This document shows positions 1 to 64,000 of a stretch of DNA of 64,000 nucleotides, piece by piece; positions within the stretch are counted from its first letter, which is position 1, and every line of letters begins with the position of its first letter. Both the position numbers and the translations under genes were made by a program. The notes below the pieces were generated by a model. That model ran no database searches and was not told the origin of the DNA. It was given only the letters and a program-made list of their open reading frames with translations. Location: positions 62,001 to 126,000 of the forward strand of contig CAJBNH010000143.1 of NCBI GenBank assembly GCA_903955385.1, written 5' to 3'. The stretch is from an uncultured Myxococcales bacterium. Its GTDB lineage: Bacteria; Myxococcota_A; UBA9042.

Positions 1-1
1 C

Positions 2-1381
2 GAGCCACCGGCAGCCGTCGCTCCTGCAGCGCCCCTCGTCCTTCCTGTCGTCATCGAGCCCGCCGCCCCGGCCATTGCGACGCCAGAGCCGGTCGTTCAG
101 CCGGCCAGGCCCGCCAAGCCTGTGAAAGAAAAGCCTCTTCTGCAATACAAGACCGGGCCTGCCACCTGGACGGTTTCCGGCGAGACACGCGCGCGCTCTG
201 AGTACCGCAAGGACTTTGCCTTTCAACCCGATGGTGGCGGACAGCACGCGTTCTACCTGCTGTGCACCCGCCTGGGGCTGCTGGCCGAGCTGCCGGTGGG
301 CGCGGCCTTTGTCGAGGGGCTGGACGGCCGCGACCTGACGGACGAGGCGAGCCCCAAGCGTCAATACAACCCGCTGGACCTGCATCAGGCGTGGGTCGAG
401 CTGCGCAAGCCCGCGAAGATGCCCGTGAACCTCAAGGTCGGCCGGCAGGAACTCAACCTGGGCGCGCGGCTGCTGATCTCTTCACCCGTCTGGGCGAACT
501 ACGTGCGGTCGTACGACCTGGTGCGCGCGACGGTGCTGGGCAGCCGCTGGAAGGTCGATGCGTTTGGCGGGCGCGTGGTCGTGTCGGACCCCGACGCGTT
601 CGACCCTTGGAAGGACTCGGAGGAGCTGTGGGGCCTGTACGGCACACTGCAAGCCACCGAAAACATCAGCGTGGAGGCGTACTTTCTGGGCCTGCAGACG
701 CGCACCACGGCGGCGGCGCCGATCAAGGGCGAGGACGGCAAGACCGGCGACCTGTCGCGCTATACGCCGGGCCTGCGTCTGGTGGGCTCGGCGCTCGACC
801 ACGCCTTGGACTTCGAGGCAGAAGTGGCGCTGCAGCGCGGGTCTCGGGCCAACGATGACGTGTCGTCGCACGCGCAGCATCTTTCGGTGGCCTACCGGTT
901 CGCCACGCCAATGGCGCCCCGGGTCAAGGTCGAACTGAACCGCGCGTCGGGCGACAGTGACCCCAAGGATGGAACATCACAGACCTTTGTTCCGTTGTAC
1001 GGCACCAGCCACGACCCGTACGGCATGGTCGACTTCTTCCGCTGGCAGAACATGGAGCAGGCCGGCCTGATCCTGTCCGCCCACCCACACGCAACCATCG
1101 ACGCCTTTGTCGAGGGCCATCTGTTCGCTCTGGCCGATGCTCACGACAGCTGGGTCGACACGGGCGGCAACAAGCTGCGGGCCGGGCGCGTGAACGGTGG
1201 GGCCAGGACGGCGGGGCAGGAACTGGACGCCCGCGTCGCGTGGACGCCTTCCAGGCACTTCAAGGTGGACGTCGGCGCGGCACGCTTCCTGCCCGGTCAG
1301 CTGGTCGATGATACCCAAGCCGCGGGCAAGGACGTCGGACCGGCCGACTGGGTCTACCTGCAGGTGAGCGGGGTGCTGTAG
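2..1381 (+). CDS. Outer-membrane beta-barrel porin, alginate-export (AlgE-like) family, 5' end missing
   Basis: The frame is open to the left edge, so the true start lies outside the window. The first ~40 visible residues are a Pro/Ala/Val-rich linker. A GTG at 122 could be read as a start but falls inside this linker. The rest looks like a beta-barrel: alternating polar/hydrophobic strands, many aromatic residues at strand ends, and the segment KVGRQELNLGARLL, which resembles the conserved GRQ core of alginate-export porins. The C-terminus ends in a barrel-like strand (VYLQVSGVL). Such porins sit in the outer membrane and pass polysaccharide or small anionic solutes; the substrate here cannot be told. 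The Pro/Ala linker ahead of the barrel suggests an extra N-terminal periplasmic part. Family call is moderately sure. Confidence 0.7.
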   Translation, partial: EPPAAVAPAAPLVLPVVIEPAAPAIATPEPVVQPARPAKPVKEKPLLQYKTGPATWTVSGETRARSEYRKDFAFQPDGGGQHAFYLLCTRLGLLAELPVGAAFVEGLDGRDLTDEASPKRQYNPLDLHQAWVELRKPAKMPVNLKVGRQELNLGARLLISSPVWANYVRSYDLVRATVLGSRWKVDAFGGRVVVSDPDAFDPWKDSEELWGLYGTLQATENISVEAYFLGLQTRTTAAAPIKGEDGKTGDLSRYTPGLRLVGSALDHALDFEAEVALQRGSRANDDVSSHAQHLSVAYRFATPMAPRVKVELNRASGDSDPKDGTSQTFVPLYGTSHDPYGMVDFFRWQNMEQAGLILSAHPHATIDAFVEGHLFALADAHDSWVDTGGNKLRAGRVNGGARTAGQELDARVAWTPSRHFKVDVGAARFLPGQLVDDTQAAGKDVGPADWVYLQVSGVL

Positions 1382-2070
1382 CGGCGCCAACTGTCGGTCA
1401 GCGCACCGGACTCGCCCGCTGCTGCACCCCACCCACGTCGACGGCAGGAATTCGTGTTGCCGGTTGGCGAGATTCCCTTGTGTACGGCGGTGGTTGGCGG
1501 CTCGTTCAAGCGCTTGAATGGGGTCCGCAATACCCTGAGATCAGGGCACAAAAGGTCGGGAATTAGGGTTGTGGCGCGCCCCTCCCCGGCTGCCGCCCGC
1601 CCCTCCCCACTGCGCGATGTTTGGGGGCCGTGGGTGATTTCGTTGGCGCCATAGGGCGGGGCTCTCGATTCACCGGCAGCACCGGGTCTAGGGCACGCCG
1701 CCCGGTCGGGAGGTTTCCCCTCCCGATTCCGCCAGCGAAAGCACGGAACGCTCCGAGAACACTTTGGAATGGGGGGAAAGGCGCGGCAGCGCCGGGGCGG
1801 GGCGCGCGAAAGGTGTCCAGTGCCAAGTCCCGACAGCCCCGACTCGACAGCAGAAGACCGACAGGTTGACGGGGCGGGTGAGGAGGGCGTAGACCTTCGG
1901 ACAGGCCTGTCGCGTGCAGGGGGCGCGGCCTGCAGCGGTGGCGGGCCGAGCGGCGAGCGGTCGCACGGTTGGTGACGGGCGCTTGGAGTTCCCCCGTAGC
2001 CCTTTGGCAACCATGAGAGACCCCGACAAGGTTGGGTCCCACCGAAGCTCACCTGAACCGGAGGCCTGTC
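1382..2070. other. Gene-free stretch of ~690 bases
   Basis: No reading frame here looks coding on either strand; the short open frames are high-G+C shadows. It contains one copy of repeat family 2 (1852-1947) and a perfect 7-bp GC-rich hairpin at 1707-1725 (CGGGAGG, loop TTTCC, CCTCCCG). The hairpin has no T-run after it. C-rich runs lie at about 1570-1610. The porin terminator and the promoter of the next gene must lie here, but neither could be placed. Confidence 0.6.
1852..1947 (+). repeat. Intergenic repeat family 2, copy A
   Basis: About 96 bp that align almost end to end with 7075-7170. Shared blocks include ACCGACAGGTTGACGGGG, GGGCGTAGACCTTCGGACAGG, TGT-GCGTGC and GGTGGCGGGCC. A shorter, degraded copy lies at 3485-3533. 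All three copies read in the same direction and lie upstream of the next plus-strand gene. Function unknown. Confidence 0.65.
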
Positions 2071-2406
2071 ATGAAGGACATCGATGACGGGACGCAAAGG
2101 CAGGCACTGGTCGCGAGTGCACTGCGGGCGTACGACCGTCGCCGACGCACGTCGCGGAAGGACCAGCACTCACGGGATGGTGTGCGGCTCGGCTTGCTCC
2201 TCTTGGCGTTCGCGGCCATGGTTATCGTGACCACTGCGCTTGTTGTCCAGGTGATCATTTGGTTCGAGGTGAGCCCCACCGACGCGTACTCCAGGTACTC
2301 GCGCGGCCACCACCCGACAGCCATGCAGAAATGCATCCTCAAGAATGGTGAGGAGTTCTGCGTCGCAGAAGCCCAGCAGGACCCGCAGCGCCCGCCTGAG
2401 AACTGA
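2071..2406 (+). CDS. Small single-pass membrane protein, unknown function
   Basis: 111 residues from the ATG at 2071, chosen because GGAGG sits eight bases upstream (2060-2064); the open frame extends further but lacks a better start. The first ~45 residues are charged and Arg/Lys-rich (DRRRRTSRKDQ). One clear membrane segment follows (about residues 48-70, LGLLLLAFAAMVIVTTALVV). The last ~40 residues hold two cysteines (KCILKNGEEFC) that could form a disulfide outside the membrane. The positive N-terminus predicts an N-in, C-out inner-membrane protein. No family recognised. Confidence 0.6.
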   Translation: MKDIDDGTQRQALVASALRAYDRRRRTSRKDQHSRDGVRLGLLLLAFAAMVIVTTALVVQVIIWFEVSPTDAYSRYSRGHHPTAMQKCILKNGEEFCVAEAQQDPQRPPEN

Positions 2407-2480
2407 CGCTTGGGTGCGGGCGTCAGAATCTGGCACCACAACCACTCGATTCACGCCAGAGAAACCGCCTGTTCCACCGG

Positions 2481-3170
2481 CTAGCCACGGCCCCCAGGTC
2501 TGAGGTCCAGCCCATCGGCCGCTTGCCACCCGTGCGCCCAAGCCGCGGCATCGACGCGAATGCCCCTGCCCTTGCCCAGTCGCAAGTGGTCGCGGACAAA
2601 GCGGTCCAGCGAGTCGCGATGGGAGGCGACGGCCGGATCGACACGCACGAGCGCAGCTTCGGTGAATTCCCCTCGGACCTGCTCGGCAACGCCCGCCAGC
2701 TTCTCGGCCACCGCTGCGACTACACCCACGCGAAAGGCCTCGTGCCACGCACGGTCCTTGCCCGCCCCGTGGGTCGCCGAGAGCCACTCGATGCGGGCGA
2801 CCAGCCAATGCCAGACCTCAGCCACCGCAGCGCGGTCGCGTTCGCGCCCTGCAACGACGATCGCCTGCTCATGCCCCTGATCGAGGGTGTAGGCGACGCA
2901 GCCGTTGGCATCGGCAAGCGTGGTCGCCAGCACGACTTTCCACTTGCGCAGGCGCCTGCCGACGGCAAGCGGAGCATCGCGTCCGTCGGTGATGGGGTCG
3001 AGGTCGGGGGTGGTCGAGTGCTCGGCCTCGAGCCAAGCCTGCAGTCGGTGCCGCTCGATCAGCACTTGCGCCATGGCCGCCGCCGCCGCTGCTTCGTGAG
3101 CATTGGGTGACGTGGCCAACGCCAGCAACTTGCGCACACGGCTGGAGATCACGTGGTCGACGGTCATCAC
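2481..3170 (-). CDS. DUF2786-domain protein
   Basis: 229 residues. Residues ~8-45 (RKLLALATSPNAHEAAAAAA, then MAQVLIERH) match the DUF2786 signature, in which a short helix is followed by a 'SPN-HEA-AA-A' segment. The remaining ~180 residues are mixed alpha/beta, with Trp and His residues conserved in the usual DUF2786 C-terminal partner domain (WHWLVARIEWL, KDRAWHEAFRVG). Proteins of this family are often phage- or plasmid-linked and have no established biochemical role. No mobile gene is next to it. The start could be either of the first two Met codons. Confidence 0.65.
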   Translation of the reverse strand: MMTVDHVISSRVRKLLALATSPNAHEAAAAAAMAQVLIERHRLQAWLEAEHSTTPDLDPITDGRDAPLAVGRRLRKWKVVLATTLADANGCVAYTLDQGHEQAIVVAGRERDRAAVAEVWHWLVARIEWLSATHGAGKDRAWHEAFRVGVVAAVAEKLAGVAEQVRGEFTEAALVRVDPAVASHRDSLDRFVRDHLRLGKGRGIRVDAAAWAHGWQAADGLDLRPGGRG

Positions 3171-3269
3171 GGTCCGCTGCGTCCAAGCGCACCGCCTGGG
3201 AGGGCGCGGAAGGTAGAGCCTGGCGGGGGCCGGTGCAAGTCGACGGGGTCAGTCGAGGGTGTCGAGGGT

Positions 3270-3465
3270 GTCAGGACTAGACATGTGACATCTTTGCTTC
3301 GGCCCGGCCCGGCCCGGCCCGGCCCGGCCTGGCCCGGCCTGGCCCGTTGCGTTGCGAGCGAGTGGTCCTCTCCAAGCCATTGGATCGAGGCAGTTCGCGC
3401 ACTCGGGGCGTGGACGATCTGGCACCGGCCGCCCTGCTGAAAAGTGTCAAGTGTCTAGTCCTGAC
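3270..3465 (+). repeat. MITE-like intergenic repeat family 1, copy 1
   Basis: 196 bp. The left end reads GTCAGGACTAGACATGTGACA and the right end TGTCAAGTGTCTAGTCCTGAC; the two are inverted repeats of about 21 bp with two or three mismatches. Inside are a run of eight to nine CGGCC/TGGCC pentamers (about 3300-3345) and a conserved core (CTCTCCAAGCCATTGGATCG, GGCACCGGCCGCCCTGCTGAA). Three related copies lie at 5852, 6849 and 8104, all in the same orientation. No coding capacity. Together with 3485-3533 it fills the ~405-base gene-free stretch 3171-3575. Confidence 0.75.
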
Positions 3466-3484
3466 CCCCCCACTCACCCCCTGA

Positions 3485-3533
3485 GAATCAATGGCTTGAC
3501 AGGTGGTTGGGGCGGGCGTAGGCCGCGGAGATG
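3485..3533 (+). repeat. Intergenic repeat family 2, degraded copy C
   Basis: About 49 bp related to the first half of the copies at 1852 and 7075. The shared block is TTGACAGG-GGTTG-GGCGGGCGTAG. It lies just downstream of a family 1 repeat and ~40 bases before the next lipoprotein start, the same arrangement as at 6849-7196. Confidence 0.45.
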
Positions 3534-3575
3534 GCCGCTTTCGTTCTCCGCCATCATCTGGTTTGAGGGTCCGGC

Positions 3576-5822
3576 ATGAGGATTTCCACGCTCGTTCTGC
3601 TCTGCCTGACCGCTGCCTGCGGCCAGAGTACGGTGGGCGCGGGGACCGAACCCGGCTGCGTCGCGGACCAGTCCCGGTGCGAGGTCGAGGGCGCGCTTGA
3701 AGTTCTGTCGTGCACTGCGGACGGCGCGTGGACTGTTCTCGATTGCCCACTCGGCAAGGCCTGTTCGCGCGCGGTAGGCCGATGCATGGACCCGTGCAAG
3801 CCTGGCGAGGCGCGCTGCGAGGTCGGCGGTGCGGCTTTCCGGCTGACGTGCGACGGCGCGGGGGTCTGGGCCAACGAGCCTTGCGTCTCCGGGCGAACCT
3901 GCGACTTGACGAGCGCTACGTGTGTCGAGCCCTGCAAACCAGCCGCCCGTCGGTGCGTAGCCGGTCTGCCCGGTCAAGTCGAAACGTGCGGCGCCAACGG
4001 GGTGTGGTCGACCGCGACGTGCGGCGATGAAGACGTGTGCTCGCCCGCGACGGCCGCGTGTGTCGCTGCCACCTGTGCGCCCGGACAGATGCGCTGCGAG
4101 GGGGCCGGGGCGTCCGGGGCGCGCGGTCTCTGCGCACCGCACCGGATGGGGTTCGTCGCCCACGACTGCCCGGCGGGGACGGCGTGCGTCGCTGAGCCCA
4201 ACGGTGCAACGTGTCGCAAGGTGGTCTGCGACCCCTCAAAGACCGGCTGCTCGATCGACCTCGCCGCGGTGGTGACCTGCGAGCCGGACGGCACGGCCTT
4301 CAAGAGCCAACCGTGCGGAATTGCCGAGACCTGCGAGGCCGGCGCCTGTGTGCCCGCAACCGTGCCGCTGGGCGGAGTGCTGCAGCGCTACCCTCCTTCG
4401 ACTGAGCAGCCCCTGCACCTCGACCCCGGCCGATACGCGCTCGCCGTCGTCAGCCTGCAGGTCGGCTCGGCGACCGACATCGATTTCCCCGTGTCCGTCA
4501 CCGGCAAGGTTCTGTCACCGCCGCCCCCCGACCCGGTTCCGCCACCACCGCCGAACGCGGAGGTGCCGCCCGGATTCCGCTGCGCCACTCCCTTCCTGCT
4601 GCTGCAGGCACCGGCGGTCGGCCCGCCGCTTCGCCCGGTGCCGGCCAAAGCCGTAATGACGCCCAAGCCGGGCGATGAACGCCTGTTCCACGTCGCCAGC
4701 GCGAAGGGCTATTCATCCACCGTGTCTCGCAACGGCTTGCTCCGCAAGACGACGCCAAGCGCGAACTTCTGGGAGGACATCACCCAGTCGGCCCCCGGGG
4801 CGTACCTGCCGGAAGGCATCCTCTCCGAGCTCGCGTACCGGGTTGAGGTCGGCGTAATCCCGCGCAACACCGCGATCTTTGGTGAACTGACCGATCTCGA
4901 TGGCAACGGCCGCATCGACGTCTTCGTCACCTCGGCGGTGGCTTCTGGCGTCACGGCGTTCGTCAGCCCCGCCACGTTGTTTCCCGCAAACTACTTCGCG
5001 GCCGTGGACACCGGAGAGATCGTCTACGTCTCGCCCCAGGCCACGAAGGGACCGGACGCGCCCGCGGTTCTGGCGCGGGTCCTTGCGCACGAGGTGCAAC
5101 ACCTCATCTATATTGGCCGTCGGATCGCGCTCTACGACGGCGCGCCCACCGAGGTCGTGTTTGGCCAGCTCGGCGACGTGTTCGCAACCGAGGGCATGGC
5201 TCAGGTCGCCGCGAGCTGGTCCGGCCACAAATCCTCAACGGAAGCAGTCTTGGCACTTGCATACCCCGCGGAAATGTCGGCCGTGGACCTCTTCGCCACG
5301 AGCTACGGTCAGGCGGTCGACAAGGGTGTGGGCTACAGTCACGCGCTGCTCGTCCAAGAGTACCTCTTCGAGCAGGCCGGTGCGGTCGCGTTCGCGGGGC
5401 AGGGCGGCGTGCAGGATCAAGGGGGACGCGCCTTCGTGGACCAATTCACCAATGGACAGATGGGGCCTGGCCGGTTGGCAGCCATGGACGGACGGAACTT
5501 CGGCCAAGTCTACGTCGATTTGGGGACGGCGCTGCTGCTCGCGAGCCTGCCCGTGACCGCGCTGTCGAATGCGACGGCGGCACAGCCACGGTTCCACTTC
5601 CGCCCAGTGGCCACCGATGCCGCTTTCGACGGCGACATCGGCGTCGCGCTCGAAATCAAGAGCAAGCCTTTGGTCCGTCGCACGCCTTGGGACGAGCGCA
5701 GCACCTTCTTGCGGCTCGGGGGCATGGCGTTCCTCGACTTGGCGGTGGGCGCAGGTGGCGCCGAGGTCGTCGCCACCGCGCCGAACGTTGCGCTCGTCCT
5801 CGTGCAGTACGTCGAGCAGTAG
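3576..5822 (+). CDS. Lipoprotein with Cys-rich repeats and an HEXXH metalloprotease domain (M30-like)
   Basis: 748 residues. The N-terminus is a short signal peptide with a lipobox (LTAAC, Cys15), so it is probably a surface or periplasmic lipoprotein. Residues ~20-260 hold about six Cys-rich units of the type C...G.W..-.C..G..C, likely disulfide-bonded and adhesive. A Pro-rich spacer follows. The C-terminal half has LAHEVQHLI (HEVQH at residues 505-509) and a downstream EGMAQ (Glu539). This HExxH...E layout is that of gluzincins such as the M30 (hyicolysin-like) family. The two His and the catalytic Glu506 are intact. The substrate is unknown. Repeats flank the gene on both sides. Confidence 0.7.
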   Translation: MRISTLVLLCLTAACGQSTVGAGTEPGCVADQSRCEVEGALEVLSCTADGAWTVLDCPLGKACSRAVGRCMDPCKPGEARCEVGGAAFRLTCDGAGVWANEPCVSGRTCDLTSATCVEPCKPAARRCVAGLPGQVETCGANGVWSTATCGDEDVCSPATAACVAATCAPGQMRCEGAGASGARGLCAPHRMGFVAHDCPAGTACVAEPNGATCRKVVCDPSKTGCSIDLAAVVTCEPDGTAFKSQPCGIAETCEAGACVPATVPLGGVLQRYPPSTEQPLHLDPGRYALAVVSLQVGSATDIDFPVSVTGKVLSPPPPDPVPPPPPNAEVPPGFRCATPFLLLQAPAVGPPLRPVPAKAVMTPKPGDERLFHVASAKGYSSTVSRNGLLRKTTPSANFWEDITQSAPGAYLPEGILSELAYRVEVGVIPRNTAIFGELTDLDGNGRIDVFVTSAVASGVTAFVSPATLFPANYFAAVDTGEIVYVSPQATKGPDAPAVLARVLAHEVQHLIYIGRRIALYDGAPTEVVFGQLGDVFATEGMAQVAASWSGHKSSTEAVLALAYPAEMSAVDLFATSYGQAVDKGVGYSHALLVQEYLFEQAGAVAFAGQGGVQDQGGRAFVDQFTNGQMGPGRLAAMDGRNFGQVYVDLGTALLLASLPVTALSNATAAQPRFHFRPVATDAAFDGDIGVALEIKSKPLVRRTPWDERSTFLRLGGMAFLDLAVGAGGAEVVATAPNVALVLVQYVEQ

Positions 5823-6169
5823 CCACTGTGAAGCGGTGTCAGGTCGAGGGTGTCAGGACTAGACATGTGACATCTTTGCTTCGGCCCGGCCCGGCCCGGC
5901 CCGGCCTGGTCCGTTGCGCTGCGAGCGAGTGGTCCTCTCCAAGCCATTGGATCGAGGCAGTTCGCGGACCCGGGGCGTGGACGATCTGGCACCGGCCGCC
6001 CTGCTGAAAGGTGTCAAGTGTCTAGTCCTGACACCCGTGACACCCGTGACACCCGTGACTCACCCCTGACCACCCCAGACACAGCGTTGACGGTCGCGCT
6101 TGGCGGCGAGCACACTCACCGGGTCCGGGGTGACCCCGGCGATTTGCCCATCCAAGTTGGGAGGTATTG
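5823..6169. other. Gene-free stretch with repeat copy 2, a 9-bp tandem repeat and a palindrome
   Basis: Family 1 repeat copy 2 fills 5852-6032. Its right end runs into three tandem copies of the 9-mer GACACCCGT (about 6030-6056), so the repeat end itself seems to have been amplified. A GC-rich palindrome CCGGGGTGACCCCGG lies at 6125-6139, ~30 bases before the next start, where an operator could sit. No coding frame. Confidence 0.5.
5852..6032 (+). repeat. MITE-like intergenic repeat family 1, copy 2
   Basis: 181 bp, nearly identical to 3270-3465 except for fewer CGGCC pentamers (about five) and a handful of substitutions. Both inverted ends are intact (GTCAGGACTAGACA on the left, TGTCTAGTCCTGAC on the right). 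It begins 30 bases after the stop of the metalloprotease gene. Confidence 0.75.
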
Positions 6170-6841
6170 ATGATGCGTCGAATTGCGATGCTGGCCATTT
6201 CGCTCAGCGGCTTGCTGTGCGGCTGCGCCACGATCTACCCGCAGGTATCGGTCAGGCATTTTGGATCGATGGACCCGGACCGGGACGAAAGCGTGGGCTT
6301 CGCAGCCAACGCCACGGCGACCCAGAACCGCCTTGGGGGCGTCACACCCAACGTAGAGGTCATCTCTGGCGAGATGCCGGAAGGTCTGGCCCTGCAAGAG
6401 AACGGCAACAAAATCGTCATTCAGGCCGGCGCCGAGGGCAAGTACAAGGTGCTTGGCGAGGTCGAGGCCGACTACAATCAGGCGGCCGCAGAGATGATCT
6501 GGCGCAACCTGTGGTGGACCTGGGCCTACGACGAGGGCTGGCGCAAGGTCGTCTGCTATCCCCAAGTGCCGCTGAAAATCCTGACCCTCGGCATCTGGGC
6601 TTACATCCCCACCGCCTGGCCGTGCTGGGCGATGGTCCCCGGGGACGAGACGGACCGCCAGCGCGCTCTGGTGCGAAGCGTCAAACACGGCGTCGCGGCG
6701 ATGGGCGGCAACCTCGTCATCGTGACGGAGAGCGGCACCACCAACGTCGTGACCGTCAGCGGCAACAACTACTCTGCCACTGGAGTCGTGCAGCAGGTGA
6801 AGAACACGTCCTTGAAGGGTTTCTCGGTCAAGAAAGAGTGA
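6170..6841 (+). CDS. Lipoprotein, unknown function
   Basis: 223 residues from the ATG at 6170, placed five bases after a GGGAGG ribosome site; the adjacent ATG at 6173 is equally possible. A short signal peptide ends in a lipobox (LLCGC, Cys19). The mature part has no recognised domain. It contains a Trp-rich segment (IWRNLWWTWAYDEGW) and a Pro/Trp segment (IPTAWPCWAMVPGDE) that look like a membrane-interfacial hairpin. The C-terminal ~60 residues are a beta-rich domain ending NNYSATGVVQQVKN. It lies between two family 1 repeats, 30 bases or less from each neighbouring element. Confidence 0.6.
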   Translation: MMRRIAMLAISLSGLLCGCATIYPQVSVRHFGSMDPDRDESVGFAANATATQNRLGGVTPNVEVISGEMPEGLALQENGNKIVIQAGAEGKYKVLGEVEADYNQAAAEMIWRNLWWTWAYDEGWRKVVCYPQVPLKILTLGIWAYIPTAWPCWAMVPGDETDRQRALVRSVKHGVAAMGGNLVIVTESGTTNVVTVSGNNYSATGVVQQVKNTSLKGFSVKKE

Positions 6842-6848
6842 CGAGCGT

Positions 6849-7004
6849 GTCACCTGACACGCGACATCTCTGCTTCGGTCCGGTCCGTTGCTTGGCGCGC
6901 GTAGTCCTCTCCATGCCGTTGGATCGAGGCAGTTCGCGGACCCGGGGCGTGGACGACCTGGCACCGGCCGCCCTGCTGAAAGGTGTCAAGTGTCTAGTCC
7001 TGAC
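6849..7004 (+). repeat. MITE-like intergenic repeat family 1, copy 3 (left end decayed)
   Basis: 156 bp. The core and right end match copies 1 and 2 closely; the left terminal repeat has diverged (GTCACCTGACACGCGACATC) and the pentamer run is reduced to two GGTCC units. It starts eight bases after the stop of the preceding lipoprotein gene. With the repeat at 7075-7170 it fills the ~350-base gap 6842-7195. Confidence 0.7.
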
Positions 7005-7074
7005 ACCCGTGACTCCCCTGCCACGCCTGCCCTGACACCCCTGCCCCCTCCGCCACCCCACACTTTCTGGCCAG

Positions 7075-7170
7075 CGGAAAACCGACAGGTTGACGGGGGG
7101 TTGAGGCGGGCGTAGACCTTCGGACAGGTTTGTTGCGTGCCCGGAGACGGTCTGCGGGTGGTGGCGGGCC
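7075..7170 (+). repeat. Intergenic repeat family 2, copy B
   Basis: About 96 bp matching 1852-1947. It ends 25 bases before the start of the Cys-rich lipoprotein gene, so it would lie in that gene's 5' leader if transcription starts upstream. Confidence 0.65.
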
Positions 7171-7195
7171 GGTTGCGCGGGTCTGGAGGCTGGTG

Positions 7196-8098
7196 ATGGT
7201 CGCTTCGACTTCCTGCACGTATGGCTTGCGGCTGGCGGGGATCTTGCTGGGCAGCTTGGTCGCCGCCTGCGGGGCATCGAGCTCGGGCGAGGATGCAGCC
7301 ACCGTCTTGGACCAGACCACCCCCGACACGGCCGAGGTCGTGGACGCCCTCGATGTCCCTCCAGACGCGCCGGCCGATTTGGCCACGGACGCCTCGCCGC
7401 AGGCACCGATGGCGTGCGCCGCGGCGGCGTGCGGCTCTTGGCTCGAAGCTTGCGAGCAAGCGGCTGCCTGCAAGCCGTTTCTGGACTGTGCGACGAGCTG
7501 CCCCACGAGCTCCTGCGTCATCGAATGCGGCGCAGGCGTCGAGCCCTCGCGGTTGCAGGTGGTGCTGTGTGCCGCGGTCGAGGGATGCCTGACGATCCCC
7601 GTGTCGAAGTGCGGCAACGGCTACTGCGACGCCACGGAGTCGCCGAAGTCCTGCCCCGGTGACTGCCCGACGGCACCTTGTGGTGGACGATACCAAGAGG
7701 CCTGCGGTCCGGGCGCTTACTGCAGCCACCTGACTGGCTTGTGCGTGGATTGCCAGTTCAACAACGACTGTGCGCCGTGGCAGGAATGCGTCGCGGGCGC
7801 CTGCGTCACGGCCGGTGCCCCCCACTGCGGCAACGCGAAGTGCGAGTCGGGCGAGGACGTGGCCGGTTGCCCGGTGGATTGTGGCGGCGTGGACCCTGTC
7901 GCGTGCGCGAAGGATGGTTGCGTCGACGCGTACGGGGCCTGCGAGGCGACCGCCGCGTGTGCAACGCTGCTAGGCTGCCTGGCGGAGTGCCACGGCGCGC
8001 TTGACTGCTACGGAAAGTGCGCGATCCAATACGGAGTTCAAGGCCTGCAGACCTTCCTGCCTTGGGTCACCTGCGCGCGCGGGCTGGGCTGCCTGTAA
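7196..8098 (+). CDS. Cys-rich lipoprotein, unknown function
   Basis: 300 residues from the ATG at 7196, seven bases after GGAGG; the longer open frame upstream runs through repeat family 2 and is not credible. The signal peptide ends in a lipobox (LVAAC, Cys25), followed by an acidic, low-complexity linker. The rest is packed with cysteines in two kinds of unit. One is CGNGYCDATESPKSCPGDC, repeated as CGNAKCESGEDVAGCPVDC, which is common in predicted surface proteins of deltaproteobacteria. The other is a C...C-A-AC..-L-C...C helical pair near each end of the mature protein. It is probably exposed on the cell surface. No enzymatic motif. Confidence 0.65.
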   Translation: MVASTSCTYGLRLAGILLGSLVAACGASSSGEDAATVLDQTTPDTAEVVDALDVPPDAPADLATDASPQAPMACAAAACGSWLEACEQAAACKPFLDCATSCPTSSCVIECGAGVEPSRLQVVLCAAVEGCLTIPVSKCGNGYCDATESPKSCPGDCPTAPCGGRYQEACGPGAYCSHLTGLCVDCQFNNDCAPWQECVAGACVTAGAPHCGNAKCESGEDVAGCPVDCGGVDPVACAKDGCVDAYGACEATAACATLLGCLAECHGALDCYGKCAIQYGVQGLQTFLPWVTCARGLGCL

Positions 8099-8103
8099 GC
8101 GGT

Positions 8104-8210
8104 GTCAGGACTTGCCACCTGACATCCCTTGCCCACGACCGACCACCGCGTCCGGTCCGCGGGCTGTGCGGCGCACTGGCGCGAAAAGGTGTCAAGTGTC
8201 TAGTCCTGAC
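8104..8210 (+). repeat. MITE-like intergenic repeat family 1, copy 4 (internally deleted)
   Basis: 107 bp. The left end (GTCAGGACTTGCCACCTGACATC) and the right end (GGTGTCAAGTGTCTAGTCCTGAC) are kept, while most of the core is lost or changed. It lies between the stop of a lipoprotein gene and the convergent stop of the MFS/spermidine-synthase gene, where a hairpin formed by its ends could act as a terminator. Confidence 0.65.
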
Positions 8211-8225
8211 ACCACTACCCAACCC

Positions 8226-10970
8226 CTACCGCCCCTGATTCGCCGGCTTCTGCAGCCGACAAATCTCGTACCACGCCGCGATCTTGGCGTTGTGCGACGA
8301 GGGGCCGTACTGCGTCATCGGGTTGTCGATCAGCGCCTGGGCGGACTTGCGCAGCTGGCCGCACACGCCGGTCTGGACGCGCTCGTCCACCGTCTTCGAG
8401 TCCGGCAGGCTCTTGGCCAGGATCTCTTCGGCCGCGGACACCGTGTTCGTGGGCAGCGTCGCGTCCAGCAGGGCCTGGTCGGGCTCGACGTGGAACTTGC
8501 GCAGGAAGTTGTGGATCGCCGTGCGGCGCGTGTCGTCCAGCGGCGCGCGGCGGATGAATTCAGCCTGGAAGGTGTCGGACTTCGCGTTCTTGCGCATGTC
8601 CAGGGCTGACGTCAGCTCGGTGGCCCAGATGCCGGCGAAGAACGCGCGCGGCGCCTCGAACTCCAGTCGCGGGAAGCGCTCGCGGAACGGCGTCTCGAAG
8701 GTCGAGCACAGGCGATTCACCGTCGCCGGGCCGGTCAGCTGCGTCGTCATCCACTCGTCCAGCGCAATCGGCAGCCGCCACTCGTCGTAACCGGTCAGGT
8801 CGGCCTTGACGGCCGGCTGGTTCAGCATCGCGAACGCCTTGGCGGCATTGAGCTCCAGTGGCTCGAAAGAAGCGACCAGCGCGAAGTCCCCTTGCAGCAG
8901 CTGGAAGATGGCGACGTTGGGCAGCACCGACCGCAGCGTGCAGATGGTGTCGCGCAGCAGGTCGTCGGTCGTCTCGTACGTGTGGATCCACTGCACCAGC
9001 ACGCCGTTCGGGCGCAGTTTCTGCCGCACGCGCTGGAAGTGCTCGGTCGTGAACATGTCCGCGATGCCCGCCACCCAGGGGTTCGAGGGCTCGGAAATCA
9101 CGAGGTCCAGACTGGCATCGGGCAGCGAGGCCATCACCTCTCTGGCGTCGGCCACCCGCACCGAGACGTTGGGGCGCTCCAGCACCTTGCCATTCTTGTG
9201 GGCGAAAAAGCGCGCGACCTGCAGCACGGCGGGCGACAGCTCAGCCACCGTGACGCGGGTGTTCGGGTGCGACGAGGCGGCGCCTGCCGTCTGGCCGGTG
9301 CCAAGGCCCACGATGAAGACGTCGTGCGCGTCGGGGCGGAACAGGAAGCCCAGGTGGCCCAACATGATCTGCGTGGTCGCATCGCCGGTGCTGCCGTCCG
9401 GCTTGCCGTTGGTGCGGAACAGCATCATGCCGCTGGACATGCGGTCGACCGTGATCGAGGCGTCCTTGCCGTCGTTGCGGAACAGGGTGACAGCGGTCTG
9501 GTCGCGCACTTCCTGGTCCACGGCATCCAGAGACTTGGCGCGGTTGCGGAACAGGCCCATCTGCAAGCGGGAAGCGGGCGGCGTCAGCGCGGCGAATGCG
9601 ACGGCCGCCAGCACGGCCGCCCCCAGCAGCGCCATGGGAACCAGCCGACGCGGGCGGGGCAGGGCGACAAACGCCACGACCAGCGACAACACCCCTGCGG
9701 CACAAAGGGTTTTCTCCAGACCCAGCCACGGCATGACCAGAAAGCCGGTCGCCAGCGAGCCGACCAGATTGCCCAGCGTGTTGGTGCCGAGGATCCAGGC
9801 GGTCGCGCGGTCGGGGCGAGCACCGGTGCGGTCGGCGGCAGACAGCAGCAGCGGGAACGAAGCGCCCAGCGCCAAGGCAGCAGGCAGCAGGTGCAGCGCG
9901 GTGAAGCCGCCTCCCAACGTCAACCAGAATCCGTAGTTCTCGGGGATGGGCGTCATGCGGACGCGCAGGCGCAGCAGGTCGACCGGCAGGTCGTTCATCC
10001 GCCACACCAGCCACAGCGCCGCCGTTGCCGCCACCACTTGCGCTGCGACGAAACCCTTGATGGGCGAGCCGCCGCGGTTGACCCATCGGCCAGCCAGACC
10101 GCTGCCGATCGCGATACCGGCGATCACCACCGCCAGCATTGCCGAGAATGCGTAGGCACTTCCGCCCAGCGCAAGGCCGTACAGACGCGTCCACGCGACC
10201 TCGCTGGCCAGCGACGAGATGCCCGTCAGTCCGGCGGCCGTCACCAGCCACGGCAGGGCCGGGATCGTGGCGTCGCGCTGCGGACCGCGAACCGGGCGGT
10301 CCATGGCGGCCGCCGTCTGCGTGCCAAAGACCAGGATGGCCAGCAGGCCCGAGGTCGCGCTGATGGCGGCACCCGTGTGCAAGGTCGCGTCCAGACCCAG
10401 GTTTTCGATCAGCCAGAAGCCGGCGATCAGCGCGCCCGCGGCGGCACCGGCGGCATTCAAGGCGTAGTACTTCGACACCAGGCGCACCGCGTCGTCGGGG
10501 CACAGGCGCTCGACGCCCGCGGCAAGCACCGGCAGCGTGGCGCCCATTGCGGCCGACAGCGGCAGGATCAGCAGACCCGCCGTCACCAGTCGCGCGAGGA
10601 TCGAGGTCAAGGTCGTCGGGTCCAAGCCCAGACCACGGTAGCCGGTGAAGGCGACGTCGGCGAGAATCGGGAACAACAACACCCAGATGGCGACGAAGAT
10701 CTCCAAGGCGCCAAACGCCACCAACGGCCGCTTCAGTCGGGCCAGCGCCTTCTCGCCCCAGCGGCCGACCGCCAGCGCGCCCAGGGCCATGCCGCCCAGA
10801 AACACGCCCAGCGTGACGGCTTGCGAGGCGCCCGACGAGCCCAAGTGGACCGACAGCAGACGCGACAGCGTGACCTCGTAGCCCAAGCCGGCGGCGCCGG
10901 TGAAGCACAGCAGCAGGGGCAGAAGCAGGTCCAGCGCGGTGCGGCGTGACGGGGCAAAGACGGCGGCCAT
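8226..10970 (-). CDS. Fused multi-pass membrane / spermidine-synthase-like protein
   Basis: 914 residues from the ATG at 10970, preceded by GGAGGAACC; an upstream in-frame Met adds 16 residues with no ribosome site. Residues ~1-430 hold a dozen hydrophobic segments typical of MFS-like permeases (FTGAAGLGYEVTLSRLLSVH at the start is characteristic of this fused family). Residues ~500-720 form a spermidine-synthase-type Rossmann fold: IVGLGTGQTAG for nucleotide binding, then ADAREVMA and DLVISEPSNPWVAG. The helical tail is unassigned. Fused proteins of this type are widespread in deltaproteobacteria, and true polyamine synthesis is unproven for them. It is probably co-transcribed with the HEAT-like gene upstream. 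Confidence 0.75.
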   Translation of the reverse strand: MAAVFAPSRRTALDLLLPLLLCFTGAAGLGYEVTLSRLLSVHLGSSGASQAVTLGVFLGGMALGALAVGRWGEKALARLKRPLVAFGALEIFVAIWVLLFPILADVAFTGYRGLGLDPTTLTSILARLVTAGLLILPLSAAMGATLPVLAAGVERLCPDDAVRLVSKYYALNAAGAAAGALIAGFWLIENLGLDATLHTGAAISATSGLLAILVFGTQTAAAMDRPVRGPQRDATIPALPWLVTAAGLTGISSLASEVAWTRLYGLALGGSAYAFSAMLAVVIAGIAIGSGLAGRWVNRGGSPIKGFVAAQVVAATAALWLVWRMNDLPVDLLRLRVRMTPIPENYGFWLTLGGGFTALHLLPAALALGASFPLLLSAADRTGARPDRATAWILGTNTLGNLVGSLATGFLVMPWLGLEKTLCAAGVLSLVVAFVALPRPRRLVPMALLGAAVLAAVAFAALTPPASRLQMGLFRNRAKSLDAVDQEVRDQTAVTLFRNDGKDASITVDRMSSGMMLFRTNGKPDGSTGDATTQIMLGHLGFLFRPDAHDVFIVGLGTGQTAGAASSHPNTRVTVAELSPAVLQVARFFAHKNGKVLERPNVSVRVADAREVMASLPDASLDLVISEPSNPWVAGIADMFTTEHFQRVRQKLRPNGVLVQWIHTYETTDDLLRDTICTLRSVLPNVAIFQLLQGDFALVASFEPLELNAAKAFAMLNQPAVKADLTGYDEWRLPIALDEWMTTQLTGPATVNRLCSTFETPFRERFPRLEFEAPRAFFAGIWATELTSALDMRKNAKSDTFQAEFIRRAPLDDTRRTAIHNFLRKFHVEPDQALLDATLPTNTVSAAEEILAKSLPDSKTVDERVQTGVCGQLRKSAQALIDNPMTQYGPSSHNAKIAAWYEICRLQKPANQGR

Positions 10971-11074
10971 GGTTCCTCCGCGGACGGGAAAAGGCGAGTT
11001 GCCAAAGGGTGCTAACACCGGTCACGGCACGGGGCAAGGGCGTCCGGGCGGTCGTTGGGTGGAAAGACGCGCGG

Positions 11075-12433
11075 TCAGCGCACGGCAGCCGTGTCGTCGC
11101 CGTCGTGTTCCTCGTCTTCGTCGTCCTCGTCCGCGTCTTCCTCGTCGTCGGGGTCAGCCGGCAGCGGCTCGCGACCTCGGTCCAGCAGCGCAGTGACGCG
11201 CTCGTGCACTTGGGGGTTGGAGTCGTCGTCCAGCGCCTCGATCGATGCCCACAGCCGGTCGTCCAGCGCCTGCGGCGGCCACTGCAACAGCGCAGAGGCG
11301 GCGACCATGCGCAGGTTGGGGCTGGGCGCTTGCAAGCACGCATCCAGCAGGTCGATGTGGCGTCCGGGTCGACCCGACAGCGTGGCCAGCAGCGGCAGGA
11401 TCCGCGCCTCCAGCGACTTCGGCACCATCTTGTCGTCGTCGCCCGCGGCGTGCTTGGTGGTGCTGCACGACTCGCACCCGGCCTGACTGGCGGGCGAGCA
11501 CAGGTCTTCTTCGCGGTCCCGACGCTCATGCAGCGCCGTCAGCGCCAGAGGCACCAGCACGTCCAGGGCATCGTCATCCAGGCGCACCATCAGAGCCAGC
11601 GACCAGGCGCCCTCGTCGTCCGGTGCGGCCTGCACGCGCTCGATCAATGCTTGCCGCACAGGCACTTCGGCCAGTCTGGCAGCCGCCAGCGCCTGAACCG
11701 CGACTTCCGGGCGGTCCGACGCCAGATCGGCCAGGATCCGCTCTCGCCACGTCCCGCCCACGCGCGGAGCACGGCTCAGCAGGTCTTTCAGTGCCTGTTC
11801 CAGCTGCTTGGCCAGATCCGGACCCCAGCCTGCTGCCAGCTCGTCGTCCCCCAGATCGGGCGCTGAGCACACCAGCCGCGCCAGCTCCAGCGCCACCAGG
11901 TCGCCGGGTCCGCCTCCCGCGTCCTGAACCGCCTTGCACCAGTCCCGCACGATCGGCGCCACACCGGCGACATCGAAGTCGTCGTCGGCCGGCCCCTCGC
12001 CCAGCGCCGCCTCGCACAACGCCGCGATCACATGGCCGATCATGTCCAGCAGCACTTCGTCTTGCGGTGTGGCACGGGCCGCCCGCTGCGTGATCGCCGC
12101 AAAATCGCACGCTTGCGCCAGCGCCGGCGCCGTCCAGCCCATGCCGGGCACCCGCTCGACCGCCGCACGCAGCACCAGCTCCTGCTTGCCCGCATCCAGC
12201 TCAAACTCGCACAGGCGCTCGACGATCTCGACCCGGGCGGGGCCACTCGCGTGGGGAAGCAGCGTCCACAGACCGGCCTCCTCGACATCGTCGTCGACGT
12301 CGGCAAAGGCGGCGTGCAGGTTGATCTTGGCGCCGGCCTTCAGCTTTTCGACCAGCTCCTCCAGCGAAGGTGGGGCGGGCCGGCCGGCCTCAGGGGTGGA
12401 AGTGCTGCCGAACACGCGTTGCCAGAAACCCAT
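11075..12433 (-). CDS. HEAT-like helical repeat protein, unknown function
   Basis: 452 residues, soluble, no signal peptide. The sequence is almost all amphipathic helices rich in Ala, Leu, Asp and Glu. Near the C-terminus a PNLRMVAASALLQW unit resembles HEAT/PBS-lyase repeats. A short Cys cluster (EDLCSPASQAGCESC, ~residues 310-325) stands out and could bind a metal. The last ~25 residues are a run of Asp/Glu (PDDEEDADEDDEDEEHDGDD). It lies 104 bases upstream of the membrane-fused spermidine-synthase-like gene on the same strand. No catalytic role can be assigned; it is likely a scaffold. Confidence 0.55.
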   Translation of the reverse strand: MGFWQRVFGSTSTPEAGRPAPPSLEELVEKLKAGAKINLHAAFADVDDDVEEAGLWTLLPHASGPARVEIVERLCEFELDAGKQELVLRAAVERVPGMGWTAPALAQACDFAAITQRAARATPQDEVLLDMIGHVIAALCEAALGEGPADDDFDVAGVAPIVRDWCKAVQDAGGGPGDLVALELARLVCSAPDLGDDELAAGWGPDLAKQLEQALKDLLSRAPRVGGTWRERILADLASDRPEVAVQALAAARLAEVPVRQALIERVQAAPDDEGAWSLALMVRLDDDALDVLVPLALTALHERRDREEDLCSPASQAGCESCSTTKHAAGDDDKMVPKSLEARILPLLATLSGRPGRHIDLLDACLQAPSPNLRMVAASALLQWPPQALDDRLWASIEALDDDSNPQVHERVTALLDRGREPLPADPDDEEDADEDDEDEEHDGDDTAAVR

Positions 12434-12620
12434 CGAGCCCTCCGCACCGCAGACGGACGCGCCGCGGGCGGGCGTGTTGTCGCGGATTCGCGGTGAAGCG
12501 GCAAGGGATCGCAGGCGTCAAAGGCTGGAAGCGACCTGTTCGCAGGTCGGTGCTTGCCATCGCGACACGGCTTCGGTACCAGAGCAGTCGGGTTCGGCCA
12601 CGGACCCGGGGGAGACGACG

Positions 12621-13442
12621 ATGCGCGCAAAGCTAGGGGTCCTGCTGGTGATCGCGATGATGACGACCAGCTGCGAGTTGCTGCAACAGGTGGTCGACGC
12701 GCAGGCGACGGCAGGGATGCTGCCCGGGGTGACATATGAGGCGGCCGACCTGGTCGAGGCCCCGTCGCGGTCGGCCATGAGCGCGTGGATGTGCCCGCGA
12801 GTCTTGGTGGATGGGGGATTCAGCGCTTCGGTCGCTCAAGTGGCGTGTCTGCCGCTGGGTTTTGCACCGCCGTCCGCCAGCCTGCGGGTGTCGTTCGATC
12901 TGCGTTTCAAGGTGGCCAATCCCAACAACTTCCCGATTCCGGTCGCCCAGCTGCTGATCGCCGCGAAGGTCTTTCCGGGGGCGGGCGTGCAGACTTTGGG
13001 GGCGGTGTGCGTGCAATTCTGCCAGCCGGGACAGGCGGGCTGCACCGGGCAGCCAGGCCCGGGAGCGTGCGCGGCCAACGGCCAGGACATCCGATCGGCA
13101 GAGGACTTCCGGCGCGCGGCGGCGAACCTGCTGCTCGCCACGGGCATTCAGGCGCTGGGAGGCCAGCAGCCGACCTTCGAGATGCCGCAGGTGATGTCGG
13201 GCCAAGAGCTGACGCTGGTCGCGCGTTTCTCGTTTGGTCCCGAGGCGTTGTTGGCGATCTTGCAGAAGGTGGCCAAGCAGTCGCTGTCGCAGCTGCAAGG
13301 CGGCAAGAAGGTCGTGTTCTCCATTCCGTATGACATCGAGGGTTCGGTCTGGTTTGACGTTGGCTCGCTCGGCCGAGTCGCGGTGGGCTACGGACCGGCG
13401 TCGGGGACCTGGGTGCTGCCCGATCAGGCGCTGGTCCTCTAG
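12621..13442 (+). CDS. Lipoprotein with a LEA14/WHy-like domain
   Basis: 273 residues from the ATG at 12621, behind GGGGGAGACGACG. The signal peptide ends MMTTSC (lipobox, Cys18). Residues ~90-130 read LRVSFDLRFKVANPNNFPIP, the 'NPN' beta-strand pattern of water-stress/hypersensitive-response (WHy, LEA14) domains. A loop with four cysteines (CVQFCQPGQAGCTG.....C) follows. The rest is beta-rich and ends with a strand-like segment. Bacterial LEA14 lipoproteins are thought to be structural or stress-related, but no function is established. It is divergent from the HEAT-like gene, with 187 bases between them to hold both promoters. Confidence 0.6.
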   Translation: MRAKLGVLLVIAMMTTSCELLQQVVDAQATAGMLPGVTYEAADLVEAPSRSAMSAWMCPRVLVDGGFSASVAQVACLPLGFAPPSASLRVSFDLRFKVANPNNFPIPVAQLLIAAKVFPGAGVQTLGAVCVQFCQPGQAGCTGQPGPGACAANGQDIRSAEDFRRAAANLLLATGIQALGGQQPTFEMPQVMSGQELTLVARFSFGPEALLAILQKVAKQSLSQLQGGKKVVFSIPYDIEGSVWFDVGSLGRVAVGYGPASGTWVLPDQALVL

Positions 13443-13609
13443 CCACAACCACCTGTTTGTACGCGTAAAAAATGGAACGCCGGCAAGCCTCGGCAGGTGT
13501 GGCGGCCTGCACGCCCCGGAACCGCAAGTAGCGGCTTGCTCCCACGCGCCACCTTGATCAGAATCGCGCGGTTACAGGCAGCCGAAGGACATGTGAGAAA
13601 GGAGTCAGC

Positions 13610-16534
13610 GTGGCGAAGATCTTCTTCTACAGCGACGAGGGTGAGCTTCAGGAAGTTGGCGCAGGGCCCGACCTTGCCGAGGTCCTGATCGGCCGACACA
13701 GCACGTGTCCGATCCGCAGCTCAGGCCAGACCGTTTCGCGCTTCCACGCGCGCGTGACCTATCTGGAAGGCGAGTACTATCTGGAGGATCTGGGCTCCTC
13801 GAACGGCACCTTCTGCGAGGACCAGCGCCTGCCGCCGCGGGCGCCCCTGCTGCTGGCGGACGGCACGCTGTTCAAGTGCGGCGCCTTCGAGCTTCGGCTG
13901 GACTACGACGACGAGGATCTGGACCGCGCGGCGAACGCCCTGTTGCGCCCCGTGGCCCCGCCGCCGCCGCCGCCCCCGCCTCCTCCCCCCCCGCCGCCGC
14001 CTCCGCCGCCGGGATTTGCCGCAGCGCCGCCTCCTCCTCCGCCCCCGCCTCCGCCGCCACCACCACCTCCGCCGCCTGCGGTCGTGGTGCCGCCGCCGCC
14101 CCCTCCGCCACCGCCACCTCCGCCGCCTGCAGTCGTGGCACCGCCGCCGCCTCCTCCGCCCCCGCCGCCCCCGCCCCCGCCGCCCCCTGCGTCCGTTCCC
14201 CGCGCGCCGCATGTGGTCGTGCGCGACCCCGGACTGCCGGTTGGCGAGGCCGACAAGACCCTGTACGCCAACGAGAGGTTCGACAGGCTGCCCCACTCGG
14301 ACCTGATGACCGTGTCGCGCGCCACGCAGGAAGTCATCGACTCGCACCTGCTGGTGCAAGCGTCCCCGGAACCGGAACCTGAGCCCGCACCCGAGCCGGA
14401 AGCCGAGCCTGCACCTGAGCCGGAAGCCGAGCCCGCGCCTGAGCCGGAAGCCGAGCCCGCGCCTGAGCCGGAACCTGAGCCCGCGCCTGAGCCGGAAGCC
14501 GAGCCCGCGCCTGAGCCGGAAGCCGAGCCCGCGCCCGAGCCGGAAGCCGAGCTCGCGCCTGAGCCGGAACCTGAGCCTGCGCCTGAGCCGGAAGCCGAGC
14601 CCGCGCCCGAGCCGGAAGCCGAGCCCGCGCCCGAGCCGGAAGCCGAGCCCGCGCCCGAGCCGGAACCCGAGCCCGCGCCCGAGCCGGAAGCCGAGCCCGC
14701 GCCTGAGCCGGAACCCGTGGATGACATGCAAGTGGCCGTCGCAACAGTGGAACCTGACCGGGTCGATCCGCATCTGGCGGAGCTGGAGGACCTGCTGGTC
14801 GAGGCCCTCGCTGGCCGGTCGAGTGCCGAGGCGTCGGTTGACCTGTTGCGCGGTCAGCTGGAGCAGCAGGCCCAGGCGTTCGAGGTCGAGCGTGCGCGGG
14901 CCGAGCGGCAGTACGAGACCGAGCTGCAAGCCCGCATCAATGCCGAGGTGGCCGAATCGGACGCCATGGAGGCAAGCGAGGCCGTGGCGAAGGAACTCGC
15001 GGCGCTGCGGGCAGAGCTGGCACAGGCGCACGAGGAGTCCGAGCGGCTGTCCCAGGAGCTGGCGGTCGCCGTGACGGCTGCCCAGACCGAAGGGGGAGCG
15101 CGGGACGCCGATGTGGCCGCCGCCGTGGCCTCTGCCGATGCCTCCCGACAGGACTTGGAGCAAGCCCGTCAGGAGGCCGCGACCCGGCAGCACGAGCTTG
15201 AGGCGGTTCGTGAGGAGCTGGAGATCGCTCGTCAGGAGATCGACGCGGCCCGGCTGGAGCGCGACGGCGCACAAGACGGTCTCGAGGCAGCGCACGTCGA
15301 ACTGACGGCCGTTCGCGAGGAGTTGACAGCCGTTCGCGACGAGCTGGCCGCAGCCCAAAGCGCCGCAACCGGTGGCAGCGAGGAACTGGCCGCAGCACAA
15401 GCGGAAGCTGCGGCGCTGCGTGAGGAACTGGCCGCCGCGCAGGCGGAAGTCGCGGGCGCGCAGACCGGTGTCGATGCGACGGGGCGGGAGCTGGAACAGG
15501 TGCGCGAGCGCCTGACGGCGGCCGAAGCCGATGCCGCGACGCTGCGTGAGGAAGCGGCCGCTCAGGCGACCCGCTGGGAGGGTGCCGTTGCGGAGCGCAG
15601 CGACATCGACCGCAAGCTCGCGGACTTGGAGCTGGCACTAAACGAGACCCGCGCGAGCGCCGACCGCACGTTGGAGGAATTCGTCAACACTCAGGACGAC
15701 TTGGAGCAGGCGCGGTTGGCAGCGGCGCAAGCTGATGCGGGCACCGTGACGCTGCAGGCGCAGGTGGAGGCGGCCGAGCAAGCCGTGGCGGCCGCGACCG
15801 AGCGCGCCGTGTCCCAAGAGGCGGAATTGGCGCGCGTGCAGGCGGCGTTGGCTCACGCGCAGGAACAGGCGGAGGCCAGTGCCCGTGAGTGCCAGGCACT
15901 TTCGGTGCAACTTGCTGAAGTTCGTGAGGATTCTGAGGCAGGTGCGCAGCGGCTCGGCGACTTGCAGGATGCCTCGGCGGCGGCACGCGCGGCTCAGGAG
16001 CGAGCAGAGGCCGCGCTGGTGGACGAGGGTGCGTTGCTCTCACAAGCGACGGCCGAAGTCGAAGTCCTGCGCGCGAATCTGGTCCAAGCCCAGGTCGAGG
16101 CGACTGAGCTGGCGGACCAGTCGGGCCAGCTGGGGATGCAGCTTGGGGAAGCCCGCACGGAACTGGCCGAGGCCGCCGCGAGAACGGCAGAGCTGCAGAC
16201 GGCCCTGGCGCACGCCCAGACCCAGGCCCAACAGGCGCGCGAAGAGGCGCAGCAGGCCAAGGCAGAGGCCGCCGCGGTGCCGGTTGCGCCGGCCGCAGGA
16301 CCGAACCTGGCCCTGCTGGCGCAGATCGTGGATGAGATCTACGGCGTTGTGTCGTCGTTCCGGTCGGACCTGGAGTCGGTGGCCGACGCGGCCCTGCTGC
16401 TGGTCAGCGACCAAGCGGACGAGCGCGGCGAGGGCGCCGAAGTGATGCGCGACGCCTTGGATTCGTGCAAGTCGCGGTCGGGCGAGCTAAAGTCGATGGT
16501 GGGTCGGCTGCGCGGTCAGATCGAGAAGACCTGA
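13610..16534 (+). CDS. FHA-domain protein with poly-Pro, EPEAEPAP repeats and a long coiled coil
   Basis: 974 residues from the GTG at 13610, behind GAAAGGAG. Residues ~20-100 are an FHA phosphothreonine-binding domain: [16 protein letters not shown] and DLGSSNGTF are the conserved GR, S-x-H and NG motifs. Residues ~116-195 are long proline runs. Residues ~250-370 are an octapeptide repeat (EPEAEPAP type) with a 24-bp DNA period. Residues ~390-900 form a continuous Ala/Glu/Arg/Gln-rich coiled coil. A short globular tail ([20 protein letters not shown]) follows. The layout recalls proteins that organise polarity or motility complexes, such as the coiled-coil polarity proteins of myxobacteria, with FHA sensing Ser/Thr phosphorylation. 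No kinase is adjacent. Confidence 0.75.
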
Positions 16535-16549
16535 CGTGATCCGGGAAAG

Positions 16550-17344
16550 CTAGCGGTCGGCAGGTCCGGGAAGGTCGCGCCGCGCCCGCTGGTGCCGCAG
16601 CTGCAGGTGGATGCGCGCCAGATCGCTTGCCGCGCGCGCCATGTGATGCAGCCGCAGCTTCGAGCCGGCCACGTCGCGCCAGGTCCGCAGCGGAACCTCC
16701 AGAAATTGTGCAGAATTCAACGCGGGTTGCCCCTGTGCGCCGAACAGCAGGCGGGCCAGCAGCTCGACGTCGAAGATCCAGCGCGTCTCGAACGGGGTGT
16801 CCAGCGCCGCGCGCAGGGTGGCACTCGCGCGGAACAGCTTGGCGCCGCACTGCGTGTCGTAGACAGCAAGACCCAGCGCCAGCGACGCCGCGGTGGCGAA
16901 CACCCGGCCCAGGTAGTGGCGAAGGGCCTTGCGTTCCACGGCGTTGCCAAGCAGACGGACCCGCGAACCCAACACGACTTGCACCTCGGGGCGCTCGCGC
17001 ATCAGACCGGCGAGCCGCAGCAGCTCGTCGACGGGCGTGGAGAGGTCGGCGTCCAGATAGGCGACGACCGCCGCGCCGTCCTGCAGCGCTTGCAGCAGCC
17101 CACGACGCACGGCCTCTGCCTTGCCTGAATTGTGCTCCAGCGACAGCCACTGTGCGCGGCCGGACGAGCGGTCGCACACGTCGCGCAGCAGGTCCTCGGT
17201 TCCGTCGCGCGAGCCATCGTTCACGAACAGCACCGACACACCGTCCTGCCGCGCGAGGCGCAGGAACTCCACAGGATCCAAGCGTTCTGCCTCGTTGTAG
17301 CAGGGAACGACCACCGTCACTTGGGGTATCGTCACTTGCAGCAT
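16550..17344 (-). CDS. Family 2 glycosyltransferase, dolichyl-phosphate-sugar synthase (ALG5/DPM1-like)
   Basis: 264 residues. The start at 17344 was chosen because the conserved fold begins at once (VTVVVPCYNEAERL); the long upstream open frame lies over the methyltransferase gene. GT-A fold motifs: VNDGSRDGT near residue 45, and AYLDADLSTPVDEL with the DxD-type metal site. DTQCGAKLF and the later WIFDVELL are typical of polyprenyl-phosphate glucose/mannose synthases. The enzyme would move a sugar from a nucleotide donor to a lipid-phosphate carrier. There is no C-terminal membrane helix, so it is likely peripheral. It overlaps the upstream methyltransferase by 13 bases, so the two are co-translated. 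Confidence 0.8.
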   Translation of the reverse strand: MLQVTIPQVTVVVPCYNEAERLDPVEFLRLARQDGVSVLFVNDGSRDGTEDLLRDVCDRSSGRAQWLSLEHNSGKAEAVRRGLLQALQDGAAVVAYLDADLSTPVDELLRLAGLMRERPEVQVVLGSRVRLLGNAVERKALRHYLGRVFATAASLALGLAVYDTQCGAKLFRASATLRAALDTPFETRWIFDVELLARLLFGAQGQPALNSAQFLEVPLRTWRDVAGSKLRLHHMARAASDLARIHLQLRHQRARRDLPGPADR

Positions 17345-18075
17345 AGCGCCCACCAGGACAGGCCGGGGAGGTCGGCGCCCGTGCGCGCCCCCCACCGGGA
17401 AACCGCGTTGTCGGCGGCGAGAACCGCTTGCACGGCGCCCGTCACCAGCCCGCCGTGGCGCCACGCCAGCGCGGTCGGCTGCGGCGTGGCAGGCGGCCGC
17501 AGACGCTCGGACACCAGCGTCAGCACCCGAGGCAGCAATAGACCGTGAAACAGCCCACCAGACGACAGCACCCGCAGACCCACCGACGCCAATACCGCCT
17601 GGGCTTGCTTGGGCGCATAGCGGCGGTGGTGCAGCAAGGCCGCGTCGTGGCTGGTGAAAAGCGGCTGCCACGCCGGGACGCTGACCAGCACGCGTCCGTT
17701 CGGCTGCAGACGTTCGAGCAGGTTCTGCAGGAAGGCGGCGTCGTCCTCGACATGTTCCAGGATATCGAGCAGCAGGATCAGGTCGAAGGGGCCAGGCGGC
17801 AGGTCGTGGTGCAGGTGCAGGCCCGTGGGCAGCAGCGGATCACCAGGCGATTCGATGGGATAGCCCGTGTCGACGCAGTGGATCTCAGCGCCGGGCGACA
17901 GCCGGGGCAGCAGCGACCGCGCCAGGAAGGCATCGCCTGCGCCCACGTCGAGCACCCGCCGCGCCGTCGTCAGCACGCCCGCGTCGGCCAGCGCGCGCGT
18001 GAAGAACCGCAGCCGTGCGGTCTCCCACGGGTGTCGGGTCGCGGTGGCGTGTGGGGACTCGCGCAGGTCGGCCAT
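17332..18075 (-). CDS. SAM-dependent methyltransferase (class I)
   Basis: 247 residues from the ATG at 18075, five bases after AAGGA. Motif I is VLDVGAGDAFLARSLL (residues ~40-55), the acidic end of strand 2 is IHCVDTGYP, and motif IV is LILLLDILEHVEDD. The HHRRYAPKQ segment is typical of methyltransferases paired with ALG5-like glycosyltransferases. The C-terminal ~60 residues have hydrophobic stretches (LFHGLLLPRVLTLV) that may touch the membrane. The 13-base overlap with the glycosyltransferase suggests both modify the same lipid-linked sugar; the acceptor is not known. Confidence 0.8.
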   Translation of the reverse strand: MADLRESPHATATRHPWETARLRFFTRALADAGVLTTARRVLDVGAGDAFLARSLLPRLSPGAEIHCVDTGYPIESPGDPLLPTGLHLHHDLPPGPFDLILLLDILEHVEDDAAFLQNLLERLQPNGRVLVSVPAWQPLFTSHDAALLHHRRYAPKQAQAVLASVGLRVLSSGGLFHGLLLPRVLTLVSERLRPPATPQPTALAWRHGGLVTGAVQAVLAADNAVSRWGARTGADLPGLSWWALCCK

Positions 18076-18159
18076 GGCCATCCTTGTCAGCAGGCGGCGG
18101 ACCTTACCGTTGGCCTTGCGGGCTGGCAAGGAAGCGCGCCGACCCGTAGACTGCACGGG

Positions 18160-18603
18160 ATGCGTCCGCCTGCCCACCCCTTTTCCCTGTCGGCTCGCTT
18201 TCTTGGCGCGGTCGTGGCGTTGACCGCGGCGGTTGCCTTGCCGGCAGCCGCAGCTCCGCGCGCCCAAGTGACCGTCGATGTGGGCCGTGGCTGCGACCGC
18301 AAGGCCGTGCATCGCGAAGTCGACCACCTGCGAGGCAAGTTGGGCCGCTGCCTGACCACGGAGCACGGCCAAGCCCAAGTGAGGATTCGGTTTCGCCCAG
18401 ATGGCACCCGCCGCGATCTGCGCTCGACCGGCGACCAGCCGCGGCCGGTCCTGCGCTGCCTGGAGCGACGGCTGAAGACATGGACGTCGACGCCGGTCAA
18501 GGGGGCGCGGACCTGCGAGGTGACGCTGGCCCTGCAGCGGTTGCCCACGGGCACGGACCGGCCCCACGCCGAGCAGCAGCAGGAACTCGGCAAGCCCGAG
18601 TAA
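18160..18603 (+). CDS. Small secreted protein, unknown function
   Basis: 147 residues. The N-terminus is a cleavable signal peptide (LGAVVALTAAVALPAAAAPRAQ), so the protein is periplasmic or secreted. The mature part has four cysteines (GCDRK, GRCLTT, LRCLERR, RTCEVT) spaced to make two disulfides. The CLERRLKTW...CEVTLALQ ending resembles C-terminal domains of gliding-type and TonB-like energy proteins of myxobacteria, in which a small alpha/beta domain follows a linker; this is a weak resemblance. It is divergent from the methyltransferase gene, with an 84-base gap. Confidence 0.5.
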   Translation: MRPPAHPFSLSARFLGAVVALTAAVALPAAAAPRAQVTVDVGRGCDRKAVHREVDHLRGKLGRCLTTEHGQAQVRIRFRPDGTRRDLRSTGDQPRPVLRCLERRLKTWTSTPVKGARTCEVTLALQRLPTGTDRPHAEQQQELGKPE

Positions 18604-18698
18604 GTGCCTGGCATGCGTGGGATTTCTGGACACTCGCGCTGCGTGGGTCGCCTGTCGGTCGACGGTCTCAGGAGCAAACCTCCCTCAGACCGCCCCCG

Positions 18699-19958
18699 TC
18701 ACCTGGCATCCCGAACCATCGCATCCAACCGGTCCAGCCCGGTCCGCACGACCTCCAGCTCGGGTCCGAACGAGATGCGGACGTGCCCTTTGAGGCGCGA
18801 GCGGATGTGGCTGCGGCGCTTGCCCGGGTTGACGTCGAAGAATTCACCAGGCACCACAATCACTTGGCGCTCCAGCGCGGCGCGGAAGAACGCGTGACCG
18901 TCTTGCAGGCTCGGCGGCAGGTTTTCCAGCGAGGCAAAGCAGTAGAAGGCGCCCACCGGGGCCGGGTCGAGCGTGAAGCCCGCCGACCGCAGCCGGTCCA
19001 TCGACAGCTGGCGTTTGAGGTCGAATGCCGTCTGGATGGCCCGCGCCTCCTGGTCGGCCACATCGCGCTCCAGAAGGGGCAACGCCGCGCGCTGCAACAG
19101 GTGCGAGGGGCCGCCGTCGAGAAACGAACCCGCCGACGCCACCCGCTCGATGACGTCCTTGGGGCCGACGGTCCACGCCAGCCGCCAGCCGGGATAGCGC
19201 CAGTTCTTGGTCAGGCCATCGACGACGATGACGGGGTCCTCGTTGACGTCCTCGACGTACCGGCACGCGCTGACAGAGGGACCGTCGGCGGCGGCAGCGC
19301 CATAGAGGTAGTGGCTGTAGAACTCGTCGAAGATCAGGGCGCAGGAGAGGTTGCGCGCGACGTCGATGCAAGCCCGCAGCCCGCCGCCGCGCAGCACCTG
19401 ACCCGTCGGGTTGCAGGGGTTCGACAGCAGCAGGGCGGACAGGCCCTTGCCGATCACCTCGGCCTTCAGCCGCTGGGGGGTCAGGGCAAAACCGTCGTCG
19501 GCATCGACCACCACCGGAATCGGAACGAAGGCCTTGAAAATATCCAGCAATTCTTCGTACGCCGTGTAGTCCGGCAGCAGGTGGCCCAAGTGGATGTTGC
19601 CCAGCGTGGCGGCCAACCGGGTCAGCGCCGTGCGCCCGCCCGCTGAGATGGCGACGTTCTCAGCCGTGTACTGCGACGGCATCCCCTTGCGGTAGCGGGA
19701 GTTGTAGAGGGCGGCGACGGCCTCGCGCAGCTCCCATAGGCCCGCGACCGGCGCGTACTCGTGCGTCGAAGGGTCGATGTCGATATGCGTCATGCGCGGC
19801 GCGGCGCCGGGCAGCGGACCGGTTTCCGGCGCGCCTTGGCCCAGGTTGGCCCAGTCGGGATGGCCGTAGTGGAAGCCGTGGGAGGCCGCCTCTGTCATCA
19901 CGTAGATCACGCCAGTGCGCGGCACCGGCCGGAAGATCGGGTGTTCGTCGAGGTCCAT
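18699..19958 (-). CDS. PLP-dependent aminotransferase, class I/II
   Basis: 419 residues from the ATG at 19958; the longer frame upstream overlaps the divergent glycosyltransferase region and has no homology-like content. Fold-type I motifs are clear: NVAISAGGRTALTRL (phosphate cup), LLSNPCNPTGQVL (the NP-NPTG carboxylate/PLP region), ALIFDEFYSHY (Asp to the pyridine N), and DGLTKNWRYPGWRLAW, whose Lys forms the Schiff base. The C-terminal Arg (RISFGPE) that binds the substrate carboxylate is present. It will move an amino group between an amino acid and a 2-oxo acid; the substrate cannot be told from motifs. It stands alone on its strand. Confidence 0.82.
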   Translation of the reverse strand: MDLDEHPIFRPVPRTGVIYVMTEAASHGFHYGHPDWANLGQGAPETGPLPGAAPRMTHIDIDPSTHEYAPVAGLWELREAVAALYNSRYRKGMPSQYTAENVAISAGGRTALTRLAATLGNIHLGHLLPDYTAYEELLDIFKAFVPIPVVVDADDGFALTPQRLKAEVIGKGLSALLLSNPCNPTGQVLRGGGLRACIDVARNLSCALIFDEFYSHYLYGAAAADGPSVSACRYVEDVNEDPVIVVDGLTKNWRYPGWRLAWTVGPKDVIERVASAGSFLDGGPSHLLQRAALPLLERDVADQEARAIQTAFDLKRQLSMDRLRSAGFTLDPAPVGAFYCFASLENLPPSLQDGHAFFRAALERQVIVVPGEFFDVNPGKRRSHIRSRLKGHVRISFGPELEVVRTGLDRLDAMVRDAR

Positions 19959-20085
19959 CGTGTGCGTCCGGGGCAGGCAGGCGGGGGGAGGAGGGCAGAA
20001 GTCTAGCCGAGGAATCCGCCTACGCCAGCAGATCGTCCATTCCGGACTTCTCGCGACGCACCGCGTCATGCTACACCGACTTCCC

Positions 20086-21249
20086 ATGGACGAGTCGCCC
20101 CGGAGACCCCCAGCCCACCGCACCCGACCGGCCCGCATCCTGCTGCTGGGGCCCGCGCCGCCGCCGTATGGGGGCCTGCAGACGCTGGGCCTGCGGATGA
20201 CGGCGTGGCTGCAGCGCACGGGCCGCGAGGCACGTCTGATCGACCTGGCCCACGAGAGCGGCTCGCGTCAGGCCGTCCACCGCAAGGACGTGCAGCCCTG
20301 CGGCGATTCGCTGCCGTCCATCGCCAGGCAAATCGCGCTGTTTCGCCCGGATCTGGTCCACGCGCTGCTGCCCGGCTGGCGCCCCACGCTGGCGCTTGTC
20401 ACGCTGGCTGAGATGGCGCGGCATCGGCGGATGCCCCACGTGCGCACGGTGGTGACGCTGAGCGGCGACACGATGTTCGACGGCGTCCCCGTGGTGGCGC
20501 GGCCGGCGCTGTTCGCAGCCTGGCGGCGGCTGGACCACGTGATTGCGCAGGACGACGCCATTCTGGGTTGGTTGCAGCGTCAGGCCGGGGTCTCGCCGCA
20601 CCGCAGCAGCTGCATCCGCGGCTACCTGCCGCCCGGACACGACGAGCTGGACCCCGCGACGCTGCCCGGCAACCTGCGGCACTTTCTGGAGCAGCACCAC
20701 CCCGTGCTGGTGGCGGGCGGTGCCATCGCCTCGTGGCTGGGCGCAGACCGCACGGGCGTCGACGGGCTGATTGAGGCGGCGCGGCGACTGCGGCGCGAAT
20801 ACCCGAAGCTGGGCGTGGTGTACGCGATCACCGTCGTGCAGGACCGCGACCGGATGCAGGCGCTGCGGGCCGAGCTGGCCCGGGCGGGGCTGCAGGACAC
20901 GTTTCAGTTCGTCAGCGAGCTGCCGTCGTTCGTCGCGCTGGTCGCCCGCGCCGACGTTTACGTACGTGCTCACGTTCTGGACAACGACTCGCCAGCCGTC
21001 CGCGAGGCGCTTTCGCTGGGTGTGCCTGTGGTGGCCAGCGACGTGGCACCGCGACCGCCGGGCTGCGAGCAATTCGCGCCGGGTGACCCGGACTCGCTGA
21101 TGTCCGCGCTGCGGGCTGCGCTGGTGCGACCGCGGTGGTCTCCGGACGACCAGTCGGGCGACCCCGGCGCGGGGTCCGAGTTGCTGTACTTGTACGACCG
21201 CCTGTTGGCCGAGCAGTCGTCCAGTTTCGACGAGCCGGCGGGCACCTGA
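20086..21249 (+). CDS. Group 1 (GT4-like) glycosyltransferase
   Basis: About 387 residues; the start could be 20068 or 20086, and neither has a good ribosome site. The N-terminal half opens with ILLLGPAPPPYGGLQTLG, the Gly-rich donor loop of GT-B enzymes, and LFRPDLVHALLPGW. The C-terminal half has VLVAGGAI, a conserved hydrophobic core around FQFVSELPSFVALVARADVYVRA, and REALSLGVPVVASDVAPRPPG, which carries the EX7E-type nucleotide-sugar site in a loose form. It is a cytoplasmic retaining glycosyltransferase for glycan or lipid-sugar synthesis. The aminotransferase gene is divergent from it. Confidence 0.7.
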   Translation: MDESPRRPPAHRTRPARILLLGPAPPPYGGLQTLGLRMTAWLQRTGREARLIDLAHESGSRQAVHRKDVQPCGDSLPSIARQIALFRPDLVHALLPGWRPTLALVTLAEMARHRRMPHVRTVVTLSGDTMFDGVPVVARPALFAAWRRLDHVIAQDDAILGWLQRQAGVSPHRSSCIRGYLPPGHDELDPATLPGNLRHFLEQHHPVLVAGGAIASWLGADRTGVDGLIEAARRLRREYPKLGVVYAITVVQDRDRMQALRAELARAGLQDTFQFVSELPSFVALVARADVYVRAHVLDNDSPAVREALSLGVPVVASDVAPRPPGCEQFAPGDPDSLMSALRAALVRPRWSPDDQSGDPGAGSELLYLYDRLLAEQSSSFDEPAGT

Positions 21250-21547
21250 GCGAACGCTCGGTCACCAGAGAATTGGTTGGCGATTTCAAGGCCTGACCGT
21301 GCTGGCCGACCTGCGCCAGGCGACGTTTGCCACAGGGCGAGCGCCGACGGCCCCCGCACGGCACCGCAGAGCCCCGCCCCAGATCAAGGCGTTTGCATAC
21401 GTTTTCGGTGGTAAAACGCCGCCGCCGACCGGAATGCACCTGCTGACCGACGTCAAGATGCCCTGAATCGGGTCACCGCCGTTGGGCGGACTTGATCCTC
21501 AGGCAAACGCGAATTACGTTTGCGTCTGACCGTTTGGAGGACGTCCG

Positions 21548-22183
21548 TTGAAGCTTTTTCAATACCCGTACAGCCACAACTGCGCCAAGGTGAAGATCGC
21601 GCTGCTGGAAAAAGGCCTTGCGTTCGAGGCCCCGGCCACGCCGCCCGGCTTTACCCGGTCGCCCGAATTCCTGGCGATGAATCCGCTGGGATTGTTCCCC
21701 TTTCTGGTGGACGGCGATGTGCGCTTGGGCGAGTCCGAGGTCATCGTCGAGTATCTGGAGGAGCGCTATCCGACGCCCGCCCTGCTGCCCCCAACGGTCG
21801 AGGGGCGTGCCCGCAGCCGCTGGTATTCGCGCTTTCACGACATGTATCTGGGGCCGCAGCTGTCCAAGCTGTTCTTTGCGCTGAACGACGGGCGCAAGGG
21901 GACCGCGGCATTCGAGCCAGAGATCGACCGCTTGTTCGAGCTGGTGGCGATGCTCGAGTCCGTCATCGACCCGCAGCCCTTCCTGATGGGCGAGCAATTC
22001 ACGTTGGCCGACGCGCCCTACGCGCTGTCGTACCACTTCGTGCTGATCCTGACGGCGGCCCATGGTCGGCCGCTGACCGAGACCGACATGCCCAAGCTGT
22101 CGCGTTGGTATGCCGCGGCGTCGCAGCGTCCGTCTGTCGCGCAAGTGATGACGGCCGCGAAGGCGGCGCTCGGGGGAGGCTGA
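21548..22183 (+). CDS. Glutathione S-transferase family protein
   Basis: 211 residues from a TTG at 21548, seven bases after GGAGG. The N-terminal thioredoxin fold begins KLFQYPYSHNCAKVKIALLEKG; Ser9/Cys12 are candidate active-site residues. NPLGLFPFLVDGD has the conserved cis-Pro and ESEVIVEYLEERYP is the usual glutathione gamma-Glu contact. The C-terminal helical domain carries FLMGEQFTLADAPYAL, the conserved N-capping box. It probably conjugates or reduces electrophiles in the cytoplasm. It is followed after three bases by a hybrid kinase gene, so the two are co-transcribed. A ~300-base stretch upstream (21250-21547) shows nothing else. Confidence 0.8.
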   Translation: MKLFQYPYSHNCAKVKIALLEKGLAFEAPATPPGFTRSPEFLAMNPLGLFPFLVDGDVRLGESEVIVEYLEERYPTPALLPPTVEGRARSRWYSRFHDMYLGPQLSKLFFALNDGRKGTAAFEPEIDRLFELVAMLESVIDPQPFLMGEQFTLADAPYALSYHFVLILTAAHGRPLTETDMPKLSRWYAAASQRPSVAQVMTAAKAALGGG

Positions 22184-22186
22184 TCC

Positions 22187-24070
22187 ATGCCCTTCGCCCT
22201 GCCGTTCGAAGCCCTGCAGGCCTATGAGTGGACCGACACGCCGATGTGGGTGTTCGATCTGGAAGGGCGGCGCATGGCTTGGGCGAACGCGGCCGGCGTG
22301 GCGACGTGGAACGCCGCGTCGCTGCAGGAATTCCTGGCGCGCGACTTCTCGACGATGTCCGACGCGACCGTCATGCGCAACCGCGCGGTGATGGCAGAGC
22401 ACGCGGCCGGCCGGACCGGGCACGAACAGTGGACGGTGTACCCCAAGGGGGTGCCGCTCACCATCAAAACGCACAGCACCGGCATCGTGTTGCAGGACGG
22501 CACGGTCGCGATCCTGTACGAGGCGCACCCGGTCACCGTGCATGTGGACCCCGCCGCTCTTCGCGCGGTCGAGGCGATGCAGCACACCTCGGTCCGGGTC
22601 GCGCTGCACCGGATGGACGGCACCGCGATCTTGCGCAACCCCTCGGCCGCAAGGGCATTTGGCTCGGTGATTCCCGACAGCACCGCGGACGACTTTGCGG
22701 CGATGTTCGTGAATCCCGAAGCTGCCGCACGCGCGCGCAGGCTGATTTCGTCCGGGCGGACCTTTAGCGAAGAACTGGACCTCGCGACTGTGGAAGGTCC
22801 GGTGTGGCACGGCATCGACGCGCGACCGGTGCTGGACCCCGTCACCGGGCAGCAGCTGGTGCAGATCAACGCGCGCGACATCGCCGACCGCCGCGCTGCC
22901 GAAATTGCGCTAGAGGCCGCCAAGCACCACGCTGAGGCCGCCAACCGCGCCAAGAGCCAGTTTCTGGCCAACATGAGCCACGAAATCCGCACGCCGATGA
23001 ACGGCATCATTGGCATGATCGAGGTGCTGCAAGGCACGGCACTGGATGGCAAACAGCGGCACTACTTGGAGTTGGGGCGCTCGTCGGCCGACGCGCTGCT
23101 GACGACCATCAACGAAATTCTGGATTTCTCGAAGATCGAAGCCGGCCACATGGAGTTGGAGCGCGCCGAGATCGACCTGCCTGCCGTGGTGCAGCAGGCC
23201 ATCGCGCCGCTGGAAGTGAGGTGTCAGCAGAAGGGGTTGCCGCTGCACTTGGAGCTGGACCCCAACATTCCGCACCGTCTGATGGGCGACGAGCACCGGC
23301 TGCGCCAGGTCCTGACCAATCTGGTGGGCAACGCGATCAAGTTCACCGAGTCCGGTCACGTTCGCCTGCAGGCCAAGCTGACCATGCTGACCACCGAGAC
23401 CGCGGAAGTCGTGCTGTCGGTCGAAGACACGGGGATCGGCATCTCGCCGCAGAACCAGACGCGTATTTTCGAGCAGTTCGTGCAGGCCGACGGGACGATG
23501 ACACGTCAATTCGGCGGCACCGGTCTGGGCTTGACCATCTCGGACCGGATCGTGCGCCTGATGGGCGGCGCGATGCGGGTCGAGAGCGAACTGGGCAAGG
23601 GCAGCACGTTCCACGTCCGCGTGCCGTTTGCCGTCTGCACCGCGACGTTGCCGCCGCGCCCGCGTGTGCCGCAACTGCGCGAGCTGCCGTTCGGACGCGG
23701 TCGCAAGATCCTGCTGGCCGAGGATAACCTCGTCAACCAGGCGGTCGGCGTGGCCATGCTGGAGACGCTGGGCTTCACCCCGGTCGTGGTCGACGACGGG
23801 CGAAAGGCGGTAGCGGTCTCGCTGCAACAGCCCGACATCTCCATGATCCTCATGGACATCCAGATGCCCACCATGGATGGCCCCGACGCGACCCGCGAGA
23901 TCCGCGCACGCGAGCGACAGACCGGCCAGCACATGACCATCGTGGCGATGACGGCGCACGCCCTGGCCGAAGACCGCGACCGCTGCCTGGAGGCCGGCAT
24001 GGACGACTACATGTCCAAGCCCGTGCACCTCCACGTGCTGACCGAGCTGCTGAAGAAGTGGGCGAGGTGA
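22187..24070 (+). CDS. Hybrid sensor histidine kinase (PAS-like, HisKA, HATPase, REC)
   Basis: 627 residues, soluble. Residues ~1-240 hold two PAS-like modules ([35 protein letters not shown]). A coiled linker leads to HisKA with [12 protein letters not shown] (His265). The ATPase has [24 protein letters not shown] and [13 protein letters not shown]-terminal receiver has [13 protein letters not shown], phospho-acceptor Asp557 in [16 protein letters not shown] and MSKPVH. All catalytic residues are intact. It senses in the cytoplasm and passes phosphate to its own receiver, so an HPt partner is needed but none is nearby. It starts three bases after the GST gene. Confidence 0.88.
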
Positions 24071-24088
24071 CCCGGTTGTCTGGGGACG

Positions 24089-25444
24089 CTAGCGAAACAT
24101 GGCCTCAGCCCGCTTGGCCTCGCGGCTGTGGTCGACCATCGGCTCCGGATAGTCGAGTCCACGCGGGCGCTTCTTCTCCAGCGCCTGCAGCGTTGGGCCG
24201 TCCAGCTCGCGCAGCTCGGGCACCCAGCGCCGCACATACACGCCGTCCGGATCGAAGCGCTGCAGCTGCCGCCACGGATTGAACACGCGAAAGTACGGCT
24301 GGGCGTCGCAGCCGGTGCTGGCCGACCACTGCCAGCTGCCGTTGTTCACGGCCGGGTCGTAGTCGACCAGATGCTGGGCGAAGAAGCGCTCGCCCCACTG
24401 CCAGTCCAGATGCAGGTCCTTGACCAGAAAGCTTGCCGTCACCATGCGCGCCCGATTGTGCATGAAACCGGTCGCGACCAGCTCGCGCATCCCCGCATCC
24501 ACCAAGGGGAATCCCGTCTGCCCTTGACACCACGCGCGAAACGCAACGGCGTCTTCCTGCCACGGCAGGTCGTCATAGGCGCGCCGGAACGCGTGGCCAA
24601 ATACGTGGGGAAAGTGCCGTGCGATGTGGGTGAAGAAGTCGCGCCAGTACAGCTGCCGCAGCACGCCGTGGTCGGGTCCATACGCGCGGTGAACGGCGTG
24701 CCACACCTCGCGAGGGCTGACGGTGCCGAATTTCAGGTGCGCCGACAGGTGGCTGGTGCCCGCCTGATCCACGCGGTCGCGCAGGGTGGCGTAGTCCCGC
24801 AGCGGCTCGAGATCCGCAAGCAGCGCAAGGGCTTCCGTGCGGCCCCCGTGCACCGCCAGCTGCGGGTTGCGGCGCGGCAGCAGGTCGGCGCGCACATCGG
24901 ACAGCCGCACCTCGTCCGGCAGCGTCCACGGCCACGGCTTCCAGACCGGGATGGGCTGGGGCAGCGCGACTGGCAGCCGTGTGGCCTTGCGGTGGAACGG
25001 CGTGAAGACCGTGTAGGGCAGACCGTCGTCCTTGTGGACCTGGTCCGGCTCTGTCAGCAGCACGCCGGGATGGGAGTGGAAGCGCACGCCGTGGGCGACA
25101 CACACCCGCTGCAGCAGCGCATCCCGATCCAGCGAGAACGGCGTGTGGTCGCCATGCACGTGGACGGCATCGAAGCGGTGGGCGGTCAGGGTCCGGTCGA
25201 GCACCTCATGCACCAGGCCGTGCAGCACATGCAGGCGGTCGCCGTGGTCTTGCAGTTTCGCGTGCAGGTCGTCCAGCGAGTCCAGCAGGAATTCCAGAGC
25301 GTTGTCGCTGCGGAACGGGTGTGGCTCGCACTGCCGCGGGTCGAACACGAAGGCACAGGCCATGGTGTCCGACGCGGCGGCCGCGCGCAGGGCGGCATGG
25401 TCCTGCAGACGAAGGTCGCGGCGAAACAGCAAAAGCGCGGGCAT
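24089..25444 (-). CDS. phr: Deoxyribodipyrimidine photolyase, CPD class I
   Basis: 451 residues from the ATG at 25444, where the photolyase domain begins at once (ALLLFRRDLRLQDHAALR). The N-terminal alpha/beta domain is followed by the helical FAD domain with RDFFTHIARHFPHVF, GFPLVDAGMRELVATG, HNRARMVTASFLVKDL, and DYDPAVNNGSWQWSASTG, the FAD-binding and lesion-binding signature. The enzyme splits UV-made cyclobutane dimers with blue light. Length fits the family. It is convergent with the hybrid kinase and divergent from the carbamoylase genes. A light-exposed niche would fit with gas vesicles. Confidence 0.92.
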   Translation of the reverse strand: MPALLLFRRDLRLQDHAALRAAAASDTMACAFVFDPRQCEPHPFRSDNALEFLLDSLDDLHAKLQDHGDRLHVLHGLVHEVLDRTLTAHRFDAVHVHGDHTPFSLDRDALLQRVCVAHGVRFHSHPGVLLTEPDQVHKDDGLPYTVFTPFHRKATRLPVALPQPIPVWKPWPWTLPDEVRLSDVRADLLPRRNPQLAVHGGRTEALALLADLEPLRDYATLRDRVDQAGTSHLSAHLKFGTVSPREVWHAVHRAYGPDHGVLRQLYWRDFFTHIARHFPHVFGHAFRRAYDDLPWQEDAVAFRAWCQGQTGFPLVDAGMRELVATGFMHNRARMVTASFLVKDLHLDWQWGERFFAQHLVDYDPAVNNGSWQWSASTGCDAQPYFRVFNPWRQLQRFDPDGVYVRRWVPELRELDGPTLQALEKKRPRGLDYPEPMVDHSREAKRAEAMFR

Positions 25445-25563
25445 GGTACCGTCCGGCAGGCCGCAACGACGGCCCCATTGTCGGATGCCGCTGGCGCACC
25501 TGAAGGTGTGCGGGACGCATCGAACCCGACCGGTATCTTGCCTGCAAAAGGAGCGCGAGTGGC

Positions 25564-26802
25564 ATGAACGCACTGCGAATCGACTCGAACCGTCTGATCA
25601 AGCGCTTGAAGGACTTGGGGAAGGTCGGCTCGACCGGCGACGGCGGCTGCTGTCGGTTGGCGCTGACGGAGGAGGACAAGGCTGGTCGCGACCTGGTGAC
25701 CGGCTGGATGCGCGAGCTGGGGCTGCACGTCACGATCGACGCCATCGGCAACACAGTGGGCGTCTGGCAGGTCGGCTCGGGGCGGCCGGTGATGATGGGC
25801 TCGCACATCGACACGGTGCGCACGGGCGGCATCTACGACGGCAACTTGGGCGTATTGGCAGGGTTGGAGGTCATCGAGACCTTGCAGCGCGCCGGTGTCA
25901 CGCCCCGTCGGCCGCTGGCGGTGGCGTTCTTCACGGACGAGGAAGGCGCCCGCTTTGCCCCCGACATGCTCGGGTCGCTGGTGTACGTCGGCGGTCTGGA
26001 CCTGGCGGCCGCGCTGGACACCGTCGCCATCGATGGCGCCCGTCTGGGCGATGAGCTGCAGCGCATCGGCTACGCGGGGGCGGCCAGCTGTCCGGCGGTC
26101 GAGGCACCGCACGCGTTCGTCGAGTTGCACGTCGAACAGGGGCCACGGCTGGAGGTCGAAGGCCAGCGCATCGGCGTGGTGACGGGCGTGCAGGGCATCT
26201 CATGGAAAGAGCTGACGATTCTTGGCCAGAGCAACCACGCGGGCACCACCCCGATGGCCCTGCGGCACGACCCCGCCTATGCCGCGGCGGCGATTGCCGT
26301 GTTTCTGCGCCAGCTGGCGGCAGAGCTGGGCGGCGACCAGGTGTGCACGGTCGGCAAGATCGACCTGTTTCCCAACCTGATCAATGTGGTGCCGGCCCAA
26401 GCCGTGCTGACGCTGGACGTGCGCAACACCGACGAACAACGCCTGCAGCAGGCGGAAGCCCGCATCGACGCCTTCTGCCGTGATCTGGCCGAGACGGAAG
26501 GCGTACAGCTTCAATTCCGAACACTTGCGCGTTTCGCTCCGGTCGTGTTCGACCCGCGGGTCGACGAGGTGATCGAGACGGTGGCGGGCGATCTGGGCCT
26601 GTCGACGTTGCGGATGCCGTCGGGAGCGGGCCACGACGCGCAGATGCTGGCCCGGCTGTGCCCGGCCGCGATGATCTTCACGCAGTCGCACCGGGGGGTA
26701 TCGCACAACCCCGCCGAGTACACCGACCCCACCAACCTGGCAGAGGGCTGCAACGTGTTGTTGCACACCGTCCTGCGCCTGGCCGACACCGATTTCGTTT
26801 GA
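25564..26802 (+). CDS. N-carbamoyl-L-amino acid hydrolase / allantoate amidohydrolase (M20 family)
   Basis: 412 residues. M20 amidohydrolase motifs in order: GSHIDTVRTGGIYDGNLGVL (metal ligands His and Asp), DEEGARFAPDMLGS (Glu-Glu catalytic base and metal), FVELHVEQGPRLE (metal-binding His and the HxEQGP motif of the carbamoylase/ureidopropionase branch), SNHAGTTPM (dimerisation-domain substrate His) and a C-terminal SGAGHDAQ. The reaction removes the carbamoyl group from N-carbamoyl-L-amino acids or related ureides, giving amino acid, CO2 and ammonia, with two divalent metals. The D-carbamoylase gene follows after 24 bases in the same operon. Allantoate or beta-ureidopropionate as substrate cannot be ruled out. 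Confidence 0.85.
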   Translation: MNALRIDSNRLIKRLKDLGKVGSTGDGGCCRLALTEEDKAGRDLVTGWMRELGLHVTIDAIGNTVGVWQVGSGRPVMMGSHIDTVRTGGIYDGNLGVLAGLEVIETLQRAGVTPRRPLAVAFFTDEEGARFAPDMLGSLVYVGGLDLAAALDTVAIDGARLGDELQRIGYAGAASCPAVEAPHAFVELHVEQGPRLEVEGQRIGVVTGVQGISWKELTILGQSNHAGTTPMALRHDPAYAAAAIAVFLRQLAAELGGDQVCTVGKIDLFPNLINVVPAQAVLTLDVRNTDEQRLQQAEARIDAFCRDLAETEGVQLQFRTLARFAPVVFDPRVDEVIETVAGDLGLSTLRMPSGAGHDAQMLARLCPAAMIFTQSHRGVSHNPAEYTDPTNLAEGCNVLLHTVLRLADTDFV

Positions 26803-26826
26803 TCTGGCGAGAAGGGGAAGAGACCG

Positions 26827-27768
26827 ATGAGCCGTTTCCTGACCGTGGGCGCCGCCCAGATGGGGCCGATCCAGAAGACCGACAGCCGCGAGTCCGTCGT
26901 GAACCGCTTGGTGGCCCTGATGGCGCAGGCCAAGGCGCGTGGGTGCGAGCTGGTGGTGTTTCCCGAGCTGACGCTGACGACGTTTTTTCCACGCTGGTTC
27001 GTCAAGGACCTGACCGAGGCGGACCACTGGTACGAGACGGCGATGCCGTCGCCCGTCACCCAGCCGCTGTTCGACTTCGCGCGGTCGATGGGTATCGGAT
27101 TTTCCTTGGGATATGCAGAGTTGACCGAACCGGACGCCAACGGCCTGCGCCACCGCTACAACACGCAGATTCTGGTCGAACGCGACGGCACGGTGGTGGG
27201 CAAGTACCGCAAGGTCCATATCCCCGGCCATGAGGAGCACGAGCCCGACCGCCCCTTCCAGCACGCCGAGCGGTACTACTTCGAGCTGAGTCCGGAGGGC
27301 TTTCACGTCTGGAAAGCCTTCGGAGGCCGCATGGGCATGATGATTTGCAACGACCGTCGCTGGCCCGAGACCTACCGAACCATGGGCCTCAAGGGCGTCG
27401 AGATGATCCTGTGCGGCTACAACACCCCGCTGCACTACGCCCCCGACCCGGGACAGAACGTGCTGCAGGGCTTCCACAATTCGCTGGTGATGCAGGCGGG
27501 CGCCTACCAGAACGGCACGTGGGTGGTGGGTGTGGCCAAGGCGGGCGTCGAGGAAGGCGTCGACTCGCTGGGGCAGAGCTGCATCATCGCGCCGTCGGGG
27601 CAGATCGTGGCGCAGACCATCTCGAACGACGACGAGCTGATCATGGCCCGCTGCGACCTGGACTGGTGCAAGAAGTACAAGGAGACGCTGTTCGACTTCG
27701 ACCGCTACCGCTCGCCGGAGTTCTACACGGCGATTACCGCTCAGCGGGGGGTGGTGTTGGAGGACTGA
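26827..27768 (+). CDS. N-carbamoyl-D-amino acid hydrolase (nitrilase superfamily)
   Basis: 313 residues. The catalytic triad of the nitrilase superfamily is visible: Glu47 (VVFPEL), Lys129 (GKYRKVH) and Cys174 (MMICNDRRWPE). The flanking segments LTTFFPRW, GIGFSLGYAEL, RPFQHAERYYFE, TYRTMGLKGVE and CGYNTP are close to the well-studied Agrobacterium D-carbamoylase, and the length (about 305-315) also fits. It hydrolyses N-carbamoyl-D-amino acids to D-amino acids. It sits 24 bases after an L-type carbamoylase with its own GAAGGGGAAGAG site. Its last 35 bases overlap the end of the convergent radical-SAM gene. No hydantoinase or racemase lies in the window. Confidence 0.88.
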   Translation: MSRFLTVGAAQMGPIQKTDSRESVVNRLVALMAQAKARGCELVVFPELTLTTFFPRWFVKDLTEADHWYETAMPSPVTQPLFDFARSMGIGFSLGYAELTEPDANGLRHRYNTQILVERDGTVVGKYRKVHIPGHEEHEPDRPFQHAERYYFELSPEGFHVWKAFGGRMGMMICNDRRWPETYRTMGLKGVEMILCGYNTPLHYAPDPGQNVLQGFHNSLVMQAGAYQNGTWVVGVAKAGVEEGVDSLGQSCIIAPSGQIVAQTISNDDELIMARCDLDWCKKYKETLFDFDRYRSPEFYTAITAQRGVVLED

Positions 27769-29578
27769 CCCGCCGCAGCTCGCCATCCCCATGCAACGCC
27801 AGGTAACCACGCCGCAAACCGAAGCAGCGCGTCACCAGATCGCACCCGTCGCACGCCTGCCCCCGCACGAATTCCCCTGCGTCATAGCCGGGAGGAATGG
27901 CGTCGAGGCGAAAATGCCGCACCACGTCCGCTGGCACCAGGCACAGCGGCAAGCCGCACATCGACTCGAAGCCCACCACATCCACACCCAATTCCGTAGC
28001 CACTTTCAGGGCTTCCACGACATCGGGCAGCACGTCGGCGTAGCGGGGCACCAGCTCGCTCTCCCTGGGTACCACGTCACTGGATGGCGCCACGAACGAC
28101 AGGTTCAGGCGCGCGCGGGGCCAGCGGGCGTGCAGCCACCGCACATGCGCAGGCAGCTGCCAGTGGTTCTTGCCGCAAAGGACGAAATTCAACAGCAGCG
28201 GCACTGTCGAGACCCGATGCACCGTGTCCAGCCCGGCGACCGTTTGCGCGAACGAACCTGGGGTTTCGGTCACCGCGTCCGACACCTCAGCCGTGCAGCC
28301 GTGCAGGGACACGAACAGCTCGGTGACGCCCGCCTGCTCCAGCGCGACCGCCAGCGCCGGGTCGGCCAGCCGAATCGCGTTGCTCTGCAGGGTGATGCGC
28401 CGCAGGGAGTGGGCGCGCGCCAGCCGCACGAAGTCCAGCAGCCGCGGGTGCAGGGTCGGCTCGCCCCCCGTGAACACCAGACACGCCCCCTGCTGGGCCG
28501 ACGCCACCACCTGCCGCTCGATGCGCGCGTCGTCGGGCGTGGGCAAATGCGTCGATACGAAGCAGAAGCGACAGGCTTGGTTGCAGTGGAACTGGACGCG
28601 AATCAGATGCTCGATCTCGACCGGGCTGCCGTCGTCCGGCTGCGCGCGGTTGACCTGCACGAACTCGCGGTCGACCTGCGCCTGCACTGTCGACACGACC
28701 GACAGCCGCCGCCGCAGCCGATCCTGCACGATGGGCGCCAGCGTGGGGGCGGTGAAGCGGGTCAGCTGGACCTCGGGCAGCCCTGAGCAACGGTCGCGCA
28801 TCTGGCACGCCTCGCACGCCTCCAGCTGGCGGTGACCTGGGCGGCGGCGGGCACCGGGCGTCAGCGAGAAGTGCAGCCCGGTCGTCGCCAGCTGCGGGAA
28901 CAGGCAGGGCGGCGGACCGCTGTCGGGCGCCACCCGAACCGACAACCCCAACGGGCGAGCCGACTTGTCCAGAGCCACCAGCACGGCGGCCGCCTCGGCG
29001 TACGACACCAGCTCTGCCGGGTCGGGCGACTCGACCGGCACCTGCACCTCCAGACCGCCAAGGTCTCGCAGGTCGCCCAGCCGTTGCGCCAGGTGCGCGG
29101 GCAGGACGGGCAGCGCCGCAACCGTCGACCGCACCACCACGGCCAGCAGCTCGACGGGGACGCCGGCCGCTTGCAGCGCCTCGATCCCGTGCAGCGTCCG
29201 CTGAAAGCCGCCCGGGTCGCGCGTCAGCCGGTCCAGCGCCTCGCCCCACGCCGTCAGGTTGACCCGCGCGACGTCCAATCCGGCCGCCCGCAAAGCCACG
29301 GCGCGGGCGTTGTCGAAAAGTGTCGCATTTGTCTCGATCCGCACTACCGCAGCGCCGCCCAGCTTGGCGTGTCGCACCAGATCCGACAGATCCCGTCGCA
29401 TGCCGGGTTCGCCACCCGAAAACGTCAGCTCGGTCGCCCCTTGCGCCAGCGCCGTGTCGATGCGCGCCCGCACCGCGGCACCCGACGCATACGCCGGATC
29501 GTCGTGCGCGCGGCGCTTCACGCAGTACGTGCAGCCCTGGTTGCAGGCAAAGTGGGTGTCGATTCGTTGGGTGCGCAA
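27734..29578 (-). CDS. Tandem radical-SAM protein with two complete radical-SAM units
   Basis: 614 residues from a TTG at 29578; the exact start is uncertain because the cluster motif begins only 11 residues in. Unit 1 has CNQGCTYC (residues 12-19), FSGGEPGM and a Cys tail CEACQMRDRC near residue 265. Unit 2 has CNQACRFC, FTGGEPTL and a matching tail CDGCDLVTRC near the C-terminus. Each unit therefore has the CxxxCxxC 4Fe-4S motif, the GGEP SAM motif and a C-x2-C-x5-C auxiliary cluster region like short SPASM tails. It likely performs radical chemistry on a peptide or small molecule. No precursor peptide gene was identified nearby. It converges with the D-carbamoylase. Confidence 0.8.
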   Translation of the reverse strand: MRTQRIDTHFACNQGCTYCVKRRAHDDPAYASGAAVRARIDTALAQGATELTFSGGEPGMRRDLSDLVRHAKLGGAAVVRIETNATLFDNARAVALRAAGLDVARVNLTAWGEALDRLTRDPGGFQRTLHGIEALQAAGVPVELLAVVVRSTVAALPVLPAHLAQRLGDLRDLGGLEVQVPVESPDPAELVSYAEAAAVLVALDKSARPLGLSVRVAPDSGPPPCLFPQLATTGLHFSLTPGARRRPGHRQLEACEACQMRDRCSGLPEVQLTRFTAPTLAPIVQDRLRRRLSVVSTVQAQVDREFVQVNRAQPDDGSPVEIEHLIRVQFHCNQACRFCFVSTHLPTPDDARIERQVVASAQQGACLVFTGGEPTLHPRLLDFVRLARAHSLRRITLQSNAIRLADPALAVALEQAGVTELFVSLHGCTAEVSDAVTETPGSFAQTVAGLDTVHRVSTVPLLLNFVLCGKNHWQLPAHVRWLHARWPRARLNLSFVAPSSDVVPRESELVPRYADVLPDVVEALKVATELGVDVVGFESMCGLPLCLVPADVVRHFRLDAIPPGYDAGEFVRGQACDGCDLVTRCFGLRRGYLALHGDGELRRVSPPTPPPAER

Positions 29579-29792
29579 AGGGGTGGGGTCCTTGCTGTCG
29601 ACGGTTCACGGCCAGACGGCCCACCGCCAGTGGGGCCGGCTGCAGCTTACCCCATCGCGTTGTCCGCGCACACGCGCCAGACACCGACGGGTGAGGTCAC
29701 GCGTCACACTCGATGGCGCCCCCACTGGCGCGCAAAACCCTCCGGGGGCACGATAGGCCACTGTTCCGCCCCCCTTTCTTGCAGAGGTTCCC

Positions 29793-32700
29793 ATGTCGCT
29801 GAACCGCCCGTTGCCGTCCCTGTTGGTGCTGTTGCCTCTGCTGTCGCTGTGTCTGGCGGACCACCCCGCCTTGGGAGACCTGATGCCACAGGACGACGAG
29901 ACGCCGACGGTTGCGACACCCACGGGCCTGCAGGTTCGCCTGTCAGAGGGCGCCGCCGTTCCGGATGCCAACAACCGCACACCGGCCACCGCGACCACGC
30001 CGCTGGTTCTGGCGCAGATCACCGAGCTGCTGGCCCGGATGGCGCCGATGCCCGCAAGTCCGGACGACGCCAAGGACTTTGCAATGCGCGACCGGACCAA
30101 GCCGCCGCCGCGCACGGGGGCCACGGTACAGGGAACGTTCCCGCCGCCTCAGGTGGCCGCGCCAAAGCCGGTCGTCGACACGTCACCGCTGCAGGTCCTG
30201 CGCTATCAGCCCCAGGGCGACGTGCAGATCGTGCCCGAGCTGACCGTGACGTTCTCGCAGCCCATGGTTGCGGTGACGTCGCTGGAGGTGCTGGCCGGCC
30301 AGACCGTGCCGCTGAAGCTGACCCCGCAGCCCGCGGGGCGCTGGCGCTGGCTGGGAACGCGCACGCTGGCCTTTACCCCCGACAAGCGCCTGCCGATGGC
30401 GACCGACTTCAAGGCCGAGATCCCGGCGGGAACCAAGTCGGCGACCGGGGCGGTGCTGGCCAAGGCGGTGACGTGGCAGTTCCGGACGCCGCCGCCGCAG
30501 GTGGTCGATTACGCACCGGACGCAGGGCCGACGGGGCTGCAGCCCACGCTGCAGGTGCAGTTCGACCAAGCCGTGGACCCCAAGGCGGTGCTGGCGAGGA
30601 CCGAGATCAGGGCCGGCAAGTCCCTGCGCGCCGTGGCCCTGCTGACGCCTGAGGAAATTGCCAAGGACAAAGGCCTGACTGCACGACGGAATGCCCTGCA
30701 AGCGCAGGGGCTGGCCGACCGCTGGTTTGCGTTCCGGCTGCTGGAGCCGCTGCCACGCGACACGACCGTTTCCGTGCAGTTTGGGCCCAAGCTGCCGTCG
30801 GCCGAGGGGCCGCGGGTGACTGCCCAAGGCGACACGCGCACGTTCCGGACCTATGGCCCGCTGAAGCTGCTGAAGTCCCAGTGCGGCTGGGACGAGCAGT
30901 GCCGGCCCTTCATGCCGTGGACGCTGGAGTTCTCGAACCCCTTGGACGGCAAGAAGTTCGACGCGAAGTGGGTGACCGTCACGCCGACCTTCCCGGGGCT
31001 GTCGATCGAGGCGTCGGGCGACCAGATCACGATCAGCGGCTACAGCAAAGGCCGGACGACTTATCAGGTTTCGGTGGCGGCAGAGCTGGCGGACACATTT
31101 GGTCAGACGCTGGGCAAGCCCGTCAAGGCGACGTTCAAGACGGGGCAGGCCGAGCCGACGCTGGACTCGGAGGGGCAGGGCTTCGTGGTGCTGGACCCCG
31201 CCGCAAGCCCGTCGCTGCGCGTGAATTCCGTGAACCAGCCTGAGCTGCGGGTGCAGCTGTACGCCGTGACGCCGGGCGACTGGACCGCGTGGCTGCAGTG
31301 GCTCAAGGCGCAGGATGACGAGGACAAGCCCAAGGCGACCTTGCCCGGCAAGCGCATCCTGGATCAGGTGATCCGGCCGCAGGGACCGCCGGACGACCTG
31401 GCGGAGACCGACATCGACCTGTCCAAGGCGTTGACGAACGGTCTGGGCCACGTGATTGCCGTCATCGAGCCGACCAAGCAGCCCAAGGAGCGCTGGCAGC
31501 GTCAAGCGGTGCGGGTGTGGGCGCAGTCGACCCGGATCGGCCTGACCTCGATGAAGGACGACGGGGAACTGCTGGCGTGGTCGACGACGCTGCAGGACGG
31601 CAAGCCCTTGGGTGGCCTCGAGGTTTCGATCCAGACCGGCAAGGGCAAGGTACTGGTCGCAGGCAAGTCGGGCGCCGATGGCGTCACGCGGTTGGAGCTG
31701 CCGGCGCAGGCCGACGGGCGCGCGGTGCTGGTGGCGCGACAGGGTGGCGACACGGCGATGCTGCCCGAGAGTCTGTCGTGGTGGTACGACAATTCGGGGT
31801 GGACGAGGACTGAGCGGTCGCCGCAGCTGACGTGGTTCACGTTTGACGACAGGCAGTTGTACAAGCCGGGCGAGGAGATCCACCTCAAGGGCTGGCTGCG
31901 GCGCTTGTCGCTGGCCAAGGGCGGCGACGTTCAGGGGCTGGCCGGGCGCAAAGGCACGGTCGAGTGGACGCTGCGCGACTCGCAAGGCAACGACCTGGCC
32001 ACGGGCAAGGCGAACGTGGGGCCGCTGGGCGGCTTCGACCTGTCCGTCAAGCTGCCCAAGGAGCCGAACCTGGGCACCGCGGTGTTCGTGATGCAGGCCG
32101 ACGGCTTGCGCGGGCCCAACGACGGCGACCACTACCATCAGGTGCAGATTCAGGAATTCCGCACGCCCGAGTACTCGGTGACGGCGCAGGCCTCGCAAGG
32201 ACCGCATCTGGTCGGCGGCCACGCCATCGCCACCGTGTCGGGGCGCTACTTCGCGGGTGGTCCGCTGCCGTCTGCCCAGACGACTTGGCAAGTTCGCACT
32301 GAGGCTGGCGAATTTACGCCTCCCGGCCGCGAGGGCTGGACCTTCGGCACGTGGCGGCCTTGGTGGGAGCGCTACTGGGGGCGCGGCGACACCCGCTATC
32401 TGCCCTCGTTCGGCAGCCGCACTGATGCGGCCGGCGACCACAACCTGCGTCTGGACTTCCTGTCGCTCGACCCCCCGGCACCTACCGCAGTGATTGCGGA
32501 AGCCACCGTGATGGACGTGAACCGTCAGGCGTGGACGGCGACCGCGCGGATGCTGGTGCACGCGTCGACCCACTACGTCGGCTTGAAGGTGCCGACCACG
32601 TTCGTGGGCAAGGGCGACCCGATTGTGGTGCAGGTGATTGCGGTCGATCTGGACGGCAAGGCCGTGACAGGGCGGGCGGTTCAGGTGCGGGCGGCGCGGA

Positions 32701-35700
32701 TCGAGGAGACGTACAAGGACGGCCGCTACGTCGAGAGCGAAGTCGACGTGCAGGACTGCCCGCTGACTTCCACAGCCAATGAGCAGACTTGCACGTTCCG
32801 TCCGCCGGTCGGTGGTCGCTGGCGCGTCAAGGCGTCGCTGACCGATGCCCAAGGGCGGCCGAACCGCAGCGAGCTGACGGTGTGGGTGGCGGGTGGCAAG
32901 GTCGCGGCCTCGCGCAGCGTGGACGAGCAGAAGGTGACGCTGGTGCCCGACCGCAAGGAGCATCAGGCGGGGCAGGTGGCCAAGGTGCTGGTCCTGTCGC
33001 CGTTTGCGCCGGCGGAAGGCGTGCTGACGCTGCGCCGCTCGGGCATCGTCGAGGCGCGCCGGTTCACGATGGCGACGACGACCACCACACTGGAGATCCC
33101 CATTCTGGACGCGTATGTGCCTAATATCGAAGCGCATGTGTCGCTGGTCGGTCAGGTGCCGCGCGACGCCGACAAGCCTGACGGGCTGCAGCGTCCCGCG
33201 TTTGCCACCGGCTCGGTCGAGCTGTCGGTGCCACCGCTGGCCCGCGCGCTGACGGTCCGGGTGCTGCCAGCCGCCACCGAGCTGGAGCCCGGCGCCAAGA
33301 CCCGCGTGATGGTCGAGGTGCGCGACGCCCGTGGCCAGCCGGTGCCGGGTGCCGAGGTGGCGCTGGTGGCCGTGGACGAGGCGGTCCTGGCCCTGACCGG
33401 GTACGAGATCGCCAATCCGCTGGCCCTGTTCCACCCCAAGCGCGGTGTTGGCGTTCAGGACCAGCACGCGCGGACCTACGTGCTGCTGGGTCGTCCCGCA
33501 GCGGTGCTGCAGGGGCACGCCGAGGGCGCCGGTATGGGCATGGTCGGCGTTGGCAGGGGCGGTGGTGGCGCCGGTGGAGGCGAGCGCAAGATGATGATGA
33601 AGTCGGCCGCGCCGATGCCGCCCCCGTCCCCGTCGGCGGCAGCCGCGAAGGAGTCGGACGATGCGTCGACCGGCAGCAACGGCGGCTCAGCCATCGCCGT
33701 TCGCAGTGACTTCAACCCCTTGGCCGTATTCGCAGCGGCGCTGCCCACCGACGCCCAAGGCCGGGCGGCGGTCGACGTCAAGGTGCCGGACAACCTGACG
33801 CGCTATCGCCTGACGGCGGTGGCGGTGGCGGGAGAGAAGCAATTCGGCAAGGGCGACGCGACCTTGACGGCACGGCTGCCGCTGATGGTCCGTCCGTCGG
33901 CGCCGCGTTTCCTGAACTTCGGCGACCGCTTCGAGCTGCCCGTGGTGATCCAGAACCAGACGGCGCAGGCGATGGAAGTGCGCTTGGCGGTACGAGCGAG
34001 CCTGCTCGACCTCGGGACGCCCCACGGAGGCCTCTCGACCGCAGGCGTGCGGGTGCGGGTGCCTGCGAACGACCGTGTGGAAGTCCGGCTGCCCGGCACG
34101 GCGCCGCAGGTGGGGCAGGCCCACCTGCAACTGGCCGCTTCGTCCGGGCAATACGCCGACGCGGCCGAGCTGTCGCTGCCCGTGTGGACGCCTGCGACCA
34201 CCGAGGCGTTTGCGACCTACGGCAGCATCGAGCAGGGCGCGGCCGTCCAGCCGATTGCCGTGCCTGCGGGCGTGGTGACGCAGTTCGGTGGCCTGGAGGT
34301 CACGACGTCGTCGACCCGACTGCAGGCGTTGACCGACGCCGTGCTGTACCTCGCGGCCTATCCGTTCGAGTGCGCCGAGCAGCTCTCCTCGCGCATCCTG
34401 GCCGTGGCGGCGCTGAAGGACGTTCTGCAGGCCTTCCACGCCACCGGACTGCCCACCCAGCGCGAGCTGGAGGCCGCGGTGACCCGCGATCTGGCGCGGC
34501 TGCAGACCATGCAGAACGACGACGGCGGCTTCGGCTTCTGGCGCAGAGGCGAGCGCGACTGGCCGTACCTGTCGATCCACGTCGCGCACGCGCTTGTGCG
34601 CGCGAAGGCCAAGGGCTTCGCGGTGGACGCAGAGATGCTCGACCGATCCAAGGGTTACCTGCGGACGATCCAGCAGCACATTCCCAAGGACTACGGTCTG
34701 GAGGTTCGCCGGACCCTGCGCGCCTATGCCCTCTATGTGCGGCAGTGGATGGGCGACCAGGACGTGCCGGCGGCCAAGGCGCTGCTGGTTGAGGCCAAGG
34801 GACCACAAGGGCTGCCGCTGGAGGCCGTTGGCTGGCTGCTGCACGTGGTGGGAAAGGAGAAGGCGGCGACGGCTGAGAAGGCGGCGATCCTGCAGTTCCT
34901 GAACAACCGCGTGACTGAGACCGCAGGGGCCGCCAACTTCACCACCTCGTATGCCGACGGCGGCTACCTGCTGCTGGCCAGCGACCGCCGCACCGACGGC
35001 GTGGTCCTTGAGGCCCTGATCCACGCCGACCCGCAGAACGACCTGATCGGCAAGGTGGTCGAGGGTCTGCTGGCCCACCGCACCCGCGGCCACTGGGGCA
35101 ACACGCAGGACAATGCGTTCGTGCTGCTGGCGATGGATCGGTACTTCGCGGTGTTCGAGAAGACCACGCCCGACTTCGTGGCGCGCATGTGGCTGGGCGA
35201 CGCCTATGCGGGTGAACACCCGTTCAAGGGCCGCACGACCGAGCGCTTCGAGGTGCAGGTGCCGATGGCCTTCCTGGCGGCGCAGGGGGACAAGGCCAAC
35301 GCCCTGACGCTGCAGAAGGACGGCGCCGGTCGCCTCTACTACCGCATCGGGATGCGCTATGCGCCCGCGGACTTGAAGCTGCCCGCGCTGGACAACGGCT
35401 TCTCGGTCGAGCGCATCTACGAGGCCATCGACGACCCCGCAGACGTGCAGCGGCTGGCCGACGGCACCTGGCAGGTCAAGGCGGGGGCCAAGGTGCGGGT
35501 GCGCGTGACGATGGTCGCGAAGACGCGCCGGTACCATGTGGCGCTAGTGGACCCGCTGCCGGCGGGCTTCGAGGCGCTGAATCCGGCGCTGGCGACGACG
35601 GGAGAGCTGCCGCCCGACGTCAAGGACCCGTCGCAGAACCGCACCTGGTGGTGGGGGCCGTGGTTCGACCACCAGAACCTGCGCGACGAGCGCGCCGAGG

Positions 35701-35858
35701 CCTTTACCTCGCTGTTGTGGGAGGGCGTGTACGACTACACCTACGTCTGCCGCGCGACCACACCGGGGCGGTTCGTGGCGCCGCCACCCAAGGCCGAGGA
35801 GATGTACTCGCCTGAGGTGTTTGGCCGCGGGGCTGGCGATGTGGTGGTGGTGAAGTAG
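29793..35858 (+). CDS. Bacterial alpha-2-macroglobulin with intact thioester motif
   Basis: 2021 residues, a usual length for the family. A signal peptide (SLLVLLPLLSLCLAD) sends it to the periplasm or envelope. An N-terminal stretch of macroglobulin beta-domains carries the family signature DDRQLYKPGEEIHLKGWLRR and RTPEYSV. Residues ~1245-1310 are a Gly/Met/Ser-rich flexible segment (GAGMGMVGVGRGGGG, then KMMMKSAAP), which may correspond to a bait or hinge region. The thioester motif is YPFECAEQLSSR with Cys1527, in the CxEQ form. Helical thioester-domain repeats (GGFGFWRRG, YLSIHVAHALVRAK) follow. Such proteins trap attacking proteases. The usual partner PBP1C gene is not adjacent. Confidence 0.88.
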   Translation: MSLNRPLPSLLVLLPLLSLCLADHPALGDLMPQDDETPTVATPTGLQVRLSEGAAVPDANNRTPATATTPLVLAQITELLARMAPMPASPDDAKDFAMRDRTKPPPRTGATVQGTFPPPQVAAPKPVVDTSPLQVLRYQPQGDVQIVPELTVTFSQPMVAVTSLEVLAGQTVPLKLTPQPAGRWRWLGTRTLAFTPDKRLPMATDFKAEIPAGTKSATGAVLAKAVTWQFRTPPPQVVDYAPDAGPTGLQPTLQVQFDQAVDPKAVLARTEIRAGKSLRAVALLTPEEIAKDKGLTARRNALQAQGLADRWFAFRLLEPLPRDTTVSVQFGPKLPSAEGPRVTAQGDTRTFRTYGPLKLLKSQCGWDEQCRPFMPWTLEFSNPLDGKKFDAKWVTVTPTFPGLSIEASGDQITISGYSKGRTTYQVSVAAELADTFGQTLGKPVKATFKTGQAEPTLDSEGQGFVVLDPAASPSLRVNSVNQPELRVQLYAVTPGDWTAWLQWLKAQDDEDKPKATLPGKRILDQVIRPQGPPDDLAETDIDLSKALTNGLGHVIAVIEPTKQPKERWQRQAVRVWAQSTRIGLTSMKDDGELLAWSTTLQDGKPLGGLEVSIQTGKGKVLVAGKSGADGVTRLELPAQADGRAVLVARQGGDTAMLPESLSWWYDNSGWTRTERSPQLTWFTFDDRQLYKPGEEIHLKGWLRRLSLAKGGDVQGLAGRKGTVEWTLRDSQGNDLATGKANVGPLGGFDLSVKLPKEPNLGTAVFVMQADGLRGPNDGDHYHQVQIQEFRTPEYSVTAQASQGPHLVGGHAIATVSGRYFAGGPLPSAQTTWQVRTEAGEFTPPGREGWTFGTWRPWWERYWGRGDTRYLPSFGSRTDAAGDHNLRLDFLSLDPPAPTAVIAEATVMDVNRQAWTATARMLVHASTHYVGLKVPTTFVGKGDPIVVQVIAVDLDGKAVTGRAVQVRAARIEETYKDGRYVESEVDVQDCPLTSTANEQTCTFRPPVGGRWRVKASLTDAQGRPNRSELTVWVAGGKVAASRSVDEQKVTLVPDRKEHQAGQVAKVLVLSPFAPAEGVLTLRRSGIVEARRFTMATTTTTLEIPILDAYVPNIEAHVSLVGQVPRDADKPDGLQRPAFATGSVELSVPPLARALTVRVLPAATELEPGAKTRVMVEVRDARGQPVPGAEVALVAVDEAVLALTGYEIANPLALFHPKRGVGVQDQHARTYVLLGRPAAVLQGHAEGAGMGMVGVGRGGGGAGGGERKMMMKSAAPMPPPSPSAAAAKESDDASTGSNGGSAIAVRSDFNPLAVFAAALPTDAQGRAAVDVKVPDNLTRYRLTAVAVAGEKQFGKGDATLTARLPLMVRPSAPRFLNFGDRFELPVVIQNQTAQAMEVRLAVRASLLDLGTPHGGLSTAGVRVRVPANDRVEVRLPGTAPQVGQAHLQLAASSGQYADAAELSLPVWTPATTEAFATYGSIEQGAAVQPIAVPAGVVTQFGGLEVTTSSTRLQALTDAVLYLAAYPFECAEQLSSRILAVAALKDVLQAFHATGLPTQRELEAAVTRDLARLQTMQNDDGGFGFWRRGERDWPYLSIHVAHALVRAKAKGFAVDAEMLDRSKGYLRTIQQHIPKDYGLEVRRTLRAYALYVRQWMGDQDVPAAKALLVEAKGPQGLPLEAVGWLLHVVGKEKAATAEKAAILQFLNNRVTETAGAANFTTSYADGGYLLLASDRRTDGVVLEALIHADPQNDLIGKVVEGLLAHRTRGHWGNTQDNAFVLLAMDRYFAVFEKTTPDFVARMWLGDAYAGEHPFKGRTTERFEVQVPMAFLAAQGDKANALTLQKDGAGRLYYRIGMRYAPADLKLPALDNGFSVERIYEAIDDPADVQRLADGTWQVKAGAKVRVRVTMVAKTRRYHVALVDPLPAGFEALNPALATTGELPPDVKDPSQNRTWWWGPWFDHQNLRDERAEAFTSLLWEGVYDYTYVCRATTPGRFVAPPPKAEEMYSPEVFGRGAGDVVVVK

Positions 35859-35888
35859 GCGCGGCGAAAGCCGGCTGCGCGCGCGGGG

Positions 35889-36329
35889 TTAGAGGTTGGC
35901 GGGCAGCTGCTCTGCCTCCACCGTGTGGTGGAAGACGGTGCCGTCGGGCAGCGTGCCACCATGCGTGCGCAGCGCACCGTAGGCCCACACCGGGTTGCCG
36001 TCCTTGAAGTGGTAGTCCAGCGCGCCAACCAGCACCTTCCACACGCCGTACCAGTCCAGCGCGTCCAGATGCGACGCCGGGCTGGCCAGGTCGGAGAGGC
36101 CGCCGTTCTTGCCCTCGATGGCTCCCGGGAACATGTGGTCGGCAAGCAGCGTGGGCGAGGTGGACGGATTCAGCGCATCGGCCGGACCACTGCCATGCAA
36201 TAGGATGATTTGCTTGCCTTTCGCCGGCAGGACGTCGTAGATCGCCTTGGCATTCGGCTTGCTGGGGTCATTCTCGGGAAGCATTGGCCGCGCTGGCGGC
36301 TCGGAGAGACCCAAGGTCTCGCCATGCAA
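35889..36329 (-). pseudogene. C-terminal fragment, possibly of a hydrolase
   Basis: An open frame of 146 codons with a stop codon immediately before a TTG, so no proper start is seen. KGKQIILLHGSGPADALNPS and the DLASPASHLDALDWYGVWKVLVGALDYHFKDG segment resemble the last part of an alpha/beta-hydrolase, but no nucleophile elbow (GxSxG) is present. The missing N-terminal part is not found in other frames up to 36456. It is most likely the remnant of a decayed gene lying between the alpha-2-macroglobulin and CheB/CheR genes. A free-standing small protein cannot be excluded. Confidence 0.4.
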
Positions 36330-36456
36330 CTACCAGTGATGAACCCCCATCACCGGCCGTTCGGCGAGGTTAGCGGCGGGCAGGCACGGCTGCAAGCGAT
36401 GTCACCGCCACGGGAAGGAGGCGGCAGGTTCGGACACGGGTCGTTGGGGGCCGACG

Positions 36457-38835
36457 TCAGTCGTCGCGCGCCGCGAGACTTCTCAACTGCGTCTCCAGCT
36501 GCTTGATCTGCGTGACGTCGGTCAACGTGATCACCACGCCATCGATCACGTTGTCCCGGGTGCGGTAGGGCATGATGCGCACACGGTACCAGCGGTCGTC
36601 GTGGGTAGGCACGGTGACTTCACGGAACACGAGGGTCCGCAGCACTCCCTCGGCTTCATCGACGAGTTGCGGATAGTCGAGGTCTGTCGTCACGTGCCAG
36701 ATGGGTCGCCCGATGTCGCCCGGGATCAGCCGGAACACCTGGGTGGCGTAGGTAGTGAAGCGGCGTAGTTTCATGTCGTTGTCAAGGAACACAGTGGCGA
36801 TCTCGGTGCTGTTGAGCAGATTCGCCATGTCGTTCTGCACCTGGCTGAGGTTGTCCACCTTGGACTTCAGCTCTGCATTGATCGTCTGCAACTCTTCGTT
36901 GAGGGACTGCAGGATTTCTTTCGAGCTGGTCACCTCCTCGTTGGTCGACTGCAGCTCTTCATTGGTTGATTGAAGCTCTTCGATCGCAGCCTGCCGGCCC
37001 TCACGGGAGGTCTGCAGCGCATCCCTGGCGTGCTGCAGCTCTTGCATCAGTACGTTTTGCGACTCCGTCGCGATGCGCTTGCTCATCCGACGGCGTGCCG
37101 GTGGCGTGGGGACGTCCTTGAATACGACGATGACGCGTCCGCGAAGAGACGCGGGCTTCTCGATGGCTTGCACCACCACATTGACCAGCTGCGGGCCGCC
37201 GATTGCCCCCTCATTGGGGACAATGCTCAGGCCGCTCAAGACCACGGGCTGTCGGTCCCTCAGGGCCTTGCGGATCACGCCCGTCAGGGCCTCGCGCAGG
37301 CCGTCGCGCGCCATCGCGTGCAGATTCATGTTCGTCTTGCCGGCGGCAGGCTCGAGGTATTTGCCGGTGCGCCCGCTGATGTACAGGATGTCTCCGTCGC
37401 CATTGACCAGCACAGCGGCGGGAGCGAAGTTCTGCTGGATGAAATGATCGGTCAATTCCCCGAGGTTTTCGACGTGATCGCCGGTGGCCGCCCTCGCAAG
37501 CGAAGGGGGCATCGACAGCATCCCGGCGGGAAGCACCAGCTCGCGGGCGGTCAGCACCGGTTCGATCCGCCGGAAGAGGCGCGCTTGGCTGTTGACCGAC
37601 GCAAACAAGTGGCCATGGTTGCCAATCGACTCAGCGCTGCCGAGCAGCAGAAGGCCGTCGCGATTCAGCGAAAAGTGGAACAGCGGCAGCAGCCTCTCTT
37701 GCAGCTGGGGGTCCAGATAGATCAGCAGGTTACGGCAGGTCAGGATGTCCAGCTTGGTGATGGGCGGGTTGGAGATGATGTTGTGCGGCGCGAATACCAC
37801 CATGTCACGGATGTCTCTGCCGATGCGGTAGCCGCCCCCTTCTTCGGCGGTGAAGAAGCGCGCCAGCCGCCTGGCCGACATGTCGTCCGCGATCGTAGCC
37901 GGGTAGAACCCCTTGCGAGCCACGTCAATCGCGTCCGGATCCAGGTCGGTGGCGAAAATCCTTAGTGAATAGTCGGCCGACGGCTGCAGTCTCTCCAGAG
38001 TTTCGCGGAAGACCATGGCCAGCGAATAGGCCTCCTCGCCGGTCGAGCAGGCGGACACCCATGCGCGCACGGCCTTGCCACCGGGGTGTCGGGCCAGCAG
38101 CGACGGAAGTGCCTCGGACTGCAAGACGTCCCACACTTCAGCGTCGCGGAAGAATTCGATGGCACTGAGGACGTCGGCCATCGGAGGGGCCGCGCGCGGT
38201 CCCGCGAGGGTCAGGTGGCGCAGGTAGTCGGTGATCCGCCCCGGCATCGCCTCAGGAACGGCAATGATATCGGCGACGCTGGCCTCAATGGCGCTTTGGG
38301 GCATGCTGTCGGCCCGGGCGCTTGCGGGTTCCTGGACCAGCGTCAGCCCGGATTTCTCCCGGATGGCGCGCAGGCCGAAGACGCCGTCGGAGCCGATGCC
38401 CGAGAGGATGACGCCGATGGCGCGCTCGCGCCTGTCCTCGGCGAGAGTGCTCAGAAAATGGTCAATCGGTCGGCGAATCCCGTGCGGAGCGACCGGGTCG
38501 ATCAGACGGAGCTTGCCGTGGAGCAGCGACAGGTCGCGGTTGGGCGGGATGACGTACACGCAGTCTGGCAACACCGGCACGCCATCGCCGGCCTCGGTGA
38601 CGGTCATGCGGGTGTAGGGCCGCAGCAAGTCGGGCAGGGCACTCACATGGTCAGGAGACAGGTGCTGGATGACGACAAACGCCATGCCGCTGCCGACCGG
38701 GACGTGGGAGAAGAACTCCTCCAGCGCTTCGAGCCCGCCAGTGGAACAGCCGATGCCGACAACAGGGAAGCCCACCGCTGGTACTGCGACGTCGGCGGGG
38801 ACGGGAACGTGCCTTATGTTGCCAGATCTGGTCAT
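36457..38835 (-). CDS. CheB methylesterase / shortened CheR methyltransferase / PAS fusion
   Basis: 792 residues from the ATG at 38835; an upstream Met at 38916 adds 27 unconserved residues. CheB: GIGCSTGG (catalytic Ser31), VVIQHLSPDH (His) and LSGIGSDGVFGL (Asp) are all intact. CheR: the SAM-binding part is clear (SACSTGEEAYSLAMVF, ATDLDPDAI, LTCRNLLIYLDPQLQ), but the helical N-terminal CheR domain is missing; the sequence jumps from the CheB end to IEFFRDAEVWDVL. A coiled coil (AAIEELQSTNEELQSTNEE type) and one PAS domain (NLLNSTEIATVFLDNDMKLRR) complete it. There is no kinase domain. It probably modifies a receptor or scaffold; no chemoreceptor gene is in the window. Confidence 0.82.
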   Translation of the reverse strand: MTRSGNIRHVPVPADVAVPAVGFPVVGIGCSTGGLEALEEFFSHVPVGSGMAFVVIQHLSPDHVSALPDLLRPYTRMTVTEAGDGVPVLPDCVYVIPPNRDLSLLHGKLRLIDPVAPHGIRRPIDHFLSTLAEDRRERAIGVILSGIGSDGVFGLRAIREKSGLTLVQEPASARADSMPQSAIEASVADIIAVPEAMPGRITDYLRHLTLAGPRAAPPMADVLSAIEFFRDAEVWDVLQSEALPSLLARHPGGKAVRAWVSACSTGEEAYSLAMVFRETLERLQPSADYSLRIFATDLDPDAIDVARKGFYPATIADDMSARRLARFFTAEEGGGYRIGRDIRDMVVFAPHNIISNPPITKLDILTCRNLLIYLDPQLQERLLPLFHFSLNRDGLLLLGSAESIGNHGHLFASVNSQARLFRRIEPVLTARELVLPAGMLSMPPSLARAATGDHVENLGELTDHFIQQNFAPAAVLVNGDGDILYISGRTGKYLEPAAGKTNMNLHAMARDGLREALTGVIRKALRDRQPVVLSGLSIVPNEGAIGGPQLVNVVVQAIEKPASLRGRVIVVFKDVPTPPARRRMSKRIATESQNVLMQELQHARDALQTSREGRQAAIEELQSTNEELQSTNEEVTSSKEILQSLNEELQTINAELKSKVDNLSQVQNDMANLLNSTEIATVFLDNDMKLRRFTTYATQVFRLIPGDIGRPIWHVTTDLDYPQLVDEAEGVLRTLVFREVTVPTHDDRWYRVRIMPYRTRDNVIDGVVITLTDVTQIKQLETQLRSLAARDD

Positions 38836-38958
38836 CGGAGCCGCCGCCAGCCGGGTGGAGTCGCCTGCTGAACGCGCCGGAGCCTGCGCGCGGCGATCGC
38901 GAAGACCAAGCATCAACGGCAGGCGTAACTCTGCGAGAGTCTTCAGGCCTTGGTTCGG

Positions 38959-39357
38959 CTATCTCCGTTCTTCCAGCAACTTGGCTGCGGCAGACGAGCC
39001 CTTTTCGCGCGCCACATCGGCCGGCGTCTTCCCTTCAGCGTTCTTCTGCGTCGGGTCGGCGCCCATGTTCAGCAGCAGCAGCGTCGTGTCGGCCATGTCG
39101 CGCTCGGCAGCAATGTGCAGGGGCGTGCGTCCCTTTGCGTCACGGGCGTTGGCGAGCTCTGGCTGGGCCTTGATGCACTCGATGACGCGCGTCATGTCGC
39201 CCTGTCCCACCGCCAGAAACACGTCGTCGGCGGTCAGGGCAGCCTTCTCTTGCTGGTCAAGGACGAACAACGTCAGTGCGATACCGCCGATCAGGGCGGC
39301 GCTGATGGCGAGACCGAGCACAAACTGCGCCGGTGTGAGTCGTCGAATGAGCATCAT
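38959..39357 (-). CDS. Membrane-anchored ankyrin-repeat protein
   Basis: 132 residues. One N-terminal membrane segment (FVLGLAISAALIGGIALTLFVL) anchors the protein, probably with the rest in the periplasm. Residues ~42-130 are about three ankyrin repeats; the clearest is DAKGRTPLHIAAERDMADTT, followed by NAEGKTPADVAREKG. Ankyrin repeats bind protein partners. It is on the same strand as, and between, the CheB/CheR fusion and a histidine kinase, with gaps of 120-150 bases on each side. The first two codons are both ATG, so the start is 39357 or 39354. Confidence 0.7.
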   Translation of the reverse strand: MMLIRRLTPAQFVLGLAISAALIGGIALTLFVLDQQEKAALTADDVFLAVGQGDMTRVIECIKAQPELANARDAKGRTPLHIAAERDMADTTLLLLNMGADPTQKNAEGKTPADVAREKGSSAAAKLLEERR

Positions 39358-39508
39358 CGCCCCCCAAGGTGGGAAAAGGTCGCCGTGGCGGCGTCAGGGC
39401 ACAGACAAATACAAGCGCACCTCGCACGGTGCAAGCCGTGTACGCCGCAGCCAACTGAGCGTCAAGCGGCGGGTTTCGTGAGGCGGCTCAGGAAAAGCGC
39501 CAGCGCCA

Positions 39509-40561
39509 TCAGCTCCGGGCCGCAGACGTGACCCGGGTGGTGCCTTGGCGAGCGCCGAATACGGTCTTCGCGCCGGTGTGGCCGGCGTTGCTTGACGCTG
39601 TGACCGGCAGTCGGATGCGAAATGCCGTGCCACGGCCGGGCTCGCTCTCGACGTCGATTTGACCACCGTGGCGGTCGATGATGCGGCGCACCGTGTCGAG
39701 TCCCAGCCCTTGGCCGCTCGCCTTGGTGGTGTAAAACCGGGCAAACATGAGCTTCTGCTGCAGGGGCGAGAGTCCCCTGCCGCTGTCCCGGACATCGATG
39801 ACGACGGCGCCGTCCTCAGCCCAGGCCCGTATCCGAATCGTGCCGTGTCCGTCGATGGCGTCGATCGCGTTCAGCACCAGATTGACCAGCGCCTGCACCA
39901 GCAGGGAAGGATACCCCAACAGCGGCGGCAACGGCTTGGCCTCAAACGCGATTCCGATGCGCCCTGCAACCATCCCGGCCGTCAGCCGCAGCGTCTGCGC
40001 CACGCACGCGTGGACATCCAGCGGCTCCATTTCCGTGACATTGCTCGAAGCCAGCACCGTCGCGTCGCGAAACACCAGTCGGGCTTGGCCGATGGCCTCC
40101 CGCAGGGCGACGACGCCGCGGTCGAAGCGATCGACGTCGCCCGCGCAGCCGGCCAGGGCCTCACCGGCCGCCCCCTGACTCGCCAGCACGCGCTCACGCA
40201 TGGCGCGCCAGTCCTCGCCCACGGCATCACCGTAGTACGTCAAGCACAACAAGGCGTTGCCAAATTCGTGAAGCATCGTCGCCGCGATCTCATGGACCGC
40301 ACAGAATCGCTCCGGTGCCTCCGCAACGGCCTCCGTGAGGTCCAGCGTCGAGCGGCCGGTCCGACGCCCGTCCAACCGCAGCCGCCGCAGACGGTCGAGC
40401 CCCAAGGGCGACGGGATGTCCGCGTTGCGGGTGACCTTGTCGGCCCGGCGGTTCGGGGCGGGCGCAGCGGCCGGTCGGTGGCGCAGGGGTTGCGGAGGTC
40501 TGGAGCGCAGCAACCTCGACTTCGGGGTGAAGCTGCTGCGTGGACCGGTGGAATTCATCAT
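39509..40561 (-). CDS. Sensor histidine kinase lacking a clear input domain
   Basis: 350 residues from the ATG at 40561; upstream frame is Pro/Arg-rich and not credible. Residues ~1-75 are a basic, disordered leader. A HisKA-like helical hairpin follows with candidate phospho-acceptor in MLHEFGNALL. The HATPase domain is clear: QALVNLVLNAIDA (N box), DVRDSGRGLSP (G1) and SGQGLGLDTVRRI (G2). The class resembles NtrB/PAS-less cytoplasmic kinases that act on NtrC-type regulators. It is divergent from the gas vesicle gvpH gene with 425 bases between, so it may share control with, or act on, the sigma-54 activator at 46767-48176; that link is inference. Confidence 0.75.
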   Translation of the reverse strand: MMNSTGPRSSFTPKSRLLRSRPPQPLRHRPAAAPAPNRRADKVTRNADIPSPLGLDRLRRLRLDGRRTGRSTLDLTEAVAEAPERFCAVHEIAATMLHEFGNALLCLTYYGDAVGEDWRAMRERVLASQGAAGEALAGCAGDVDRFDRGVVALREAIGQARLVFRDATVLASSNVTEMEPLDVHACVAQTLRLTAGMVAGRIGIAFEAKPLPPLLGYPSLLVQALVNLVLNAIDAIDGHGTIRIRAWAEDGAVVIDVRDSGRGLSPLQQKLMFARFYTTKASGQGLGLDTVRRIIDRHGGQIDVESEPGRGTAFRIRLPVTASSNAGHTGAKTVFGARQGTTRVTSAARS

Positions 40562-40986
40562 GGTGTGTCCGTGGTTGTCGGCGGTGACGTGTGTTGGGGC
40601 AGGTGGCGTCGGAGGTGGCGCCGGTTGTCCCCCTGCATGGTCCGGTGCAAGGGCCGTGCCGCGGCGAGGCGGCAGGTCTGCCCGCACCGCATTCAGGAAG
40701 CTGCGGTGCGTCGCGGACGTGCGGGGTCTGGCTGGGTGGGAAGGCGGTACAGGGAATCGACTCCCGGTGGGCAGGAACTGGCGGCCCTGCGGCTGCGGCG
40801 AGGCGGGGTCGCTTGGGCCAGTACCGTCGTCAACCCGCGGGCTTGGCTCGTGCAGTCGGCCGCGGCACGCAACTTGCACCCCACTTTGCTTGCAGATTCC
40901 CAAACGGGCGGCATCGCACCGGAGAGCCCTCCTGCGACAATGACCTTCTGGACGCCGAACCCATCGGAACGGCTCAGGATTGCACC
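40562..40986. other. Divergent intergenic region upstream of the gas vesicle cluster
   Basis: 425 bases between the histidine kinase (leftward) and gvpH (rightward). It holds a sigma-54-type promoter at 40863-40878. No coding frame is convincing. The unusually long gap leaves ~300 bases upstream of the promoter for activator sites; a loose dyad GGGA-ATCGAC-TCCC lies at about 40752-40765, but no repeated operator was confirmed. Confidence 0.55.
40863..40878 (+). promoter_or_regulatory. Sigma-54 (RpoN) -24/-12 promoter for the gvpH operon
   Basis: CGGCACGCAACTTGCA matches the -24/-12 consensus TGGCACG-N4-TTGCA at all but the first position. The invariant GG (40864-40865) and GC (40876-40877) have the required 12-base offset. 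Transcription would start near 40889, leaving a leader of ~98 bases before gvpH. An NtrC-type activator is encoded in the same cluster. Confidence 0.75.
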
Positions 40987-41523
40987 ATGGCACGACGAAC
41001 GGACAAGGGCACTGAGTCATCCAAGGTTTCGGACGGCGTCGGCGGCCTGCTGCGCGGGCTGGGCACGCTGGTCGACTTGGTCAGCAAGCTGACGGAAGAG
41101 GGGCAAGAGCTTCACCGCAGCGGCGAGCTGGGGAACGACAAGAAGGGCTTCAAGGCGGTGTACGGCGTGTCGGTCCGGCTGGGTGAGGGCGGCAAGCCGG
41201 AAGTGCAGCCCTTCGGCAACGTGCAGGCGGCCAAGCCGGGCGCTGCCGTGGACGACGTGCGCGAGCCCATGACCGATGTGTTCGACGAGACCGATCATGT
41301 CGTCGTCGTGGCCGAGATGCCGGGTGTCGAGGCTGGCGACGTCCACTTCGAGGTGGATGGCGACGTGCTGGCGCTGCGGGCCGCGCGCGGTGACCGCCGC
41401 TATGACAAGGAGTTGGTCCTGCCCGCGGACGTGGACGCCAGCGCGGCGTCGGTCTCGTTTCGCAACGGCATTTTGGAGCTGCGGCTGCCCAAGAGGTCGG
41501 GCGGCCAGAAGGAGCCCAAGTGA
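40987..41523 (+). CDS. gvpH: Hsp20-family gas vesicle protein GvpH
   Basis: 178 residues. Residues ~1-80 carry the GvpH-type leader (GGLLRGLGTLVDLVSKL, then KGFKAVYGVSVRLGEGG). Residues ~85-170 are an alpha-crystallin domain (VREPMTDVFDETDHVVVVAE, MPGVEAGDVHFEVDGDVLAL) ending with VSFRNGILELRLPK, the IxI-like strand. GvpH-type small heat-shock proteins act as chaperones for gas vesicle subunits before assembly. It is the first gene after the sigma-54 promoter. Its stop overlaps the GTG of the next gene (GTGA at 41520), so translation is coupled. Confidence 0.85.
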   Translation: MARRTDKGTESSKVSDGVGGLLRGLGTLVDLVSKLTEEGQELHRSGELGNDKKGFKAVYGVSVRLGEGGKPEVQPFGNVQAAKPGAAVDDVREPMTDVFDETDHVVVVAEMPGVEAGDVHFEVDGDVLALRAARGDRRYDKELVLPADVDASAASVSFRNGILELRLPKRSGGQKEPK

Positions 41524-42350
41524 CCACAAGCAGGGGGGAGGTTGCGGAGGGCGCACGCGGAGGCCGGGCTTTGTGCCTCTACGGCATCATCCCCGGTGCG
41601 CGGGTCGGTCCTTGGCTGACGGACGCCGGGCTACAGCCAGTTCTGTACGCGGACCTTTGCGCGGTGGTCGAGCCTGCCACTCCCGAAGCCCAGCAGCTGC
41701 AGGGGGAAGGCGTCATCGACGACCTGGCGGCCGTGGCCGGACTTGCGGCGCGGCACATCGCGGTGCTGGAGCACGTGATGCAGTTCAGCGCCGTTGTTCC
41801 CACGCGGATTGGCGCGGTCTTCTCGTCGGTTGCAGCGATCGCAGAGACGCTGGCAAGCGAGGAGAGCCGATTTCGCGACCTGCTGGAACGCTTCGAAGGT
41901 CACGAGGAATGGGCCATCCACCTGCAGGTCGACCGGCCTCGGCTCGAGGCGCAAGTGGGCGCCCGCGATGCAGAGCTCGAGCGGTTGGCCGCCGCGATTG
42001 CGGCCGCTGGTCCGGGCATGGCCTACATGCACGCCCGCCTGCACGACGCGCGCGTGGACGCCTTGGTCACCGAGCGGATCGACCAGGCCTCTGACGGTGT
42101 GTTTGACCGCGTCGAGGGCCTTGCCAGTGAGCTGGTGCTGCTGCCCAGCCGCGCGGGTCCAGCCGACGGACCCACCGCCGTGATGTCGGCGGCAACGCTG
42201 ATCGCGACGACGGCGCGCGACCCATTTTGCGAGCAGCTGCGGGTCGTTGCGCTTGAACTCGAGGAAGAGGGCTTCACGCTCGAGTGGACCGGCCCGTGGC
42301 CGGCGTACAGCTTCTGCAACGACCTCTCTGAAGGAGGCGAGGGGGCATGA
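41520..42350 (+). CDS. gvpF/L: Gas vesicle GvpF/GvpL family protein, copy 1
   Basis: 276 residues from a GTG that overlaps the gvpH stop. It begins the domain with LCLYGIIPGA, then ADLCAVVEP, ARHIAVLEHVMQFSAVVPTR and IGAVFSSVAAI, which follow the GvpF/GvpL pattern (Y-N-terminal strand, H...L, V-P-x-R/F-G-x-x-F). The C-terminus GFTLEWTGPWPAYSFC is the family's conserved ending. GvpF/L proteins are accessory assembly proteins, found at the growing vesicle or bound to GvpA monomers. The end overlaps the next start by an ATGA. Confidence 0.85.
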   Translation: MTTSRGEVAEGARGGRALCLYGIIPGARVGPWLTDAGLQPVLYADLCAVVEPATPEAQQLQGEGVIDDLAAVAGLAARHIAVLEHVMQFSAVVPTRIGAVFSSVAAIAETLASEESRFRDLLERFEGHEEWAIHLQVDRPRLEAQVGARDAELERLAAAIAAAGPGMAYMHARLHDARVDALVTERIDQASDGVFDRVEGLASELVLLPSRAGPADGPTAVMSAATLIATTARDPFCEQLRVVALELEEEGFTLEWTGPWPAYSFCNDLSEGGEGA

Positions 42351-42970
42351 ACCGCGTGTCGACCAAGCCGGGTTGGGCGGTGCACGGGGTGGTCCCGTTC
42401 GCGGGCGGGTCTGCCCCCCGCTTGCGCGCGTCCCCTCACGTGCAGGCCGTGGCATTCGGTGCGCTGGCGGCTTTGGTCTCGGAGCCGCGGGAGGAATCCC
42501 CTGTCGACCGGGCCCTGCGCCATGACCGCATCGTCCACCGAGCGATCCTGCGGCACGGTTCTGTCGTCCCTTTCCGCGCCGGAACGGTGCTGGAATCCGT
42601 CGAGGCGGTCGTCCAGCTGCTCGACACCAACACGGGCCTGATGTTGCTGCAGCTCGCGCGCTTTGCCCAACGGGTCGAGATGGGATTGAAGGCGGCCCTA
42701 GATCCGGCGGTGACGACCGCGATGGACCGGCAGCTGTTCGACCATTGGGTGGCGAGGACGCTGAGCCCGATGGCGGATGAGCGACGTGAGCACGTGAAGG
42801 ACGTCGGCAGCGCGGCGATCTTCGACGCAGTGTATCTGATGCGTCTGGAGCGGGTGACCGATTTTTGTGCGGCGGTGCGGGAGGGGCGAGGTCGTCATCC
42901 GTCGGTGCCCGTCGTCGTGACCGGTCCGTGGGCTCCCTACAGCTTTTGTGAATTTGCGCTCTCTGTCTGA
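42347..42970 (+). CDS. gvpF/L: Gas vesicle GvpF/GvpL family protein, copy 2 (short)
   Basis: 207 residues, starting in an ATGA overlap with copy 1. Shorter than typical members (~240-280): the N-terminal domain is reduced (WAVHGVVPFAGGSAPRLRA). The core DRIVHRAILRHGSVVPFRAG and GTVLESVEAVVQLLDT corresponds to the H...V-P-F-R-x-G-T-V pattern of the family. The ending VVVTGPWAPYSFCEFAL is the conserved GPWxPYSF tail. It probably pairs with copy 1 in assembly. Confidence 0.82.
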   Translation: MNRVSTKPGWAVHGVVPFAGGSAPRLRASPHVQAVAFGALAALVSEPREESPVDRALRHDRIVHRAILRHGSVVPFRAGTVLESVEAVVQLLDTNTGLMLLQLARFAQRVEMGLKAALDPAVTTAMDRQLFDHWVARTLSPMADERREHVKDVGSAAIFDAVYLMRLERVTDFCAAVREGRGRHPSVPVVVTGPWAPYSFCEFALSV

Positions 42971-42994
42971 GCACAGGGCGACAAGGGAATGGTC

Positions 42995-43699
42995 ATGAAG
43001 AGCCTGGAAACGGTCGATGAGCTCGTCTACGGCCTGCGCGACTGCCTCACGGTCATCTCGACGCACGCGCAGGTGTTGTTGGCGCAGCAAAGCCACCGGG
43101 ACGGAACCGCCGACGGACTGACCGCCATCCACCAGGCGGCGGAACGGGCGGCGGCCTTGCTGCACGGTGATGCCCACGCCCGACGCAGCGCAGGAAGCGT
43201 CCCCGGCGGACGCGGGTGCGGTCGCCTCAGAGGCCACGAGCCCCAGGAAGCGCCGATGATCGCCACAAGGCACCCGGCGAGTCAGCCCAAGACCAAGCCG
43301 CCGACGCCGATGGCCGTCCTTGCCGTGCCCGATTCTCCGGCGCGGTCGCTGCTTGCCAAGGTCCTGCAAGGGGAGGGGCTGGACGTCATCCTCGTCAGTG
43401 ACGTCTCAGTGGCCGTAGAGATGGCTCGGGTGACGCAGCCTGAGCTGCTGATGATGGATGTCCTGCTGCCGTCGGTGTCGGGCACGGCGGCGCTGGTGCG
43501 TCTGCGCGAGGTTGGCCTTGCCGCCCGCACCATCGTTTTGACCGCTTCCGGGTCCACCCGCGCTGCTCGCGTGGCCATGTCCTTGGGCGTCGGTGGGTTG
43601 CTGGCCAAGCCGTTCAGTCTCGAGGCGCTGGTGGGCGCCATCTGCAGCGCCCGTGTCGAGAAGAGCTGGGCTGCAATGGAGGCGGGATGCGGACGCTAG
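42995..43699 (+). CDS. Receiver-domain protein with a HisKA-like N-terminal hairpin (possibly two genes)
   Basis: The continuous frame gives 234 residues from the ATG at 42995, six bases after AAGGGA. Residues ~1-60 (YGLRDCLTVISTHAQVLLAQ) look like a HisKA-type helix pair without a phospho-acceptor His. The last ~140 residues are a receiver: LMMDVLLPSVSG (phospho-Asp), VLTASGS and LLAKPFS (Lys). The joining segment (RRSAGSVPGGRGCGRLRG) has odd composition. In the +1 frame the same bases read TPDAAQEASPADAGAVASEA and stop in an ATGA at 43256-43259. A good AGGAA site precedes that ATG. The likely real layout is two genes with a frameshift near 43165-43185. The receiver overlaps the next gene by 13 bases. 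Confidence 0.65.
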   Translation: MKSLETVDELVYGLRDCLTVISTHAQVLLAQQSHRDGTADGLTAIHQAAERAAALLHGDAHARRSAGSVPGGRGCGRLRGHEPQEAPMIATRHPASQPKTKPPTPMAVLAVPDSPARSLLAKVLQGEGLDVILVSDVSVAVEMARVTQPELLMMDVLLPSVSGTAALVRLREVGLAARTIVLTASGSTRAARVAMSLGVGGLLAKPFSLEALVGAICSARVEKSWAAMEAGCGR

Positions 43700-44349
43700 T
43701 CCACGTGCCGATCATCCACTCGGAAGCGGACTTGGGGAGCCTGGCGCCCCGACTCGCGAGCGAGCTGGTCGGCCGCTTGGGCCACGACGCTTGGGCCACT
43801 CGTAACGCCACGGTCGATACGATGTGGGCGGACATCCAGACGCGCGTGCTGTCCCTGCCGTTGGACTGGTCGACCGTGCGCCTGTTCCAGGACGGGCTGC
43901 CGGTGTTTGGCCGCGAGCGAGACCTGGTCGAGGACCTCGCCAACAAGGGCAGTCGCAATCACCAGCTGCTGATGACGTGCATCGGCCGCGGCGCCACGTT
44001 GACCGGCACCGAGGACCCCGCCCTGCTGGTGCGCGAGTACAACCGGATCGGCCGACTGCTGACCGCCAGCAGCGAAGGGCTGTCCGATCAGGATGCAGCG
44101 GCCCTTGTGCAAGAAGGCCATGACCTGCTTGCCGCCCGCGACAAGTTCATGGCGCAACGCATCGACGCCACGACCGGTCCCCACGAGACCGCTCTGCTGT
44201 TTGTGGGGCTGATGCACGAAGTCGACCAGCAGCTGCAAGACTCGTTCGAGATCGTCGACCTGCTGGCCAGCTTGCCCCTGAACGCAGAACCGGAAAGACA
44301 AATCCAGGAAGGCCATGACCATGAAAAGCAACGCAAGCAAGCCCGCTGA
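43687..44349 (+). CDS. Unknown protein of the gas vesicle operon
   Basis: 220 residues, soluble, starting 13 bases before the end of the receiver gene. The N-terminus is alpha/beta (LVHVPIIHSEADLGSLAPRL), and the middle has GLPVFGRERDLVEDLANKGSRNHQLLMTC and GATLTGTEDPALLVREYNRI. The second half is helical. It recalls a conserved hypothetical family of alpha/beta proteins, but no function can be given. Its tight overlaps with the receiver gene and the CDC48-like ATPase imply a role with them in vesicle assembly or its control. Its C-terminal tail is Glu/Lys/Arg-rich. Confidence 0.6.
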   Translation: MRTLVHVPIIHSEADLGSLAPRLASELVGRLGHDAWATRNATVDTMWADIQTRVLSLPLDWSTVRLFQDGLPVFGRERDLVEDLANKGSRNHQLLMTCIGRGATLTGTEDPALLVREYNRIGRLLTASSEGLSDQDAAALVQEGHDLLAARDKFMAQRIDATTGPHETALLFVGLMHEVDQQLQDSFEIVDLLASLPLNAEPERQIQEGHDHEKQRKQAR

Positions 44350-46507
44350 CCCCCACGTCCTTCGCGTGGCCGAAGCGGCGCCCAAGGACGTCGGACGCGG
44401 CATTGTCCGGCTGGACCCCACCGATCTGGCACTTCTGGGCGGACGCGTCGGGGATGTCATCGAAATCACAGGACAACGCCGGGCCTTCGCGAGGGCGATG
44501 CCGTCGTACGCGGAAGCTAGAGGCAGCGCGACGCTGCAAATGGACGGGGTCGTCCGCGCCAACGCCAAGGCGGGCATAGGCGACCGGGTGACGGTGGCCA
44601 AGGCGACCCACGCGCCCGCAGCCCGCATCGTCTTGCGGCCGACGTCGGGGCAGGCTCCGCTGACCTCGACCGATTCCCGGCACGTGGCCAAGCTGCTCGA
44701 CGGCATGCCGACGGCGGTGGGCGACCGGGTGCGCGCCACGCTGGTGGGCTCGCGCTACCGCGAATTCGAGGTCATGGCGACCACGCCGAAGTCCGGTTGC
44801 GTGATTGTTTCGCCCGAGACGGTGTTGTCGCTGCAGGGCGAAGGGGGCGCAGAGCCCAAGGCATCCGGCGTGTCGTGGGAGGATGTGGGCGGTCTGAAAA
44901 AGGAAATGGGCCGCGTTCGCGAGATGATCGAGCTGCCCTTGCGGCATCCCGGCATCTTCGAGCGGCTGGGCATCGATCCGCCCAAGGGCGTACTGCTGCA
45001 TGGGCCACCGGGAACGGGCAAGACCCTGCTGGCTCGCGCGGTGGCCCACGAGACAGAAGCAGCGTTCCTGTCGATCAGCGGCCCCGAGATCATCCAGAAG
45101 TTCTACGGCGAGAGTGAGGCTCGCCTGCGGAGCATCTTCGAGCAGGCGCGGCGCAGTGCGCCCTGCATCATCTTCATCGACGAGATCGACGCCATTGCCC
45201 CCAAGCGCGAAACGGTGCAGGGCGAGGTCGAAAAGCGGGTCGTCGCCCAGCTGCTGTCGCTGATGGACGGTCTGGAGGGGCGCGGTCAGGTGATCGTCAT
45301 CGCCGCGACCAACCTGCCGAATTCACTGGACCCTGCGCTGCGAAGGCCGGGACGGTTCGACCGCGAAATCGAGATCGGCGTTCCGGACGCGGCGGCGCGT
45401 CGCGAGATTCTGGAGATTCACGTTCGCGGCATGCCCCTTGCCGAAGACGTCGACCTCGACCGGATCGCCGCGCAAGCGCACGGGTTTGTCGGGGCGGATT
45501 TTGACGCGCTGACCCGCGAAGCCGCGATGACGGCCCTGCGGCGGATCATGCCGCATTTGGACCTGTCGGGCGGCGAGCTGTCCTGGGAGAAACTGGAAGC
45601 GCTGGTCGTGACGATGGCCGATTTTCAGGAGGCCTTCTGCGAGATCGAGCCCTCTGCGCTGCGCGAGTTCATTGCGGAAGTGCCCGACGTGTCGTGGGAG
45701 GCCGTGGGTGGCGTCGAGGACGTCAAGCGCGAGCTGCGTGAGGCGGTCGAGTGGCCGCTGTTGCACCCAGCCCTGTACGCCGCGGCCAAGGTGCAGGCGC
45801 CACGGGGAATTCTGCTGCACGGACTGCCGGGAACCGGCAAGACCCTGTTGGCAAAGGCTGTTGCGTCGAGAGGCGGGCTAAACTTCATCGCCGTGCGTGG
45901 TCCAGAGCTGCTGTCGAAGTACGTCGGCGAGAGTGAGCGCGCGATCCGTCAGGTGTTTCGCAAGGCCCGCCAGGCGCGACCGTGCGTCATCTTCTTCGAC
46001 GAGCTGGACGCCATCGCCCAGAGCCGCTCTGGTCATGGCGGCGACTCCGGTGTCGGCGAGCGCGTCCTGGCGCAAATTCTCGTCGAAATGGACGGCATCG
46101 ATGCCTCAGAAGGCGTTCTGGTCATGGCCGCAACCAATCGTCTGGACATGTTGGATGCTGCACTGGTCAGGCCTGGTCGATTTGACTTGATTCTGGAAAT
46201 CCCCATGCCCGACCTCGCCGCCCGCGAGGCCATTTGGCACATCCAGCTGGCGGGGCGCCCGACCACGAGCGATGTCGACTGCAGGGCCTTGGCCGCTGCG
46301 TGCGGCGGGATGAGCGGGGCCGAGATCGAGCTGGCCTGCCGACGGGCGGCGATGAGTGCGGTGCGGCAGTGTGTTGCAAGCGGCGAGCAATCGCTCGCTG
46401 CCGGTGATCTGACGATTTCACAGGCCGACTTGACCTCGGCCGTTGCCGAGGCCCGGGTGGCGGCGGCTTCGAGAGCGCACGCCGGGAATCCCAAGGCGCG
46501 AATCTGA
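44321..46507 (+). CDS. CDC48/VAT-type AAA ATPase
   Basis: 728 residues from the ATG at 44321, eight bases after AGGAAGG; the ATG at 44315 is too close to that site. Residues ~1-180 are a VAT-N-like double-psi barrel domain ([20 protein letters not shown]). D1 has Walker A GPPGTGKT (near 228), [10 protein letters not shown], and an Arg-finger region ([17 protein letters not shown]). D2 has GLPGTGKT (near 501), [14 protein letters not shown] and [16 protein letters not shown]. Both ATPase rings look active. It is an unfoldase or segregase. In this operon it may load, remodel or dismantle vesicle proteins; related ATPases occur in some other gas vesicle clusters. Last gene before a strong hairpin. 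Confidence 0.88.
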
Positions 46508-46511
46508 CCGG

Positions 46512-46557
46512 TTGGGGCGTTGCCACAGGAGCATGGGTCCTTGTGGCGGCGCCCCAA
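46512..46557 (+). terminator. Strong hairpin ending the first gas vesicle operon
   Basis: TTGGGGCGTTGCCACAGG pairs with CCTTGTGGCGGCGCCCCAA to form a stem of about 18 pairs, with two G-T wobbles in the middle. It begins four bases after the stop of the CDC48-type gene. No T-run follows, as is usual for high-G+C genomes. It fits a terminator or 3'-end stabiliser. Confidence 0.65.
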
Positions 46558-46766
46558 GCGGTCAGGCTCGGTGGATGTGGCCATGGGGCGTACGAGTCCC
46601 GATACGTGTCTCCGACCTTGTGAAACGAAACACCCGGGCGCAAGCTTTCTGCCGAGTCCAGAGTATTTGAGTCAATCGATTTCCTGACGCGGGTTTTGAT
46701 TCCAGCGAATCCTGCCGTTGCACTTGGAAGAATGGCGACAAGCGGTCCGTGGGAGTGGTGGACGCC

Positions 46767-48176
46767 ATGGCCGAGATCATCGTCGCCGGCGACCCGTGCC
46801 TGACACGGAAAACCATCATCGAGATGCTGGTCAACCGTGGCTATCGGGTCGACGCCTTGGCCGCGCCCACTGAGCTGCTTGCCTCACTGCGTGCCTGGCG
46901 ACCTGATCTGGCGATCGTCGACGTCGACCGGGCCAAGCGGGCGGACTGGGTTCGCTCTCTCGCGACCATGCAAGAGCAGTACCCAACCGTTGCCGTCATC
47001 GCCACCGGAGCGGACTCGGACGCCGAATCTGCCGTCGAGCTAATGAAGCTTGGCGTCGTCGACTTCATCAGCAAGCCGTTCGCACCCGGCGACCTGACCG
47101 CCCGCGTGGACCGAATCCTCGGTGCGATTCGGGGACGCCCCGCGGTGGGGACGGTTCGTCTGGTCGGCCAGAGTCCGGCGTTTCGTCAGGCCTTGAACCA
47201 CGCCGCGCGCTTCGCCGCCCCCGACATCGGCATTCTGCTGCACGGGGCCACCGGGACGGGCAAAGAGCCGTTCGCCCGCTACATCCACACACGCAGCCGC
47301 CGAGCCAACGGGCCTTTCGTTCCGGTGGACTGCTCGGCCCTGACCGAGAGCCTGTTCGAGAGCGAGTTCTTCGGGCACGACAAGGGGGCGTTCACGGGAG
47401 CGGCCGGCGCCCACAAGGGGCTGTTCGACGCGGCCGACGGCGGCACCCTGTTCCTGGACGAAGTCTGCAACCTGCCCCGTCCCTTGCAGGCCAAGCTGCT
47501 GCGCGTCCTGCAAGAGCGACGGGTCAGACCGGTCGGCAGCCACAAGGACCACGAGGTCGATGTTCGCGTGATTGCGGCCACCAACGCCGACCTTCAGGCC
47601 GCCGCCGACGTGGACACGCCTTCGTTTCGCCAGGACCTCTACTACCGGCTGGCAGAGGTCACCATCGAGCTGCCGCCGCTGTGTCAACGAACCGGGGATG
47701 TCGGCCTGCTTGCGGAATATTTCGTCGCAATTTACGCGCTGGCCTATCAGAGACCCGCCATCAGCATCACCCAGGTGGCGCTGGACTTGCTGCAGCAGTA
47801 CCCGTGGCCGGGAAATGTGCGCGAGTTGGAGAGCGTCATCAAGCACGCGGTGGTTTTGGCGGATTCGTCGATTGGTCCCGAGGACCTGCCGGATCACCTC
47901 CTTCGGACGCGCCGGGCTGACCCGGTGCCGACGCTCGCGCGGATCGAGGTCCTGCCAGAGCCGGAGGCTCACGACGATGGTGCGACGCCGCTGACGGGCA
48001 GCGTCGACCTCAAGGCGATCGGTGCCGAAGCGGCATTGCAGGCAGAGGGGGCGGTGCTGCGCGAGCTGGTGCGTCGTCTCTCACCCTCGGCGGCCCAACT
48101 CGCCCGACTCGTCAACGTGGACGCCAAGACTTTGCGCTCCAAGCTGCGTCGGTTCGACATCGTGCTGCGGCACTGA
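46767..48176 (+). CDS. NtrC-type sigma-54-dependent response regulator
   Basis: 469 residues from the ATG at 46767; a GTG 18 bases upstream is the alternative. The receiver (residues ~1-115) has an Asp (LAIVDVD), Thr (VIATGA) and Lys (ISKPF), but its acidic pocket is thin (VAGDP) and the usual MPxMDG loop is replaced. The AAA+ domain has Walker A GATGTGKE (near 160), the sigma-54 contact GAFTGA (207-212), and GGTLFLDEVCNLP. The C-terminus is a Fis-type HTH (AQLARLVNVDAKTLRSKLRR). It sits between two operons that both start at sigma-54-type promoters and is their probable activator. Confidence 0.9.
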   Translation: MAEIIVAGDPCLTRKTIIEMLVNRGYRVDALAAPTELLASLRAWRPDLAIVDVDRAKRADWVRSLATMQEQYPTVAVIATGADSDAESAVELMKLGVVDFISKPFAPGDLTARVDRILGAIRGRPAVGTVRLVGQSPAFRQALNHAARFAAPDIGILLHGATGTGKEPFARYIHTRSRRANGPFVPVDCSALTESLFESEFFGHDKGAFTGAAGAHKGLFDAADGGTLFLDEVCNLPRPLQAKLLRVLQERRVRPVGSHKDHEVDVRVIAATNADLQAAADVDTPSFRQDLYYRLAEVTIELPPLCQRTGDVGLLAEYFVAIYALAYQRPAISITQVALDLLQQYPWPGNVRELESVIKHAVVLADSSIGPEDLPDHLLRTRRADPVPTLARIEVLPEPEAHDDGATPLTGSVDLKAIGAEAALQAEGAVLRELVRRLSPSAAQLARLVNVDAKTLRSKLRRFDIVLRH

Positions 48177-48311
48177 TTCCCGACTTCGGGAGTTCACGCC
48201 CGGATCTCGCCGCCATTTGCCGTCGCTGCCCTCACCCACCGCATCCACACGAAACCAGATCCGCGTGGGATTGTCTGCGGTTGGCATTTCCGCGAGCGAA
48301 ACTCTCCAGCT

Positions 48312-48327
48312 TGGCACCATAGCTGCA
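48312..48327 (+). promoter_or_regulatory. Sigma-54 (RpoN) -24/-12 promoter for gvpA
   Basis: TGGCACCATAGCTGCA matches the consensus TGGCACG-N4-TTGCA except at two positions. The invariant GG (48313-48314) and GC (48325-48326) have the exact 12-base offset. Start of transcription would be near 48338, ~45 bases before gvpA. A perfect dyad TCCCGA-CT-TCGGGA at 48178-48191, ~120 bases upstream, is a candidate activator site. Confidence 0.75.
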
Positions 48328-48382
48328 AAGGACTGGTGCAGCTCCAATGACGGAGCCACTACAGAAAGCATCAGGAGACACT

Positions 48383-48604
48383 ATGGCAAAGGTTATGAAT
48401 TCGACCGATTCCTCGAGCCTCGCAGAAGTCGTCGATCGCATCCTCGACAAGGGCATCGTCATCGACGCGTGGGTCAAGGTTTCGCTGGTGGGTATCGAGC
48501 TGCTGACGATCGAAGCCCGCGTGGTCATCGCGTCGGTCGAGACGTACCTGAAGTATGCCGAGGCCATCGGCCTCACGGCGGCCGCTGCTGCTCCCCGCGC
48601 GTAG
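48383..48604 (+). CDS. gvpA: Major gas vesicle structural protein GvpA
   Basis: 73 residues, the usual length. The start at 48383 was chosen because AGGAG lies six bases upstream and the conserved N-terminus follows; a longer frame exists. The whole conserved core is present: [55 protein letters not shown]. GvpA polymerises into the ribbed, gas-permeable and water-tight vesicle shell in the cytoplasm. It is first after a sigma-54-type promoter and is followed by a strong hairpin, which would favour high expression of gvpA over downstream genes. Confidence 0.97.
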
Positions 48605-48611
48605 TGTGTAT

Positions 48612-48655
48612 TCCCTTGCACCCGAGGAGCCATGACGGCTCCCCGGGCCAAGGGA
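48612..48655 (+). terminator. Hairpin directly after gvpA (attenuator or mRNA 3' stabiliser)
   Basis: A nested stem starting seven bases after the gvpA stop: TCCCTTG with CAAGGGA, then CCCG with CGGG, then GGAGCC with GGCTCC around the loop ATGAC. That is 17 pairs with one small bulge and one mismatch, and no T-run. Genes downstream lack a visible sigma-54 promoter, so partial read-through is likely. Confidence 0.65.
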
Positions 48656-48725
48656 CTGCGCATCCATGTCGGCCTTCGAATGTCACTACGGTGGCCGACA
48701 GAACACTACGTTGAGGAGGAACACA

Positions 48726-49181
48726 ATGTCACTCAGTCTGTCAACCTTCAACGCAGAAAACATGCGACGTCTGGGCGAAAGCTGTCAGACGGCGCGTGCG
48801 GATCGTGCGGCGGCGACTTCGCGCCGCAAGCGTGAGACAGCACGGTTCCTGGCCGATGCCGCCAGTGCCCGTGGAGAGAGCGAGCTGGCCCGACAGAAGG
48901 CCGCCGCGCAGCAGGCAAAAAGCCTGAAGGCGTTTGGCGACAAGCTTAGGGCTGGTGTTGGCGCGATGCAGCGACGCAACGGTACGGCTCGCGCCGGGCT
49001 GGCTGCGGACCTGCAGGCTGCAGGCGTGGCGTGGCGTGACGGGTTGGCCCGCACGACACCGACGTCCGGCGGCCGGCGCGGACCTGCAGATCTGGAGGCG
49101 CGCAAGCCGGCGCCTTTCGCCAAGGATGCGGCGCCGCAAGTGGCCGCGACCAGTGCCACCCCCTCTGAGGGCAAGCGCTGA
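48726..49181 (+). CDS. GvpC-like gas vesicle protein (putative)
   Basis: 151 residues from the ATG at 48726, behind GAGGAGGAACACA. Residues ~15-110 are one long amphipathic helical region. Residues 40-78 (RFLADAASARG, then QQAKSLKAFGDKLRAGV) fit the spacing of the GvpC 33-residue repeat, in which F-L, A-R, Q-A, L-x-x-F and L recur. A second, weaker unit may follow (LAADLQAAGVAWRDGL). The C-terminal ~40 residues are Pro/Ala/Lys-rich and disordered. GvpC binds outside the shell and strengthens it. The place directly after gvpA is the usual gvpC position. The pattern match is by eye only. Confidence 0.5.
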   Translation: MSLSLSTFNAENMRRLGESCQTARADRAAATSRRKRETARFLADAASARGESELARQKAAAQQAKSLKAFGDKLRAGVGAMQRRNGTARAGLAADLQAAGVAWRDGLARTTPTSGGRRGPADLEARKPAPFAKDAAPQVAATSATPSEGKR

Positions 49182-49243
49182 GCCGCGACCGTCCTTCGAA
49201 CGCAGCGGCACAGGCCGTGGCGGCACGATGAGGCGCAAGGGGA

Positions 49244-49270
49244 GGGTGACGGGCACACCGCCCGTCACCC
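49244..49270 (+). terminator. Perfect hairpin between the gvpC-like gene and gvpN
   Basis: GGGTGACGGGC and GCCCGTCACCC form an uninterrupted 11-bp stem around the loop ACACC. Partial pairing extends outwards. There is no T-run. It lies 62 bases after the gvpC-like stop and 56 bases before gvpN, and could attenuate the structural-gene transcript before the assembly genes. Confidence 0.6.
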
Positions 49271-49325
49271 CTCCCTGCGTGGATAACAACCGGGCGCCCC
49301 GTGCGGCGCGTGCGAAGGTCAACAG

Positions 49326-50360
49326 ATGAAGGAACTCTCACCAGCGCCGCAGCTCTCTCAGGTTTCCAAGCCGTCGCAGGCGCCGACGCAAGTGACGGCA
49401 CCGGATGCGCCCGCCGACTGCGGACTGTGGCTTGAGGCCGCTGCGGGATTTGTCTCCACGCCGGCCATCGAACAAGTCGTCAGGCGGGCCCGCGCCTACC
49501 TGGACGCCGGGTACCCCGTGCACTTTTCCGGACCAGCAGGCATTGGCAAGACGACGCTTGCCTTTCACGTCGCGGCCCTGCGCCAGCGACCGGTCGTGCT
49601 TATCCACGGCGACGAGAGCCTGAAGTCCTCTGACCTGGTGGGCGGCGAGTCCGGCTATCGGCGCAGCAGGGTCGTCGACAACTACGTCCACTCGGTGCTC
49701 AAGACTGAGGAGAACGTCCAGACGCTGTGGGCCGACAATCGGCTGACCCTTGCGTGCAAGCAGGGTTACACGTTGCTGTATGACGAATTCACCCGCTCGC
49801 GGGCCGAGGCGAACAACGCACTGCTGTCGGTCCTTGAGGAGCGTCTGCTCACGATGCCGCGTCAGGGGACTGGCGAGGAAGCGTGCATCGGCGTGCATCC
49901 CGAGTTTCGCGCAATTGTGACCTCGAATCCCGAAGAGTACGCGGGCGTGCATCGGACCCAGGATGCGCTGGCCGACCGTCTGGTCACCATTCGGCTCGAC
50001 CACTTTGACCGCGAGACCGAAGTCGTGGTCACGCAGGCGAAGTCAGGGCTCTCGCGCGAAGACTGCGAGGTCGTCGTCGACATCGTGCGCGGGATGCGCA
50101 AGCTCGGCATCGCCCGCCACGGACCCAGCGTGCGGGCGGCGATCATGATCGCGCGCATGGCTGCCCAAGAGAAAGTCGGCGTCGGCGTGGGCGATCCGTT
50201 GTTCGACGAGGTCTGTCAGGACGTGCTGTCCAACGTCTCCGGCAAGGTCTTTCGCGATGGTGAGCCCGACGTCAGCCACCGCGTGGCGGAGGTCATCGCC
50301 GCGCACTCGATCAAGGCCACGCTGGCTCGCCCCCGCCGCGAGCAAGGAACGCGAGCATGA
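49326..50360 (+). CDS. gvpN: Gas vesicle AAA ATPase GvpN
   Basis: 344 residues. A Pro/Gln-rich leader of ~35 residues is followed by the GvpN MoxR-type AAA domain: YLDAGYPVHFSGPAGIGKTT (Walker A near 69-76), HGDESLKSSDLVGGESGY, TLLYDEFTRSRAEANNALLS (Walker B) and IVTSNPEEYAGVH (sensor 1). These segments are highly specific to GvpN. It helps elongate vesicles, probably by supplying or remodelling GvpA. It follows the gvpC-like gene after a hairpin and overlaps the next gene by an ATGA. Confidence 0.95.
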   Translation: MKELSPAPQLSQVSKPSQAPTQVTAPDAPADCGLWLEAAAGFVSTPAIEQVVRRARAYLDAGYPVHFSGPAGIGKTTLAFHVAALRQRPVVLIHGDESLKSSDLVGGESGYRRSRVVDNYVHSVLKTEENVQTLWADNRLTLACKQGYTLLYDEFTRSRAEANNALLSVLEERLLTMPRQGTGEEACIGVHPEFRAIVTSNPEEYAGVHRTQDALADRLVTIRLDHFDRETEVVVTQAKSGLSREDCEVVVDIVRGMRKLGIARHGPSVRAAIMIARMAAQEKVGVGVGDPLFDEVCQDVLSNVSGKVFRDGEPDVSHRVAEVIAAHSIKATLARPRREQGTRA

Positions 50361-50737
50361 GCACGACCAACCGTCACGTCGTCCAGTTTCGTCTCGGCTG
50401 CCTGGAGCTCGAGCGGTCGCGGCGGCTGTTTGAGCGGGCGGCATTTGTCCGCCGCCTTGCGGCCATCGACCAGCGATTGTCTGAGATCGAAGTCGAAATG
50501 GCGGCCGCCGATGTCTTTCTGGGCAAGCTGCCGATCGGCGCACCGGTTGCGCCGAAGGGACGGCCGTCCGGCATCGAGATCGAGGCAGGTGCGCAGCACG
50601 AGAGCCGACTGCGCCGCGTGGTCCGCTACGGCAGCGCTCCCCTTACCGATTCGCTCTCTGCGGCGTCTGCCGATGGCGGTCAGACCGTCCGGCCGCCGAC
50701 GCCGGGCCGCCGGAGTTCCCAGGAGGTGTCTTCGTGA
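50357..50737 (+). CDS. Unknown small protein of the gas vesicle operon
   Basis: 126 residues, starting in an ATGA overlap with gvpN and ending in a GTGA overlap with gvpF, so it is translationally coupled on both sides. Residues ~15-60 form an amphipathic helix pair (FERAAFVRRLAAIDQRLSEI, EVEMAAADVFLGKLP). The second half is Pro/Ser/Gly-rich and probably disordered. It matches no gas vesicle family I recognise; in the common N-F-G-S-K-J order no gene is expected here. The coupling argues for a real role in assembly. Confidence 0.6.
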   Translation: MSTTNRHVVQFRLGCLELERSRRLFERAAFVRRLAAIDQRLSEIEVEMAAADVFLGKLPIGAPVAPKGRPSGIEIEAGAQHESRLRRVVRYGSAPLTDSLSAASADGGQTVRPPTPGRRSSQEVSS

Positions 50738-51501
50738 AGCAAGGACTGTACCTGTACGCACTTGCCCCTGCCGACGCGTCCTGCGACTTCGGCGCCATCG
50801 GCGTTCCTGAGGACGGAGCTGCAGCAGAAGTGCGGGCCGTCGCCTATCAGGGGGTCGCCGCCATCGTCAGTAGCCACGCCGTGGCTCAGCGTCTCTCGCC
50901 GACCCGTGCCCGGCTGGAGGCCCACTACCGCGTGCTGCGAGAGGCGGGGAAGAACCTGACGCTGGTGCCCGTGGCGTTCGGCCACATCGCCACGGAGCAG
51001 GACATCGTTCGGCTGCTCAAGCGCAACTACAAGGGGATTCTGGAGGAGCTCGAGAGCCTCGACGGCCGCGTGCAGATGTGCGTGCGGGTGGACTGGGACG
51101 CGGAGAACCTGTTCGAGTATTTCATGGGCATCGACCCCGACTTGGCTGCCTTGCGCGATGAGATCTTCGGCCGGGCGACGCCACCGTCCGAGATGCTGAA
51201 GATCGAGCTGGGGCGCATGTTCGACCGACGGCGCAACGAAGAGCGGGAGAAGCTCGGCGAGTCCCTGTTGGCGTCGTTTGAGCACCTGGATGCGCGGACA
51301 GAGCTGCTGGCGCCCCACGGGGAACGGCGGGTGGCCGAGGTGGCCCTGCTGGTGCGGCGCGACCAGGTGGCGGCGCTTGAAGCGACCGTCTACGAAGTGG
51401 CGGGGCGATGGCCCAACGGCTTTGCGTTCGACTTTTCCGGCCCGTTTGCTCCGTTCGACTTCGTGTCGCTCGAGCTCGATTTGGGGCTGAAGGTGGCGTA
51501 G
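50734..51501 (+). CDS. gvpF: Gas vesicle protein GvpF (GvpF/GvpL family), copy 3
   Basis: 255 residues from a GTG eight bases after AGGAGG. This is the most typical of the three family members: GLYLYALAPA at the N-terminus, VAAIVSSHAVAQRL, LEAHYRVLREAGKNLTLVPV, AFGHIATEQDIVRLL, then VRVDWDAENLFEYF and FDFSGPFAPFDFVSLEL at the end. GvpF is thought to bind GvpA and seed assembly. It stands in the usual place before gvpG. Confidence 0.93.
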   Translation: MKQGLYLYALAPADASCDFGAIGVPEDGAAAEVRAVAYQGVAAIVSSHAVAQRLSPTRARLEAHYRVLREAGKNLTLVPVAFGHIATEQDIVRLLKRNYKGILEELESLDGRVQMCVRVDWDAENLFEYFMGIDPDLAALRDEIFGRATPPSEMLKIELGRMFDRRRNEEREKLGESLLASFEHLDARTELLAPHGERRVAEVALLVRRDQVAALEATVYEVAGRWPNGFAFDFSGPFAPFDFVSLELDLGLKVA

Positions 51502-51514
51502 GGGGAGGGGACCC

Positions 51515-51721
51515 GTGTTCAAGGCTTTGCTATGGATCGCGGAGCAGATCAAAGAGCGGGCGGACGCTGAACTCTTCGATCCGGAGCCGGTCCGCGCCGA
51601 GCTTTTGCTGCTGCATCGCCGCTTTGAGCTGGGCGAGATTGGCGAGGCCGAATTCGACAAGCAGGAGGCTGAGCTGATCGAGCGACTCGAGCGGCTGGAG
51701 GACCTTCGTCGTGCGACCTAG
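51515..51721 (+). CDS. gvpG: Gas vesicle protein GvpG
   Basis: 68 residues from a GTG behind GGGGGAGGGG. It starts MFKALLWIAEQIKERADAEL and continues with a helix carrying RAELLLLHRRFELGEIGEAE and FDKQEAELIERLERL, the short helical-hairpin pattern of GvpG. GvpG is a small essential accessory protein that works with GvpF. Its last 11 bases overlap the next gene. Confidence 0.9.
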   Translation: MFKALLWIAEQIKERADAELFDPEPVRAELLLLHRRFELGEIGEAEFDKQEAELIERLERLEDLRRAT

Positions 51722-51959
51722 CCAAGTCAACCGCGAGATGCAACGTCGCATGAGCCTTTGCGAAACGCTCGATCGCGTGCTGAACAAGGGGGTCGTCGTG
51801 CGGGGCGAGCTGGTGATTTGCGTCGCCGACGTCGACCTCGTCTACGTCGGGGTCAACGTCATGTTGTCATCGGTCGAGACGCTGCGCAGCTCACGCAAGG
51901 CGCTCCCGTATCAGGAGAATGGCAATGGAATGGGGAAACGTCCGCGGCAAGGCTTCTGA
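51711..51959 (+). CDS. GvpA-family accessory protein, GvpS-like
   Basis: 82 residues from a GTG inside the end of gvpG. The core SLCETLDRVLNKGVVVRGEL, VICVADVDLVYVGVNVML, SSVETL is a diverged GvpA fold. It differs from GvpA by changes in the first strand and a basic C-terminal tail (SSRKALPYQENGNGMGKRPR). By position, between gvpG and gvpK, it corresponds to GvpS of the Bacillus-type order. The tail overlaps the start of gvpK by 35 bases. Such proteins are minor shell or tip components. Confidence 0.85.
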   Translation: MRPSQVNREMQRRMSLCETLDRVLNKGVVVRGELVICVADVDLVYVGVNVMLSSVETLRSSRKALPYQENGNGMGKRPRQGF

Positions 51960-52266
51960 CGTCGAAGCCATCCTGGGGGTCATGGAGGCGTCCAAGGCGC
52001 CTGAGCCAAGGCGCATCCACGTCGACCCCAACAGCACGCAGCAAGGGCTGTTGCAGCTGGTGTTGTCGGTTGTCGAGCTGCTGCGGCGACTTCTGGAACG
52101 CCAAGCGATGCGGCGGATGACGGCGGGCAGCGTGACGGACGAAGAGGCGGAGCGGATGGGCATCGCCCTGCAGCGGCTGCAAGAGCAGGTCGCCATCCTG
52201 TGCAAGGAAAACGGCATCGACGACCTGAACCTGGATCTCGGACCGCTCGGCCGCCTGTTGGACTGA
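51925..52266 (+). CDS. gvpK: Gas vesicle protein GvpK
   Basis: 113 residues. The ATG at 51925 has AGGAG seven bases upstream; the ATG at 51919 is one base from it and so less likely. RIHVDPNSTQQGLLQLVLSV, VELLRRLLERQAMRRM and GSVTDEEAERMGIALQRL, then DLNLDLGPLGRLLD, are the complete GvpK signature. GvpK is an accessory assembly protein of unclear biochemical role. It overlaps the preceding GvpS-like gene. Confidence 0.95.
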   Translation: MEWGNVRGKASDVEAILGVMEASKAPEPRRIHVDPNSTQQGLLQLVLSVVELLRRLLERQAMRRMTAGSVTDEEAERMGIALQRLQEQVAILCKENGIDDLNLDLGPLGRLLD

Positions 52267-52294
52267 AGCGGAATCGGCAACGCACGGAGACAAG

Positions 52295-52657
52295 ATGCAA
52301 CGCGCACAGATGGCCCACGCAAACCAGTCGACGTCTCTGGCAGACCTGCTCGAGCGCGTGCTCGACAAGGGCGTCGTCATCGTCGGTGACATCAAGATCA
52401 AGCTGGTCGACGTCGAGCTGCTGTCCATCCAAATCCGCCTGGTCATCTGCTCGGTGGACCGGGCGCGAGAGATGGGGCTGGACTGGTGGATGCGCAACGA
52501 GGAGTTCTCCTCGAACGCGAACAAAGAGCCGGCGCGCGTGACCGTCGGCGCCGAAGTCGGCGCGCTGGCGCACCTGTCGGTCTCGCAGGAGATCACCCAA
52601 CTGCGTCAGCGGCTTGCCATGCTGGAGACCGAACTGGCCGAGGGCTCGCCCCGATGA
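52295..52657 (+). CDS. gvpJ: GvpA-family accessory protein GvpJ
   Basis: 120 residues. Residues ~12-60 hold the GvpA-like fold (SLADLLERVLDKGVVIVGDI, KIKLVDVELLSIQIRLVICS), followed by VDRAREMGLDWW, the mark of GvpJ-type proteins. The C-terminal ~55 residues form a coiled helix (EITQLRQRLAMLETELAEG). GvpJ/M proteins are thought to form or nucleate the conical tips. It is the last gvp gene; the hybrid kinase follows after 55 bases and may be on the same transcript. Confidence 0.9.
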   Translation: MQRAQMAHANQSTSLADLLERVLDKGVVIVGDIKIKLVDVELLSIQIRLVICSVDRAREMGLDWWMRNEEFSSNANKEPARVTVGAEVGALAHLSVSQEITQLRQRLAMLETELAEGSPR

Positions 52658-52712
52658 CGCTGCGGCCAGCCGACTCCCGGCGAAGGGGGAGCGGCGACCG
52701 GGAGTAAGGGAA

Positions 52713-55139
52713 GTGGACAGCGACCGTCTCAAGATTTTGGCGATCGATGACAATCGCAGCAATCTTGCGAGATTGAGGTCTCTGTTTGCCGCGGCATTGC
52801 CCGACTGCAGCTTGATCACGGCCACCGATGGCGCCGAGGGCATCCTGCTCGCCCGTCAGGAGGACCCGGACGCCATTCTGCTCGACGTCATCATGCCCGG
52901 ACTCGACGGCTTTGCCGTGTGTCGGCGCTTGAAGTCCGAAGAGCACTTGCGGGACATTCCGGTCGTCTTTCTCACGTCCATGCGATCAGGACGCGAGAGC
53001 CGCGCCCTTGCCTTGGCCGCCGGGGCCGAAGCCTTCCTGTCCAGACCGTTTGATGACTCGGACCTGACCGCGCAGGTCAAGGCGATGGCCAAGGTCAAGG
53101 TCGCCAACCGCATCCGACGGATGGAGCACGATGAGCTGGCTGCGTTGGTCGCCGACCGCACCAGAGAGCTCGAGCTCGAGCTGGCCGAGCGCCGTCGGGT
53201 GGAAGCGGCACTGCGCAAAAGCGAGGCCAAGTACCGCGATCTGACCGAGAACATGACGGATCTGGTGTTCGTCGTCGCCCCTGACGGGGTGCTGACCTAT
53301 CTCAGCCAAGCGGCCTTCGCCCTGACCGGTCACCTGGCAGACGAGCTGGTGGGGCGGCGGTTCATCGGGCTGGTCCACGAGGAGGACGTGGCCGAGGTTG
53401 AGCAAGCCTTTGCCGCGCTCATGGGGCACCCGCATCCGGAGCCGTATGAGCTTCGCATTCGGAACAAGCGCGGCGAAATCCGCTGGATTCGCCTGTCCTG
53501 TCGCCAAGTGGTCGATGCTGGGCGAGTCACCGGCCTGCAGGGTGTGGCGACCGACATCTCGAACCGAAAGTCCACGGAGACCCAGCGCGAGCACCTCGCG
53601 ACGGCGATTGATCAAGTCGCCGAGTCCGTGGTGGTGACGGACAAGGACGGGACCATTGTGTACGTCAACCCGACCTTCGAGTCGGTGACGGGCTATGCGC
53701 GAGAGGAAGTTCTGGGCAGGAACGTCCGCCTGACCAAGAGCGGCGTGCAGGACGACGCCTTCTACCGGAGCCTGTGGACCACGATTCTGGGCGGCAAGAC
53801 GTGGCATGGGCGGATGGTGAACAGGCGGAAGGACGGAGCCCTCTTCTCGGAGGAAGTCATCATCTCGCCCGTGCGTGACCCAGACGGGTCCGTGACGGCC
53901 TATGTCGCCGTCAAGCGGGACATTTCCGACCGCCTTGCGCTGGAGGCCCAGCTCCTTCATGCCCAGAAGATGGAGAGCATCGGGCGACTCGCCGCCGGGG
54001 TGGCCCACGACTTCAACAACCTCCTGACCGTCATCCTGAGTCATGCGGCCTTCGGACTGGCGTCGGTCGGCGCGAGCGACGCGGTGCGGGAAAACTTGCT
54101 GGAGGTGCGCAAGGCCGGGGAGCGAGGCGCGGCGCTGACCCGGCAGCTGCTCGTGTTCAGTCGCAAGCGGGCGTCGCAGCGCCAGCTGCTGGACCTCAAC
54201 GTGGTGATCACCGACCTCAAGCGCATGTTGCAGACCTTGATCGGCGAGGACATCGAGGTCGTGCACCTCCCTGCCGCGGCGCCCTGCTGGGTAGACGCCA
54301 ACATCGGCGAGATCGAGCAGATGATCATGAATCTGGCCGTCAATGCGCGAGACGCCATGCACGAAGGCGGCCGCTTCACCATCGAGACAGCGAACGTCAC
54401 CTTCGACGCGACCGCAGCGGCCCGGCACGACGGGGCGGCGCCCGGGCGCTATGTGCAGCTCACGGTCAGCGACTCAGGTCTTGGTATGGACGAACGCACC
54501 ATGGCCCAGGCATTCGAGCCGTTCTTCACCACCAAGGTGGCAGGCAAGGGAACCGGCTTGGGGCTATCGATCGTGTACGGCATCGTGCAGCAGAGTGGCG
54601 GCAGCATCTTGGTCCGCAGCCAGGTGGGGCTGGGCACTACGTTCACGGTCTGCCTGCCGCGTGGGACACCGGGTCCCGGGGTGGCCGAACTTCCGCCCAT
54701 GGAGACCGTGCGCCGAGGTCGCTGCACCGAGACGATTCTGGTGGCTGAGGACGAGGATGCACTGCGCAAGGCCGTGGTACGAATCCTCACCGCGGCCGGC
54801 TATGTGGTGCTGGATGCCATCGATGCCAAGGATGCCCTGGCGATCGGCGCAAGCCACAAGGGCAGAATCGACCTGTTGCTGTCGGACATGGTGATGCCCC
54901 ACACAAGCGGTCGCCTGCTGGCGATGGCGTTGACGAGAGAGAGACCGGATATCAAGGTGTTGTTCATGTCCGGCTATGCCGATGACCTGGTCGACGACCA
55001 GCTCAAGTGCGGCGCGGCCGTGCATCTGCTCGCCAAGCCATTCTCCAGCGCCGACTTGACCAGCAGGGTAAGGGCGGTGTTGGACGGAAGTGTGTCGGTC
55101 GGAAATCATGACCCTTCTGTGGCACCGGAGCATCGCTGA
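52713..55139 (+). CDS. Hybrid histidine kinase REC-PAS-PAS-HisKA-HATPase-REC (copy 1)
   Basis: 808 residues from the GTG at 52713. An N-terminal receiver opens the protein (ILAIDDN; Asp58 in LLDVIMPGLDG; FLSRPF). A coiled linker leads to two PAS domains (DLVFVVAPDGVLTYLSQAAF; SVVVTDKDGTIVYVNPTFES, the second with a PAC-like WHGRMVNRRKDGALF). HisKA has AAGVAHDFNNLLTVILSH (His432), and the ATPase has NLAVNARDA, DSGLGMDE and GKGTGLGLS. A C-terminal receiver has Asp725 (LLSDMVMPHTSG) and LLAKPFS. It is soluble and complete. Being 55 bases downstream of gvpJ in the same direction, it is probably part of the gas vesicle regulon. A paralogue of the same architecture lies at 60103. Confidence 0.9.
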   Translation: MDSDRLKILAIDDNRSNLARLRSLFAAALPDCSLITATDGAEGILLARQEDPDAILLDVIMPGLDGFAVCRRLKSEEHLRDIPVVFLTSMRSGRESRALALAAGAEAFLSRPFDDSDLTAQVKAMAKVKVANRIRRMEHDELAALVADRTRELELELAERRRVEAALRKSEAKYRDLTENMTDLVFVVAPDGVLTYLSQAAFALTGHLADELVGRRFIGLVHEEDVAEVEQAFAALMGHPHPEPYELRIRNKRGEIRWIRLSCRQVVDAGRVTGLQGVATDISNRKSTETQREHLATAIDQVAESVVVTDKDGTIVYVNPTFESVTGYAREEVLGRNVRLTKSGVQDDAFYRSLWTTILGGKTWHGRMVNRRKDGALFSEEVIISPVRDPDGSVTAYVAVKRDISDRLALEAQLLHAQKMESIGRLAAGVAHDFNNLLTVILSHAAFGLASVGASDAVRENLLEVRKAGERGAALTRQLLVFSRKRASQRQLLDLNVVITDLKRMLQTLIGEDIEVVHLPAAAPCWVDANIGEIEQMIMNLAVNARDAMHEGGRFTIETANVTFDATAAARHDGAAPGRYVQLTVSDSGLGMDERTMAQAFEPFFTTKVAGKGTGLGLSIVYGIVQQSGGSILVRSQVGLGTTFTVCLPRGTPGPGVAELPPMETVRRGRCTETILVAEDEDALRKAVVRILTAAGYVVLDAIDAKDALAIGASHKGRIDLLLSDMVMPHTSGRLLAMALTRERPDIKVLFMSGYADDLVDDQLKCGAAVHLLAKPFSSADLTSRVRAVLDGSVSVGNHDPSVAPEHR

Positions 55140-55305
55140 GTTCTTCGCGCGAAGGTTCCGCAGGCGTAACGGGGCGGTGAAGGAAACGGTCATAGACGCG
55201 CCCGCTGGTGCCGCCTAGACTGTCTCGGAAAGTTGTCGTGCTTGGGCGACCCTGCGGTTGCTTGACGAGATCCCGGCGGCGCAGTCTGCGCACCGCAAGG
55301 CGAAC

Positions 55306-57876
55306 ATGGCGAAGCGTCGCAGCCCTGAAGCGCTTTCCGTGTTGCGGCCCGAGCCGCCGCCAGACGCCTTGGCGGATTTTCCAATTGTCGGCATTGGCGC
55401 AGCAGCGGGTGGTTTCGTTGCCGTGCGGGATTTCTTCGCCGGCATGCCTGCCGACCTTGTCATGGGCATGGCGTTCGTGGTGGTCCAGCACCCGGACGCG
55501 GACCACGCTGCGCTGGACAGCAAAGTCATCGGCACGCTGACCCGAATGCCGGTCTTCGACGTCAACGAAGTCGTAGTGGTCAAGGCCAACTGCGTCTACG
55601 TCGGTCCCGTCGGGTGCGACCTCGCGCTGTGGGACGGCACGCTGCAACCTCACCAAACGCAGGGAACGTCCGCGGTTGGCCAGCCCATTGACCAGTTCTT
55701 TCAGAGCTTGGCGCTGGACCATGGTGCGCGTGCGGTCGGCGTCGTCCTGTCCGGCGCCGGCAACGACGGCGCTGCGGGTTTGCGGGAAATCAAGGCCCAC
55801 GGCGGGTTTGCGATGGTGCAGTTCCCCGATTCGGCAGAATTCGGAGACATGCCTCGCAGCGCCGTCGCCACCGGCGTCGTCGATGCGCTGCTGCCGCCCT
55901 TCGAGATGGCAGACCGGCTCCTCTGCAACGGTGCCAGCGCGCGTGAGCGTCAGCTCTCGGTGCTGACCGCGGACCGCTTGCCTGAATTTGAACGTGGGCT
56001 GCGCAAGATCCTCGCTATTCTGCGCGATCGAACTCACCACGACCTGTCGGCCTACAAGCGGGACAGACTCGTTCGCTGTGTCGAGCGGCGAATGGCCGCT
56101 TGTGGCGGTCTCTCGATCCGCGAGTATGTCGAGCACTTGCGTCACACGGCTGACGAACCGGAGGCACTGTTCTGCGACAGTCTCATTGGCGTCACCTCCT
56201 TCTTCAGAGATCCTGACCACTTTCAAGAGCTTGCCGAGTCGGTGCTGTCCCGCCTTGTGGCCCGCTCCAGGCAGGACCGCATCATTCGCGTCTGGTCCGC
56301 CGGGTGCTCCACGGGAGAAGAGGCCTACTCCCTTGCCATCCTGCTGCACGAGCAGCTGGAGATCAGCCGTTACAGCCGAACCGTGATGTTGTTCGCCTCA
56401 GACATCGACGGCCGCGCAGTGCGCATCGCTCGTGCCGGAATCTACCCGGCCAGCATCGCCGCCGATGTCTCGCCGGAACGCCTCTGTCGTTACTTCACCG
56501 TCACGTCTGGAGGGGATGCCTACAAGATCCACAGAAGCATTCGCGACATGGTGGTGTTCTGCGAGCATGACGTGACGAAGGACCCCCTCTTCAACAAGAT
56601 GGACCTGATCGTCTGCCGCAACCTGCTGATCTACCTGGGCCTCGACCAGCAGCAGAAGGTTCTTGGCACCTTCAGGTCCGCGTTGAAACCAGACGGCGCG
56701 CTGTTCCTCGGTTCGGCCGAAGGGCTGGGCGCACTGACTGCGGACTTCCGCACAATCGATGCCAAGTCCAGGCTGTTTGGCTGTCCGCCCGCCGCTACGG
56801 TGGACCCGCTCGCGGTCGACCTGGCCTTTGTTCCCTTGCAGGCAGCCGCCCACGCGACGCCTCAACCCCGGGAAGCAGTTCCCGCGGTCGAGGCGGTCCA
56901 GACGCAGCTGCACCTTACACAGCCGCGGGTCACCGGGGACGACTATCTGGACTCGACCATCGGCAAGCTGCAGCGCGTTTGCGACGACCTGCGATGCGTG
57001 AACCAGGAGCTGTTGTCGATCAATGAGGAGCTGCGCTCGACCAACGACGAGCTGTCGGCCTCGGGGCGGGCCTCGCAGCTCTCGGCAGAAACGATCGAGC
57101 TTGCCAACGTCAGGGCGCGCAACAGCTTGGTAGACCTTGCCCGCGTCAATGACGACATGGTCAACCTGTTGTCGGGTACGGGCATTGCCAGTCTGTTTCT
57201 CGACACCCAGCTGCGCATTCGCCGGGTGACTCCGGGCATCGAAGACCTCATCTGCGTCATGCCAACCGACGTCGGCCGCCCGCTGGCGCACTTTGCCACT
57301 CAACTGCTTGGCTGTGACGGCTTGGCGGAAGACCTGAGCGGCGTGCTGGAAACGCTGCTGCCGTTGGAGAGGGAGGTCTCGTCGCAGTCCGGCAAGTCCT
57401 ACCTGATGCGCATCCACCCCAGCCAGCGAAAGTCGGGGCAGGTGGACGGGGTGGCGCTGTCGTTTGTCGAGGTCACGGAAAGCGTCAACACGCGACGGAC
57501 CCTCGCGCTCGCCGTTGCGGCCCAGGAAGAGGCAGCGTGCATCGCAAGGGTGGGAGGCTGGGAGTTCGACGCTTCGACCGGACGCATGTCGTGCTCTGCC
57601 GAGGCACTGCGGAGCTTCGGCACCGATCCGGTGGGGCCCCTCGACCTCGACGGGCTACTGGTCTTGATTGAGCCTGATTCCAGGCACTCTGTTGCCGTGG
57701 CCGCACAAGCCTCGTTGGAAACCGGCGCACGCTGGGACATCGAGGTTCCGCTGGTCGCCGCCAAGGACCGCGCCAAGTGGGTCCGCCTCATCTGTCACCC
57801 CCGTGTCGAGAGCGGCCGAACGGTGTCCTTGCACTGCGCGGTCCAGGACATTACCGAGCGCAGGGGGGCCGAGTGA
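55306..57876 (+). CDS. CheB-CheR-PAS-PAS fusion with an inactive-looking CheB
   Basis: 856 residues from the ATG at 55306; a TTG at 55258 would add 16 residues. The CheB domain has the fold (FPIVGIGAAAGGFVAV, VVQHPDADH, LSGAGNDGAAGL), but the nucleophile serine of G-x-S-x-G-G is Ala33, so methylesterase activity is unlikely. CheR is complete: the N-terminal domain (YKRDRLVRCVERRM, SLIGVTSFFRD) and the SAM part (SAGCSTGEEAYSLAILL, IVCRNLLIYLGL). A coiled coil (SINEELRSTNDELSA) and two PAS domains follow, with no kinase. It probably methylates glutamates on a partner protein in response to a PAS signal. No receptor gene is nearby. Confidence 0.85.
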   Translation: MAKRRSPEALSVLRPEPPPDALADFPIVGIGAAAGGFVAVRDFFAGMPADLVMGMAFVVVQHPDADHAALDSKVIGTLTRMPVFDVNEVVVVKANCVYVGPVGCDLALWDGTLQPHQTQGTSAVGQPIDQFFQSLALDHGARAVGVVLSGAGNDGAAGLREIKAHGGFAMVQFPDSAEFGDMPRSAVATGVVDALLPPFEMADRLLCNGASARERQLSVLTADRLPEFERGLRKILAILRDRTHHDLSAYKRDRLVRCVERRMAACGGLSIREYVEHLRHTADEPEALFCDSLIGVTSFFRDPDHFQELAESVLSRLVARSRQDRIIRVWSAGCSTGEEAYSLAILLHEQLEISRYSRTVMLFASDIDGRAVRIARAGIYPASIAADVSPERLCRYFTVTSGGDAYKIHRSIRDMVVFCEHDVTKDPLFNKMDLIVCRNLLIYLGLDQQQKVLGTFRSALKPDGALFLGSAEGLGALTADFRTIDAKSRLFGCPPAATVDPLAVDLAFVPLQAAAHATPQPREAVPAVEAVQTQLHLTQPRVTGDDYLDSTIGKLQRVCDDLRCVNQELLSINEELRSTNDELSASGRASQLSAETIELANVRARNSLVDLARVNDDMVNLLSGTGIASLFLDTQLRIRRVTPGIEDLICVMPTDVGRPLAHFATQLLGCDGLAEDLSGVLETLLPLEREVSSQSGKSYLMRIHPSQRKSGQVDGVALSFVEVTESVNTRRTLALAVAAQEEAACIARVGGWEFDASTGRMSCSAEALRSFGTDPVGPLDLDGLLVLIEPDSRHSVAVAAQASLETGARWDIEVPLVAAKDRAKWVRLICHPRVESGRTVSLHCAVQDITERRGAE

Positions 57877-57931
57877 TCGGGCACACCCCTGCAACTGCGA
57901 GCGCGGAGCGTGCTCGCCGATTCGGAGCGTC

Positions 57932-59176
57932 ATGACGCAGAACACTGAGCGGCCGAAGGTGGCCTCCGTTACGCCAAACCTCACGGCCGGTACCTCAGGC
58001 GGCGAGGCTCCAATGAGCTCGACGTCGGCCAGCGCGTCGCTGCGCGGGCGAGCGGAAGCGCGGGTTGAGCGGGATGCCCGCGTCGCATCGGTGGAGCCGC
58101 CTCGGCCCGCGACCGCCGGCACGCTGGAGCGCGTCGTCCACGAGCTACGCGTGCACCAAATCGAACTCGAGATGCAGAACGAGGAGCTGCGCCGCGTGCG
58201 GACGGAGCTGGAAGTGTCCTTGCGGGAGCATTTCGAGATCTACGAGGTTGCGCCGATCGCGTACTGCACGGTTGACCCCGCCGGCATCATCCAGCGGGCC
58301 AATCTTGCGGCCGCCTCCTTGCTTGGTGAGACCCGGCTCGCGCTGATCGGGCGGCCGTTTGCCGCCTACCTCGCGAAGGAGCAGCAGGTGCTCCACTACC
58401 GGAACCATAGGAAACTGATGGAGAGCGGCGGTCCACTCTCCTGGGAGCTGGAGATGGTGCGCGCAGGCGGCGAGCGGCTTTGGGCGCAGCTGACCGCTAG
58501 CGTTGGCTACGACTCAGGCGGGGCTCTGGTGTTTCGCATCGCGATGACCGACCTGACCGAGTCGAGTCGACGGGAAATGGCCTTGCGCGAAAGTGAGGAC
58601 AGGTTTCGAGCACTTGTGGAATGGACCCCTGTTGCGCTGGTCGTGCATCGTCATGGACAAGTCGTCTATGCGAGTCCCTCGGCCGTGCGGCTGTTCGGGG
58701 CGGCTTCTGAACGGGATCTGGTGGGGCTGCCGCTGGCAGACCGGCTGCCAAGTGACATTCGTCTGCAGGTGCTCGGCATGGCCAGGACGTCCTCTGGACC
58801 TGGCAGTAACGGTCGCCCGCTGTTCGGCCGAGTCCTTCGCCTGTCGGGAGCGGCCGTCGACGTCGAGATTCACGGCTCGCCGATGGTCTACGACGGGGCC
58901 CCGGCTGCCTACCTGATTCTGCTGGACGCCACGGAACGCAAGCGGCTCGAGGTTGAAAACGCCCGTCTATGTGACCAGTTGCAGCCGACGCGCGAGCCAC
59001 GGGCACCGCCAGCGACGGACCAACAGCGGCAAGCCCTCGACGACGCACAACAAGAGGTGCTGGACTTGGTGGCCGCCGCCCTGGGCCGGGCCGAGCCGGA
59101 CTCTGCCCTGTTCACCAAACTCTCCGACTTGCAGGTCGCCGCTACCCGCGCGCGGGACGTGGCTTTGCGACTGTAG
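57932..59176 (+). CDS. PAS-PAS protein without an output domain
   Basis: 414 residues from the ATG at 57932. After a disordered leader, VHELRVHQIELEMQNEELRR is the coiled coil that normally precedes PAS domains in large kinases. PAS 1 begins EIYEVAPIAYCTVDPAGI; PAS 2 begins ALVEWTPVALVVHRHGQVVYAS. The C-terminal ~70 residues are helical (QALDDAQQEVLDLVAAALGR), where a HisKA hairpin would sit, but no phospho-acceptor His or ATPase follows before the stop. It is either a sensor that passes its state through contact or a truncated kinase. It follows the CheB/CheR fusion after 55 bases. Confidence 0.75.
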   Translation: MTQNTERPKVASVTPNLTAGTSGGEAPMSSTSASASLRGRAEARVERDARVASVEPPRPATAGTLERVVHELRVHQIELEMQNEELRRVRTELEVSLREHFEIYEVAPIAYCTVDPAGIIQRANLAAASLLGETRLALIGRPFAAYLAKEQQVLHYRNHRKLMESGGPLSWELEMVRAGGERLWAQLTASVGYDSGGALVFRIAMTDLTESSRREMALRESEDRFRALVEWTPVALVVHRHGQVVYASPSAVRLFGAASERDLVGLPLADRLPSDIRLQVLGMARTSSGPGSNGRPLFGRVLRLSGAAVDVEIHGSPMVYDGAPAAYLILLDATERKRLEVENARLCDQLQPTREPRAPPATDQQRQALDDAQQEVLDLVAAALGRAEPDSALFTKLSDLQVAATRARDVALRL

Positions 59177-59558
59177 AGCGTCTTTCCTCTGGTTCTGGGC
59201 ACCCTTGCGATGCGTTTCCAGTGAGTCGACATGGCCACGGGCGGCGAACGGGGGCCTCCGCCGCCGCGGGGCACAGCGCTTCAGAGGTCGTGAAGGACAA
59301 GGACCGGTCCTCCCCATTCCGGGAGTCCGCGCCCGAAGTCGGTACCGTGTCCAAGGCGCAAAGGCGATGGTTGCCTGGGGGAGCACGGTAATATTGCTTG
59401 TGTTATTGAGTAGTTGCCTTTGTCCCGGGAACTGTCGGTCGCACTTGGCACGGGACGTGTATGAGAGGAGCCGAACCTCGGCGGCTGAGGTTCGGGCAGA
59501 CCCGCGGGGACGTCAGCGTCCGAAGCCGCAACGTCATCGCGAGCGGAGAGGGCAAGCC
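59177..59558. other. Gene-free stretch of ~380 bases
   Basis: No convincing frame. A local AT-rich patch (TAATATTGCTTGTGTTATT, about 59389-59407) stands out against the GC-rich surroundings and may hold a promoter for the next gene, but no -35/-10 pair with normal spacing could be fitted. A sigma-54-like GG block at about 59446 lacks the -12 GC. Confidence 0.4.
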
Positions 59559-60086
59559 ATGCTGCGAAAGAGTAGACACGCTCAAATGCACACCCTCGTG
59601 TTCGTGTACGGCGAAATGCGAGTTGGCCGGACCTTGCATCGCGTGTTGAAGCGGGCCGTGCCGCTTGGTGTTGCCAGAACCCATCCCTCGTACGGGCTGT
59701 TCGACATGGACGAATTTCCGGCGATGGTGGCAGGCGGGACCACTGCGGTGACCGGAGAGCTCTGGCGGGCAAATCGGCGGACACTGGACGCCATCGACGC
59801 GCTGGAGGGGCACCCCGAGTTCTTTGTGCGGGACGAGGTTCGGTTGGAAGATGGCCGCACTGCGCTCGCCTGGCTGTTGCACCCTCATCGACGCGAGTGG
59901 GCGACCGCCTGCGTGGACTCGGGAGACTGGCTTGCCGATGCGAATCGACAAACGAGCGGTGCGCTAGTGGCCGGCCGAGGTGGCGATGCTGCCCCGACCG
60001 CCACGAAGCTTCGCGACCGGACGCCGCTGGAAAGGCCAGTACGACCACCTGTTGTACGTCGGCACTTGGTGCATGGCCTCGGATGA
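59559..60086 (+). CDS. Gamma-glutamylcyclotransferase-like (AIG2/GGCT) protein
   Basis: 175 residues from the ATG at 59559, behind GGAGAG; the ATG at 59586 is an alternative. LVFVYGEMRVGRTLHRVL matches the VFVYGTL-GxxNH opening of the GGCT fold. GELWRANRRTLDAIDALEGH, then FFVRDEVRLEDG, is the conserved second half, including the catalytic-type Glu in LEG. The enzyme family cleaves gamma-glutamyl amines or peptides to 5-oxoproline; many bacterial members are uncharacterised. The C-terminal ~40 residues are Arg/Pro-rich and unusual. It ends 16 bases before the next hybrid kinase and is likely co-transcribed with it. Confidence 0.7.
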   Translation: MLRKSRHAQMHTLVFVYGEMRVGRTLHRVLKRAVPLGVARTHPSYGLFDMDEFPAMVAGGTTAVTGELWRANRRTLDAIDALEGHPEFFVRDEVRLEDGRTALAWLLHPHRREWATACVDSGDWLADANRQTSGALVAGRGGDAAPTATKLRDRTPLERPVRPPVVRRHLVHGLG

Positions 60087-60102
60087 GTGGAGAGGAGGGA
60101 TT

Positions 60103-62568
60103 GTGAGCGAGCTAGGGCTGAAAATTCTGGCCATCGACGACAACGCCGACAACCTGACGTCGCTGCGAGCGGTGCTGGCGGACGAGCTTCCCGACGGTGA
60201 GCTGTGGACGGCGATGGACGGGCACTCGGGGCTTGCCTTGGCGCGTGACCACGACCCGCACGTCATCCTGCTGGACGTCCTGATGCCCGACATGGACGGG
60301 TTTGCCGTCTGCCGCGCGCTGAAGGCCGACGACCGCTTGTGCGCCATTCCAGTGGTGTTCCTTTCGTCCCTGCAAGCCGACCGCGAGGCGCTGACGAAGT
60401 CGGTCGCAGCCGGGGCTGAGGGGTTCCTGTCGAAGCCTTTCGAGGCAGGCGAATTGGCGGTGCTGATCCGCACCATGGCGATGGTCAAGTCCGCCACACG
60501 CCGAATCGTGAATGAAAGAAACAGGTTTGCGGAACTCGTCGTGGCCCGCACCCAGGAACTGGAGGCCGAATTGGAGGTGCGTCGCGCGGCTGAGCTAGCG
60601 GCGCTCGCAAGCGAACAGAAGTACAGGAACCTGACCGAGAACATCAACGAGGCCGTCTTCACCACCGGCCCCCGCGGCATCTTCACCTACGTCAGTCCAT
60701 CGGTATTCGAGCAAACCGGGTTCACGCCCGACGAGCTGGTGGGCGGCAGCATGGCGACCCTGCTGCATCCGGACGACACCGAGCGCGTCACGAGTCTGTT
60801 CCAGAGCCAACGGGGCGATGGGCGGCTGGTGATCGAATTTCGCTTTGTCACCAAGGACGGTCGGGTTCGTTGGGCACGCTCGTCCAGCCGATTCCTGACG
60901 CAAGACGGTCAAGTCGTGGGGCTTCACGGGGTCGTCAGCGACATCACCACGAACAAGTTGGTGGAGGCCGAGCGCGAACAGCTGGCGACAGCGATCGAAC
61001 ACGCAGCAGAGATGGTCGTCATCACCGATGGCAAGGGGGTGATCACCTACGCCAACCCCGCCTTCGAACGCACGACAGGCTACTCGCACAAAGAGCTGAT
61101 CGGCCGGACCTTGAGCCTGCTGAAGAGCGGCGTGCAGGGAGAAGCCTACTATCGCAGGATGTGGGACACGATCCTCGACGGCAAGACTTGGCATGGCCGG
61201 ATGATCAACAGGCGCAAGGACGGCACGCTGTACACGGAGGAATCGACCATCGCTCCGGTGCAAGACGAGGCAGGTGTCATCTCAGAGTTTGTCGCGATCA
61301 AGCGCGATGTTACCGACGAGCTGAAGATGGCGGCTCGGTTGTCGCAGGCCGACCGGATGGAGGGCATGGGGCGTCTGGCAGGCGGCGTCGCCCACGACTT
61401 CAACAACCTGCTGTCGGTGATCCTGAACCACACGGCGCTGGGCCTTGAGTACTTGCACGACGGTCACCCCGCCAAAGAGCATCTGGACGTGGTCGGTGAG
61501 GCGGGAAAGCGCGCCACTGCACTGACCCGGCACCTGCAAGCCTTCGGACGCCGCCGGACCCTGCAGCCGTTGGCGCTTGACGTGGGCGTCGCGTTTGCCG
61601 AGCTGCTTCCGACGCTGCGCCAGCTGGTGGGCGAGCAGGTGCAGGTGGTGCACAACCTCACGCCCGGCCTCGGTCGCATCAAGGTCGACCCCATCCAATT
61701 CGAAGAGGTGGTGGTCAATCTGGCGGTCAACGCCCGGGACGCGATGCCGGCAGGTGGCGTGTTGACCTTCTCCTGCAGCAACGGGGTGATCGACCCAGCA
61801 GAGGCAGAACGACATCCGGGTACCCACCCGGGACCATGCGTAGTGCTCACCGTCCACGACTGCGGCGTTGGCATGGACCGTCACACGTTGGACCGGGTCT
61901 TTGACCCGTTCTTCTCGACCAAGGACAACGGCCCGGGCTCTGGGCTCGGTCTGTCGGTGGTGGAAGGCATCGTGCGGCAGAGCGGCGGCCTCATCTCGGT
62001 CATCAGCGAGCCCGGGCAAGGGGCCGAGTTCAAGCTGCACTTTCCCCAGGACCTGTCCGGCTTTCCGTTGACGGTGGACGGACCGCCCGCGCACCCGGTC
62101 GCGCCGCGTAATGCCGCGGACTTCACCATCCTGCTGGTCGAGGACGAAGCCCCGCTGCGTGTGGCCCTGAAGAAGGTCCTCGAGTCGGTCGGCTACAAGG
62201 TGCTGGTGGCCGAAGACGGGCTGCAGGGCGCCGCCACCTGCGCTGCGCACGCGAGCGATATCCACCTGCTGCTGACCGACGTGGTCATGCCAGAGATGAA
62301 CGGCAGGGTGCTGGCCGAACGGTTCTCGGTCGAGCGACCCGCGTGCAAGGTCCTCTTCATGTCGGGGTACGCAGATGCGATGCCGGCTTCAGGCTTCACG
62401 CGTCAGCTCAGCACGCACTTCATCGCCAAGCCGATTGCGCCGTCCGACCTGAAACGCAAGGTCGCGGAAGTCCTTGGCGGCCATGTCATCGGCAAGGCCG
62501 ACGCGCTTCAACTGCCGTTGCAGTTGGGGGGCGGCGCGCTGCTGGGCGACACGGTCATGCGCGGATAG
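60103..62568 (+). CDS. Hybrid histidine kinase REC-PAS-PAS-HisKA-HATPase-REC (copy 2)
   Basis: 821 residues from the GTG at 60103, four bases after GAGGAGGG; upstream codons in the frame overlap the cyclotransferase gene. It is collinear with the kinase at 52713: receiver (ILAIDDN, Asp58 in LLDVLMPDMDG, FLSKPF), PAS (AVFTTGPRGIFTYVSPSVFE), PAS (MVVITDGKGVITYANPAFER), HisKA (GGVAHDFNNLLSVILNH, His431), ATPase (NLAVNARDA, DCGVGMD, GSGLGLSVV) and a final receiver (LLVEDEAPLR, Asp726 in LLTDVVMPEMNG). All key residues are present. The two kinases share long identical blocks such as KTWHGRM and NRRKDG, so they are duplicates. Confidence 0.9.
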   Translation: MSELGLKILAIDDNADNLTSLRAVLADELPDGELWTAMDGHSGLALARDHDPHVILLDVLMPDMDGFAVCRALKADDRLCAIPVVFLSSLQADREALTKSVAAGAEGFLSKPFEAGELAVLIRTMAMVKSATRRIVNERNRFAELVVARTQELEAELEVRRAAELAALASEQKYRNLTENINEAVFTTGPRGIFTYVSPSVFEQTGFTPDELVGGSMATLLHPDDTERVTSLFQSQRGDGRLVIEFRFVTKDGRVRWARSSSRFLTQDGQVVGLHGVVSDITTNKLVEAEREQLATAIEHAAEMVVITDGKGVITYANPAFERTTGYSHKELIGRTLSLLKSGVQGEAYYRRMWDTILDGKTWHGRMINRRKDGTLYTEESTIAPVQDEAGVISEFVAIKRDVTDELKMAARLSQADRMEGMGRLAGGVAHDFNNLLSVILNHTALGLEYLHDGHPAKEHLDVVGEAGKRATALTRHLQAFGRRRTLQPLALDVGVAFAELLPTLRQLVGEQVQVVHNLTPGLGRIKVDPIQFEEVVVNLAVNARDAMPAGGVLTFSCSNGVIDPAEAERHPGTHPGPCVVLTVHDCGVGMDRHTLDRVFDPFFSTKDNGPGSGLGLSVVEGIVRQSGGLISVISEPGQGAEFKLHFPQDLSGFPLTVDGPPAHPVAPRNAADFTILLVEDEAPLRVALKKVLESVGYKVLVAEDGLQGAATCAAHASDIHLLLTDVVMPEMNGRVLAERFSVERPACKVLFMSGYADAMPASGFTRQLSTHFIAKPIAPSDLKRKVAEVLGGHVIGKADALQLPLQLGGGALLGDTVMRG

Positions 62569-62721
62569 TCAGGCAAGCCCCCAAGTCTCCGGCGTTTTGA
62601 CGAGGTCGTCACCTCAGCGTACACAGCGCACTCGGCCTCGGCCGTCCCTTGGGCAGGGGGGGCGGGCAGAACGTGACCGTCGGAATCGGCAGCGCCGTGT
62701 GATGCGTTGGGGGGAATGGAC

Positions 62722-64000
62722 ATGGATGGGGGACACCAGCGGGCCGTGCCAGTCACGGTCGACGCCGCGCAGGAGCTTGTTCAGGGGTTGGAGCAGCTCA
62801 ACGCGATCGGCGCATCGCTCTCTGCTGAACGCGACATCCGTCGGCTGCTCGAGAGCATCCTGATGGCGGCCAAGGCCATCACGCGTGCGGACGGCGGCAC
62901 CCTGTACCGCATCGGGAACGACGGCACGCTTCATTTCGAGATCGTGCGCACGACCTCACTCGCCTACTACCTGGGTGGAACTTCCGGCAATCCGGTGCCT
63001 TTCTATCCGATTCAGCTGGTCGACGCGGACGGTCGGCCCAACCACAGCATGGTGGCCGCCCACGTCGCGTTGACCGGCGAGACCGTCAATGTCCCGGACG
63101 CCTATACCGCTGAGGGCTACGACTTCTCAGGCACGCGCGCGGTGGACCAGCAGACGGGCTATCGGTCGCAGTCGTTCCTGACGGTGCCACTGAAGAACCA
63201 CGAGAACGAGGTCATCGGCGTCCTGCAGCTGATCAACGCCACCAACGCAGACCGCAGCGAGATCATCCCGTTTACCCTGTCGCATCAGCGGCTTGCAGAG
63301 TCGCTTGCGTCACAGGCGGCCATCGCCCTGACCAACCGCACGCTGGTCATCCAGCTGGAGGAGCTGTTCGAGTCGTTCATCACCGTGATCAGCTCGGCCA
63401 TTGACCAGAAGTCGCCAGACACAGGTGGACACTGCCAGCGCGTGCCTCTGTTGACGATGATGCTCGCAGAGGCCGCCAGCGACGTGCGTCAGGGGCCTCT
63501 CGCCGCCTTCACCATGACCGACCGCGACCGCTACGAGCTGAAGATCGCCGCGCTGCTGCACGACTGCGGCAAGGTGACGACGCCGGTGCACGTCGTGTCG
63601 AAAGCGACCAAGCTGGAGACGATCTGGGACCGCATCCACTTGATCGACACGCGTTTTGAGGTTCTGAAGCGGGACGCGAAGATCCAGCAGCTGCAGGAGC
63701 GTGCGCTGGCCGTCGCGACCGGGGCGTCGGCGGCAGAATTGGCCGCCATCGACCGGCGCTTTCAGGACAGCGAGTGGCAACTGCACGACGCGCGCGACTT
63801 CCTGCGGGCGTGCAACTCGGGCAGCGAGGGGATGGCGGCGTCGGATCAGGAACGCGTCAGGGAGATCGCGGGCTTGCGCTGGACGGACCTCTCGGGGCGC
63901 GAAGCCGACTTCCTGAGCGCGGACGAGGTCCTCAACCTGACCATTCGCTCTGGAACGCTGACGGCAGAGGAGCGCCAGGTCGTCAAGCACCACATCGTCG
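62722..64000 (+). CDS. GAF-HD-GYP domain protein, 3' end outside window
   Basis: The frame from the ATG at 62722 stays open to the window end (426 codons seen). Residues ~15-215 form a GAF domain (LLESILMAAKAITRADGGTL, SFLTVPLKNHENEVIGVLQL). Residues ~220 on are an HD-GYP domain: SPDTGGHCQRVPLLTMML, then LLHDCGKVTTP, with His280-Asp281 as metal ligands. A helical insert of ~100 residues follows, and KHHIV at the very edge matches the next HH metal motif. The GYP motif itself lies beyond the window. HD-GYP proteins degrade cyclic di-GMP. The gene follows the second hybrid kinase and would give the sensory array a second-messenger output. Confidence 0.85.
   Translation, partial: MDGGHQRAVPVTVDAAQELVQGLEQLNAIGASLSAERDIRRLLESILMAAKAITRADGGTLYRIGNDGTLHFEIVRTTSLAYYLGGTSGNPVPFYPIQLVDADGRPNHSMVAAHVALTGETVNVPDAYTAEGYDFSGTRAVDQQTGYRSQSFLTVPLKNHENEVIGVLQLINATNADRSEIIPFTLSHQRLAESLASQAAIALTNRTLVIQLEELFESFITVISSAIDQKSPDTGGHCQRVPLLTMMLAEAASDVRQGPLAAFTMTDRDRYELKIAALLHDCGKVTTPVHVVSKATKLETIWDRIHLIDTRFEVLKRDAKIQQLQERALAVATGASAAELAAIDRRFQDSEWQLHDARDFLRACNSGSEGMAASDQERVREIAGLRWTDLSGREADFLSADEVLNLTIRSGTLTAEERQVVKHHIV

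What the first reader, a model, noticed from the sequence alone, without database searches (positions are those of the whole stretch)
48605..49325. Two hairpins stepwise separate gvpA, the gvpC-like gene and gvpN
A 17-pair nested hairpin lies seven bases after the gvpA stop, and a perfect 11-bp hairpin lies between the gvpC-like gene and gvpN. Neither has a T-run, and no further sigma-54 promoter is visible. This is a plausible way to set shell protein well above reinforcing protein, and that well above assembly factors, from one promoter.
Basis: partly seen in the sequence, partly recalled or inferred. Interest (0 to 1): 0.55.

Follow-up and report, generated by a model that had tools for sequence, protein, structure and literature searches.

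The report
Conserved hairpin behind gas-vesicle gene gvpA
Right after the gene for the main gas-vesicle shell protein the message can fold into a strong hairpin, which recurs at the same place in most related gas-vesicle clusters examined, lacks the mark of an ordinary stop signal, and probably keeps the shell-protein message long-lived so that far more shell than helper protein is made.

Summary
The hairpins are real. Hairpin 1 (48612-48655, 17 pairs; 23 pairs at 48605-48662) begins seven bases after the gvpA stop. Hairpin 2 (core 49244-49270, 11 pairs; 20 pairs at 49233-49280) lies between the gvpC-like gene and gvpN. Both beat all 200 shuffles, occur once in the genome and have no T-run.

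Comparison separates the two. Behind gvpA, 75 of 82 gene ends (65 public loci plus the window) carry an unusually stable hairpin (median z -4.3; loop about 40 nt after the stop), against 26 of 290 ends of other gvp genes and 38 of 260 other gene ends. U-tracts are not enriched. Hairpin 2 is sporadic (18 of 55 comparable loci).

Best reading: hairpin 1 is a 3' decay barrier that stabilises gvpA mRNA from one sigma-54-driven operon, rather than a classical terminator. The stem-loop at the same place in Halobacterium is reported to stabilise gvpA mRNA, and E. coli operons use U-less protective hairpins. U-less or Rho-linked termination remains possible. No RNA data exist for this organism.

The parts
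48312..48327 (+). sigma-54 type -24/-12 promoter (TGGCAC-N5-CTGCA), 71 nt upstream of the gvpA start
   Evidence: one mismatch to the recalled consensus; a similar site lies within 300 nt upstream of 52 of 78 gvpA copies in the loci, chance about 3% per 300 nt
48383..48604 (+). gvpA, gas-vesicle shell protein (73 aa)
   Evidence: Pfam PF00741 1.3e-17; NCBIfam PRK09371 1e-39
48605..48662 (+). hairpin 1, 23 pairs (17-pair core 48612-48655), no U-tract; proposed 3' decay barrier of gvpA mRNA
   Evidence: 0 of 200 shuffles; strong hairpin in this position at 75 of 82 gvpA ends, no U-tract enrichment; single copy in genome
48667..48702 (+). hairpin 1b (8-pair outer stem TGTCGGCC/GGCCGACA plus a short inner stem), 23 nt before the gvpC-like start; possible 5' cap of the downstream RNA
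   Evidence: not generally conserved (19 of 82 ends)
48726..49181 (+). gvpC-like gene (151 aa), start after GAGGAGG at 48714-48720
   Evidence: no Pfam or NCBIfam match; iterated profile links it to genes at the same place and to Nostoc GvpC
49233..49280 (+). hairpin 2, 20 pairs (11-pair perfect core 49244-49270), no U-tract
   Evidence: z -6.05, 0 of 200; single copy; similar hairpins behind gvpC-like genes only sporadic
49326..50360 (+). gvpN (AAA ATPase, assembly factor)
   Evidence: NCBIfam TIGR02640 5.1e-103
50357..52657 (+). rest of the operon: unknown 126-aa ORF, gvpF/L, gvpG, GvpA-like gvpS, gvpK, GvpA-like gvpJ
   Evidence: Pfam PF06386, PF05120, PF00741, PF05121, PF00741
46749..48176 (+). 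response regulator with sigma-54 activation domain, the likely activator of the gvpA promoter
   Evidence: Pfam PF00072 and PF00158; role by inference (sigma-54 NtrC-like GvrA drives gvpA1 in Serratia, PMC4982088, passages read)

Best explanation
Hairpin 1 is a 3' decay barrier (segmental mRNA-stability element). The operon gvpA-gvpC-like-gvpN-... is transcribed from one sigma-54 promoter. The long RNA is then cut, or ends, downstream of gvpA, 3'-5' exonucleases stop at hairpin 1, and a short, long-lived gvpA mRNA accumulates while the rest decays fast. This would put GvpA far above GvpC and the assembly factors. Shown here: the hairpin, its stability, its conserved position, the lack of a U-tract, one visible promoter. 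Inferred: cleavage, exonuclease arrest, half-lives, protein ratios. Hairpin 2 may add a second such boundary, at most in some lineages.
For: Stable hairpin behind gvpA in 75 of 82 gvpA ends (at most 2 of 40 shuffles as stable), median z -4.34; other gvp gene ends 26 of 290, medians near 0; other gene ends of the same loci 38 of 260, sampled from 322. After grouping at 70% identity, 33 of 41 groups have median z <= -2; the window's 80 nt is no more like most others than shuffled sequence is, so the structure, not the letters, is kept. Loop centre 40.5 nt after the stop, interquartile range 36-44.5. In six betaproteobacterial loci, 7 pairs with both sides changed against 3.0 in shuffles (0 of 500). 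U-tract: 1 of 82 by the strict test; 10 of 82 by a loose test, 13.9 expected. 14 of 15 loci with tandem gvpA copies have a hairpin of -25 kcal/mol or better behind every copy. L042, where gvpN directly follows gvpA, keeps it. Halobacterium: deletion of the gvpA-gvpC stem-loop left read-through unchanged, read as mRNA stabilisation; half-lives about 90 min for gvpA and 10 min for gvpACNO RNA (PMC4390858, passages read). E. coli: 26 of 34 upstream-stabilised operon pairs end at stable hairpins without U-tract, with two in a row in menBCE (PMC5927463, section 7 read).
Against: No RNA data for this organism. Structure alone cannot tell a decay barrier from a U-less terminator. GC-rich bacteria are reported to have many transcript ends at U-lacking hairpins, called I-shaped terminators (PMC12403871, passages). 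In a 664-kb sample of this genome 12 of 209 gene ends have comparably strong hairpins (the gvpA end among them), 3 of them at 66 convergent ends where a terminator would be expected. T-runs of 4 or more are slightly over expectation in relatives (11 against 7.3). A 2022 review still calls the Halobacterium element a termination signal (PMC9501494, passage). By the same test the Halobacterium end (8 of 200 shuffles) and the other haloarchaeal ends are weak or negative, as are one of the two Nostoc copies, Spartinivicinus and Methylosinus.
Confidence: 0.58

Rival explanations
1. Hairpin 1 is a leaky transcription terminator without a U-tract (I-shaped), so that most polymerases stop after gvpA and a few read through to gvpC and gvpN.
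For: Position right behind the most needed gene; very stable GC-rich stem; U-lacking hairpin ends are common in high-GC bacteria (PMC12403871 and PMC8269248, passages); some other gene ends in this genome carry such stems, including 3 of 66 convergent ends. Thiodictyon's gvpA, whose next annotated gene is not a gvp gene, has an A-tract/T-tract hairpin, a true terminator shape.
Against: No U-tract and no enrichment of one at 82 gvpA ends, including AT-richer genomes. Convergent gene ends in this genome mostly lack strong hairpins (median z -0.17), so U-less hairpins are not its usual terminator. Deletion in Halobacterium left read-through unchanged (PMC4390858).
Confidence: 0.22
2. Rho stops transcription in the untranslated gap between gvpA and gvpC, and exonucleases trim the RNA back to hairpin 1; the hairpin sets the 3' end and stability, Rho sets the ratio.
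For: Untranslated gap of 121 nt here; median 134 nt from the gvpA stop to the first possible gvpC-like start in 65 loci. U-lacking hairpin ends are also discussed as trimmed Rho ends (PMC8269248, passage).
Against: The gap here is largely base-paired, which is poor for Rho loading (recalled); no test for rut sites was made.
Confidence: 0.13
3. The hairpins are chance or neutral structures of a GC-rich genome, or copies of a repeated palindrome.
For: GC content of the gvpA-gvpN gap is 0.67; hairpin 2 and hairpin 1b are not generally conserved.
Against: 0 of 200 dinucleotide shuffles as stable for either hairpin; each occurs once in the 5.3-Mb assembly; hairpin 1 recurs at the same place with different sequence.
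Confidence: 0.04

Closest known systems
Stem-loop between gvpA and gvpC of Halobacterium salinarum (p-vac, mc-vac), and the gvpA stem-loop of Haloferax mediterranei
   Same: Place in the operon (gvpA | stem-loop | gvpC, gvpN), abundant short gvpA RNA as the need it serves; reported to stabilise gvpA mRNA (PMC4390858; PMC8303175, passages, citing Jager 2002, not read).
   Different: Archaeal, other RNases and promoters; no sequence relation; pNRC100's stem is weaker (13 pairs, -19.6 kcal/mol). Effect not tested in this bacterium.
E. coli protective 3' hairpins of differentially decaying operons (malEFG, menBCE)
   Same: U-less stable hairpin at the boundary between a stabilised first gene and less stable downstream genes; menBCE has two in a row with stepwise falling stability (PMC5927463, section 7 read).
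   Different: Other genes; there the hairpins usually lie inside the next coding sequence, here in an untranslated gap just behind the stop.
Intercistronic hairpin of the Rhodobacter puf operon
   Same: A hairpin inside an operon sets stoichiometry of complex parts by segmental stability (PMC11354728, passage and reference titles).
   Different: Photosynthesis genes; not compared by sequence here.
Calothrix gvpABC overlapping transcripts
   Same: Bacterial gas-vesicle operon with three overlapping transcripts (PMC6202907, passage).
   Different: Cause of the transcript ends not seen; an antisense RNA is described there.

Membership tests
Intrinsic (Rho-independent) terminator, classical type | GC-rich stem-loop | tested here: met
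Intrinsic (Rho-independent) terminator, classical type | U-tract directly after the stem | tested here: not met
   none in the window; 1 of 82 gvpA ends by the strict test, 10 of 82 against 13.9 expected by the loose test
Segmental mRNA-stability hairpin (malEFG, puf, E. coli differential decay) | stable U-less hairpin at the boundary behind the upstream gene of an operon | tested here: met
Segmental mRNA-stability hairpin (malEFG, puf, E. coli differential decay) | no separate promoter for the downstream genes | tested here: inconclusive
   no sigma-54 match between gvpA and gvpN in the window and 9 of 66 loci with one; no sigma-70-like match; other promoter types not covered
Segmental mRNA-stability hairpin (malEFG, puf, E. 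coli differential decay) | conserved in relatives | tested here: met
   hairpin 1: 75 of 82; hairpin 2: only 18 of 55
Segmental mRNA-stability hairpin (malEFG, puf, E. coli differential decay) | longer half-life of the upstream segment, lost when the hairpin is removed | not testable with these tools
   needs RNA work
Haloarchaeal gvpA 3' stem-loop | stem-loop between gvpA and gvpC | tested here: met
   Halobacterium stem recovered at the same place
Repeated extragenic palindrome (REP-like) | many copies in the genome | tested here: not met
   one copy each of hairpin 1 and hairpin 2
Known Rfam RNA family | match above gathering score | tested here: not met
   0 matches in the window

The most novel reading that the evidence does not exclude
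A hairpin locked in position about 40 nt behind the gvpA stop, free in sequence and without a U-tract, is a standard accessory of gas-vesicle operons across many bacterial phyla and arose in parallel in haloarchaea: shell-to-helper stoichiometry of this organelle is set by mRNA decay rather than by promoters, with U-tailed terminators only where gvpA stands alone or a tandem copy has its own promoter.
Probability: 0.35. Interest if true: 0.6.

Novelty: new member of a known kind. Interest (0 to 1): 0.45.

Why it matters
Gas vesicles need a very large excess of one shell protein over the helpers, and the operons are now moved between species as acoustic reporters. If this hairpin sets the ratio, it is a part that should be kept or tuned when such operons are rebuilt. 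It would also extend a mechanism reported for haloarchaea to bacteria at large. The seven literature searches made with gas-vesicle terms listed no paper whose title or opening abstract reports such a hairpin behind gvpA in bacteria; most listed papers were not opened.

Tried and rejected
Rejected: classical terminator (no U-tract). Repeated palindrome (single copy). Known RNA family. Separate sigma-54 promoter for gvpC or gvpN in the window. Hairpin 1b as a general feature: 19 of 82. Hairpin 2 as a general feature: 18 of 55, and 0 of 15 where the gap to gvpN is under 60 nt.

Led nowhere: viral contigs gave no relative. Consensus structures of two deltaproteobacterial groups gave little covariation (0 of 22 pairs in A3; 4 of 18 in A4). 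The Haloferax paper of 2002 is not held. The Haloquadratum genome paper's stem-loop is a replication origin. In the Methylosinus 3'-end paper no gas-vesicle term occurs.

Rows dropped or uncertain: 15 of 80 loci lack a gvpA hit, partly because contigs end there. L051's gvpA hit is short and its stop is probably misread; a strong hairpin follows further on; it was kept and counted as a miss. The gvpA ends are not independent (41 groups at 70% identity). The gene caller behind the genome control is home-made (458 genes, 86% coverage); a first, smaller run gave the same picture. Grouping at 60% identity merged nearly everything, at the level of random similarity, and was not used. Of 46 plasmid records with a gvpA-like hit, 10 were fetched, chosen by me for diversity. 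Of their 11 gvpA ends, 4 had 0 of 200 shuffles as stable (L116, L117, L120 first copy, L121), 1 had 8 of 200 (L122, Halobacterium) and 6 had 15 to 182 of 200 (L118, L119, L120 second copy, L123, L124, L125).

Full report
What is there. The window holds a gas-vesicle operon on the + strand: gvpA (48383-48604), a gvpC-like gene (48726-49181), gvpN (49326-50360), an unknown 126-aa ORF, gvpF/L, gvpG, a GvpA-like gvpS, gvpK and a GvpA-like gvpJ (Pfam; NCBIfam). A response regulator with a sigma-54 activation domain (46749-48176) lies upstream, and a sigma-54-type site lies at 48312-48327. The window is part of an unnamed 5.3-Mb assembly; the closest GvpN matches in public genomes are from Myxococcales and other deltaproteobacterial MAGs.

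The observation. Hairpin 1 has the 17-pair core described, at 48612-48655, seven bases after the gvpA stop, and the fold adds six outer pairs (48605-48662). Hairpin 2 has the perfect 11-pair core at 49244-49270, with nine more pairs to 49233-49280. Both exceed all 200 dinucleotide shuffles. Neither has a T-run. Both occur once in the genome. They are among the strongest short hairpins of the + strand of the window. A third hairpin at 48667-48702 lies 23 nt before the gvpC-like start at 48726, which has a GAGGAGG at 48714-48720.

Comparison behind gvpA. One genome scan with a GvpN alignment gave 80 loci; 65 of them and the window hold gvpA, giving 82 gvpA ends with 100 nt of sequence behind them. 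In 75 of 82, at most 2 of 40 shuffles reach the observed stability; median z is -4.34. The same test on ends of gvpF, G, N, K, J and S gives 26 of 290, with medians near zero, and on other gene ends of the same loci 38 of 260 (sampled from 322). The best frame starts 12-18 nt after the stop in 56 of 82 cases, whereas controls pile up at the edges of the range. Loop centres lie 40.5 nt behind the stop (interquartile range 36-44.5). The sequences differ: grouping at 70% identity leaves 41 groups, of which 33 have a median z of -2 or lower, and the window's 80 nt resembles the others little more than shuffled sequence does (median identity 0.525 against 0.519). Within six betaproteobacterial loci the stem shows 7 pairs with both sides changed against 3.0 in shuffles (0 of 500); an alignment of eight deltaproteobacterial ends shows none.

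No U-tract. One of 82 ends has five or more T in eight bases just after the stem. Because a T-tract could pair with an A-tract and hide in the stem, a looser test covered the 3' arm and 15 bases beyond: 10 of 82, with 13.9 expected from shuffles; runs of four or more T were 11 against 7.3 expected. So a few relatives may have real terminators, but the group does not. A contrast: the gvpA of Thiodictyon syntrophicum, whose next annotated gene is not a gvp gene, has a long hairpin with paired A- and T-tracts, and in L094 the first of two tandem copies, each with its own sigma-54-like site, is followed by a T-run while the second is not.

Behind the gvpC-like gene. An iterated profile started from the window's protein finds a gene between gvpA and gvpN in nearly all loci (70 ORFs) and also matches Nostoc GvpC; alanine-rich helical composition may inflate such scores. 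Behind these genes, 18 of 55 with at least 60 nt before gvpN, and 0 of 15 with less, show a strong hairpin. L036, L103 and L109 share it with the window; L034, L035, L038, L039, L040 and L050 do not. Hairpin 2 is thus real here but not a general part.

Is it this organism's usual terminator? In 664 kb of the assembly, including the window, 209 gene ends have at least 50 nt of space. Twelve have hairpins as striking as hairpin 1 or nearly so (it is one of them), 3 of them among 66 convergent ends. Convergent ends as a class are not enriched (median z -0.17). U-less hairpins are therefore not the general way genes end here, though a few ends could be of that kind.

Promoters. 52 of 78 gvpA copies have a sigma-54-like site within 300 nt, against about 3% by chance. 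Between the last gvpA and gvpN, 9 of 66 loci have one, which by my arithmetic (about 3% per 300 nt over roughly 1.1 kb) is near chance. This fits one main promoter in front of gvpA, but other promoter types were not tested in relatives.

Mechanism. [quoted passage not shown] mc-gvpA RNA lives about 90 min and the long RNA 10 min (PMC4390858, passages). A later review again speaks of a termination signal (PMC9501494, passage), so the point is not closed. In E. coli, U-less hairpins protect the upstream part of operons from 3'-5' decay, and menBCE has two in a row (PMC5927463, section 7). On this evidence I take hairpin 1 as a decay barrier (0.58), with U-less termination (0.22) and Rho plus trimming (0.13) as rivals. 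The steps of cleavage, exonuclease arrest and protein ratio are inferred; none has been measured in this organism.

Novelty. The kind of element is known, from haloarchaeal gvpA and from E. coli and Rhodobacter operons. What the comparison adds is that a U-less hairpin at a fixed place behind gvpA recurs in gas-vesicle clusters of many bacterial phyla represented (record titles name Myxococcales, Desulfobacterales, Planctomycetota, Acidobacteria, betaproteobacteria, Lentisphaerae, Calditrichaeota and others). The sample was selected by GvpN similarity to the window and may share history by transfer of whole clusters. The weak or negative results in haloarchaea and in some plasmid-borne bacterial copies limit any claim of universality.

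Noticed in passing
window 46508-46560: A strong U-less hairpin (-35.9 kcal/mol, z about -4.2) directly follows the CDC48-type AAA ATPase gene 44315-46507, upstream of the response regulator; second strongest short hairpin of the + strand.
   Followed up: partly
window 50357-50737: A 126-aa ORF between gvpN and gvpF without Pfam or NCBIfam match, with relatives (about 40-51% identity) at the same place in L005-L008; a possible unnamed gas-vesicle gene.
   Followed up: no
L116 (Thiodictyon syntrophicum plasmid), about 1730-1788: A gvpA whose next annotated gene is not a gvp gene is followed by a 26-pair hairpin with A- and T-tracts, unlike operon copies.
   Followed up: partly
L042 4611-5001: gvpA followed by gvpN after 96 nt with no gvpC-like gene between, yet the hairpin is kept.
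   Followed up: partly
L094 2978-3788: Two gvpA copies with identical sigma-54-like sites; the first has a T-run behind its hairpin, the second does not.
   Followed up: no
L008 (GvpN hit of G176:C110): The gvpN reading frame shows one in-frame TAG in this draft genome.
   Followed up: no
window 3301-3346: A GGCCC-rich simple repeat that folds strongly, seen in the hairpin scan.
   Followed up: no
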